A stretch of DNA of 33,320 nucleotides from a virus, in IMG/VR virus record IMGVR_UViG_3300044612_000182, positions 1-33,320 of that record; one strand, given 5' to 3'. The position numbers were made by a program, and so were the translations under genes. The notes under the pieces were generated by a model. It made no database searches. It saw nothing but the letters and a program-made list of their open reading frames with translations, and was not told the origin of the DNA. This document shows positions 1 to 33,320 of this stretch, in pieces (within the stretch, counting starts at the first letter, position 1; each line of letters opens with the position of its first letter).

Positions 1-152
1 CCGTCGTCCAGCACGCCGTTCTCGTTAGGCTCCAGCTTAATGCCGAGCTTTTCCTCAACGTGCTGCAAGCCTTTGTCAAGAACGGAGTCGGCAACTTTCT
101 GCAAGCCAGCGCCCGCAAGCTGCGTCAGAATCGGTGCAAGTAATGGAATCAT
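1..152 (-). CDS. small hydrophobic-helix protein, 3' end cut by window edge (holin-associated candidate)
   Basis: The first 50 residues are visible, starting MIPLLAPILTQLAGAGLQKV and then turning charged (DKGLQHVEEKLG). The start overlaps the stop of the preceding gene as ATGA at 149-152, so the two are probably translationally coupled. The N-terminus looks like the opening of short phage proteins often called three-TM or GTA-type holins, but too little is present to see the membrane helices. Its position directly after a two-helix membrane protein supports a lysis role; this is inference. The C-terminus lies outside the window. Confidence 0.6.
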   Translation of the reverse strand, partial: MIPLLAPILTQLAGAGLQKVADSVLDKGLQHVEEKLGIKLEPNENGVLDD

Positions 153-559
153 TTAGTCTCCGCAATAACCTTGTCATCGCCACGCTTGACGGTAACTTTT
201 CCATCTTCCACATCCACCTGCATAGATGGTTCTTTGCGGTCGAGGCGGTCTAGCTTGTCAATCAACTGTTTCATTACCTCAAACTCTGGTTTGTCTTGCT
301 TTGGCGCAGATCCAGCGATGCCGTTTAACATCTGAATTAACGCAGTCAACGAAGCGCCTAGCAGTCCCATTACAGCCGCCATCTTGGACTCTTCCAACCA
401 CAAGCTTGCCACGACGCCGATAACCACAATAGACACAATCGCAGCCAGCCCAAACTTGCCGATAGCTTTACCAGCCACCTCTTTGGCAGGAGACGTGGCT
501 TCTAGCTTGGCAAGCTCAACCTCTGCTTCCAGCTTTACCTTTTGCAGTTCAGCATCCAT
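149..559 (-). CDS. two-helix membrane protein, putative holin
   Basis: A 136-residue protein. Residues 1-30 are charged and helical, two hydrophobic stretches follow (about 36-54 and 60-83), and the C-terminal tail is charged (KQLIDKLDRLDRKE, then a short beta-like segment). Size, two helices and a polar tail fit a phage holin, and the position at the end of the tail operon is where lysis genes often sit. The start has GAGG six bases upstream, and that GAGG overlaps the stop of the upstream gene. No endolysin is visible in the window, so the lysis role rests on topology and position only. Confidence 0.6.
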   Translation of the reverse strand: MDAELQKVKLEAEVELAKLEATSPAKEVAGKAIGKFGLAAIVSIVVIGVVASLWLEESKMAAVMGLLGASLTALIQMLNGIAGSAPKQDKPEFEVMKQLIDKLDRLDRKEPSMQVDVEDGKVTVKRGDDKVIAETK

Positions 560-567
560 GATTTACC

Positions 568-933
568 TCAAGCAGTTTCTTGTGTTTTCCACGAAGTCGT
601 AGCTTCATCCCATGAATACATCTGGCCGTCGTTGGGCGCATCCACAGGCGCTTTCCACTGGCAGGTTTCTTCAATCAACACCCAGCTTGCAAACGGCTTG
701 GGCGGGATGAACGCATCACGTTGCTCGTCAAATATGTAACCCTGACCGGCGTAGTTCTTGCGCTTGTTCCCGTTGTAGCTGGTCTGTACCCAGCGGCCAC
801 CCAAGAGACGCTCGCAGAAAGCAGCGCCGATATGTTCTTTCTCAATGCCGCTTGCATCAGAGGTGTCGCGATTGTCAACGACGATGACGCGCAGAACCTC
901 ATTGTTTGGGCCAAGTTCACAGAAGTGAGCCAT
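568..933 (-). CDS. conserved phage protein of tail-fibre region
   Basis: A 121-residue protein beginning MAHF, with the motif order VIVVDN, then Y-N-G-N-x-R-K-N-Y-A-G-x-G-Y, then FIPPKPFASW and a closing tryptophan-rich segment. This layout recurs in a family of unknown function found near tail-fibre genes of aquatic phages, which I recall but have not searched. Two adjacent ATG codons exist. The second (933) is preferred because AGGAG lies seven bases before it but only four before the first. The start overlaps the stop of the oxygenase-like gene. Its role is unknown; fibre assembly or a virion accessory is a guess from position. Confidence 0.75.
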   Translation of the reverse strand: MAHFCELGPNNEVLRVIVVDNRDTSDASGIEKEHIGAAFCERLLGGRWVQTSYNGNKRKNYAGQGYIFDEQRDAFIPPKPFASWVLIEETCQWKAPVDAPNDGQMYSWDEATTSWKTQETA

Positions 934-1541
934 CATTCTTCTCCTAATTGCAGTCCAGTTAAGCTCTCATCGACACCGATGTGTCCCTTGAGAAAGGTAT
1001 TAAATGCGATGCTGACACGGGTTTCGTCGCCCACCTTCGTTTGCACCATGTGCTCAAGATGAGATGGGAACAGAATCAAATCACCTGCGCCAACTTCATA
1101 CCACCAGCTTTCAGAGTTCCAGTGGTTCCATGTCTCTGGCTGTAGCTTGATACGCTCGTAGCCGCTTTTGTAAAAGTAAATCTTGTCTACCAGCCTGTCA
1201 GCCTGCGGGTAAAACACACCGCTGATAAAGCTGTTCGGGTGCGCGTGCTTGTGGTGATACTGTCCCGGCTCTGTGTAGTTCGACCACGACTGCGTGATGT
1301 ACAGGGATACGTCACCTTTAGGATCATGCACCGTCTTAAAGTATTCCAACATCGCGTCTTCGATAAAGTCGCGGATGTCTGTCAATTCTTTGCCAACCAG
1401 TATTTTGCGGTCGGCGCTGGTGGTGTTGCCTTCGTTAGCGTAGCGCTCTTGGCCGAGGATAAAGTCCAGCTCTGTCTTGGTCAGATCACGACCGAGTCGG
1501 GCGAACCCGATAGGCAGGGGAAAAAGGTTCTGGATATTCAT
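933..1541 (-). CDS. putative 2-oxoglutarate/Fe(II)-dependent oxygenase
   Basis: A 202-residue protein resembling the phage 2OG-Fe(II) oxygenase family (TIGR02466-like). The block YHHKHAHPNSFISGVFYP (about 95-111) supplies the first metal histidine region. LILFPSHLEHMV (about 155-166) supplies the distal histidine, and TRVSIAFN (174-181) supplies the arginine that would hold 2-oxoglutarate. Enzymes of this class hydroxylate proteins, nucleic acids or small molecules; the substrate here is unknown. It sits between fibre genes, so modification of a virion protein or of nucleic acid are both possible. Start and stop overlap both neighbours, indicating coupled translation. Confidence 0.8.
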   Translation of the reverse strand: MNIQNLFPLPIGFARLGRDLTKTELDFILGQERYANEGNTTSADRKILVGKELTDIRDFIEDAMLEYFKTVHDPKGDVSLYITQSWSNYTEPGQYHHKHAHPNSFISGVFYPQADRLVDKIYFYKSGYERIKLQPETWNHWNSESWWYEVGAGDLILFPSHLEHMVQTKVGDETRVSIAFNTFLKGHIGVDESLTGLQLGEE

Positions 1542-1795
1542 CCGTTCACCGCCTTGTCGTACTCGCGCTGCTGACCTGTGATCTGGGCAACCTGCTCGTC
1601 AGTCCAGATGGTGTTGATGCTGTCTTCGAAAGCTTTAATCTTTTCCATGGTGTCATGCACTTCTTCCATCGTTGGGCAAGAACGTGGGTCATCCCATACG
1701 CTGAAGAAGTTGTTGGTGATCTCCCAACGAGCGCCCGGACGTAGCAAGTGCATCGCTGTATCAATCCCTACCATCATGTAGATTTTGCTGTCCAT
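1538..1795 (-). CDS. small tail-region protein of unknown function
   Basis: An 85-residue protein that starts seven bases after AAAGG. It contains a hydrophobic-to-aromatic block (RPGARWEITNNFFSVWDD) and then PTMEEVHDTMEKIKAFED, predicted helical. The pattern 'W-x-D-x-x-x-x-PT-x-E-E' recalls short proteins that follow tail-fibre genes in many phages (XkdW-like), but I cannot confirm membership. It lies between a glycine-rich fibre gene and the oxygenase-like gene, and its stop overlaps the latter's start as ATGA. Confidence 0.65.
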   Translation of the reverse strand: MDSKIYMMVGIDTAMHLLRPGARWEITNNFFSVWDDPRSCPTMEEVHDTMEKIKAFEDSINTIWTDEQVAQITGQQREYDKAVNG

Positions 1796-1803
1796 AAGTC
1801 CTT

Positions 1804-3438
1804 TTATGTGTTTAGTTTTAGGATAACAACACCTGAAGCACCAGCACCACCAGTACCTGACGGATCGCCGCCGCCACCACCGCCACCACTGCCTGTGTTT
1901 ACCACACCAGCACTTGCGGTTGCGCTTCCGTTGGTTCCATTTCCTCCGATGCTAGAACCGCCAATTCCTGCTGCACCGCCTGAAAAAGAGCCACCACCGC
2001 CGCCGCCAGCATACGTGGCTGACACTCCACTCATTGAGGAAGTACTGCCAGCGCCGCCGTTGCCACCTGCTGTTGAAGTTCCACCACCGCCACTAGCAGA
2101 CGCTCCGCCGCCTCCGCCAGCGCCAAAATTAGGCCCTGAACCAAAGTTGTCGCCGCCATTATTTCCTTGGGATGGAGACGTTAACGGTGTATTTCCTGCG
2201 CCACCCGGAGATAGAGCAGCCCCTATAATTCCTCCGCCACCGCCAGAACCACCAGATGCAGATAGTGGGCTATTATTCCTGCCGCCACCTCTGCCACCAC
2301 CATTAGATGTAAGTCCGCCAAAAATAGAATTGCTGCCAGAAGTTTGGGCAGCGCCACCTGCTCCAACGGTAATCGTATATTGAGCGCCACTTGATACTGG
2401 CAGACCAGCGCCAGTTCTAAAACCGCCAGCACCACCGCCACCACCACCATTTCCACCACCACCGCCACCTGCTACTACTAGGTAGTCCACGCTTGTCACA
2501 CCGGGTGGAGCAGTCCATGTGCCAGAAGCTTGGAATGTCACTGCGCCTGTCTGTGGGGCTAGGTATCTAATAATGACAATGCCGCTGCCGCCGCTATAGC
2601 CGCCTAAAGTTCCACTTCCACCACCGCCGCCTCCACCAAGATTGGTAGAGCCATTAGAGCCAGCAGACGTTCCTGCTCCATTACCGCCACCGCCTGTTCC
2701 GCCTAAACCACGATTGTTGGCATTAAAGTCTGCCCCACCACCGCCGCCAGCATAAGTAATACTAGAACCAGCAATAGTAGATATTGTTCCATTCCCACCG
2801 TTGCCAGCAAGACTTGAGACGGCAGCAACTCCTACTGCCCCACTTCCTCCGCCACCGCCGCCTAAAAAAAGACTGGGAGCAGTTGCAAAACCAGCGCCAC
2901 CATTATTTCCCTGCGATGGAGAAATTGATGGCGTATTTCCATTACCGCCAGCAAAAGTACCAGAACCGCCACCACCAGAACCACCTGGTATGCCAACGCT
3001 GTTTCCACCACCGCCGCCGCCGCCATTAGATGTAATCGCGCTAAATATAGAGTTGCCGCCGTTTGAGCCAACCCCAGCAGTTCCTGTGGTTGTATTTCCA
3101 GCGCCACCTGCTCCAACAGTAATTTGATATGTTGTGCCGGGCACCACAGGAAAACCTGTGCCAGTTATAAGCCCGCCTGCCCCTCCGCCGCCACCGTAAC
3201 GAGAACCACCACCGCCGCCACCTGCCACCACTAGGTAGTTCACCTGCGACACACCGTCAGGGCATGTCCATGTGCCGGAGCTTGTGAATGACAGCACCAC
3301 CGTGTTGGTGGGTATGCCCGGCCACACGCCTGCTTTTATAGCCTGTAATGCCTGCTGTAGCGTCCAGATGCCAGATGCCTGCGTCGTGCTCGGTATGACC
3401 GGCGCACGCGTCATTATTCTGCCGGGATAATCACTCAT
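1804..3438 (-). CDS. glycine-rich tail fibre/adhesin-like protein, two domain copies
   Basis: A 544-residue protein. An N-terminal leader (YPGRIMTRAPVIPSTTQASG, then IWTLQQA) is followed by two copies of a domain of roughly 240 residues. Each copy opens with F-x-(S/A)-SGTWT-x-P-x-GV, continues YLVVAGGGGGG, YxITVGAGGA, S-x-F-x-x-(I/L)TSNGGG and SPSQGNNGG, and closes with YAGGGGGG. Long polyglycine tracts of this sort can form packed polyglycine-II helices, as in some phage receptor-binding adhesins; applying that here is inference. It probably forms a distal fibre or receptor-binding element. A second gene with the same domain lies immediately upstream. Start: AAGG six bases before ATG. Confidence 0.8.
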   Translation of the reverse strand: MSDYPGRIMTRAPVIPSTTQASGIWTLQQALQAIKAGVWPGIPTNTVVLSFTSSGTWTCPDGVSQVNYLVVAGGGGGGSRYGGGGGAGGLITGTGFPVVPGTTYQITVGAGGAGNTTTGTAGVGSNGGNSIFSAITSNGGGGGGGNSVGIPGGSGGGGSGTFAGGNGNTPSISPSQGNNGGAGFATAPSLFLGGGGGGSGAVGVAAVSSLAGNGGNGTISTIAGSSITYAGGGGGADFNANNRGLGGTGGGGNGAGTSAGSNGSTNLGGGGGGGSGTLGGYSGGSGIVIIRYLAPQTGAVTFQASGTWTAPPGVTSVDYLVVAGGGGGGNGGGGGGAGGFRTGAGLPVSSGAQYTITVGAGGAAQTSGSNSIFGGLTSNGGGRGGGRNNSPLSASGGSGGGGGIIGAALSPGGAGNTPLTSPSQGNNGGDNFGSGPNFGAGGGGGASASGGGGTSTAGGNGGAGSTSSMSGVSATYAGGGGGGSFSGGAAGIGGSSIGGNGTNGSATASAGVVNTGSGGGGGGGDPSGTGGAGASGVVILKLNT

Positions 3439-3446
3439 GTCTTACC

Positions 3447-5138
3447 TTATTGATTGCACTTGATGATGACAATACCAGAGCCGCCAGAGCCGCCGTTTGC
3501 TTGAGTAGGCACTGAAAATCCGCCACCACCCCCACCGCCGCCAGTATTTGCAACTCCGTTTGAGCCCAAAGAAGATGTTGCCACTCCGTCGCCACCCTTG
3601 CCTCCACCACCATTTCCGCCATTTCCACCTAAATTTCCATTTGGATTGGTTGATTGACCGCCACCGCCGCCACCTCCAGCATAGGTGAAAGATGAGCCTG
3701 TAATTGACGAGGCCGTGCCAGCGCCGCCAGCAGTAGAAGCGCCAGCGCCACCTCCTGCGGCATTTGCCGCCGCAGCCGAAGCGCCGCCTCCGCCAGCAGC
3801 AACACCCCAAGATGCGCCTCGACTAGCATTACCACCGTTGTTGCCTTGCGATGGACTAAAATTAGGCGTGTTGCCAGCGCCACCTGTTCCGGCACTAGGA
3901 TCGTTGTTTGATGCTCCTCCTCCAGAGCCACCAGCACTACCGTTATTTGCTGCATTTGGGGCAGAAGTATAAGATCCACCTCCCCCGCCAGCCGTTGATG
4001 TAATTGTGCTAAAAATTGAATCCGCGCCGTTTGATCCTCTAACTCCAGCACTACTTCCAGCACCACCAGCACCAACTGTAATGGTGTATTGTGTTCCAGC
4101 AGTTATAGCTAATGCGGTTCCAGTCCTAAATCCACCAGCGCCACCACCGCCGCCAGTTGCACCACCACCGCCACCACCAGCCACAACCAGATAGTCCACG
4201 CTGGTCACGCCGACAGGAGCAACCCAGTTGGCAGTAGAGTTGAACACAAAGATAGACTGATTAGGTGCTGTGTAGCGTAGGATGACAATACCAGAGCCGC
4301 CGGGACTTGCTGGAATTAACGTCGGGCTAACCGAAGTTCCTCCTGCCCCGCCACCGCCGCCGCCAGTGTTTGCTGTTCCGGGCCAACCACCACCTTGACC
4401 AGGTTGATAACCTCCGTTACCACCCCCGCCTGTACCACCAGGACCGCCCGGCTGACCGCCATCATCTCTTCCGCCGCCACCACCGCCAGCGTAAATTACA
4501 GATGACCCAGAAATAGATGATGCTGTACCGTTACCACCACCACCAGGACTTGCGCCAGCATTTTTTCCAGCCTCGCCTGCTCCGCCGCCACCACCACCTT
4601 TGGATGTAACTGATCCATTGCCGCCATTATTTCCTTGCGATGGGGATGTAGCAGGAGTATTTCCAATCGATCCAGAACTAGCCCCTGCTGTTCCAGCTCC
4701 GCCACCACCACCAGAAGCTCCATTACTTCCAGCGCTAGAACCAGAGCCAAAACCACCACCGTTTGATGTGATTAGTGAGAATACTGAGTTACCACCAAGA
4801 GCAGATGCGGCTCCACCGCTTCCAACGGTAATTGCGTAAGTTGCGCCTGGGGTTACATTAAAAGCAGTACCAGTCCTAAATCCACCAGCGCCACCACCGC
4901 CGCATCCAAGACTTCCTCCGTTTATATTCGATCCACCACCGCCACCACCAGCAACCACAAGGTAATCAACAGCCGTCACACCCGCAGGCGCAGTCCACGT
5001 ACCTGACGCTAGGAACGTCTGGATAATAGTTACCCCTCTAGGCCACGAGCCAAGATTCCAAATGCCGGACGCAAAGCCGGGCGTGTACAGCGGCGAAGTC
5101 GCGCTGATAATGTTGCCGGGATACCCGTGAATCGCCAT
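3447..5138 (-). CDS. glycine-rich tail fibre/adhesin-like protein, two domain copies (paralogue of next gene)
   Basis: A 563-residue protein built like its downstream neighbour at 1804-3438. A short leader (HGYPGNIISATSPLYTPG) is followed by two glycine-rich domains, opening F-x-ASGTWTAPAGVT and FNSTANWVAPVGVT, each with YLVVAGGGGGG, ITVG, TSNGGG or TSTAGGG, SPSQGNNGG and YAGGGGGG blocks. The leader differs from the paralogue's, so the two proteins may dock at different places or serve as alternative adhesins. GGAG precedes the ATG by five bases. Long proline-rich open frames on the opposite strand are by-products of the glycine codons. Confidence 0.8.
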   Translation of the reverse strand: MAIHGYPGNIISATSPLYTPGFASGIWNLGSWPRGVTIIQTFLASGTWTAPAGVTAVDYLVVAGGGGGGSNINGGSLGCGGGGAGGFRTGTAFNVTPGATYAITVGSGGAASALGGNSVFSLITSNGGGFGSGSSAGSNGASGGGGGAGTAGASSGSIGNTPATSPSQGNNGGNGSVTSKGGGGGGAGEAGKNAGASPGGGGNGTASSISGSSVIYAGGGGGGRDDGGQPGGPGGTGGGGNGGYQPGQGGGWPGTANTGGGGGGAGGTSVSPTLIPASPGGSGIVILRYTAPNQSIFVFNSTANWVAPVGVTSVDYLVVAGGGGGGATGGGGGAGGFRTGTALAITAGTQYTITVGAGGAGSSAGVRGSNGADSIFSTITSTAGGGGGSYTSAPNAANNGSAGGSGGGASNNDPSAGTGGAGNTPNFSPSQGNNGGNASRGASWGVAAGGGGASAAAANAAGGGAGASTAGGAGTASSITGSSFTYAGGGGGGGQSTNPNGNLGGNGGNGGGGKGGDGVATSSLGSNGVANTGGGGGGGGFSVPTQANGGSGGSGIVIIKCNQ

Positions 5139-5147
5139 CGCCGCTCC

Positions 5148-5549
5148 TTACGAGCTGATCTGTTCGTAGCTTACCGAGAAGGATATTGCGTTGTTCGTGC
5201 CGCTGGCAACGATGACAGCCTTATCCTCCAGCAGATAAGTGGCCGTCGTCTTGTCCATCACAATCAGCGACGCAAACGCAGGAACAGAAATGTTTGATGC
5301 AATCGGGAACGCGTTAGCCGATGTCACCACCACAGCGTTACCCGCCACGACGCCGCCGCTGGTGTAAATCATCACCGTGCAGTTGGCCGCCGTGTTGGTC
5401 TGGTTCGCAGCCACAATCTGATCCAGCTTGAAAACGTTGCCAGAGTTGACCGCGTTGGTAACGAGTACAAAGTTAGACGTGTTTGCAGGCGTCAGATATG
5501 TGGTCTGACCGTAGATCTGCGTGACGTTAACAATATTAGGGTTTGCCAT
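5148..5549 (-). CDS. small virion-type structural protein
   Basis: A 133-residue, beta-rich protein with no charged helices. It begins MANPNIVNVTQIYGQT and ends in a run of alternating hydrophobic and polar residues (NNAISFSVSYEQIS). The composition (Ala, Val, Asn and Thr rich, cysteine-poor) is that of a small jelly-roll-like or fibre accessory protein. Similar openings occur in proteins of aquatic phages described only as virion or hypothetical proteins. AAGGAG lies nine bases before the ATG. It sits between the glycine-rich adhesins and a fibre protein, so a tail or fibre role is likely but unproven. Confidence 0.7.
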   Translation of the reverse strand: MANPNIVNVTQIYGQTTYLTPANTSNFVLVTNAVNSGNVFKLDQIVAANQTNTAANCTVMIYTSGGVVAGNAVVVTSANAFPIASNISVPAFASLIVMDKTTATYLLEDKAVIVASGTNNAISFSVSYEQISS

Positions 5550-5561
5550 TTTAATAACTCC

Positions 5562-6230
5562 TTAAAATCCGAAGATCATAGCCATAGCGATGGCTTTGCC
5601 CGTGGTGATGCCAGACGCAGCAGGAGTCTGGCTGACCCAGTGCGTTCCGTTACTTGTTAGCACATTGTTTGCCGTACCAGGCGCAACCAGCGTCACCGTG
5701 CCGGTGTTGTTGCCAACCACCACACTGCCCAGTGTCAGGTTTGCCCTGCCCGTGCCGCCGCTAGAAACAGTCAGCGGGTTGGTAATCGTGACGTTGGAAG
5801 CAGCAAACTCTGTGACGTAGGTAACAGTTTCGGTAATACTGGTGCCGTTATTGAATACCGACATCGACCGGCCTGCTGGCACAGTCACCGTCGTGCCCGT
5901 CGGTGCTGCGTTCGACCCGTTGGAAATCACCACCGGATTCGACAGGTTGTTCGTTACCAGATACTGCTTGGTAATCGCAGGCACAAACAAGGTCTGCGTC
6001 CCAGCAGTCGTGCCGCCTAGAATCAACCGCAGGTTACGAGCAGTCTGCGTCGCATTCGTATCTATCAGTGCAATCGCAGCGTTCGAGCTAACAAACGTTA
6101 CCGTCGCGTTGCCGGTAATCGCTTCTTCCAGAGCCGTGCCCAAGTTGACGTTCGTGGTTGCACCCCACGTACCCGCCTGGTCGCCAGTGCCGATCAGCTC
6201 GATCTTTAGCTGGGAATATGTACTTGCCAT
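5562..6230 (-). CDS. tail fibre protein
   Basis: A 222-residue protein opening with TYSQLKIELIGTGDQAGTWG and TTNVNLGTALEEAITG, which I recognise as the N-terminal signature of a fibre family common in marine and freshwater phages. The middle is beta-rich (VTVPAGRSMSVFNNG). The C-terminal part holds the typical fibre motif LTVSSGGTGRANLTLGSVVVG followed by ANNVLTSNGTHWVSQ, and the protein ends in a short hydrophobic tail (AMAMIFGF). It likely forms a trimeric fibre shaft linking the tail to the distal adhesins encoded next in the operon. AAGGA precedes the ATG. Confidence 0.8.
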   Translation of the reverse strand: MASTYSQLKIELIGTGDQAGTWGATTNVNLGTALEEAITGNATVTFVSSNAAIALIDTNATQTARNLRLILGGTTAGTQTLFVPAITKQYLVTNNLSNPVVISNGSNAAPTGTTVTVPAGRSMSVFNNGTSITETVTYVTEFAASNVTITNPLTVSSGGTGRANLTLGSVVVGNNTGTVTLVAPGTANNVLTSNGTHWVSQTPAASGITTGKAIAMAMIFGF

Positions 6231-6242
6231 GATCTTTCCTTA

Positions 6243-7214
6243 CTAAATGGTGTTTATGAGCGTCCAGCTTGTGTTGTCTGTCGTGCTCAAACTTCCCCAG
6301 CCAGGCGACTGCGGATTGTTAATCTCGACCCAATCAGCCGTCTGACTATCATTTATTAGTTCCCACAGGTATCTGCAACTAATAACATCCGAAGCTTTTG
6401 CGCCTTCCGTTACAGCAACTTGAGATATAAACCGTGTTTGATCCTCATCTGCTGCTGCAACGTCTTCTGTAATCTTGACCATGAACTGAGCTAACGCGCT
6501 GAACATGTCCTCGGTAGCTACAGATTCAACAATTTCTCCTACCGTAATTCTTGTGACATTTGCTGTGTCTGCTATTTGTAGCGTTTCAGACACCCTTGCT
6601 GCAATTCCAAAACCCGACCTAATTGGATCCGCTATATTTGCCGTTTCACTTGCAACACTTGTAAATACAACGCCGCTTGAAACTGTGTCAGCTACGTTGC
6701 CGCTTTCACCAATATTCCTAAATGCCGTTGCAAACACACGAACCGTATCGCTTGCGCTTGCCGTTTCGCGCACTGCTACGCCAAAATCTGCCTTCGCTGC
6801 TACCGCATCTACCGCCGCTGCCGACTCGGATACCGAGTTTGTAAACACCACCAGACTGCTAACTGTATCGGTAATTGATGCCGATTCAGACACCAAGCCG
6901 GGCAGCGCAACCCTGCGTACCACTTGATCTGCTGCGTTTACCGCTTCTGTTACCGCTACCGCCATCGTTAAGTTGGCAGCAACTACATCTACAGTTCGAA
7001 CCGACTCCGATATGAAAACCGCTACCGGAGCCGAACCTACTGTGTTGACACTATCCGATGCGGTAATTAAACCGCCATTACCTAGCCCCCAACCGTCTGA
7101 TCCCCACGGGCCGTTACCCCAGCCGCCGTTCGAAATGACAGGGTAGTAGACGGAGCAACCCCAACCGGCCTCGCCCCATGTTCCACTACTAAATCCGCCC
7201 TCAACGATTGCCAC
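6243..7214 (-). CDS. tail-region protein with ten exact-length 20-residue repeats
   Basis: A 323-residue protein with a GTG start, chosen because GGAG sits six bases upstream and no in-frame ATG precedes it. Residues 1-48 are Gly/Trp rich (GTWGEAGWG, NGGWGNGPWGSDGWG). Residues 71-270 are ten consecutive units of exactly 20 residues. Asp occupies position 6 in nine of them, with hydrophobics at 5 and 8 in most, a hydrophobic run in the middle and Glu at position 20. A 22-residue-like variant precedes and a partial unit follows. The C-terminus (291-323) is again Trp rich. Such a strict repeat suggests a fibrous or solenoid shaft. Location among fibre genes supports a tail role; the function is otherwise unknown. 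Confidence 0.75.
   Translation of the reverse strand: MAIVEGGFSSGTWGEAGWGCSVYYPVISNGGWGNGPWGSDGWGLGNGGLITASDSVNTVGSAPVAVFISESVRTVDVVAANLTMAVAVTEAVNAADQVVRRVALPGLVSESASITDTVSSLVVFTNSVSESAAAVDAVAAKADFGVAVRETASASDTVRVFATAFRNIGESGNVADTVSSGVVFTSVASETANIADPIRSGFGIAARVSETLQIADTANVTRITVGEIVESVATEDMFSALAQFMVKITEDVAAADEDQTRFISQVAVTEGAKASDVISCRYLWELINDSQTADWVEINNPQSPGWGSLSTTDNTSWTLINTI
6405..7004 (-). repeat. 60-bp-period tandem coding repeat, ten units
   Basis: The ten 20-residue units of the protein encoded at 6243-7214 occupy this stretch. Lengths are perfectly conserved (every unit is 60 bases) while the base sequences have diverged considerably. This points to selection on protein periodicity rather than a very recent DNA duplication. 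Confidence 0.85.
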
Positions 7215-7217
7215 ATA

Positions 7218-7391
7218 TTACTCCGCAGACTCCAAATCTTCATCCCTAAACCAGCGTGAATGAACCTGACCATTGTCACCAGTCCACTCCAGCAGGCACC
7301 ATACAGTGCCGTCTTCGTCCATACGCATGGATGCAACAGGACCTTGCGGAACGACTCCCTTGAGCCTTACAACATCACCCTTCTTGTGCAT
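7218..7391 (-). CDS. small DUF2158/YodC-like protein
   Basis: A 57-residue protein starting MHKKGDVVRLKGVVPQGPVA and ending in an acidic tail (RWFRDEDLESAE). The order 'K-G-D-V-V-x-L-K', a glycine/proline turn, then 'V-x-C-L-L-E-W' resembles the small SH3-like fold of YodC/DUF2158 proteins, but the match is by eye. AGGAG lies upstream of the ATG, and its own last codons carry the Shine-Dalgarno for the GTG start of the repeat protein. The function is unknown; it sits inside the tail operon. Confidence 0.65.
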   Translation of the reverse strand: MHKKGDVVRLKGVVPQGPVASMRMDEDGTVWCLLEWTGDNGQVHSRWFRDEDLESAE

Positions 7392-7403
7392 ATTTGGCTC
7401 CTA

Positions 7404-7979
7404 TTAGGTCGCGTCAAGGTTGAAAGAGTAGGTAACGTTCAGAACGTCACCGCTCACCACCGTACGGTCGCCAGGCGCTTGGAAGTCAGACACCGAGAAC
7501 AGTAGGCCAGATGTGCCGGTCGCTACGTTAGCCAGGAACGCGCCAGCAATCGTCGCATTTGCGTTCATGGTAAATGACGCAACAGAAGACGCATTGTTGA
7601 TGTTTGATGGATCTGCCAACGTTGCCGCACCAAACGCAGCCGCCTTTCGGTTGCCCGTGTAATCTGTGTTCTCATCCCAGCCCGGATGGGTTGGCAGAGT
7701 ATCGCCGCCAGAGAACGTGGTACTAGCTGATGTGCCGTTAACCAGACCAACATACCAAGCAGCCGTGTAGGTACTGCCGGTGAAGTACTTGTTGTTCATG
7801 TCTTGCAAGCCGACATTCACAACGAGGTTCGGGCAAATATCTACCCACTTTTCGTTACCCTCGCTGTCATAGCAAGTGACGGTAAACACACCGCCTGCCG
7901 ACAGCTTCTCATCAAAGCCTGTTTTACGGGCGAGAGCGCCGTTGACGGTTTCGCTTGACTTAGAAGTTTCAATGCTCAT
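7404..7979 (-). CDS. conserved virion-type protein, tail region
   Basis: A 191-residue protein. After a polar N-terminus it carries G-x-F-T-V-T-C-Y-D-S-x-G, then W-V-D-I-C-P-N-L-V-V-N-V-GLQDMNNKYF and AAWYVGLVNG, and a beta-rich C-terminal half. This pattern recurs in phage proteins near adaptor and fibre genes that are annotated only as hypothetical or structural. It has GAGGAG upstream of the ATG. It ends 13 bases before the small YodC-like gene. A virion role is likely from position and composition; the exact place in the particle cannot be told. Confidence 0.7.
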   Translation of the reverse strand: MSIETSKSSETVNGALARKTGFDEKLSAGGVFTVTCYDSEGNEKWVDICPNLVVNVGLQDMNNKYFTGSTYTAAWYVGLVNGTSASTTFSGGDTLPTHPGWDENTDYTGNRKAAAFGAATLADPSNINNASSVASFTMNANATIAGAFLANVATGTSGLLFSVSDFQAPGDRTVVSGDVLNVTYSFNLDAT

Positions 7980-7988
7980 AGCTACTCC

Positions 7989-8414
7989 TCAATTAATACG
8001 TATCAGCGCACTCGACGCCGTGTCAGGTGGCAACACTACAGAAAACGTGCCGTTGCCAGCCTGCGTCTTGTCACTACCAAAATCCAAAGTGGCTACCGAC
8101 GCATTTGCTCGAGTGAAGTTGTATATCAACGCCCCTCTAGTTACAAACTGTGCCGGGTTCCACACCACATTATCAAAGCTCACATACACAATACCGTTAC
8201 TGGTCGAGTTGACGGTAACGTTTGCCAACGTCTGACCACCAGCCACGTACCCAGCACCAGTAATCTCGTTGGTCGGAGTGTATTCATTTGTGTTCTGATC
8301 TAGCTCTACATACCCGTCGTACAAAGCCATCTTCAAAGTGTCCGACGCAATGTTCTGGCGGCCATTCAGAATGTCCACCTTGAACTTAGTAGTCAGACCT
8401 TGGTAAATCGTCAT
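7989..8414 (-). CDS. conserved virion-type protein
   Basis: A 141-residue protein with DTLKMALYDG, then TNEITGAGYVAGGQTL, then VWNPAQFVTRGALIYNFTRA, LDFGSDK and the C-terminal ALIRIN. I recognise this motif series as a widespread phage structural family of unassigned function; members are usually 120-150 residues, so this one is full length. Its start overlaps the stop of the upstream adaptor-like gene as ATGA (8411-8414), indicating coupled translation with a tail-connector protein. Confidence 0.7.
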   Translation of the reverse strand: MTIYQGLTTKFKVDILNGRQNIASDTLKMALYDGYVELDQNTNEYTPTNEITGAGYVAGGQTLANVTVNSTSNGIVYVSFDNVVWNPAQFVTRGALIYNFTRANASVATLDFGSDKTQAGNGTFSVVLPPDTASSALIRIN

Positions 8415-9094
8415 GTAACCCTCACCCTAACCTGACCACTACGGTATGCGTCCTGACGCTCCATACCATCGCCCAGACGTTTCAGTTGACCCATAGCCTC
8501 GTTGTACTTGGCCTCGACGTTGGCAATCAAATCCTGCTCACCCTTCATGTACAAGTACGCCTCGCGCAAGCTGCCATATAGCAGTATCGGATCGTAGTTG
8601 TCACCCAGCCATGTGCGTCCGTCTGGCGCAGTCGTGATTGACTCTGGGTAATAGTAGTAGTGCAGCTCTACCGTGTATGCAGCATCCGGCGTCGGACCCA
8701 AGATAAACGTCAGCTCGTCTGTCACCACATTGCTGGTGGTCGACGGACCAAAGATTGCGTAGTACTGCGGCAATCCTGTATCCGCTGGCGTAGGGTAAGC
8801 AGCCCGAATGTAGTTCACATCCTTGTTCAGCAGGTAGTAATACTCCTCGGTCGCAGTGCCGTAGTTCTCAACCACAGCCAACGAGTACACCGCTAGGAAA
8901 TCACTTGGCGCAGACAGGTACTTGTTGTTGGTCGACAGAATGCCGGTCTTGTTTGCACGCAGCGCAGGAACCTGCACCGTGTTGTAGACACGAGTCTCCG
9001 TCTGACGGATAAACGTCGGAATGTAGGAGATAAACTCCTGTTCGTAGTTTTCCGTGTACGACTGAATAGCCGCGACCAACTCCGTGTACGTCAT
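8411..9094 (-). CDS. adaptor/connector-like virion protein
   Basis: A 227-residue protein. An N-terminal helical pair (ELVAAIQSYTENYEQEFISYIPTFI) runs into RQTETRVYNTVQVPALRANK, a beta region (LSAPSDFLAVYSLAV), and a C-terminal helical part ending in a basic tail (GQVRVRVT). The helical-bundle opening plus 'LSAPSDF' beta insert is the layout of head-tail adaptor proteins of short-tailed phages (gp11-like, SU10-type adaptor). A second protein with adaptor character lies at 9965-10705, so one is probably the ring on the portal and the other a neighbouring connector. Both ends overlap neighbours by ATGA. Confidence 0.65.
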   Translation of the reverse strand: MTYTELVAAIQSYTENYEQEFISYIPTFIRQTETRVYNTVQVPALRANKTGILSTNNKYLSAPSDFLAVYSLAVVENYGTATEEYYYLLNKDVNYIRAAYPTPADTGLPQYYAIFGPSTTSNVVTDELTFILGPTPDAAYTVELHYYYYPESITTAPDGRTWLGDNYDPILLYGSLREAYLYMKGEQDLIANVEAKYNEAMGQLKRLGDGMERQDAYRSGQVRVRVT

Positions 9095-9366
9095 GCCATC
9101 GGACCCCTAGCCATTACACCCTTGGTAGCCGCGCCCGTGCCGCGAATCTTGATGCCGGTAGTCTTGGTGTCTTCCCGACCAGGATCGCCCGCAGACACGC
9201 GCTGCACAGCCGTGCGTGGACCCAGCTTGTCAACAGCGATGTTGTTGGGATCTACCATCTTCTTCAGCTTGGCAGACACAGACTTGCCAGTCATCGTGTG
9301 AGGAGGCGCATAAACCGAAGCGGGACCAACCTCTTTCCCACCCTTTTTCATTGAGTACTTTGCCAT
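9091..9366 (-). CDS. small basic protein with KxRGTGAATKGxxARGPMA C-terminus
   Basis: A 91-residue lysine-rich protein starting MAKYSMKKGGKEVGPA and ending in a glycine-rich tail (IRGTGAATKG, ARGPMA). The same C-terminal motif appears in small unassigned proteins next to adaptor genes of other aquatic phages, as far as I recall. It has no predicted membrane helix or enzymatic motif. Its 'KKGGK' N-terminus echoes the basic proteins further upstream in this operon. It may be a minor virion or DNA-contacting protein; that is inference only. Confidence 0.65.
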   Translation of the reverse strand: MAKYSMKKGGKEVGPASVYAPPHTMTGKSVSAKLKKMVDPNNIAVDKLGPRTAVQRVSAGDPGREDTKTTGIKIRGTGAATKGVMARGPMA

Positions 9367-9373
9367 GTCAGCC

Positions 9374-9529
9374 TCACTTGGTTTTTTGGTTCTGAATGCG
9401 AGCCTCGTTGCGCCCGTATTTTTTCAGATCAGCGGTGGTTACGCCACCCTTTTTCATGCCTTTGTGCATACGCTTCTCGTGCCCTCTGACTGCTTTGTCA
9501 GCTACCGTCTGCATTGACTTCTTGTCCAT
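9374..9529 (-). CDS. small basic protein, 51 residues
   Basis: A short open frame encoding MDKKSMQTVADKAVRGHEKR, then MHKGMKKGGV and TTADLKKYGRNEARIQNQKTK, with about a third Lys or Arg. Two ATG codons are adjacent. AGGAG lies six bases before the second, which is chosen; the Shine-Dalgarno itself overlaps the TAG stop of the zinc-ribbon gene. The 'ADLKKYGRN-x-AR' ending occurs in small phage proteins of this genomic position. The gene fills an otherwise empty gap exactly, which supports it being real. Function unknown. Confidence 0.7.
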   Translation of the reverse strand: MDKKSMQTVADKAVRGHEKRMHKGMKKGGVTTADLKKYGRNEARIQNQKTK

Positions 9530-9538
9530 CATTCACTC

Positions 9539-9961
9539 CTAGTTGATAGTCACGTTTGCTACCGTCGTTTGCGCCACCAAGTTGTTCGGTGTCAACCCTG
9601 CATCATTCGCCCTAGACCCACCTATCGGTGCCCAACCCCACTGCAAGATCCGGCTACCACCACCGGGGAATCCATCCTGCAAGATGTTTGTGCCAGAGTT
9701 GTAGTCTGCCTGCAACCCCGTCATACCAGACTGCCAGTACGACAAATCCGGCCTTGGCTCCCGTACCGCTTGGGGGTCTGAAACCGGGTAAAGACCTAAA
9801 CTTAGCTGCGGCTGGTCAGGTTCCCAGCAAGTCGGACACACCTTGATCTTGACGTTCTTCGTCTTGATCGTCAGCGTCTTCAACACTTTGAGCTGATACC
9901 GGAAACCACACCGGTCACACTCTGAAATACTCTTTTTACCACTAGCGTACTTGCTAGGCAT
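9539..9961 (-). CDS. zinc-ribbon virion-region protein
   Basis: A 140-residue protein. The N-terminal third carries a four-cysteine zinc ribbon: C-D-R-C-G at about 15-19 and C-P-T-C-W at about 42-46, separated by 23 residues. It is followed by EPDQPQ and a beta-rich, Gly/Asn-rich C-terminus (QWGWAPIGGSRANDAG). The rubredoxin-like knuckle would be structural or nucleic-acid binding. Homologous layouts occur between adaptor genes of similar phages, which suggests a connector or minor virion component; this is inference. AGGTG lies upstream of the ATG. Confidence 0.7.
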   Translation of the reverse strand: MPSKYASGKKSISECDRCGFRYQLKVLKTLTIKTKNVKIKVCPTCWEPDQPQLSLGLYPVSDPQAVREPRPDLSYWQSGMTGLQADYNSGTNILQDGFPGGGSRILQWGWAPIGGSRANDAGLTPNNLVAQTTVANVTIN

Positions 9962-9964
9962 ACA

Positions 9965-10705
9965 TCACCTATATGTGATCATGCGTGGCACCAGTCTATC
10001 CGGTGCTTTTTCCCGATCCTCGCCAGCCGCCATCTCCCACGCCTCGTCATACTGCGCCTTCAGAAACTGAATGCGCTCCAGACCACCAGGAACCTTCATC
10101 GCCAACCGGTATGCCAACCCGCAGATGATGGCCTCCTGAAAGCGGAATGGGATGTCCTCAACGTTTACACCGTTGCCTGCGTCAAACATTCTGCGCAGCC
10201 GCCAGTACACGAAGTAGTAGTACGGAGTCTGTGCCGTTCCCTGATCTGGTGACGGCCAAACGTTGATCTGCGGATTCTGCGGTGTTGCGCCCGGCACGTC
10301 TGTTGTCTGGCCGCTACGACGGTTTATCCAGACTTGGATCGGACGCCCTTGCGTGAGCTTGTTCGGGATCGTCGCGTAGGTCGAGACAGAGATTCGGTTG
10401 ATGTTGATGTCTGACTGGGTGCCAATCTGACCGGGATTAGTTCGAATAACATGTTCCAGAAGATCCACGGTGTCAATAGGTAGATCATAGGTAATCTGCC
10501 CTTGTACAAGCGGAATCGTTGCCGACTCGATAGTCCATAAATTGATGCCACGGTTTGCCCACTCCGTCAGCAACAAGTTCAAGCTGCGCCGAGCGGTACG
10601 AAAATCGTAGCCCGTACGCATCTCAAGACCGCAACGCTCGAAAGCTTCTTCGAAGATTTCGTTGACGGTTGGATTGAACGTCGTTGTAGAAGTGGTGTAT
10701 GCCAT
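9965..10705 (-). CDS. gp11-like adaptor/gatekeeper protein (head-tail connector)
   Basis: A 246-residue protein. The helical opening (NEIFEEAFERCGLEMRTGYD) is followed by RRSLNLLLTEWANRGINLWT and a beta segment (IPLVQGQITYDLPIDTVDLL), then a beta-rich insert and a final helical region (LAYRLAMKVPG, QYDEAWEMAAGEDRE). This order (helices, 'tEW..RGinlW', 'g...YdLP.d...l', terminal helices) matches T7 gp11-type adaptor/tail tube A proteins, which form a dodecameric ring below the portal. The start overlaps the upstream stop by one base (TAATG). Confidence 0.75.
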   Translation of the reverse strand: MAYTTSTTTFNPTVNEIFEEAFERCGLEMRTGYDFRTARRSLNLLLTEWANRGINLWTIESATIPLVQGQITYDLPIDTVDLLEHVIRTNPGQIGTQSDININRISVSTYATIPNKLTQGRPIQVWINRRSGQTTDVPGATPQNPQINVWPSPDQGTAQTPYYYFVYWRLRRMFDAGNGVNVEDIPFRFQEAIICGLAYRLAMKVPGGLERIQFLKAQYDEAWEMAAGEDREKAPDRLVPRMITYR

Positions 10706-10938
10706 TACCTAAATCTCGCAGTCTTCTGTGCTATACCCTTGGGCTGTTTAACAAACTGCTTTCCTGCTTTCTTCCCTGCCCGCTTTGCCTTCGTCGTGGC
10801 GGCATACTCGGCTGGGCTTAGAGCTTTGATAGCGCCTTCTGGCAGGTACCTTTCGCCAGTCTTCGAAGATGGCTTGCCACTCTTTGTGCGCCATTTCTGG
10901 TCTCCCCAGTTTTTAAGCGACTGTTGTGGGGCTTTCAT
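10705..10938 (-). CDS. small basic DUF5872-like protein
   Basis: A 77-residue protein beginning MKAPQQSLKNWGDQKWRTKS and containing TGERYLPEGAIKALSPAEYA, then a very basic tail (KRAGKKAGKQFVKQPKGIAQ). An upstream in-frame ATG at 11028 exists but would overlap 89 bases of the preceding gene. The internal ATG at 10938, two bases beyond that gene's stop, is the natural start. The 'WRTKSGK..S.TGERYLP' block recalls a family of unknown function (DUF5872, name from memory). It is probably a nucleic-acid-contacting or minor virion protein. Confidence 0.7.
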   Translation of the reverse strand: MKAPQQSLKNWGDQKWRTKSGKPSSKTGERYLPEGAIKALSPAEYAATTKAKRAGKKAGKQFVKQPKGIAQKTARFR

Positions 10939-10939
10939 A

Positions 10940-11275
10940 CTAGTCTCTGTACCCGCCGCCAGCGGCTTTGTACTTCTTAGCCACCAACTGCGCTTTACGG
11001 GCTGACCACTGGCCTGCACGGGTGCCATGCGTTGCTGCGGCCTTTACCTGAGACACAATCTTCTTACGCAGCCCGGGCTTGGTGTAGTTGCCAGCAGCGT
11101 TGACCTTTGACCGCTTGGCAGCGCCACGCACAGCATCCTCCACCGACGGCTTACCTAACCGCACGGAACCGCCCTTGGCATATTCCGTAAAGTCAGTATT
11201 GTCCCGACGAGGTTTTACCCTCGCTTTTGGCATCTTGCTGGGGTTGATATCCCCCATGCCGCGAGATGGTCTCAT
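10940..11275 (-). CDS. small basic protein with NYTKPxLR / GQWSARKAQ motif
   Basis: A 111-residue basic protein. The N-terminus (MRPSRGMGDINPSKMP) and the C-terminal block (NYTKPGLRKKI, then GTRAGQWSARKAQLVAKKYK, ending GGGY) are both motifs I recall from small unassigned phage proteins near adaptor genes. A central YAKGGS segment matches the 'basic-GG' theme of its neighbours. Start overlaps the upstream stop by one base (TGATG). Function unknown; the high positive charge suggests contact with DNA or with an acidic virion surface. Confidence 0.7.
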   Translation of the reverse strand: MRPSRGMGDINPSKMPKARVKPRRDNTDFTEYAKGGSVRLGKPSVEDAVRGAAKRSKVNAAGNYTKPGLRKKIVSQVKAAATHGTRAGQWSARKAQLVAKKYKAAGGGYRD

Positions 11276-11661
11276 CAGACCATCCTACCTTTTGTCTTAC
11301 CTTTTTGGGCAATACCGTCAGCACGAGAAGAAGCGGACTTTACTGCGCCACCCTTCTTCATTATGGATTTCAATCCTGATTTAACTTTTTGAAGGCCGGA
11401 AACGTTTCCAAGAGATGCGTTTTGCATTCCGGGCACAAACTGCTTGAGCGCTGCCTGTGAACCAGCACCAAGACCGCCAAGAGATTGGCCCAGCCTAGTA
11501 GGGGCGGCTATCTGTTGTGTGGTTTGTGGAGAAACTTGCATCGCACGGTTCGGTAGAGTTTTTGCCTGTGTTGGCCTAAATCCTCTGCCGCCCTTGGTAG
11601 CGGCTCCGCCAAATAAGCCCAACGAAGAACCACCTAAAGCCATTTTCTTAACCTTCTTCAT
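11275..11661 (-). CDS. basic tagged protein A (C-terminal RADG-GKT tag)
   Basis: A 128-residue protein with a basic-GG opening (MKKVKKMALGG), a low-complexity Gly/Gln/Leu middle (QSLGGLGAGSQAALKQFVPG) and a C-terminal tag at residues 109-128 containing RADGIAQKGKTKG. The same tag ends or nearly ends the next three genes. GGAG is six bases before the ATG. No enzyme motif is present. A virion or virion-assembly role is inferred from operon position between adaptor and capsid genes. Confidence 0.75.
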   Translation of the reverse strand: MKKVKKMALGGSSLGLFGGAATKGGRGFRPTQAKTLPNRAMQVSPQTTQQIAAPTRLGQSLGGLGAGSQAALKQFVPGMQNASLGNVSGLQKVKSGLKSIMKKGGAVKSASSRADGIAQKGKTKGRMV

Positions 11662-11675
11662 ATCACGCTCCGTAA

Positions 11676-12287
11676 TTAACAGTAGCCGCCTTTTTTCATG
11701 CCCTTGTTGCCAGCCATCTTAACCATGGTGCCCTTGGTTTTGCCGCGCGATGCGACGCCATCTTTGCTAGGAGCAGCAGTTTTAACTGAACCCATCTTGG
11801 ATGCAGCCATACCACCCATCGCCATCTTCTTGACCTTGCCGCCGTACTTCATGCCAGCCTCGGCCATCTCGTGCTTGACCATTGACTTAGGAGCGCCCTT
11901 CTTTTTCATGAACGACACTTCCTTCTTGACCATTGCTTTTGACTCTTTCATTTCGCCTCCTTTGGCTTTCTTGGAAAGGCCAGCTTCGGAAAGACCGATG
12001 GCGATGGCCTGCTTGGGGTTGGTTACTTTCTGACCTGACGATGACTTTAACTTGCCAGACTTGAACTCTTTCATCACAGTTTTAACCTTGGCTTGTCCGC
12101 CCTTGGCAAAGCGCTGCGTCATCTGATCGTTCGGGCCAGACATAGCTTGCGGCTGCATGTTGAACGTCTGATTCATCCCACCGCTCTGACCGCCAGCCTG
12201 CGGTTGGTTGCCATAGAACGGATAGGTGGGCTGCTGCACTTGGCCGCCAGTAACACCACCATCAGCAAACTTCCGACGCTTTCTCAT
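11676..12287 (-). CDS. basic tagged protein B with DUF6496-like segment
   Basis: A 203-residue protein. It opens basic-GG (MRKRRKFADGG), has a Gln/Gly-rich low-complexity region (12-60), then KVKTVMKEFKSGKLKSSSG and KVTNPKQAIAIGLSEAG (66-103), which resembles DUF6496. Lys/Met-rich segments with repeated GG turns follow (MKYGGKVKKMAMGG). The tag, KDGVASRGKTKGTMV at about 175-189, is followed here by an extra 14-residue basic tail ending KKGGYC, so it is internal in this copy. Stop and start overlap the neighbours. Function unknown. Confidence 0.75.
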   Translation of the reverse strand: MRKRRKFADGGVTGGQVQQPTYPFYGNQPQAGGQSGGMNQTFNMQPQAMSGPNDQMTQRFAKGGQAKVKTVMKEFKSGKLKSSSGQKVTNPKQAIAIGLSEAGLSKKAKGGEMKESKAMVKKEVSFMKKKGAPKSMVKHEMAEAGMKYGGKVKKMAMGGMAASKMGSVKTAAPSKDGVASRGKTKGTMVKMAGNKGMKKGGYC

Positions 12288-12667
12288 ACCATTTTCCCTC
12301 TGGTTTTACCGCGTTGAGCGCAGCCATCGGCGCGGGCAGAAGCAGAACTAACTTTGCCGCCAGATTTCATGCCTTTTGATTTCTCATACGCCTCATACTC
12401 TTCTTTTACCCGTCGGTCTTTCCTAGCGTTCTCGATCTCAAGCTCCATGCCAGACTTTTGAGGCTTTTCTTGTTCAGTTCTCTTCTTCGCGTCGCTTATT
12501 CTTTTCGCCGCATAAATTGGAAGGCTACTTATTCCCGCAAGTGCTAGACCACTTCCAGCAACATCTAAGGCTTTATCCATCTTAGATTGGTCGGCGATGT
12601 CGCTACCTCTTGCGCGGGTGTACTCATCCATCGGCTGCATACCGCGAACTGGATCTCTTTTAGGCAT
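12284..12667 (-). CDS. basic tagged protein C
   Basis: A 127-residue protein that differs from its neighbours at the N-terminus (MPKRDPVRGMQPMDEYTRAR). It has a weakly hydrophobic helix at about 33-55 (LDVAGSGLALAGISSLPIYA), a long charged helix (ISDAKKRTEQEK to EEYEAYEKSKG), and the C-terminal tag RADGCAQRGKTRGKMV preceded by KSGGKVSS. It overlaps the upstream gene by one base and the downstream gene by four, so synthesis is coupled. The hydrophobic stretch might contact a membrane or pack in the virion. Function unknown. Confidence 0.75.
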   Translation of the reverse strand: MPKRDPVRGMQPMDEYTRARGSDIADQSKMDKALDVAGSGLALAGISSLPIYAAKRISDAKKRTEQEKPQKSGMELEIENARKDRRVKEEYEAYEKSKGMKSGGKVSSASARADGCAQRGKTRGKMV

Positions 12668-13344
12668 CAGCAGATCCTCCCACGAGTCTTGCCGCGCTGG
12701 GCAATACCATCAGCACGAGATGATGCGGAAACTTTGCCACCTTTTTTAAACCCTGAAGCGCCGGTGCCAGTTTTTGTTGTGTATTCCAAATCTTCTCTAA
12801 CTGGAAATCTAGATGCGCCACTGCCAGTTGCTCTAGTTGCTTCGGAGTTAGCAGCTTTTGCATAGCCTCTGGCCATTCTTCTGGCCATTTCATTTTGCAC
12901 TTGAAGCTTTGACTTCTTGGGTTTAGGTTTTACTTTTCGCTCTTCCTTTGCTTCTTCGGCCACAGGGGATGTATACCCACCCGCACCATCCATGCGTCGG
13001 ATATTTGATCCCGGCGATGCTGTACGCAAACGCTCTGTCAAATCAACAGTTTCAGAAACTTCTTTTGATTTTGGCAGTTCTTTTGTATCGCTAAGTGTAG
13101 TAGCACCACGACCGCTGTAATCACTACCCATTTCTGGCACAGGCTTTGTGCTTTCTTCAATCATTTTGCCGCGACCAGCGCCATATTTGTAATAGGCTTC
13201 CGAACCGGGCGAATCGATATTGCCCATACGCAGCCGTTCAAAAAATCCAACCTTGTCGCCTTTAGAGGCTGCTAACCCCTCGCGCTTATAGTCTGCCTCT
13301 GTTTTGCCGCCTTCTTCGTAACGCTTAACCTTGCGTTTCTTCAT
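12667..13344 (-). CDS. basic tagged protein D
   Basis: A 225-residue protein. It has a basic-GG opening (MKKRKVKRYEEGG), a long polar and probably disordered middle with acidic and basic patches, a helical stretch at about 143-165 (KLQVQNEMARRMARGYAKAA), and the C-terminal tag RADGIAQRGKTRGRIC preceded by KKGGKVSA. Start overlaps the stop of the upstream membrane/coiled-coil gene as ATGA. The tag is nearly identical to that of proteins A and C although the rest is unrelated. No known domain is recognised. Confidence 0.75.
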   Translation of the reverse strand: MKKRKVKRYEEGGKTEADYKREGLAASKGDKVGFFERLRMGNIDSPGSEAYYKYGAGRGKMIEESTKPVPEMGSDYSGRGATTLSDTKELPKSKEVSETVDLTERLRTASPGSNIRRMDGAGGYTSPVAEEAKEERKVKPKPKKSKLQVQNEMARRMARGYAKAANSEATRATGSGASRFPVREDLEYTTKTGTGASGFKKGGKVSASSRADGIAQRGKTRGRIC

Positions 13345-13598
13345 AACACCCTCCGTTGCGACTCAATCAGTTGATCTATCTTGGTCTCAAGACGATTAAA
13401 CCGCTGGTCAATATGATCTGTGATGCGATCTACTTCTGCCTTTGTAACGTTATCCCGCGCAATCTCCTCACGCGTCTTGTTCAACAAGATCGTGATGCGT
13501 GCCAGCTCGGAAAACTTCTCATGGGCAATGTACGCAAACAAGCCCACGAACAGCGACAGAGCGCCATTCCAAACGAATGCTAAGTCCACGGTTAACAC
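13341..13598 (-). CDS. membrane-anchored coiled-coil protein
   Basis: An 85-residue protein with a GTG start at 13598, chosen because AAAAGG lies about five bases upstream and it overlaps the previous gene's stop by a few bases. A GTG at 13604 and a longer TTG-initiated frame are alternatives. Residues about 5-24 form one membrane helix (LAFVWNGALSLFVGLFAYIA). The rest is a charged coiled coil with a clear heptad (VDRITDHIDQRFNRLETKID). This topology is typical of small phage proteins annotated as hypothetical. It could be a lysis accessory or virion membrane-contact protein. Its stop overlaps the tagged-protein D start as ATGA. Confidence 0.6.
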   Translation of the reverse strand: MLTVDLAFVWNGALSLFVGLFAYIAHEKFSELARITILLNKTREEIARDNVTKAEVDRITDHIDQRFNRLETKIDQLIESQRRVL

Positions 13599-13846
13599 TT
13601 CCACCTTTTCAAAGAAGCCGCCTTCCTTGTTGGGCGACCCTTCTCGTCTTTCATAGGTCCCGGCATTCCAGACATCCGAGCGCAAAAGGAACGCTTGCGA
13701 GCGCCACCCTCTGGCTGCGGAGCCTTAAGATTGCTGCCAGTAGCTTTGTTGTACTTCGCCCTGCCTTTGGCAGTCAGACCCGCGCCCTTGGATACGGGCA
13801 GCTTTTCGCCGCGACCGATAGCAAGGGATGGGGTCTTCTTAGCCAT
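13592..13846 (-). CDS. small basic DUF6321-like protein
   Basis: An 84-residue protein with motifs SLAIGRGEKLPVSKGAGLTA, KGRAKYNKATGSNLKAPQP and a Cys-containing basic C-terminus (RSFCARMSGMPGPMKD, then LKRWKC). I recognise this as a strongly conserved small phage family (DUF6321, name from memory) whose molecular role is unknown. About a quarter of residues are Lys or Arg. The start lies inside the end of the upstream gene. Its conservation and position among tagged basic proteins suggest it belongs to the same virion or assembly set. Confidence 0.8.
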   Translation of the reverse strand: MAKKTPSLAIGRGEKLPVSKGAGLTAKGRAKYNKATGSNLKAPQPEGGARKRSFCARMSGMPGPMKDEKGRPTRKAASLKRWKC

Positions 13847-14114
13847 AGAACACCGTCACGTTTGCACCAACACTGGTGACAACAGTCAGGTTGGATCTGC
13901 AAATAATGCCCTGATCAGGGATGTTCAGCGGAGTTACACCTGCCACACCGGGCGCTGTAAACACCACCAAGTTGGATGCTCCATCTCTGATCTGTACCGT
14001 AGCCGTCGTGCCGTACTGAATCAGACCGCCCTTTAAACGGGTGCGGCCTTCAAGCACGACAGTCGTGGCGTTGGCAGGGCATATACCTGGCCGTACGTCT
14101 GATTGCATAGCCAT
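13839..14114 (-). CDS. small beta-rich virion-type protein
   Basis: A 91-residue protein, MAMQSDVRPGICPANATTVV onward, with alternating hydrophobic/polar residues and the ending LTVVTSVGANVTVFYG. It looks like a single small beta-barrel. AGGGG precedes the ATG. The C-terminal codons overlap the start of the DUF6321-like gene by eight bases. Together with the next gene upstream it forms a pair of small beta-rich proteins behind the capsid gene, so head decoration or fibre is plausible. No family recognised. Confidence 0.65.
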   Translation of the reverse strand: MAMQSDVRPGICPANATTVVLEGRTRLKGGLIQYGTTATVQIRDGASNLVVFTAPGVAGVTPLNIPDQGIICRSNLTVVTSVGANVTVFYG

Positions 14115-14126
14115 AGCGGCCCCCTA

Positions 14127-14594
14127 TTAGTTGTTCTGCTGACCAAAGAGGGGATCAGTAACGTAGTAGAGGATGATGCCGCCAACGTTGCCAGCAGCCG
14201 AACTCTTGCTCTGAGTTGTGATCTTGACGTTCTGGGTAGCGCTCATCACAAGACCAAGGCCTGCGCCGTTGCCGGTCGAGCCAGGTGTAATCGTTGCCAC
14301 AGCAGAAGCGCCATCAGCAAGGTAAGAAGCATTGTTGGTTGCGCCGTCAACTGTCACGTAGCCAACGTTCATGGTGCCCGAAGTCAAAGCATCGGTAATC
14401 ATGACGTGCGTTACAACAGCGTTAGCAGGAAGAATGACTTCAGCAGTCTGACCCTGTGCAACGACAACGTTGCCAGAGACTGCCGCGTTAGCAACGAAAA
14501 AGGTTGCTGCCATGACGCCGGTGCCACAATAGGCTTGGCGAGTGTTATCACCGCCGCCCGAACGCCAAATGGATTGGGTAGTAGATACAGCCAT
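14127..14594 (-). CDS. beta-rich virion-type protein, capsid-proximal
   Basis: A 155-residue protein rich in Ala, Thr, Val and Gly (QSIWRSGGGDNTRQAYCGTG at the start, ITTQSKSSAAGNVGGIILYY near the end). It has the look of a small structural jelly-roll protein and no catalytic motif. AAAGGA lies upstream of the ATG. A gap of about 90 bases separates it from the HNH gene, so it may have its own transcription signal, but I see no convincing promoter. A head-fibre or decoration role is a guess. Confidence 0.65.
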   Translation of the reverse strand: MAVSTTQSIWRSGGGDNTRQAYCGTGVMAATFFVANAAVSGNVVVAQGQTAEVILPANAVVTHVMITDALTSGTMNVGYVTVDGATNNASYLADGASAVATITPGSTGNGAGLGLVMSATQNVKITTQSKSSAAGNVGGIILYYVTDPLFGQQNN

Positions 14595-14685
14595 CGAATT
14601 GTTCCTTTACACACAAAGATTTCTCTACCCATCGGTGTGTCGTCTGCTGGATCAGTTGAGTAGAGCGAAACTCCAGATTGTTTTA

Positions 14686-15189
14686 CTACAAAGGAAAGCT
14701 TGACATCTCCTCAGTCAAAAACTTATTGCCTTTAATTCTGTTTACCATATGCGGCACCACACGCAAATTTTTTGGCACATGTAATCCGCATACTACTTTG
14801 CTATTAAGTGGAACAATGTAATCAACTTCCCACTTAAACCCAAAAATTTTTTCCCGTTCTTTTGCCAGAGCATAAGCTTCTTGCAAAAAAAACAACTCAC
14901 CTTCTCCTACCCATTTTGGAGTCGCCTGCTTTTTTGCGGCGCGACGTTTTGCATATCGTGCATTCGTTTTGTCTGGTGATTTTGTATATTGCTTTTTGTT
15001 GCTTTGCCTCATCTTTTCTGCATTAGCCTGTGCCCACGCCTGTCCTATGGCTTTTTGGCACTCAATGCAGGCATGTGTAGATACGTATCTAGGAGAAAAA
15101 TGTCCATGCTTGCAAGGTTTGCCGGTGTCATAAGTTTGGCTACCTTTTGCTAAAGCTTCGGCTCTTTCAGCACCTATGATTCGCGCCAT
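14686..15189 (-). CDS. free-standing HNH-like homing endonuclease with altered active-site His
   Basis: A 167-residue protein. The N-terminal zinc motif is C26-x-H28-x-H30 with C41-x-x-C44 (KPCKHGHFSPRYVSTHACIE). A basic linker follows (ARYAKRRAAKK), then a C-terminal HNH-like fold: W-E-V-D-Y-I-V-P-L-N at 120-129, NLRVVP at 141-146 and N150-x4-N155. The usual first catalytic pair D-H reads D-Y (Tyr124), so nicking activity may be lost or changed. Between the capsid gene and small virion genes it looks like an intruding mobile gene. It has more AT-rich codons than its neighbours, consistent with separate origin. Confidence 0.75.
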   Translation of the reverse strand: MARIIGAERAEALAKGSQTYDTGKPCKHGHFSPRYVSTHACIECQKAIGQAWAQANAEKMRQSNKKQYTKSPDKTNARYAKRRAAKKQATPKWVGEGELFFLQEAYALAKEREKIFGFKWEVDYIVPLNSKVVCGLHVPKNLRVVPHMVNRIKGNKFLTEEMSSFPL

Positions 15190-15229
15190 GCAAACCCCAA
15201 CAATTTACTGCGTTATAGCATAAATCTAT

Positions 15230-15257
15230 AAAAAAAGGGGGGTTTATCACCCCCCTT
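15230..15257 (-). terminator. intrinsic terminator after the major capsid gene
   Basis: Read on the minus strand it is a perfect 9-bp stem (AAGGGGGGT and ACCCCCCTT) around a five-base loop, followed immediately by a run of T. It begins four bases past the capsid stop codon. It should cut most transcription after the capsid gene, giving high capsid and scaffold output relative to the HNH and downstream genes. The plus-strand reading lacks a T run, so it acts in one direction. Confidence 0.9.
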
Positions 15258-15260
15258 CTA

Positions 15261-16169
15261 TTACGCGCCCTGCGATGCGAACATGCCAAGTGGATCGCTG
15301 AATCCAAAGCTGTAACGCTCACGTGATTTGTATCTCACGTTCCCTGTATCAAAATCCCCGTCCATGGAATTGGACATCGGCGTACGAACAAAGTGCTTCA
15401 TGCCGTTTGGAACGTCAGTGGTCAGGAACCATGCGTTGTTATCGGTCAAGTAGTGGTTGATCGTATAGCCTTCTGGGATGGAACCGTTGTTAACGATCGC
15501 GTTCACGTCGTTGTCATTGGTGCCAGGACGCAGTTGCGTTTCCAGCAGTCGGGTTGCCACGAACTGCAATGCTGGAGGCACAACCAGTTTACGTGGGCGT
15601 GCGGCGATCAGCAGACCACGTTCGTCAGTCCAAGCTGCGATCTGGATAACTGCGTTTTCCAACGCGGTTTCCGAGAGGTCAACTTGAGTCGACGGAGTGT
15701 TGCTGTTGGTGCCACCGCTAACCAGCGGGTGTGCTGTGCTGAACAGAGCCACGCCGTCACCACCGGGGTAGTTAGACGAGAAGCCGTTGTTCAGTACTGC
15801 TGCTGCCTTAACCTGCTTGGTGTAAGCCATCGCACGAGCCAGGGCCTTGGTATAACGAGCCGACAGGCTGTCATACAGGTTATCTTCGATGGCCTCTTCG
15901 GTCAGCGAGAAACCCAGAGCGATGGTTTCGTGGTTGTATCGTGCGGTCCAAGCTTCCTGGCCGTTGTCGTACCGGATCGCAGAACCTTCGTTCTTGACCG
16001 GTGCAGCACTAAAGCCAGAGAGCTTGGTCTCTTCTTCGAAGGAACGCTCAGAGGTCTCAGTTTCGTAGATCTCTTTGTGTTCTTCACCATAACGAGCGTA
16101 CTCCATGCCGAACAAAGCGTTCAGGCCAGGCAGTAGCTCTTTCAATAATTGTGCGCGTGAAATAGCCAT
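15261..16169 (-). CDS. major capsid protein (HK97 fold)
   Basis: A 302-residue protein. Features typical of phage major capsid proteins of this group are an N-terminal ALFGMEYARY segment, the E-loop region with GQEAWTARYNHETIALGFSL and TEEAIEDNLYDSL, a long spine helix (ALARAMAYTKQVKAAAVLNN), FSTAHPLVSGGTNSN, RPRKLVVPPAL and a C-terminal beta stretch (VRYKSRERYSFGFSDP). It has the strongest Shine-Dalgarno of the region (AAGGAG, six-base spacing), and a terminator follows. Upstream neighbours are a probable decoration protein and a scaffold, as expected for a head operon. Confidence 0.9.
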   Translation of the reverse strand: MAISRAQLLKELLPGLNALFGMEYARYGEEHKEIYETETSERSFEEETKLSGFSAAPVKNEGSAIRYDNGQEAWTARYNHETIALGFSLTEEAIEDNLYDSLSARYTKALARAMAYTKQVKAAAVLNNGFSSNYPGGDGVALFSTAHPLVSGGTNSNTPSTQVDLSETALENAVIQIAAWTDERGLLIAARPRKLVVPPALQFVATRLLETQLRPGTNDNDVNAIVNNGSIPEGYTINHYLTDNNAWFLTTDVPNGMKHFVRTPMSNSMDGDFDTGNVRYKSRERYSFGFSDPLGMFASQGA

Positions 16170-16179
16170 GTCTTACTCC

Positions 16180-16845
16180 TTAAACGCCGGTCGGGTTCAG
16201 ATACGCATGACCGCCTGTAACCGTCGAGGTTACCGTGTTTGCGCCAGCCAAGTTAATGGACGCGGTGCTAACAATGTACGGTGCGTTAAATTTGCAAATG
16301 AACTCGCAGAAGCCGTTTGCGCTGTTCGACGTGTCAGGGACAATATCGACAACACGGATCGGCAGAGATGCAGTCGTGGCAAACGAGGTACCAAGAATTG
16401 CAACTTGCGAGTCGCCAGTGGTGTTAGAACCATTGTTCTGTACCAGTGCAGCGTTTAGGCCGATCTGTTCCGAGCTATAGAAAGCAACGGTAGTACCGGA
16501 CGAAACGGCAGCCACTTTGAACAGAACATCCGGGTCATCCACAATGTAAGCCTGGATGTCAGGAGCATTAGTACCGCCAGTGTAAGACTGGAAGTTCAGC
16601 TTCTGCTGGGTGGACGGGTTCGTGTAAGTGCAGCCAACAAAGATGCCAACCGGAGTCGCAGTCGTCGTACCAGTATCCTTGACGATAGTGCCGTCACTGT
16701 TTAGCTTGACCACATCACCATAGTAAATGCTGGTGTTGTAGGCAGCCGCGATACGGAACAGACGAGTCGAACCGGCGTACACCTGACCACCGATCAAATT
16801 GATCGGTTGAAGCCCATAAGGCTTCGATACAGTAGGATATGCCAT
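16180..16845 (-). CDS. head decoration/stabilisation-type protein
   Basis: A 221-residue beta-rich protein. It opens with KPYGLQPINLIGGQVYAGST, then IYYGDVVKLNSDGT, ATPVGIFVGCTYTNPSTQQK and a long Ser/Thr/Asn-rich C-terminal half. This family usually sits directly beside the major capsid gene in related phages and is annotated as a capsid or decoration protein. GGAG lies six bases before the ATG. Its function is inferred from position and composition; a minor capsid protein is the alternative. Confidence 0.7.
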   Translation of the reverse strand: MAYPTVSKPYGLQPINLIGGQVYAGSTRLFRIAAAYNTSIYYGDVVKLNSDGTIVKDTGTTTATPVGIFVGCTYTNPSTQQKLNFQSYTGGTNAPDIQAYIVDDPDVLFKVAAVSSGTTVAFYSSEQIGLNAALVQNNGSNTTGDSQVAILGTSFATTASLPIRVVDIVPDTSNSANGFCEFICKFNAPYIVSTASINLAGANTVTSTVTGGHAYLNPTGV

Positions 16846-16862
16846 CGTTTACTCCAAAAAGT

Positions 16863-17312
16863 TTAAGTACCGCCACCTCTCGAAGTCGATGAATTCGACT
16901 CCTTGAAGAGCGGCATACGTGGGTCATTTTGCCGCATAAGGTTGTTGTCCACCGCCTTGATTTGCTGTTCCGACTGTTGCAGGTAATGGTGATTACGCTG
17001 CTCGGCTAACTCCTCTGGCGTCTTGCACAACAACACATCGCCAATTTGAACGCAGTCTTTCCATCTGCCTTCGCCATTGACTAGCAGTTGATACTGCGGT
17101 TGCTCCTCGACCTTGACCGGCTCCCAACCTTCCTTCAACTTCATGGAAATGTTACGAGCGTCAGTTTGCCCCTGAAGCAATACGCGAATCCAACGATACT
17201 TGTACCCTGGCTGCTTATCTGGTTCTGGCAGAAGCTCCGGTGGCATCCACTGCTTGGGACGCTCCGCTTGAGTACGAGTTTCGATATTACGTGGTGTACG
17301 GTTCTCAGCCAT
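16863..17312 (-). CDS. conserved head-region protein
   Basis: A 149-residue, mostly helical and charged protein with a central WIRVLLQGQTD followed by N-x-S-M-K-L-K-EGWEPVKVEEQPQYQLL and the tail LMRQNDPRMPLFKESNSS. I recall the 'D..N...kl.EGWEPV' motif from unassigned proteins located between scaffold and capsid genes. Its ATG follows the scaffold's TAA with no spacing, and GGAGG at the scaffold's end serves as its Shine-Dalgarno. It is possibly a head-assembly partner. No enzyme motif. Confidence 0.7.
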   Translation of the reverse strand: MAENRTPRNIETRTQAERPKQWMPPELLPEPDKQPGYKYRWIRVLLQGQTDARNISMKLKEGWEPVKVEEQPQYQLLVNGEGRWKDCVQIGDVLLCKTPEELAEQRNHHYLQQSEQQIKAVDNNLMRQNDPRMPLFKESNSSTSRGGGT

Positions 17313-18251
17313 TTATCTACCCTCCAGTTTCATCATTTCCTTGACGTACATATCCAGTGGAACGCCCAATTTCTTGGCCGCGTTTACCGCCGACTGCGAA
17401 ACTTTGACTTTTTTGGAGCCAGTAGTACGCGTCGCTGGAGCTACGACAGGAGCGGGTTTTTCACGCTGGGGTTTTGGTTCCGGCGCTTCGGCTTCTTCCC
17501 GTTCTTCAAAATGCTCTGGGAATCGACGACGCATAGTGTCGTCAACCTTCTTCCAGTATTCGTCCGTGGACGGATATGACGCCCCGTACTGTGAGACTAG
17601 CTTCTGATGCAAGCCCAGAGCTAAGCTAGTCATTTCCTCGTCCTTACCGAACCATTCGTTGCGCTCTTGCCACGCAACTGCCCTGTGGTCAGGACGAGGC
17701 ACTGGATTTGGTTGCGTTTGTACCTCAGTTTCAGGATCTTGTCTAGACGGAACAAAATCGTTAACTCGCTGCAACCTAAACTGCGCGGTGTTCAGCCGTG
17801 CTTGGGCTTCGACCAGTTGGTCTCCATCACCAAGATCGTACGCTTCTTTGTACGCTTTCTTGGCCGCATCAAACTCTAGCTCCGCAGCATTCTTGGCTGT
17901 CTCGACGTAGACCTGTTCGCCTTGGGTCAGTCGACCTTTCAGCGTTTGATTCTCCGCCATCAGCCGCTTGGCATACTCCAATGCCTCCTGCTGCTCACGT
18001 AATGCCGCCTCCTTCTCGCGGCGCTCGTCGTGCCAGACCTTCTTCATCTGCTTCAGACGAAGCTTGACGTTCTCCGAATAATCCTCAAGCTCATCGTTCT
18101 CTAATTCCTCGACAACCTCCTTGGGCATAGGCTCGCGGCCTCTGTCCTGCGGCGGTGTGTCATCTTCAATTTCGAACTCAAATTCCTCGGAAGTGGAATC
18201 GTTGCCACCCTCATCAGGAAACTTGTATTCATCTTGCTGCATAGTTGCCAT
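17313..18251 (-). CDS. scaffolding protein
   Basis: A 312-residue protein with the anatomy of a capsid scaffold. It has an acidic N-terminus (FEFEIEDDTPPQDRG), a long coiled coil at about 45-165 (KLRLKQMKKVWHDERREKEA, AALREQQEALEYAKRLMAEN), a linker rich in Pro/Gln, a WFGKDEEMTSLALGLHQKL helix, and a basic C-terminal helix (KKVKVSQSAVNAAKKLGVPL) that would bind the capsid protein. AAGGAG precedes the ATG. Position upstream of the capsid gene fits. Confidence 0.8.
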   Translation of the reverse strand: MATMQQDEYKFPDEGGNDSTSEEFEFEIEDDTPPQDRGREPMPKEVVEELENDELEDYSENVKLRLKQMKKVWHDERREKEAALREQQEALEYAKRLMAENQTLKGRLTQGEQVYVETAKNAAELEFDAAKKAYKEAYDLGDGDQLVEAQARLNTAQFRLQRVNDFVPSRQDPETEVQTQPNPVPRPDHRAVAWQERNEWFGKDEEMTSLALGLHQKLVSQYGASYPSTDEYWKKVDDTMRRRFPEHFEEREEAEAPEPKPQREKPAPVVAPATRTTGSKKVKVSQSAVNAAKKLGVPLDMYVKEMMKLEGR

Positions 18252-18265
18252 GTGTTTCTCCTTTG

Positions 18266-18667
18266 TTAAACCCGGCTAATGCCGCGTGGGTCTTGGACCA
18301 CGGCCTCTACCACGTCATCATTCAAAAGTCTGAACTCTTGACCGTGAATCTTGAGGCGGGTGCCGGTGTTCGGACGGGCGAGAATGAAATCCCCTTCCTT
18401 GCACCATGGGCCGTTGGGGAACCGCTTTTCATCTTTGTAGCAGTCTGGTCCCATCTTGATTACAAAGAACACGGTTGCCAGCACCTGCTCAAAGTGGATG
18501 GTTGAATCCGCCTTGACTAAGCCGCTGTCAAACTTTTCCTCGGCAGGCGGAAGCGCTACTAGGATGTGATACCCAGTCGGCTCCGGCAGTTGCTTTGCTT
18601 TCTCCTCGGCTGTTTCTGGCAGCGTCGAAGTCTCGCCATCTTGACTGGCGATTAAAAGTTCACTCAT
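18266..18667 (-). CDS. GroES-like co-chaperonin
   Basis: A 133-residue protein. After an acidic N-terminal extension, residues from about 28 follow GroES: GYHILVALPPAEEKFDSGLV covers the first strand and the mobile loop (hydrophobic GLV tip). FEQVLATVFFVIKMGPDCY corresponds to GroES 'RGEVLAVG', CKEGDFILARPNTGTRLKIH to 'VGDIVIF', and DDVVEAVV to the end. The start at 18667 has GGAG seven bases upstream; a TTG 30 bases earlier is rejected. It probably cooperates with host GroEL to fold the capsid protein, as T4 gp31 does. It overlaps the upstream gene by eight bases. Confidence 0.8.
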   Translation of the reverse strand: MSELLIASQDGETSTLPETAEEKAKQLPEPTGYHILVALPPAEEKFDSGLVKADSTIHFEQVLATVFFVIKMGPDCYKDEKRFPNGPWCKEGDFILARPNTGTRLKIHGQEFRLLNDDVVEAVVQDPRGISRV

Positions 18668-18851
18668 CTGAAAACTCCATTTTCTTTGCGAGGTCAAGGA
18701 TGTAGCCCTCTGCTAGGGATAAGCCTCGAATCTCCCCGCAAAGTTTTTGATAGTCAGCGAAGTCTTTGGCCGCGTTGTTAGCCACTGCTTCAACTATCTG
18801 ATCACGCTTGTCACGTACCTGTTTGATCAGCACCTCAAGCGCTTTATCCAT
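18660..18851 (-). CDS. small helical protein between portal and GroES-like genes
   Basis: A 63-residue all-helical protein (MDKALEVLIKQVRDKRDQIV, AAKDFADYQKLCGEIRGLSL, AEGYILDLAKKMEFSDE), probably a coiled-coil hairpin. Short proteins of this pattern sit directly after the portal gene in related phages and have no assigned role. Only three bases separate it from the portal stop, and its stop overlaps the co-chaperonin start, so expression is tied to both. A portal-assembly or packaging accessory is possible. Confidence 0.75.
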   Translation of the reverse strand: MDKALEVLIKQVRDKRDQIVEAVANNAAKDFADYQKLCGEIRGLSLAEGYILDLAKKMEFSDE

Positions 18852-18854
18852 AAA

Positions 18855-21317
18855 TTACCCTTTCGGTTTTGATGGTGTAGGGCGGAGCATCTCTGCGCGA
18901 TCCTTGGCAATTCGCGAGCCAATTTCCACGCCTTTGACTTCCATCTCCGCTTCCAGTCTGGCCTTCTCTGCCGCTGTTTTGACACCGGCTTGAACACCTG
19001 CGATACGCTCTTGCGCCTCGATCCGAGCCTTCTCGATCTCCATTTGATCTGCTTTTGCCGCAGCATCCATGAATACCTTCTGCTTCTTGATCTCGACTTC
19101 TGCCGCCTTGAGCTGCAACTCCTGTTGTTGCATTTGCACCAGCGGGTCTTGAGCCGCTTGCTGCGCCTGCTGTTGAGCCATCTCTGCCTGATCTTTCTGC
19201 AACAGCTTGGCTGCCGCTGCTGCCATCATGCGAGAAACTTCGACTTCCACTTCTTCCGGCAACTGCTTGTCCATGTCCGGCAGCGGTACGCCCAACTGCT
19301 TTTCAATCTCAATCCGGTACTGGAAGGCCACATGCTCGTTGATATGCGCCATCGCAGCCGCCATGATCATCTGCGCTTTCGGGTTTTGACCGACAAGCTG
19401 CGCAACTTTTGGATCCTGCATGGCCGCCTGATGCACGGCGATATGGGCTTCGTGATCCTGATAGATAAACGCCTTGACCGGCTTGCCGTTCAGCACGTTC
19501 ATGTTCTCTGTCACCGGATCTTTTGGCTTCTGATCCTCGGCGCTTGGCACCAGCTTGCCGACATTCTTAATACCCAGAACTTCCAGCATCTGCCGGTTTA
19601 GCTCCACCATGTCGTAAATCTGTGGGTTGGCCTGCGCCATCTGCATCACAGCCTGGTACTGCACAACCTTCTGTGCCATCGTGGCCGAGTTAGGATCGGA
19701 CACCGGGATCACATCCACGTCGTCGTAGTCCGACTTCTTGGCACGCGGCGTACCTTCCACCGGCTGATAGTCGTACTCGTCCGGCGTGTAGTCGCGGATG
19801 ATGTCCTTCAGCAGCTTCAACTCCTGCTTCATCGCGTAGTGGATACGCGCTTGCACTGCCGACATCACCTTAAGCGTGCGCTCCAGAATAGCCAGCGTCG
19901 TGCCGACCGGAGAGTTGGCCGACATGTCGGCGATCTTGAGGTCTGCCGCCGCAGCAAATCGGCGACCTTCCTCAACGATCTGATTCATCAAGCCTAGAAG
20001 AACTTGGCTCGGCTCTTTGTACGGAAGCGGAAGAATGTTGTCGCGGATCGTTCCGGCGGCAACGTCCACATCTCGGAACTCGCCGGGTGCAATTGGAGTG
20101 TCATCTCCTTTGACCCGCATACCTTTGGTTTTAAGACCTCCCGGCAGATTCGATAAAGTCCCAGCATCAACAAGCTGACGAATAATAGAAGTACCAGACT
20201 TAGCGAAAGCACCGATAAGATGAATAAGACCGAAGGCATAGAATCCAAAGCCGGGGATATATGGGTAGTGAACAAAATGGTTCCTCTTTTGATACGTGTC
20301 GTCGTCTGGTCGCCAGTTGCGCCTAATAGATAAAACCTCTTGGGAAGTTTTTTCGATAGTTACAATGTATGGCAGTCCGATCCCTGTCTTCTCGCCGTCC
20401 TCGTCCTCATCCTCGTACCCCGGCAGATCCAGATACACCTGCATTTCAAGAATCTTGTACCGATCATCCGTGGTAGCGCGGAAGCCCATCTTCTCCGCAA
20501 TCTCTTTCTCAATATCATCCAGCGCATTCTCTGGCTCGGGCAGGTCAATATCAAGATAGAAGCCAGCCACCATCAGCCGACGCAGATCATTCTTGGTCTT
20601 ACGCATGACATGCGTCACACGTGGGGATGACTCCAGATTGCTTGCGCCGTAGGGAACAACCACGTCTTCAGCCGGTACGAATACCGATACCTGCCGAGCA
20701 AGCGACGGATCGAAGTACACCTTCTTAAACGCATTACCTGCTAGACCCAAGCCCCACAACATGCGCTCATGTTCAGGCCGGTACTCGGTCATGACTTCCG
20801 TCAACTGGTAGTTCATATCGTCCCGAACGCGCTCCGCAGAGTCCCGCTTCTCCGGCGTTTCTTTGCCGATGATCTTGGTCTTGACAGGGCCGCTGGCCGG
20901 AAACGTTTCCATGATCGTCTCGGCTTGGAACTTCACCAGCGCTTCTGACAGCAGGGGGTGGTACACACCGCAGGCACCTTCCCACGGTTCTGACCGCTCT
21001 TCGATCTTCATGCCGAGCAGCTCGAGGCCGTCGACATACGTCTTCATCCAGTCTTTTCTGGCGTCGATGTCATCCTGAAAGTCGCCTAGCAGATCACCGG
21101 CCAGACTTTGCAGTTCCGAATCCGACATCTCTTCAGCCAAGTTAGCGCTGAACTCGTCATCCATCTTGCCCGGTTCAATCTCAATCTCCAGACCACCGAT
21201 CCCGATAGATACGGACTCTGGATCCTCGATCTCAATTTCAATTGGCTCGGCATCCAGCACCTCTTCGTCCATGCCAGCAGGCAACTGATACAGCGCCTTA
21301 TCAATATTTGTAGCCAT
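18855..21317 (-). CDS. portal protein (large, P22/SU10-like class)
   Basis: An 820-residue protein. The ATG at 21317 has GAGG seven bases upstream; a longer frame from 21344 lacks such a site. It begins with an acidic N-terminus (EEVLDAEPIEIEIEDPESVS), then WMKTYVDGLELLGMKIEERS and EPWEGACGVYHPLLSEALVK, the typical wing/entry region. Later come GASNLESSPRVTHVM, the stem/crown region (AADLKIADMSANSPVGTTLA), EYDYQPVEGTPRAKKSDYDD, and a long Gln/Ala coiled-coil C-terminus (about 660-800) that would form the barrel inside the head. It follows the terminase and cupin genes as expected. Confidence 0.85.
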   Translation of the reverse strand: MATNIDKALYQLPAGMDEEVLDAEPIEIEIEDPESVSIGIGGLEIEIEPGKMDDEFSANLAEEMSDSELQSLAGDLLGDFQDDIDARKDWMKTYVDGLELLGMKIEERSEPWEGACGVYHPLLSEALVKFQAETIMETFPASGPVKTKIIGKETPEKRDSAERVRDDMNYQLTEVMTEYRPEHERMLWGLGLAGNAFKKVYFDPSLARQVSVFVPAEDVVVPYGASNLESSPRVTHVMRKTKNDLRRLMVAGFYLDIDLPEPENALDDIEKEIAEKMGFRATTDDRYKILEMQVYLDLPGYEDEDEDGEKTGIGLPYIVTIEKTSQEVLSIRRNWRPDDDTYQKRNHFVHYPYIPGFGFYAFGLIHLIGAFAKSGTSIIRQLVDAGTLSNLPGGLKTKGMRVKGDDTPIAPGEFRDVDVAAGTIRDNILPLPYKEPSQVLLGLMNQIVEEGRRFAAAADLKIADMSANSPVGTTLAILERTLKVMSAVQARIHYAMKQELKLLKDIIRDYTPDEYDYQPVEGTPRAKKSDYDDVDVIPVSDPNSATMAQKVVQYQAVMQMAQANPQIYDMVELNRQMLEVLGIKNVGKLVPSAEDQKPKDPVTENMNVLNGKPVKAFIYQDHEAHIAVHQAAMQDPKVAQLVGQNPKAQMIMAAAMAHINEHVAFQYRIEIEKQLGVPLPDMDKQLPEEVEVEVSRMMAAAAAKLLQKDQAEMAQQQAQQAAQDPLVQMQQQELQLKAAEVEIKKQKVFMDAAAKADQMEIEKARIEAQERIAGVQAGVKTAAEKARLEAEMEVKGVEIGSRIAKDRAEMLRPTPSKPKG

Positions 21318-21319
21318 GT

Positions 21320-21784
21320 TTATTCCTCTAGTCTGCCAAGACAATTGCCTTGTGTAACACCGTTAACGTCCAGCCAATCTCGACCTACGCAAGTTGGTGG
21401 CGTGTCATTAAGCCATTTTTGAATAGATAGGAACGAACCGCCCAAAGGTCCGGTCGTGCCTTCATGCCAATAGCTTGGAAATATTCGAACTGGCGTTCTG
21501 TTTTCGCCTGCATCTCGATGCGAGTACACAACCCCGTTGATTACAAAATCCAAATCCCCAGACAGCAACAATTCATAGCTGTCGACGTTTGGATGTATGT
21601 GGGATGGCGCTTCCGAGTCCGGCTGCGCTGTAAACATTTGCACCTGATAGCAACCATCTCGGAAAAGGCACACGCCGGTCATGTTTCCGTACACGGTGAT
21701 TGCATCTGGCGGCGGACGAAGCGAACGGGATCCCAACCACCAGGAAGCAAATGCCGTCAGATCGTCAAATTTTTCAGTCAGCAT
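21320..21784 (-). CDS. small cupin protein
   Basis: A 154-residue protein with a single cupin fold. Metal ligands are visible as H62-x-H64 and E71 (SHIHPNVDSYELLLSGDLDF) with a distal H107 (FPSYWHEGT). A conserved W-rich N-terminus (FASWWLGSRSLRPPP) precedes it. Cupins bind metals or small molecules and may be enzymes or regulators; the substrate is unknown. It lies between the large terminase and portal genes, five bases after the terminase stop and with no obvious Shine-Dalgarno, so translation probably depends on coupling. Confidence 0.75.
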   Translation of the reverse strand: MLTEKFDDLTAFASWWLGSRSLRPPPDAITVYGNMTGVCLFRDGCYQVQMFTAQPDSEAPSHIHPNVDSYELLLSGDLDFVINGVVYSHRDAGENRTPVRIFPSYWHEGTTGPLGGSFLSIQKWLNDTPPTCVGRDWLDVNGVTQGNCLGRLEE

Positions 21785-21789
21785 AATAA

Positions 21790-23265
21790 TTAATAGTAAA
21801 CCCGCTTGCGCTGCAAGCCCATAGGCTCATCTTCCTCGTCTGAACCCAGACGCAGGAAGCCGCCCTGTCGAAATCTCATCAATGCCTGTACCCCGGAATC
21901 CACTAAGTCATCGTGTTCGGCGTTCGGGAACCTCGCAAACTCCTCGATCACCTCCGACGCCCACCGGGTATCTGGTGCCCACACTTTACCGGAAGAAAAT
22001 AGGTCTGTAACGCTGTTCAAACGCACGAACTTATCGTTGCCACGGGTCGGTGTGAAGTCAGAAACCATCACACCCATCCGTCTTAGCTCAAATATCAGGG
22101 GTGCCCCCGCCGCTTTTGCTTCAATAATGCAGGAATCCGGCTGCCATTCGTCATACAGCTCCTTTGCCTTCTGCTTTAGGTCAGGAAACTCCACTTTTCC
22201 CTTCCAAGCGTCCAGCAAAATGATGTTTACATCGTTCTCGTCCTCATCCCGGTGAAACACACCCCACGTCGTACACGCAGAATAGTCACTCCGCTGGTTT
22301 TTTGTGTACGCAGTGTCCCAACTTTGGATGATGAACTCGCATGGCGGCGCTCTATCCCCCTCATACACCTGCCACCAGTCCCTTTTTACCAGCGCACCCT
22401 CTTCACCCGTGGGCTTTTGCTGGTACTGAGCGTTCCATTTGTAGACAGGAAGCTCTTCTTTCAGCGCCAACAGCTCATCTAGCGCCCAGAACTCAGGCCA
22501 GAGGCTATTTCCCGACGGCAAAATGGCCGGTAACTCAATCACTTCCCACTCTGTTGAGTCAGATTTCAGCACGCGGCCAGTCAAATCCTTATCCGACCAG
22601 CGCGTCATCACCACAATAATCGCCCCGCCCGGCTGTAAACGTTGCCGTGGACCTGACGTATACCACTCATACACAGAATCAAAGACCGTCGGGTCACCCT
22701 GCGCTAGCCTCGCCTCTTGTTCCGAGTGCGGGTCATCAATAATCAGTAGGTCTGCACCCTTACCGGTGACAGTACCGCCCACACCAATCGCAAAGTAATC
22801 CCCGCCGTGACTTGTCGCCCACCGGCCAGCCGCTTTCGAATCCACCCGCAGCCCGACATTCGGGAAGATTTTCCCGTACTGCTCGCTATCCACCAGGTTC
22901 CTAACCTTCCGACCAAACCCCACTGCCAGTTCAGCCGTGTTCGACGTCTGGATTACCTTCTTCTGTGGGTTCTTCCCCAAGAACCACGCAGGCAACAGAT
23001 AGGAAGCAAACTCACTTTTCGTATGTCGCGGCGGCATGTTGATGATCAGCCGCTTCAACTTCCCCTGCGCGATCTCCTCAAACTTCTTTGCCATCAACGC
23101 ATGATGTCGGCCATGTATAAACCCCGGCCACATCTCTTTCACAAAGGCCATGAACGACTGCTGCGCCTTCTCCCGCACGAGCGCGTCCCGATACTGCCCC
23201 ACCTGCTCCAGCAGTTTCTCCTGCTCCGCCGCAGGCAACTTGCCTATCAACTCACTCAAGTCCAC
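21790..23265 (-). CDS. terminase large subunit (TerL)
   Basis: A 491-residue packaging motor. The ATPase has a Walker A-like loop NMPPRHTKSE (77-85) and Walker B LLIIDD (173-178), with MTRWSDKDL further on as motif III. The C-terminal nuclease has three acidic sites: IQSWDTAYTKN, CIIEAKAAGAP and NAEHDDLVDSGVQAL. Length is typical. The start is GTG (23265); it lies within the end of the upstream 68-residue gene. It cuts and pumps the genome into the procapsid through the portal. Confidence 0.9.
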   Translation of the reverse strand: MDLSELIGKLPAAEQEKLLEQVGQYRDALVREKAQQSFMAFVKEMWPGFIHGRHHALMAKKFEEIAQGKLKRLIINMPPRHTKSEFASYLLPAWFLGKNPQKKVIQTSNTAELAVGFGRKVRNLVDSEQYGKIFPNVGLRVDSKAAGRWATSHGGDYFAIGVGGTVTGKGADLLIIDDPHSEQEARLAQGDPTVFDSVYEWYTSGPRQRLQPGGAIIVVMTRWSDKDLTGRVLKSDSTEWEVIELPAILPSGNSLWPEFWALDELLALKEELPVYKWNAQYQQKPTGEEGALVKRDWWQVYEGDRAPPCEFIIQSWDTAYTKNQRSDYSACTTWGVFHRDEDENDVNIILLDAWKGKVEFPDLKQKAKELYDEWQPDSCIIEAKAAGAPLIFELRRMGVMVSDFTPTRGNDKFVRLNSVTDLFSSGKVWAPDTRWASEVIEEFARFPNAEHDDLVDSGVQALMRFRQGGFLRLGSDEEDEPMGLQRKRVYY

Positions 23266-23462
23266 GGACAGTTCGCCTTCTCTCGCATCGCCACTATCGA
23301 CATCGCCTCCTGCCGCACAGGCTTATCCAACCGCTTCTGTATCTTCGCCAAAATAGGATAAATACTCACCGGCCGAAAATACTTCCGCCCAGACTTTTGC
23401 TCCTTATACACCTGGTAGAGCATCTGGAACGCCTCCAACAACAACTGCTCGTCTCTATTCAT
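23256..23462 (-). CDS. small helical protein upstream of TerL
   Basis: A 68-residue basic helical protein (DEQLLLEAFQMLYQVYKEQK, YPILAKIQKRLDKPVRQEAM). Its start overlaps the winged-helix gene's stop by four bases and its end overlaps the terminase start by ten, so it is firmly embedded in the packaging operon. No family recognised. It may be a terminase accessory or simply a conserved spacer gene. Confidence 0.6.
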   Translation of the reverse strand: MNRDEQLLLEAFQMLYQVYKEQKSGRKYFRPVSIYPILAKIQKRLDKPVRQEAMSIVAMREKANCPWT

Positions 23463-23761
23463 TCCAGATTCCTAAACTGTATATACACCGGCCGAACACT
23501 TCTCCCACTTCCCTTCAACCGCTTCACCACACCCAACTTCACCAGCCGCTCAATAATCTCACTCGTATTCCCCATCCCACCCTTTCCTCGTATCCGGCAT
23601 ATATCCCGGATCGACGGCCCAAACCCATACCTCCGCCACCACTCATCTATCACCAAAAACACTTCCTTCTGCACCGGCGTCATCCCTACCTCCATACACT
23701 CCTCATACGTCCTCTCCCGCCGACGCATTACCATTTCTCTATTTATCAAAACATCTGGCAT
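23459..23761 (-). CDS. LexA-type winged-helix DNA-binding protein
   Basis: A 100-residue protein whose core (about 28-92) matches the LexA N-terminal domain: M-T-P-V-Q-K-E-V-F-L-V-I-D-E, then GFGPSIRDICRIRGKGGMGN, TSEIIERLVKLGVVKRL and RSVRP. There is no C-terminal autoprotease domain, so it is a stand-alone DNA-binding module. A perfect 16-bp palindrome lies 13-28 bases upstream of its start and is a plausible autoregulatory operator. The start at 23761 lacks a strong Shine-Dalgarno; internal ATGs at codons 10 and 12 are alternatives. Confidence 0.8.
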   Translation of the reverse strand: MPDVLINREMVMRRRERTYEECMEVGMTPVQKEVFLVIDEWWRRYGFGPSIRDICRIRGKGGMGNTSEIIERLVKLGVVKRLKGSGRSVRPVYIQFRNLE

Positions 23762-23773
23762 AAAACTTGCTGT

Positions 23774-23789
23774 GTGTAAACGTTTACAC
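23774..23789. promoter_or_regulatory. perfect 16-bp palindrome, likely operator
   Basis: GTGTAAACGTTTACAC is a perfect inverted repeat with a central CG, lying just upstream of the winged-helix gene. A weak minus-strand promoter (TTGCCA at 23798-23803, 17-base spacer, TTTACA) would overlap it. The inner 14 bases also match the general form of LacI/GalR-family operators, so either the phage winged-helix protein or a host regulator could bind. Confidence 0.6.
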
Positions 23790-23803
23790 TATCAAAATGG
23801 CAA

Positions 23804-24580
23804 CTATGGTTTTTCGCCAAAAATATCCCCCCCGGGGGTAGGCGTTTCTGGAGACAAGGGGGGTGTTTCTGTGTTGAGGGCTAGGAAAGCGAGGTCATTG
23901 AATTCTTCTTGGGATTGTTTGTGGGGATTACTATGTAAACTGCGCGGGTGAGGCTCATTTGACATTTGGCCCCCCGCCCCGCCCGTACCCTCGCCATCAT
24001 CCGCATTTTTACTGTCTGCCTTTTCAGGATCGGCAGCTAATTCGCTGAGCAATCGATCAGCATCAATCGTTTCAACATCGCCAGATGACAGGATCACAGT
24101 CTTTAATTGATCCATGATCTGATCGCGGATCGCGCCACTGCCTTGCACATGGGAAATTTCTTTTCTCTCTGTAAATGCTGCGATCTCGGTTACATTGCCC
24201 AGCACTTTCGCAGCTTGCACTTTCGTCGCGTGTTTAACGTCTGGATCAATTACGGTCTGAATCAGCGATTGAATTACTAATTGCCTTATTGATGCAGCAT
24301 CGGCGTATTTCATCGCCTCATTTGCCAGCTTCAGGGCATCTATTTGCTGGCTGATAACTGGATGCCTTTTTAGGCGTGTTGCATCGTTGCTCTGCGAGTG
24401 CGGGCTGGCTTTGGTGTTATACGCTGCCCGATAAGCTGCTGCGCCTGTTTCCCCTGCTGCTACTGCCTCTGCGAATCTACGCTGCCTTGTAGTCAATGTG
24501 CCTTTTGGCACCATCATTGCGCCTTCTATGCCTCTCTGCTGTATAGCTGCCTTAACTTGTTTTCTGCTGGGTGTTTTCAT
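23804..24580 (-). CDS. terminase small-subunit-like protein
   Basis: A 258-residue protein. After a basic start (MKTPSRKQVKAAIQQRG) it has LTTRQRRFAEAVAAGETGAA and AYRAAYNTKASPHSQSNDAT, then LKRHPVISQQI. This helix-turn-helix pattern is typical of small terminase subunits. A central helical region (KVQAAKVLGNVTEIAAF) would oligomerise, and the tail is a disordered Gly/Pro/Ser-rich stretch. ATG 24580 is chosen since it lies about 30 bases after the predicted transcription start; a TTG at 24631 would precede the -10. It recognises the phage genome and recruits TerL; the two genes are separated here by two small genes. Confidence 0.75.
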   Translation of the reverse strand: MKTPSRKQVKAAIQQRGIEGAMMVPKGTLTTRQRRFAEAVAAGETGAAAYRAAYNTKASPHSQSNDATRLKRHPVISQQIDALKLANEAMKYADAASIRQLVIQSLIQTVIDPDVKHATKVQAAKVLGNVTEIAAFTERKEISHVQGSGAIRDQIMDQLKTVILSSGDVETIDADRLLSELAADPEKADSKNADDGEGTGGAGGQMSNEPHPRSLHSNPHKQSQEEFNDLAFLALNTETPPLSPETPTPGGDIFGEKP

Positions 24581-24616
24581 ATTGAACTGCTGCTCGCTTT
24601 GCTCGCTGATGGCGCG

Positions 24617-24647
24617 AATATACCAGAACAAAGCCAGAATCTATCAA
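24617..24647 (-). promoter_or_regulatory. promoter for the packaging/structural operon
   Basis: On the minus strand, TTGATA (24642-24647) is followed after 19 bases by TATATT (24617-24622) with a TGG just before it, forming an extended -10. The expected start is near 24610, some 30 bases ahead of the small-terminase ATG. The -35 lies inside the first operator-like inverted repeat, so binding there would block this promoter. Confidence 0.55.
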
Positions 24648-24718
24648 AATCCTGGGATTGATAGCACTACTATCGCATCCTGGGATGCAATACATAATCC
24701 CAATTAGCATATTGCATC
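24642..24718. promoter_or_regulatory. operator cluster in the divergent intergenic region
   Basis: ATCCTGGGAT occurs twice, at 24649-24658 and 24677-24686, 28 bases apart. The second copy is the centre of an inverted repeat with 10-base arms and one mismatch (24671-24692). A further half-site TATTGCATC (24710-24718) is the exact reverse complement of GATGCAATA at 24684-24692. The cluster lies between the packaging operon and the plus-strand early operon and overlaps the former's -35, as expected of a switch region. Confidence 0.6.
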
Positions 24719-24782
24719 TATCACTGGCAGCATCTAGGGGCGCGTAATTGCGCGTGTTTTTCTTTTGATAATAGGGGAAATT

Positions 24783-24956
24783 ATGGAAATTACTGTACGA
24801 ATCACTGGGCAATACGGTCTGCGTGTTGTCTATCCAGTGTGTGAAAAGGCACTGCTGCTGGCGCGTCTGGCTGGCTTCAAAACACTGCCAGCGCACGCAC
24901 TCGAAACAATCAAGGCACTGGGTTATTCGATCAACGTAGAACAACAGACATTGTGA
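24783..24956 (+). CDS. small phage protein, first gene of plus-strand operon
   Basis: A 57-residue protein, MEITVRITGQYGLRVVYPVC onward, ending TIKALGYSINVEQQTL. The arrangement V-x-I-T-x-x-Y-G...Y-P-V-C-E-x-A...A-x-x-A-G-x-K-T-L...I-x-x-L-G-Y-x-I is shared by many tiny unassigned phage proteins in early regions. The ATG is preceded by AGGGGA with four-base spacing; an upstream TTG is rejected. Its role is unknown; the position next to the control region suggests very early expression. Confidence 0.75.
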   Translation: MEITVRITGQYGLRVVYPVCEKALLLARLAGFKTLPAHALETIKALGYSINVEQQTL

Positions 24957-24964
24957 GGCAGATC

Positions 24965-25141
24965 ATGGGAAAAACGATATTAGCTGGCATTGCTGCCGGT
25001 ATGTTCATAAACACTGGCGCGATCATCGCAATGGCTTGTGTCGGACAATTAGATGCTGGCAGTGGCTTTTTGCTGGCAGTCTTTTCGCTGGGTATTGCTG
25101 CGCTGGCACTGATCGAGCGCGAGGGGATTCCAAATGAGTAA
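24965..25141 (+). CDS. small two-helix membrane protein
   Basis: A 58-residue protein with two hydrophobic helices (about 3-29 and 34-52: LAGIAAGMFINTGAIIAMAC and GFLLAVFSLGIAALALI). The ATG has GAGG upstream; a GTG four codons earlier is less likely because it lies inside the previous gene. Its stop lies inside the next gene's start (ATGAGTAA). Small early membrane proteins of phages often affect host physiology or superinfection; nothing here decides between such roles. Confidence 0.65.
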   Translation: MGKTILAGIAAGMFINTGAIIAMACVGQLDAGSGFLLAVFSLGIAALALIEREGIPNE

Positions 25142-26405
25142 CTATGACTATTGCGGAAAAAATCGCCTCGATTGGATGGACACACTGGCGCAAGTGCTGC
25201 GCTACCATCCCAGCGCTGATCACTTATGGCACCATCGCGAACAAAACCGCTATCCATTGCACCCAGCGATCCGCGAATCTGTATTGATCGCTGCACCTGC
25301 TGATTGGCATTTGCTGGTGCTGCAATGGCCGCATGTGTCGATTAAAGATGCTGCGCGTCTGGCTTATACGCGAAACGTCGATCATGGGTTCGCTGATCGT
25401 CAGACTGTAACAAGCATTTCAAAATACATAACAGAGCATTTTCCAGCACTGCAATCGCACTTAATCCGAGATATCTGCGCGAAATTTGGCAATCATCAAT
25501 TTGCGATTTCGCATGAAATGGAACAAATGCTCGAATGGCTGGCTGAATCGCCTACTAGCTGTATGGTGCGCCGAAATTGGCAAGCTGGTAGCTGGCACCC
25601 TTATCGCTGCTACGATCCCAAATTTGGCTGGGGACTAGCAGTGCGCCTAGAAAATGGGCAAGTAATGGCGCGCGCGCTGGTCAATGAGCAAAGCAAATCC
25701 TTTGTTCGATCATTCGGCGCAATCGAAAATAATCGCGGTCATTCTCAAAATGATAACGCGCTGAATAGCTGGCTTGAATCGCAAGGGTATCAGTACAGCG
25801 ATGGCTGGTCTGGCTTGCGTCTGGCGAAAGTGGCGCACCCAGATGGTGGCTGGTCTGCGCCCTATATTGATGGCGATACTCAGGCCGTCGATTCGCGCGA
25901 TGGGTATCTGCTGATTACAGAGTGTGGCGATTTTTCCTGCACCAACACAGATGGGTATCTGGATGATAACGAAGATCATTCACACTGCGAGGATTGTGAC
26001 GCGCGAATCAACATGAATAATGGCAGTCACACATGGGCCGGTAGATACGAAGATCGTTTAGTCTGCGATAGCTGCGCTGGCGATTATGTCAATGCTATCG
26101 GCGCAAATGGCAATGAGTATTATGAACATACTAACGATTGCACTTACGTCGAATCGCGCAGCACATGGTACGTTGACAGATACATGAGCGAAAACGGCAT
26201 TGTGTATTGCGATGATACCGAAACCCATGAGCATCAAGATGATGCCTTGTATCTTGCACTGCGCGATGAGTGGGTACAGTCAGATTGCACTTATGCGGTC
26301 TATTGCGAGGATGACGATCAACACCAGCACATTGATGATTGCGTGTTGCTGGATGATGGCACCTATACATTACGCACTGACAACGAAAGCGAGGCAGCAG
26401 CATGA
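25134..26405 (+). CDS. large unknown protein with C-terminal zinc ribbon and His/Asp repeats
   Basis: A 423-residue protein. Residues 1-140 are helical with many Trp and His. Residues about 150-265 are beta-rich, with GWGLAVRLENGQVMARALVN and DGGWSAPYIDGDTQAVDSRD. A zinc ribbon follows, C285-x-x-C288 and C311-x-x-C314. The tail (326-415) has imperfect repeats of the form H-x-x-(D/N)-D-C followed by TYV or VLL. I recall similar unassigned proteins in phages but no function. It overlaps the membrane gene by eight bases and the peptidase gene by four, so the three are coexpressed. GATC sites are dense here. Confidence 0.75.
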   Translation: MSNYDYCGKNRLDWMDTLAQVLRYHPSADHLWHHREQNRYPLHPAIRESVLIAAPADWHLLVLQWPHVSIKDAARLAYTRNVDHGFADRQTVTSISKYITEHFPALQSHLIRDICAKFGNHQFAISHEMEQMLEWLAESPTSCMVRRNWQAGSWHPYRCYDPKFGWGLAVRLENGQVMARALVNEQSKSFVRSFGAIENNRGHSQNDNALNSWLESQGYQYSDGWSGLRLAKVAHPDGGWSAPYIDGDTQAVDSRDGYLLITECGDFSCTNTDGYLDDNEDHSHCEDCDARINMNNGSHTWAGRYEDRLVCDSCAGDYVNAIGANGNEYYEHTNDCTYVESRSTWYVDRYMSENGIVYCDDTETHEHQDDALYLALRDEWVQSDCTYAVYCEDDDQHQHIDDCVLLDDGTYTLRTDNESEAAA

Positions 26406-27475
26406 TCATCTTACATAAGACACTTGATCGCGCACTGTCGATCAAAAGACCGCATGGCGCAGCAGCTACCGCGAAATTTTCGCGCTGGCTGGCTGACAAT
26501 CTGCCGGATGGTATCTGCGCCGAATTTGATGCTTGCGGAAATTTGCACGTTGACACTCGCGCAGAGGATGGCAATCGCACGTTATTTGTCGCACACGTTG
26601 ACACTGTGCATAACAAGTCTGGCAAAAATCGCATCAAAAAAACACGCACGCACTGGCACGCTGATGGCGATGTTTTAGGTGCTGATGATGGTGCTGGGTG
26701 CGCCATGCTGATGCACTTAATACATTCTGGCGTGCCAGCGTATTATGTTTTTACTGTTGGCGAGGAAAAGGGTGGAATCGGCGCGACATGGCTGGCAAAG
26801 AATAAGCCCGATCTACTGCGCCAGTTTGATCGCGCAATCGCTTTTGATCGTCGCGGTATTGATTCTGTTATCACGCATCAAGGCTGGGGCCGATGCTGCT
26901 CTGATGCTTTCGGACAGGCATTGTGCGATTCGCTGGGATCGTATGACCAAAACCTGATGCACTTGAATGATGACACTGGTGTTTATACAGATACCGCCGA
27001 GTTTATCGATCTGATCCCAGAGTGTACAAATATCAGCATCGGCTATTCAAATGAACACACGGTAAACGAATCATTGAACATTCTGTATTTCAATATGCTA
27101 GCTGCTGCTGCTGCGCGTGTTGACTGGGATAGTCTGCCAGTGGCGCGTGATCCTCGCGATCCTGATCCTGATGACTGGCAGAGATACAGAGGCAGCTACT
27201 ATTCCACTGCCAGCTATTCGAGTGCCCATGATGATTTGACAGATTATCTATCTGCTGCGCTGCTGGATGCTCAATACGGACACACTCGCGAATTGATCGA
27301 AATAGTGGCTGAGTATGCTTTCCCAGATGATCCGCATCTAATGGCAAAGCACTTGAATCCTCGCAAACTCGATTATCGGATCGTTGACGATCTGCTGGCT
27401 GATCTCGCCAGCGAATTGATCAGCGCAGATGATGCCATGCTGATGCTTGCTGACGAAATGTATGATTCTTTGTGA
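26402..27475 (+). CDS. M20/M42-type zinc metallopeptidase-like protein
   Basis: A 357-residue protein with the full dinuclear zinc set of clan MH peptidases, in order: LFVAHVDTV (H65, D67), VLGADDGAGCAML (bridging D95 or D96), VGEEKGGIGA (E121 base, E122 ligand), AIAFDRRG (D149) and GYSNEHTVN (H219). Such enzymes are aminopeptidases or amidohydrolases acting on short peptides or acylated amino acids. The C-terminal third (about 240-357) is acidic and outside the peptidase fold. It overlaps the upstream 423-residue gene by ATGA and is closed by a strong terminator. Substrate unknown. Confidence 0.8.
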   Translation: MIILHKTLDRALSIKRPHGAAATAKFSRWLADNLPDGICAEFDACGNLHVDTRAEDGNRTLFVAHVDTVHNKSGKNRIKKTRTHWHADGDVLGADDGAGCAMLMHLIHSGVPAYYVFTVGEEKGGIGATWLAKNKPDLLRQFDRAIAFDRRGIDSVITHQGWGRCCSDAFGQALCDSLGSYDQNLMHLNDDTGVYTDTAEFIDLIPECTNISIGYSNEHTVNESLNILYFNMLAAAAARVDWDSLPVARDPRDPDPDDWQRYRGSYYSTASYSSAHDDLTDYLSAALLDAQYGHTRELIEIVAEYAFPDDPHLMAKHLNPRKLDYRIVDDLLADLASELISADDAMLMLADEMYDSL

Positions 27476-27483
27476 CTAAAGCC

Positions 27484-27519
27484 AGCCAGTGCTGCCAGCA
27501 ATGGCGCACTGGCTTTTTT
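27484..27519 (+). terminator. strong intrinsic terminator after the metallopeptidase gene
   Basis: A 9-bp perfect stem (AGCCAGTGC with GCACTGGCT) is interrupted by one bulged T and continues as GCCA/TGGC capped by a GCAA tetraloop, with a run of six T. It lies nine bases after the peptidase stop codon and should end the first plus-strand transcript. Confidence 0.9.
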
Positions 27520-27740
27520 ACGTCTATACAGTGCCGATCCTGATGCGCCAGCATCAGAGGCACCAGAGGCAGAGGCACCAGTACAGGCAGCACTAGCAGT
27601 GCCAGCACTAATAGCACTGGCAGCAACACCAGCAATTGATGTTAATTTGATAACGAGATCGCACTGGATCGGATCGGCAGAGTATGGGTGAGTGAGTATG
27701 GGTGAGTTTGTATGCGTGAGTTCACAACGAAAGGGGAGTT
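27520..27740 (+). other. intergenic region with low-complexity and 14-bp repeats
   Basis: Between the terminator and the next gene there is a GCA/CCA-rich low-complexity stretch (27536-27620). It is followed by an AT-richer part and three direct repeats of 14 bases just before the Shine-Dalgarno (GGGGAG) of the gene at 27741. A new promoter must lie here if the terminator is efficient, but I cannot identify one with confidence. Confidence 0.6.
27682..27723 (+). repeat. three 14-bp direct repeats
   Basis: Units at 27682-27695, 27696-27709 and 27710-27723 read GTATG(G/C)GTGAG followed by three variable bases. They are head to tail with no spacer, 18 bases upstream of the next start codon. They could be an activator or repressor array or a remnant of slippage. 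Confidence 0.75.
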
Positions 27741-27929
27741 ATGAATAAACTTTTTTATGTCAGGTTTTATTCCCATCCACAGAATTGCCATGAGCGATTT
27801 TTGTGGACTGCGGAAAACCGCGAGGCGATGGAAACGATAGTGCAAGACTACGAAAAGCAATCGTCGTTTCGCGCTGAAGTCATTCGGTATGTGTGCAACA
27901 CGCCCGATGAAGTAGCCAACGATTTATAG
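27741..27929 (+). CDS. small unknown protein, first gene after the terminator
   Basis: A 62-residue protein, MNKLFYVRFYSHPQNCHERF onward, with a beta-strand start and a helical ENREAMETIVQDYEKQS segment. GGGGAG precedes the ATG by four bases. No family recognised. It starts a run of five short plus-strand genes that could be host-takeover or anti-defence proteins judging only by size and early location. Confidence 0.65.
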   Translation: MNKLFYVRFYSHPQNCHERFLWTAENREAMETIVQDYEKQSSFRAEVIRYVCNTPDEVANDL

Positions 27930-27941
27930 AAAGGGTGAGCG

Positions 27942-28163
27942 ATGAACTTTGATATTGATACGCAGGATGGCATGGCAAATTCTGTGCGCTGGACTGAAGC
28001 GATGTTCAGTCAAATTAAAGATGGCGGCACTTGGATGATCCCGCGCAGCGGCACAGTTGTAAGGGTGAGCCACAAAGATAAGACCGTCAGCATTACCGCT
28101 AGTATGTATCCAGAGAATAGCCTTCGCCGCGTTATCAAGGCGATGGGTTGGACAATCAAATAG
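27942..28163 (+). CDS. small unknown protein
   Basis: A 73-residue protein: MNFDIDTQDGMANSVRWTEA, then FSQIKDGGTWMIPRSGTVVR and a helical end (ENSLRRVIKAMGWTIK). The strand-strand-helix order with 'GGTWMIPRSG' resembles small alpha/beta phage proteins of unknown role. AAAGGGTGAG precedes the ATG. It follows the previous gene after 12 bases and is likely cotranscribed. Confidence 0.65.
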   Translation: MNFDIDTQDGMANSVRWTEAMFSQIKDGGTWMIPRSGTVVRVSHKDKTVSITASMYPENSLRRVIKAMGWTIK

Positions 28164-28174
28164 GGGATTAAACA

Positions 28175-28492
28175 ATGAACACATTTACATTAACTGACGA
28201 CGAATTTTTTCGCTGGTATCAACCACAACAAAATCCATTCGACGGCAATGCTTCATATGATGGTTGCATGTTTGAAACTTACGGTAAAGAACACGATCAC
28301 ATAAAACTAGTACACGAACTCGCGCCTGATCGTATTTGGACTGTGCTTGATTGTGACGGCAAAACCATAGTTGCCAATGGCTATCACTTTGTAAACCGCA
28401 TGGGTTATTTAATTACAGAAATACCCGCGCCAGAAGGCATGTACTTTGAAGTCTTGGACGAAAACGATTTTGACTATCAAGCAACCATTTAG
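28175..28492 (+). CDS. acidic small unknown protein
   Basis: A 105-residue acidic protein. It begins MNTFTLTDDEFFRWYQPQQN, continues FETYGKEHDHIKLVHELAPD, RIWTVLDCDGKTIVANGYHF and VNRMGYLITEIPAPEGMYFE, and ends in an acidic tail. The net negative charge and small alpha/beta look are shared with many phage inhibitors of host enzymes, but that is only suggestive. GGGGA lies upstream of the ATG. No family recognised. Confidence 0.65.
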   Translation: MNTFTLTDDEFFRWYQPQQNPFDGNASYDGCMFETYGKEHDHIKLVHELAPDRIWTVLDCDGKTIVANGYHFVNRMGYLITEIPAPEGMYFEVLDENDFDYQATI

Positions 28493-28503
28493 GAGATCAG
28501 ACG

Positions 28504-28785
28504 ATGAAAACCATTACCGTACAAATACCAGACCACGTAACTGAAACAGAGGCTCATGCCAATATTGCCCGACTGTTTAGCCCAGACTGGTTAGCAAGCT
28601 GGTGGAGCATTGAGGATGTACAGGGAGAAAGACCATATCTAACAGACGATCAGGCGCGCGAAGTGCTGCACGCAATAGATCGGAAACATGATGCAAACAT
28701 CGGCATCAATTGGGACTTCATCCAAGACGTTGCAGATATGTTATTCGACGATCCCGAAGAACTGATAGAGTGCGAGGATGACTAG
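28504..28785 (+). CDS. acidic small unknown protein
   Basis: A 93-residue acidic protein with a ubiquitin-like opening strand (MKTITVQIPDHVTETEAHAN), a WLASWWSIEDV segment, LTDDQAREVLHAIDRKHDAN and an acidic end (FDDPEELIECEDD). 'LTDDQAREVLHAIDRKHDA.IGINWD' looks like a helix-turn pattern seen in small phage proteins of unknown function. AGGAG is upstream of the ATG, and its stop overlaps the next start. Confidence 0.65.
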   Translation: MKTITVQIPDHVTETEAHANIARLFSPDWLASWWSIEDVQGERPYLTDDQAREVLHAIDRKHDANIGINWDFIQDVADMLFDDPEELIECEDD

Positions 28786-28978
28786 CCAGAGAATGTTCAC
28801 CCTGTACCTGATCGAGAATGATGACGGTCAGGTCAGGGTTATTACAGACTACAGCGGCGAGGGTGAACGCTGCCTTGCGCTGGGCGTGGAAATCATGCAG
28901 TCCCTCGCCACCATCCAGCCGTATACGCATGGCGATCTGACACTAGCCATGCCAGCGCGTACCGATGTCGAGCATTGA
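28778..28978 (+). CDS. small unknown protein overlapping the convergent Toprim gene
   Basis: A 66-residue protein, MTSQRMFTLYLIENDDGQVR onward, with helix LGVEIMQSLATIQPY near the end. Its start overlaps the previous gene by eight bases (ATGACTAG). Its last 36 bases overlap the end of the minus-strand Toprim gene, so convergent transcripts would be complementary. No terminator is visible on either side. Function unknown. Confidence 0.6.
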   Translation: MTSQRMFTLYLIENDDGQVRVITDYSGEGERCLALGVEIMQSLATIQPYTHGDLTLAMPARTDVEH

Positions 28979-29791
28979 ATGGGTGAGGCTTTGCGAGAGC
29001 GCGAACAACCCAAGACGGCGGTGGTAGTCGTTGGCATCTTCACCCTGCTGATCTGATATCCAGATCGGCCAGCCAATCTCTGCCGCCGCTTGTTGCCCTG
29101 TGCCACTCGCATCATTGTCGGCAACCACTAGGCCAGACTCCAGACCTGCCGCCACCTTGACCATATTGCCAGCCGAAAAGCAAACATGAATTGTGTATCG
29201 CCGCTTCAGTTGTTTCATCGCAGAGCGAACGGATAACGCCGTGGCATATCCCTCGCACACAATGTTGATGCCCTTGTTGTCGAAGGTAAAGGTGGCTCCG
29301 CTGGTGCGCTGGCCGTACAAAAACTTCTTGGTGCCATCCTCCCAAATCTGCTGCACCCCTACCAGGCTTTTGCCGCAGCGCATGGGGATCAAAAGCACTG
29401 GCACATTCTCAATGTTCAGCACGCTGCCCTGCTCGTCGTCGAAACCCTTTCTTTGTAGGTAAGGGTGAGTTCGGTATCCGCTGGCGTTCAACATTCTTAC
29501 GGCCTTTCCTACAGCCTCGGTTGCCAGCTTCTGACGCTGCTGCTCTGCCTGTGCCTGACTAATGACGATTGATCGTATGTTCAAGTTGTTGCGCTCACTA
29601 GACTCTGGTTTCCACAGCGATACGATTGTGCTGGTTGCATGGTTCTGGACAAACCCATGCGTGCCCATGTACTTGACCGCTCCGTTGCGCTTCTTTGGAT
29701 GATCTTCTGTTGGGTAACGCTTCCAGACACCGATGGGTGGCAAGTCATTGATGATGATCCCGTGTGATCGGGCAAAAGAAACGAAATCCAT
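28943..29791 (-). CDS. Toprim-domain primase-like protein
   Basis: A 282-residue protein. It starts with a primase-like N-terminal part without a zinc finger (IGVWKRYPTEDHP, YMGTHGFVQNHATSTIVSLW), then HPYLQRKGF and LIPMRCGKSLVGVQQIWEDG. A Toprim fold follows with catalytic E180 (VCEGYATAL) and D225-x-D227 (VVADNDASGTGQQAAAEIG), and a later QGEDANDYH acidic site. This is the arrangement of plasmid TraC/phage primases of the Toprim_3 type. It lies one base after the helicase stop, so the two likely act as a primase-helicase pair in replication. Confidence 0.8.
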   Translation of the reverse strand: MDFVSFARSHGIIINDLPPIGVWKRYPTEDHPKKRNGAVKYMGTHGFVQNHATSTIVSLWKPESSERNNLNIRSIVISQAQAEQQRQKLATEAVGKAVRMLNASGYRTHPYLQRKGFDDEQGSVLNIENVPVLLIPMRCGKSLVGVQQIWEDGTKKFLYGQRTSGATFTFDNKGINIVCEGYATALSVRSAMKQLKRRYTIHVCFSAGNMVKVAAGLESGLVVADNDASGTGQQAAAEIGWPIWISDQQGEDANDYHRRLGLFALSQSLTHSMLDIGTRWHG

Positions 29792-31266
29792 TATGCCCTC
29801 CCGATGGACTTTAAAAATTGTTTTAACTTCCTGTCGATGAATCGCTTGGTCTCCAGCTCTACCGCTTGCGGCGTGTTGTCACTCAACCCTTTTGGCCAGA
29901 CACCAAACTTGTCCTTGTAGGTATGCGATGCTCGGCCTTTGCTCCAACCTTGATAACGCATGAGCCAGACCATTTGATTCCAGAACTGCTGCTTACTTTC
30001 ACGCGAGGGGGTGCCAGACAACTCAACCATCTCGCCTTGAACAGAAAACACTTTGTTCTTACGCTCACGAACGTGGCCGCAGTTGTAGCAGGTGTCACTG
30101 GCAGACGGCCACAACGCGCTGCACTTCGGGCACTTGCTGGCTTCTTTCTCTCTGTCGCTCGGTTCGCGCTTGGCTTTCTCTTTGCCCTCGTCAAGCTCGT
30201 CAACACCCTGCTCGAATACTTCATCCCAATCCTCGCGGAATCGCAAGTAATTGCCGCCATGATCCAGCCATACTGCGAACTCTTTGCCCTCGCAACCACG
30301 CATCACGCGCCCCATCTGTTGGATGTGGGATGACAGGCTCTTCGAGAATGGCCGCGCCGACACACCGATCATTACATCAGGCACATCAAACCCTTTGGTC
30401 AAAATGTCAGTCGCGATCAAGCCAACAATATTAGAGTTGGGTTTGGCAAAGTCCTCGATGACCTGCTTCTTCCACTCATCGTCATCTTTGTAGCTGATGC
30501 AAATGAAGTTGTGTCCATGATCCTGAAACTTGCGTGCAAGGTGTGCGCCGTGATCTACACCACTGGCGAACACGATGGTCTTGCGAGGCTGACCAAATAC
30601 TTCGTGCGTTTTCTTGATCCACTCCGCAACAACATCGCCAGTGATCTTCATGCCACGCTCGGATGCCTCGGACTGGCTCCACTCGCCAGCCACCTTTTTC
30701 GCGCCAGACATATCGATTTCTTTTGCGATGAACACGCGCAGCGGTACAAGAATCTTGTCGTCGACTAATTGCTTGGTGGTAACGGTGCTGACCACGTTGT
30801 CGTAAACTTTGCCAAGCCCTTTTGTAAATGGCGTGGCAGTCAACCCGATCACACGAATGTCAGGGTTGTTCTTGATGAACTCCATCGTCTGCTCACGCGT
30901 CTGGTGCGCTTCGTCAACGATCAGAAGATTCAGACCTGGGAATGAGCCGCGACGCTCCAGCGTCTGTGCGGAACAGACTTGGATGTTTTCGTATGGTCGG
31001 TAACGCCAGTGACCAGCTTGCATAACGCCGTGGTCGATGCTGTACTTCTCTAGTCTGCGTGATGTTTGATCGCACAGCACAACACGATCGAGAAGCATGG
31101 CGGCTTTGTTGCCTTTGGCTTTCGTAGCTCGCATCAGCTCGATTGCCATCTCTGTCTTGCCAGCCCCAGTAGGGGCATAAAGTATTTGCGCCCTCTTCCC
31201 TTTTGCAAAGCCTTCTCGCAGGGCGATCAACGTCTGCTCTTGATACGAGCGAAGATTCAACGACAT
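29791..31266 (-). CDS. SF2 DEAD/DEAH-family helicase with zinc finger
   Basis: A 491-residue protein. ATG 31266 is preceded by AAGGAG; a longer frame lacks this. Walker A APTGAGKTE (31-39), DEAH box LLIVDEAHQTR (114-124) and motif III LTATPF are followed by the second RecA domain (IVFASGVDHGAHLA, ATDILTKGFDVPDV and QQMGRVMRG with arginine fingers). A C-terminal zinc finger (CPKCSALWPSASDTCYNCGH) follows, then a helical tail. It is related to phage UvsW and type III restriction helicase subunits. It probably unwinds replication or recombination intermediates with the adjacent primase-like protein. Confidence 0.85.
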   Translation of the reverse strand: MSLNLRSYQEQTLIALREGFAKGKRAQILYAPTGAGKTEMAIELMRATKAKGNKAAMLLDRVVLCDQTSRRLEKYSIDHGVMQAGHWRYRPYENIQVCSAQTLERRGSFPGLNLLIVDEAHQTREQTMEFIKNNPDIRVIGLTATPFTKGLGKVYDNVVSTVTTKQLVDDKILVPLRVFIAKEIDMSGAKKVAGEWSQSEASERGMKITGDVVAEWIKKTHEVFGQPRKTIVFASGVDHGAHLARKFQDHGHNFICISYKDDDEWKKQVIEDFAKPNSNIVGLIATDILTKGFDVPDVMIGVSARPFSKSLSSHIQQMGRVMRGCEGKEFAVWLDHGGNYLRFREDWDEVFEQGVDELDEGKEKAKREPSDREKEASKCPKCSALWPSASDTCYNCGHVRERKNKVFSVQGEMVELSGTPSRESKQQFWNQMVWLMRYQGWSKGRASHTYKDKFGVWPKGLSDNTPQAVELETKRFIDRKLKQFLKSIGRA

Positions 31267-31280
31267 AACTCTCCTTAACT

Positions 31281-31298
31281 GCCAGCACACCCGCTGGC
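31281..31298 (-). promoter_or_regulatory. hairpin between ParB-like and helicase genes
   Basis: A perfect 6-bp inverted repeat (GCCAGC and GCTGGC) with a six-base loop lies 14 bases after the ParB-like stop codon and just before the helicase Shine-Dalgarno. It has no T run, so it is probably a translation or RNA-processing element rather than a terminator. Confidence 0.45.
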
Positions 31299-31311
31299 TT
31301 GGGGTTGATTG

Positions 31312-32103
31312 TTAATTTGCTTCGAGCTTTTTCAACTTCTTCTGCAACATCGCAACTTGTTTCATTAGCTGCGCGTTCTCTGCTTGGAACTGATCGCGGC
31401 TAATAGTCACGGCCTTTAATTCTATTTCAAGCATACGAATTTGTGCGCGTAAATCTTTGATGACTGACTCTGCTTTTTCTTTCTGTATGTCATCTGTGCT
31501 TGCCGCCATCGCAACAGCCAGCTTGTCCTGCAACTCCTCGTTCTCTTCACGCAACTGGTTAACCGCCGCCTGCATGGTCTCACGCTGTAGCTCACGCTCG
31601 TCAAACTCTGCCACCGGATCGGCAAGCTTCTGCTGCTTGGGTTGGCGCGGCTTTTGCTTAGTGGCAACGTTGCCACTCTTCAGCTCTTTGCGTAGCTGTC
31701 CAACGTAGGTATGCGACACGCCGCAAATCTGGGCGATCTGTCGATCAGACATATCCTGCCATTCAATATCCATCAGGATAGTGATCACGCCTTTGCGCTT
31801 GTCTTGGTTGGTTGGCCGCTTGCCGTGATTGTTGTTGGCGCTAATGCCAAACAGGATTGCGTCCCGCACCGTGCCGTCGCGCTGATCGGTCTTGATACCC
31901 GGCGCTTTGATCCGCTTGCGTGCGTAGTAGCGGTGGAAGCCGTCGGAAAGCCAGTAGTCAGTACCGTCGTAAAACACTACAACTGGCGGAAATTCGACAC
32001 CCGCCTGCATCATCTCCGCATACTCGGCGACTAGGTTGTCGTCGATCTTGACCCGTGATTGTGTGCCACCATCAAGCCGGATCTTTTCTAAACTTAGATT
32101 CAT
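31312..32103 (-). CDS. ParB-domain protein with helix-turn-helix and long coiled coil
   Basis: A 263-residue protein. Residues 1-90 form a ParB/Srx-like N domain with the nucleotide-binding signature WLSDGFHRYYA (51-61). A helix-turn-helix follows (MSDRQIAQICGVSHTYVGQL, 118-137), then a basic linker (KQKPRQPKQQK) and a coiled coil from about 165 to the end (QLREENEELQDKLA, MLQKKLKKLEAN). Plasmid-partition ParB and phage transcription regulators share the first two modules; there is no ParA here. It may organise phage DNA or regulate replication genes. GGGGAG precedes the ATG. Confidence 0.8.
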   Translation of the reverse strand: MNLSLEKIRLDGGTQSRVKIDDNLVAEYAEMMQAGVEFPPVVVFYDGTDYWLSDGFHRYYARKRIKAPGIKTDQRDGTVRDAILFGISANNNHGKRPTNQDKRKGVITILMDIEWQDMSDRQIAQICGVSHTYVGQLRKELKSGNVATKQKPRQPKQQKLADPVAEFDERELQRETMQAAVNQLREENEELQDKLAVAMAASTDDIQKEKAESVIKDLRAQIRMLEIELKAVTISRDQFQAENAQLMKQVAMLQKKLKKLEAN

Positions 32104-32219
32104 TCTTCATCTCCCCAAAATAACGCAACAAATGCAACCAATGCGATCAGCAACATCAATCCCATGCCGATCAACGCACCGCCGATCAGCGGTATGTGCA
32201 TAGCAAACTCGTAGCTCAT
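32100..32219 (-). CDS. 39-residue single-helix membrane peptide
   Basis: The open frame encodes MSYEFAMHIPLIGGALIGMG, then LMLLIALVAFVALFWGDEE, one long membrane helix with an acidic end. The start overlaps the upstream gene's stop (ATGA) and the stop overlaps the ParB-like start, so the peptide fits perfectly between two coupled genes and is probably real. Function unknown; a membrane anchor or toxin-like early peptide are both possible. Confidence 0.65.
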   Translation of the reverse strand: MSYEFAMHIPLIGGALIGMGLMLLIALVAFVALFWGDEE

Positions 32220-33320
32220 ATCAACAGGTACCTATAGACAGGGTTGGCAAGGCTCCAGTTCTCTGTATCGTTCCGACTCCACTGCGCCGCGTTAACCAGG
32301 TTGGCAGACGGGCAAGAGAAGTTGACCTTGGCCTCGGTCATCGCCACATAGTTCTGGAGGATAGGAATACAGGACAGCTTGCGGTTGGGCAAGTGATGAT
32401 ACCCGCCCTCGAGTTGGTTTGACCGATCTATTACAGTCGGGTCGCCGCTTGCGATCATGTTGCCGATGGTTGGATCGTCTGACAGCAGGTGCCTGCGCCG
32501 CACGAACCGGCTCATCCAGTTTAGTTCCCGCCATATCAGGCCAGCGGGCGGCATGATGGTTTCTGTTTGCAGCTTGTCCCCGCCACGCATGAAGATCGTG
32601 CCGACATCAGGCTCGGCAGAGTAGCCCGTGTCAACGTACTCGTTGATGGCAAAGTTTATTTCCCGATACCAGCCCTCTTTCAAACAGGCAATCTCGCTTG
32701 CCACTTCCGATGTAGGGTGCAGCATCCGATCCCGCATATCCTCAAACCGAAGCATCGGCAGATTGCCTTTGGTGAACTCAAAGACGTCGGCAAAGATCTC
32801 CTCGAACGGCTCGTCATACGACCACCAGTTGCCGGACAGATCGACCCGCAGTCGATAGCCCTTTAACTCGGCATCAATGGCCGCAGCAACAATGTTCTCA
32901 ATGATGGAGAACAGGCCGCTGTTGCGTGGCTGGTAGCTGACATGGCCGTGGAACGCTCTGCCACCGGGTGTTATACATTCACGGGCGAAGCCGGTGTACA
33001 GGTAATACGCATCCTCCTCAATGAAATACCGTCGGTTAGCACGCTCGAACCCCATGCAGCCGACGATCTCTTGCTTCAGCAGGAAGTTTGCTGGCAGAGC
33101 AGGTGGCAGCATGAAGTCGATCTCATCCCACTCGAAACAGTTCCAGAACGCCATGCGTGCAGCGATAGCAGCCAGCCTGTCGCGTGGGCCATACTTCCTA
33201 CCCATCTCAAGCACCTGATCTGTGCCTGCCCACGGCTGCGTAGCAAGGCCGCGCGTCATCGACTGGACTAACGAACTGACATCCATGCCGAAGTCTGTCG
33301 GCTCATGCGGCAACCGGTAT
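32216..33320 (-). CDS. glycosyltransferase-like protein, start beyond window edge
   Basis: At least 365 residues; the frame stays open to the window end and no good start site is seen, so the N-terminus is probably outside (ATG 33286 is an alternative). Motifs run: GLFSIIENIVAAAIDAELKG, RVDLSGNWWSYDEPFEEIFA, then VGTIFMRGGDKLQTETIMPP and DDPTIGNMIASGDPTVIDRS, YHH, and CPSANLVNAAQWS near the end. The R-G-G-D-K loop and late S-x-N region resemble fucosyltransferase-type GT-B enzymes. It may modify phage DNA bases or host surface glycans. This assignment is tentative. Confidence 0.5.
   Translation of the reverse strand, partial: YRLPHEPTDFGMDVSSLVQSMTRGLATQPWAGTDQVLEMGRKYGPRDRLAAIAARMAFWNCFEWDEIDFMLPPALPANFLLKQEIVGCMGFERANRRYFIEEDAYYLYTGFARECITPGGRAFHGHVSYQPRNSGLFSIIENIVAAAIDAELKGYRLRVDLSGNWWSYDEPFEEIFADVFEFTKGNLPMLRFEDMRDRMLHPTSEVASEIACLKEGWYREINFAINEYVDTGYSAEPDVGTIFMRGGDKLQTETIMPPAGLIWRELNWMSRFVRRRHLLSDDPTIGNMIASGDPTVIDRSNQLEGGYHHLPNRKLSCIPILQNYVAMTEAKVNFSCPSANLVNAAQWSRNDTENWSLANPVYRYLLI

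Follow-up and report, generated by a model that had tools for sequence, protein, structure and literature searches.

The locus analysed here raises the question of what a phage does with a predicted intracellular metallopeptidase whose gene lies outside its structural block, and whether the gene that overlaps its start is part of the answer. The peptidase itself belongs to an already catalogued phage family, phrog_4191, which is annotated 'peptidase' in many phages; in all, the annotation occurs in hundreds of sequenced phages, and the gene is a core gene in its podophage genera. The larger result, and the one worth following, is its conserved pairing with a protein that contains an uncharacterised domain, which we name SCM after the Ser-Cys-Met of this core domain. 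The linkage persists across Thermus, Cellulophaga, and huge phages and thereby offers an entry point to function; cultured phages of Klebsiella, Pectobacterium, Cellulophaga, and Thermus carry the pair.

Gene layout of the window

The window, i.e. the whole stretch of DNA that was analysed, is a 33,320-base virus record. A minus-strand block comprises the structural and packaging genes, namely two adjoining tail-fibre-assembly-like genes and those for the head protein, the portal, the large terminase subunit, and a candidate small one, and a plus-strand group (25134-28785) runs opposite to this block and meets minus-strand primase, helicase, and ParB-like genes. The peptidase gene is the second of the plus-strand group (Table 1), away from the lysis genes as the original prediction had it. 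A lysis or virion role is thought unlikely, because the gene stands off the structural block in this divergent group and its relatives occur in early regions. Relatives in Autographiviridae loci precede the primase (see also PMC6115819), and the support for the early-type operon that had been proposed is thus one of analogy. The ATGA overlap between the stop of the partner gene and the start of the peptidase gene makes translational coupling of the two likely.

Table 1. Coordinates of the features of the peptidase and partner genes in the window.
Feature	Position	Strand	Basis
Metallopeptidase gene, compact (lidless) clan MH, phrog_4191 family, 357 aa	26402..27475	+	open frame, family profile, fold search
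Partner gene, 423-aa SCM-domain and zinc-ribbon protein	25134..26405	+	related to phrog_6980/phrog_13313
ATGA overlap, partner stop/peptidase start	26402..26405	+	4 bp
SCM core, residues 139-260, with invariant C143, R180, P243, D246; GNAT-like fold suggested	25548..25913	+	alignment, fold search
Zinc ribbon, C285, C288, C311, C314	25986..26075	+	alignment
Peptidase catalytic domain, residues 1-250	26402..27151	+	model, alignment
Peptidase ligand codons	H65 26594, D67 26600, D95 26684, E121 26762, E122 26765, D149 26846, H219 27056	+	alignment
Family signature DRRG, residues 149-152 (metal ligand D149, then invariant R150)	26846..26857	+	alignment
Peptidase C-terminal helical domain, residues 276-354	27227..27463	+	pLDDT and DSSP

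Neither a tRNA nor an Rfam family was found within the window. On the 3' side, three small plus-strand genes follow (27942-28785; 73, 105, and 93 aa), only the last of which (93 aa) has a family match, phrog_10258. Between 24600 and 29000 we observe 13 terminator-like sites, against 3.9 expected from shuffles, and several of them are on the strand opposite to the partner and peptidase genes. Two adjoining minus-strand genes at 1804-5138 each match phrog_2295 and the tail-fibre-assembly family phrog_863, suggesting a duplication.

Metal site and fold of the peptidase

The peptidase frame gives matches far beyond chance, and over the catalytic domain (residues 5-271) it matches the phrog_4191 'peptidase' profile with an E-value of 6.3e-69. 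Relatives of this family were found by tblastn in 364 phage records, mainly from Klebsiella, Pectobacterium, and Vibrio Autographiviridae but also from Thermus siphophages and huge phages; 389 of 50,697 phage records carry such a peptidase. The podophage proteins p11 of Klebsiella KP34, PhiM1_10 of Pectobacterium, and gp7 of Vibrio VP93 (PMC4411677, PMC6115819) belong to the same family and have the same ligands and the same upstream neighbour. The podophage members are roughly 30-43% identical to the window peptidase over the catalytic domain, whereas the latter has a longer C-terminal helical domain, preceded by a disordered linker (~255-273, from pLDDT and DSSP), and the virus of the window has a packaging and replication gene layout unlike that of the KP34, PhiM1, and VP93 podophages.

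All of the residues that the original prediction had named as a full set of clan MH ligands (H65, D67, D95, D96, E121, E122, D149, and H219) are present at their positions. Seven of them are invariant in 121 of 121 phage or prophage relatives, and the fold search agrees with this assignment. The exception is D96, which is Cys or Asn in 11 of the 121 and is therefore ruled out as an essential ligand; D95 never varies, making it the likely metal-bridging Asp. Since ligand loss occurs in 0 of the 121 relatives, we reject the reading of a degenerate, dead enzyme. On sequence and model, the protein is thus a clan MH metallopeptidase with a complete predicted set of metal-site residues, and we infer the geometry of this site from the fold and the sequence alignments. 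R150 and N210 are also invariant in the 121 relatives, and are found in 7 and 12, respectively, of 50 cellular relatives. In Pseudomonas phage YMC11/06/C171 (L015, 3989-4977), the peptidase is split over two overlapping frames, through a frameshift or a sequencing error.

The AlphaFold2 model, built from an 82-sequence alignment (pLDDT 92, pTM 0.76), has 203 PDB fold matches with E of 0.001 or better. Peptidase T (3gb0, E 7.6e-10) comes at the top, followed by many M42 TET enzymes, and the Streptomyces M28 aminopeptidase 1cp7 is matched at E 1.4e-7. The TM-scores of these matches lie around 0.5, a value that would follow if the model and the PDB entries had no more than the catalytic domain in common. 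Profile matches among solved proteins point in the same direction, with peptidase T 3gb0 at E 4.6e-18, TET1 peptidase at 2.3e-10, and carboxypeptidase G2.

The original prediction had read the ligand order as that of M20 and M42 peptidases and had called for a structural comparison with both. The order holds for clan MH generally, and the confident model does match peptidase T, M42, and M28 enzymes, but the accessory domains of M20 and M42 are missing. The distance between D149 and H219 is 70 residues in the window protein and 63-74 in the phage set, compared to a median of 181 in cellular PepT-like relatives, which means that the M20 lid is absent. Indeed, the peptidase T-like M20 enzymes (3gb0, 3rza), which are the best sequence and fold match and whose catalytic residues align, possess a lid domain of their own, roughly 110 residues between the last two ligands, that the phage peptidase lacks. 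The M42 or TET aminopeptidases have their ligands in common with the phage enzyme but carry an insert between HxD and the bridging Asp; this stretch covers 24 profile positions in the window protein versus 105 residues in 2cf4, leaving no M42 insert. With spacings of 28 and 70 residues, the peptidase shows the M28 trait of having no inserted lid or PDZ-like domain, and it resembles the Streptomyces griseus enzyme 1cp7 in its compact single catalytic domain and its ligand order, whereas the FDRxG signature and the C-terminal helical domain distinguish the phage family from it. M28 aminopeptidases are usually secreted.

The Pfam scores follow a similar pattern. M28 (PF04389) passes marginally (21.9 bits, cut-off 21.3) and is the commonest Pfam match in the family (77 of 82 members, E up to 0.01), M42 gives a local match just below its cut-off (22.1 bits versus 23.2), and M20 falls below (16.3 bits versus 24.6). 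The missing accessory domains and the sub-threshold scores rule out full M20 or M42 membership, and as judged from sequence and model the peptidase is a compact, M28-like enzyme rather than a typical M20 or M42 one.

The SCM protein and its linkage to the peptidase

The zinc ribbon originally noted in the neighbouring gene is borne out by its four Cys residues (Table 1). In an alignment of 74 partner sequences, the invariant residues are C143, R180, P243, D246, G274, and C285; the most conserved part is the SCM domain, which is separate from the zinc ribbon that follows it. The related families phrog_6980 and phrog_13313 have no assigned function. The partner has no significant Pfam match, no GNAT-domain family occurs among the Pfam matches of the 74 members, and the SCM domain gives no Pfam or PDB sequence match. 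The model of the partner (pLDDT 92, pTM 0.65) has weak PDB fold matches, the best at E 0.016 and with TM-scores of at most about 0.38, and all 50 matches listed are of the GNAT superfold, including FemX, MprF, ATE1, leucyl/phenylalanyl-tRNA-protein transferase, and acetyltransferases. These weak but consistent matches are suggestive of a GNAT-like transferase fold. The partner nevertheless differs from these transferases in its invariant Cys-Met, its zinc ribbon, the lack of a sequence match, and the weak scores, and no CoA-binding P-loop was recognised in it by eye. A BFVD match to a phage protein named 'Amidoligase enzyme' (E 7.6e-5) stays a lead; no amidoligase domain was found in ten SCM proteins scanned by Pfam. 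PcfJ-like matches were set aside as too weak, and a weak SngA match of the Thermus partner was taken as chance.

The link between the two genes, for which the original prediction had proposed a joint assay, proves to be real, and much stronger and wider than the sequence alone could show. Of the 114 testable loci that the peptidase retrieved, 104 have the partner directly upstream of the peptidase gene, and 35 of these share the 4-bp overlap. Profile searching, a more sensitive comparison, identified the partner in Pectobacterium phage PPWS1 and Thermus phage TSP4 as well, bringing adjacency to 106 of 114. The upstream partner of TSP4 is annotated as 205 aa and has no zinc ribbon, and a second SCM gene lies on the other side of the peptidase. 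Peptidase genes without an SCM neighbour include those of L106, L108, L110, L116, L117, and L121, and both copies in the huge phage L008. In P23-45/P74-26, the SCM gene is far from the peptidase; gp1 of the cultured Thermus phage P23-45 (L176, 42-1142) is an SCM-domain and zinc-ribbon-like protein.

Genes that adjoin each other within a single phage lineage may simply have been inherited together, and one group of aquatic phages dominates the loci fetched with the peptidase, so that this set is not a fair sample alone and the reciprocal test is the fairer one. That scan was seeded only with five SCM domains from the huge phages LR756504 and LR756502, in which SCM proteins lie near the peptidases, and returned 21 loci. 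Once three loci from the source phage or a near twin of it (L177, L178, L182) and two duplicates (L180, L181) are set aside, 16 remain, and in 13 of these a peptidase gene adjoins the SCM gene on one side or the other, although the peptidase is rare among phage records. A more conservative figure is 12 of 15, as L194 and L195 look like near copies. The order is peptidase-SCM in most SCM-seeded loci and SCM-peptidase in podophages. The two orders, together with the double flanking in TSP4, indicate that the linkage outlived rearrangement, which implies a shared pathway.

The peptidase and SCM genes are also neighbours in two Cellulophaga phages, Calle_1 and phi38:1; the SCM protein of the latter is picked up by the window-type SCM profile (2.3e-5), a match that connects the two SCM groups. 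The pair thus spans Autographiviridae, Thermus, Cellulophaga, and huge phages, and prophages. In their available text, PMC4411677 (KP34-like phages) and PMC6115819 (PhiM1-like phages) list both the peptidase and the hypothetical gene just before it as core genes, and remark on no link between them. All of this suggests that the peptidase and the SCM protein have a joint action, with proteins or peptides inside the infected cell as substrates.

Possible functions of the pair

We propose, with a probability of about one half, that the peptidase is an intracellular two-metal exopeptidase-type hydrolase forming one half of a conserved two-gene phage module with the SCM protein. By comparison with clan MH, whose two-metal hydrolases of this build mostly cut at peptide ends, a water molecule would be activated between the two metals with E121 as general base, and the enzyme would cleave an amide bond, either in a small peptide or at the terminus of a protein; R150 might help to hold the substrate. 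The missing lid and the additional arginine beside a metal ligand, R150, suggest a substrate set unlike that of PepT. The SCM protein, with its GNAT-like fold and invariant Cys, may act on the same substrate, although this part of the proposal has less support. Given a transferase-like partner, the simplest schemes are those in which an acyl, aminoacyl, or peptide group is first added and then taken off, or is presented and cut: the SCM protein might transfer an acyl or aminoacyl group for the peptidase to remove or trim, or it might bind the target and present it for cutting. The target could be a host or a phage molecule, and the pair would probably serve to take over the host or to shield phage functions while infection proceeds. 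Against such a module count the weak GNAT matches, the lack of an agreeing sequence profile, the peptidase genes that have no SCM neighbour, and the distant SCM gene of P23-45/P74-26.

If both proteins act on one substrate, a widespread and unstudied phage route of protein or peptide modification would be exposed. A bolder version, which we regard as fairly improbable, is that the SCM protein and the lidless peptidase make up an undescribed phage-wide modification system for proteins or peptides, in which a GNAT-like enzyme using its invariant Cys or a bound aminoacyl or acyl donor would attach a group to targets of the host or the phage and the metallopeptidase would remove or trim it. Peptide-ligase enzymes have been predicted in phages (PMC4431377), and a survey of jumbo phages put forward functions directed at the host both for the GNATs of phages and for those of their peptidases that have a patchy distribution (PMC7824862); the available text of these two papers does not describe the peptidase-SCM pair. 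Our literature search found no functional study of the phrog_4191 peptidase family.

Peptidase T and M42 enzymes finish peptide breakdown in the cell, and as these intracellular enzymes are the best matches, the phage peptidase could be a stand-alone scavenging or housekeeping exopeptidase that completes the breakdown of host peptides and feeds phage protein synthesis, its neighbour being an unrelated early gene inherited with it. The phage and prophage copies that have no SCM neighbour, and the retention of a chromosomal lidless relative in Bacilli, agree with this. However, linkage in 13 of 16 SCM-seeded loci and in both orders is hard to credit to inheritance alone, and the missing lid and the invariant R150 and N210 separate the phage family from the lidded PepT, so that we consider scavenging rather unlikely. 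Anti-defence or host takeover, along the lines of the original prediction, in which an early-made pair would disable a host defence or protein through cleavage or modification of one particular protein, peptide, or small molecule, is in our view unlikely as well. The early-region position of the Autographiviridae relatives, the multiplication of SCM genes and, to a lesser extent, of peptidase genes in huge phages, a pattern that conflict genes would show, and the proposal in the available text of PMC7824862 that phage GNATs and peptidases target host proteins all speak for it. On the other hand, both genes are core in the KP34-like genus and in PhiM1-like phages, as far as the available text of PMC4411677 and PMC6115819 goes, a status more in keeping with a general need than with an arms race. 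Neither the peptidase (P0001) nor the partner (P0002) matches a PADLOC model, which speaks against a known defence protein for the pair, PADLOC holding defence rather than anti-defence models.

Clan MH includes deacylases and carboxypeptidase G2. The fold might accordingly serve an amidohydrolase that deacylates or deamidates a small metabolite, a nucleobase adduct, or a cofactor, and both the unusual R150 beside a metal ligand and the presence of CPG2 and N-acetyl-ornithine/lysine deacetylase among the weak matches are compatible with such an activity. The closest families by sequence and fold are peptidases, however, and the window genes that were examined include none recognisable as serving nucleobase modification; we consider this possibility very unlikely. 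The two-gene module with an exopeptidase-type hydrolase is the reading that we favour.

Several relatives show further arrangements. Chromosomal relatives occur in a few Bacilli (such as L122 5443-6804, L124 5344-6657, L153 5037-6600), near a TPR-like protein; some of them have a different domain, which bears an S[FC]CDGH-type motif, either fused to them or ahead of them. The huge phages LR756504 and LR756502 (L174, L175) each encode several SCM proteins of 330-750 aa within one genome, and two adjoining peptidase paralogues, one of which has a long C-terminal extension; SCM tblastn places number 7 to 15 per huge-phage record. In Enterococcus phage VRE9_4 (L200, 2781-6106), a phrog_34186 peptidase relative has a phrog_18912 protein on either side. 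These two flanking proteins are paralogues and may be further SCM-like partners, as they show a conserved Cys and, after it, an RxG(M/V)F pattern.
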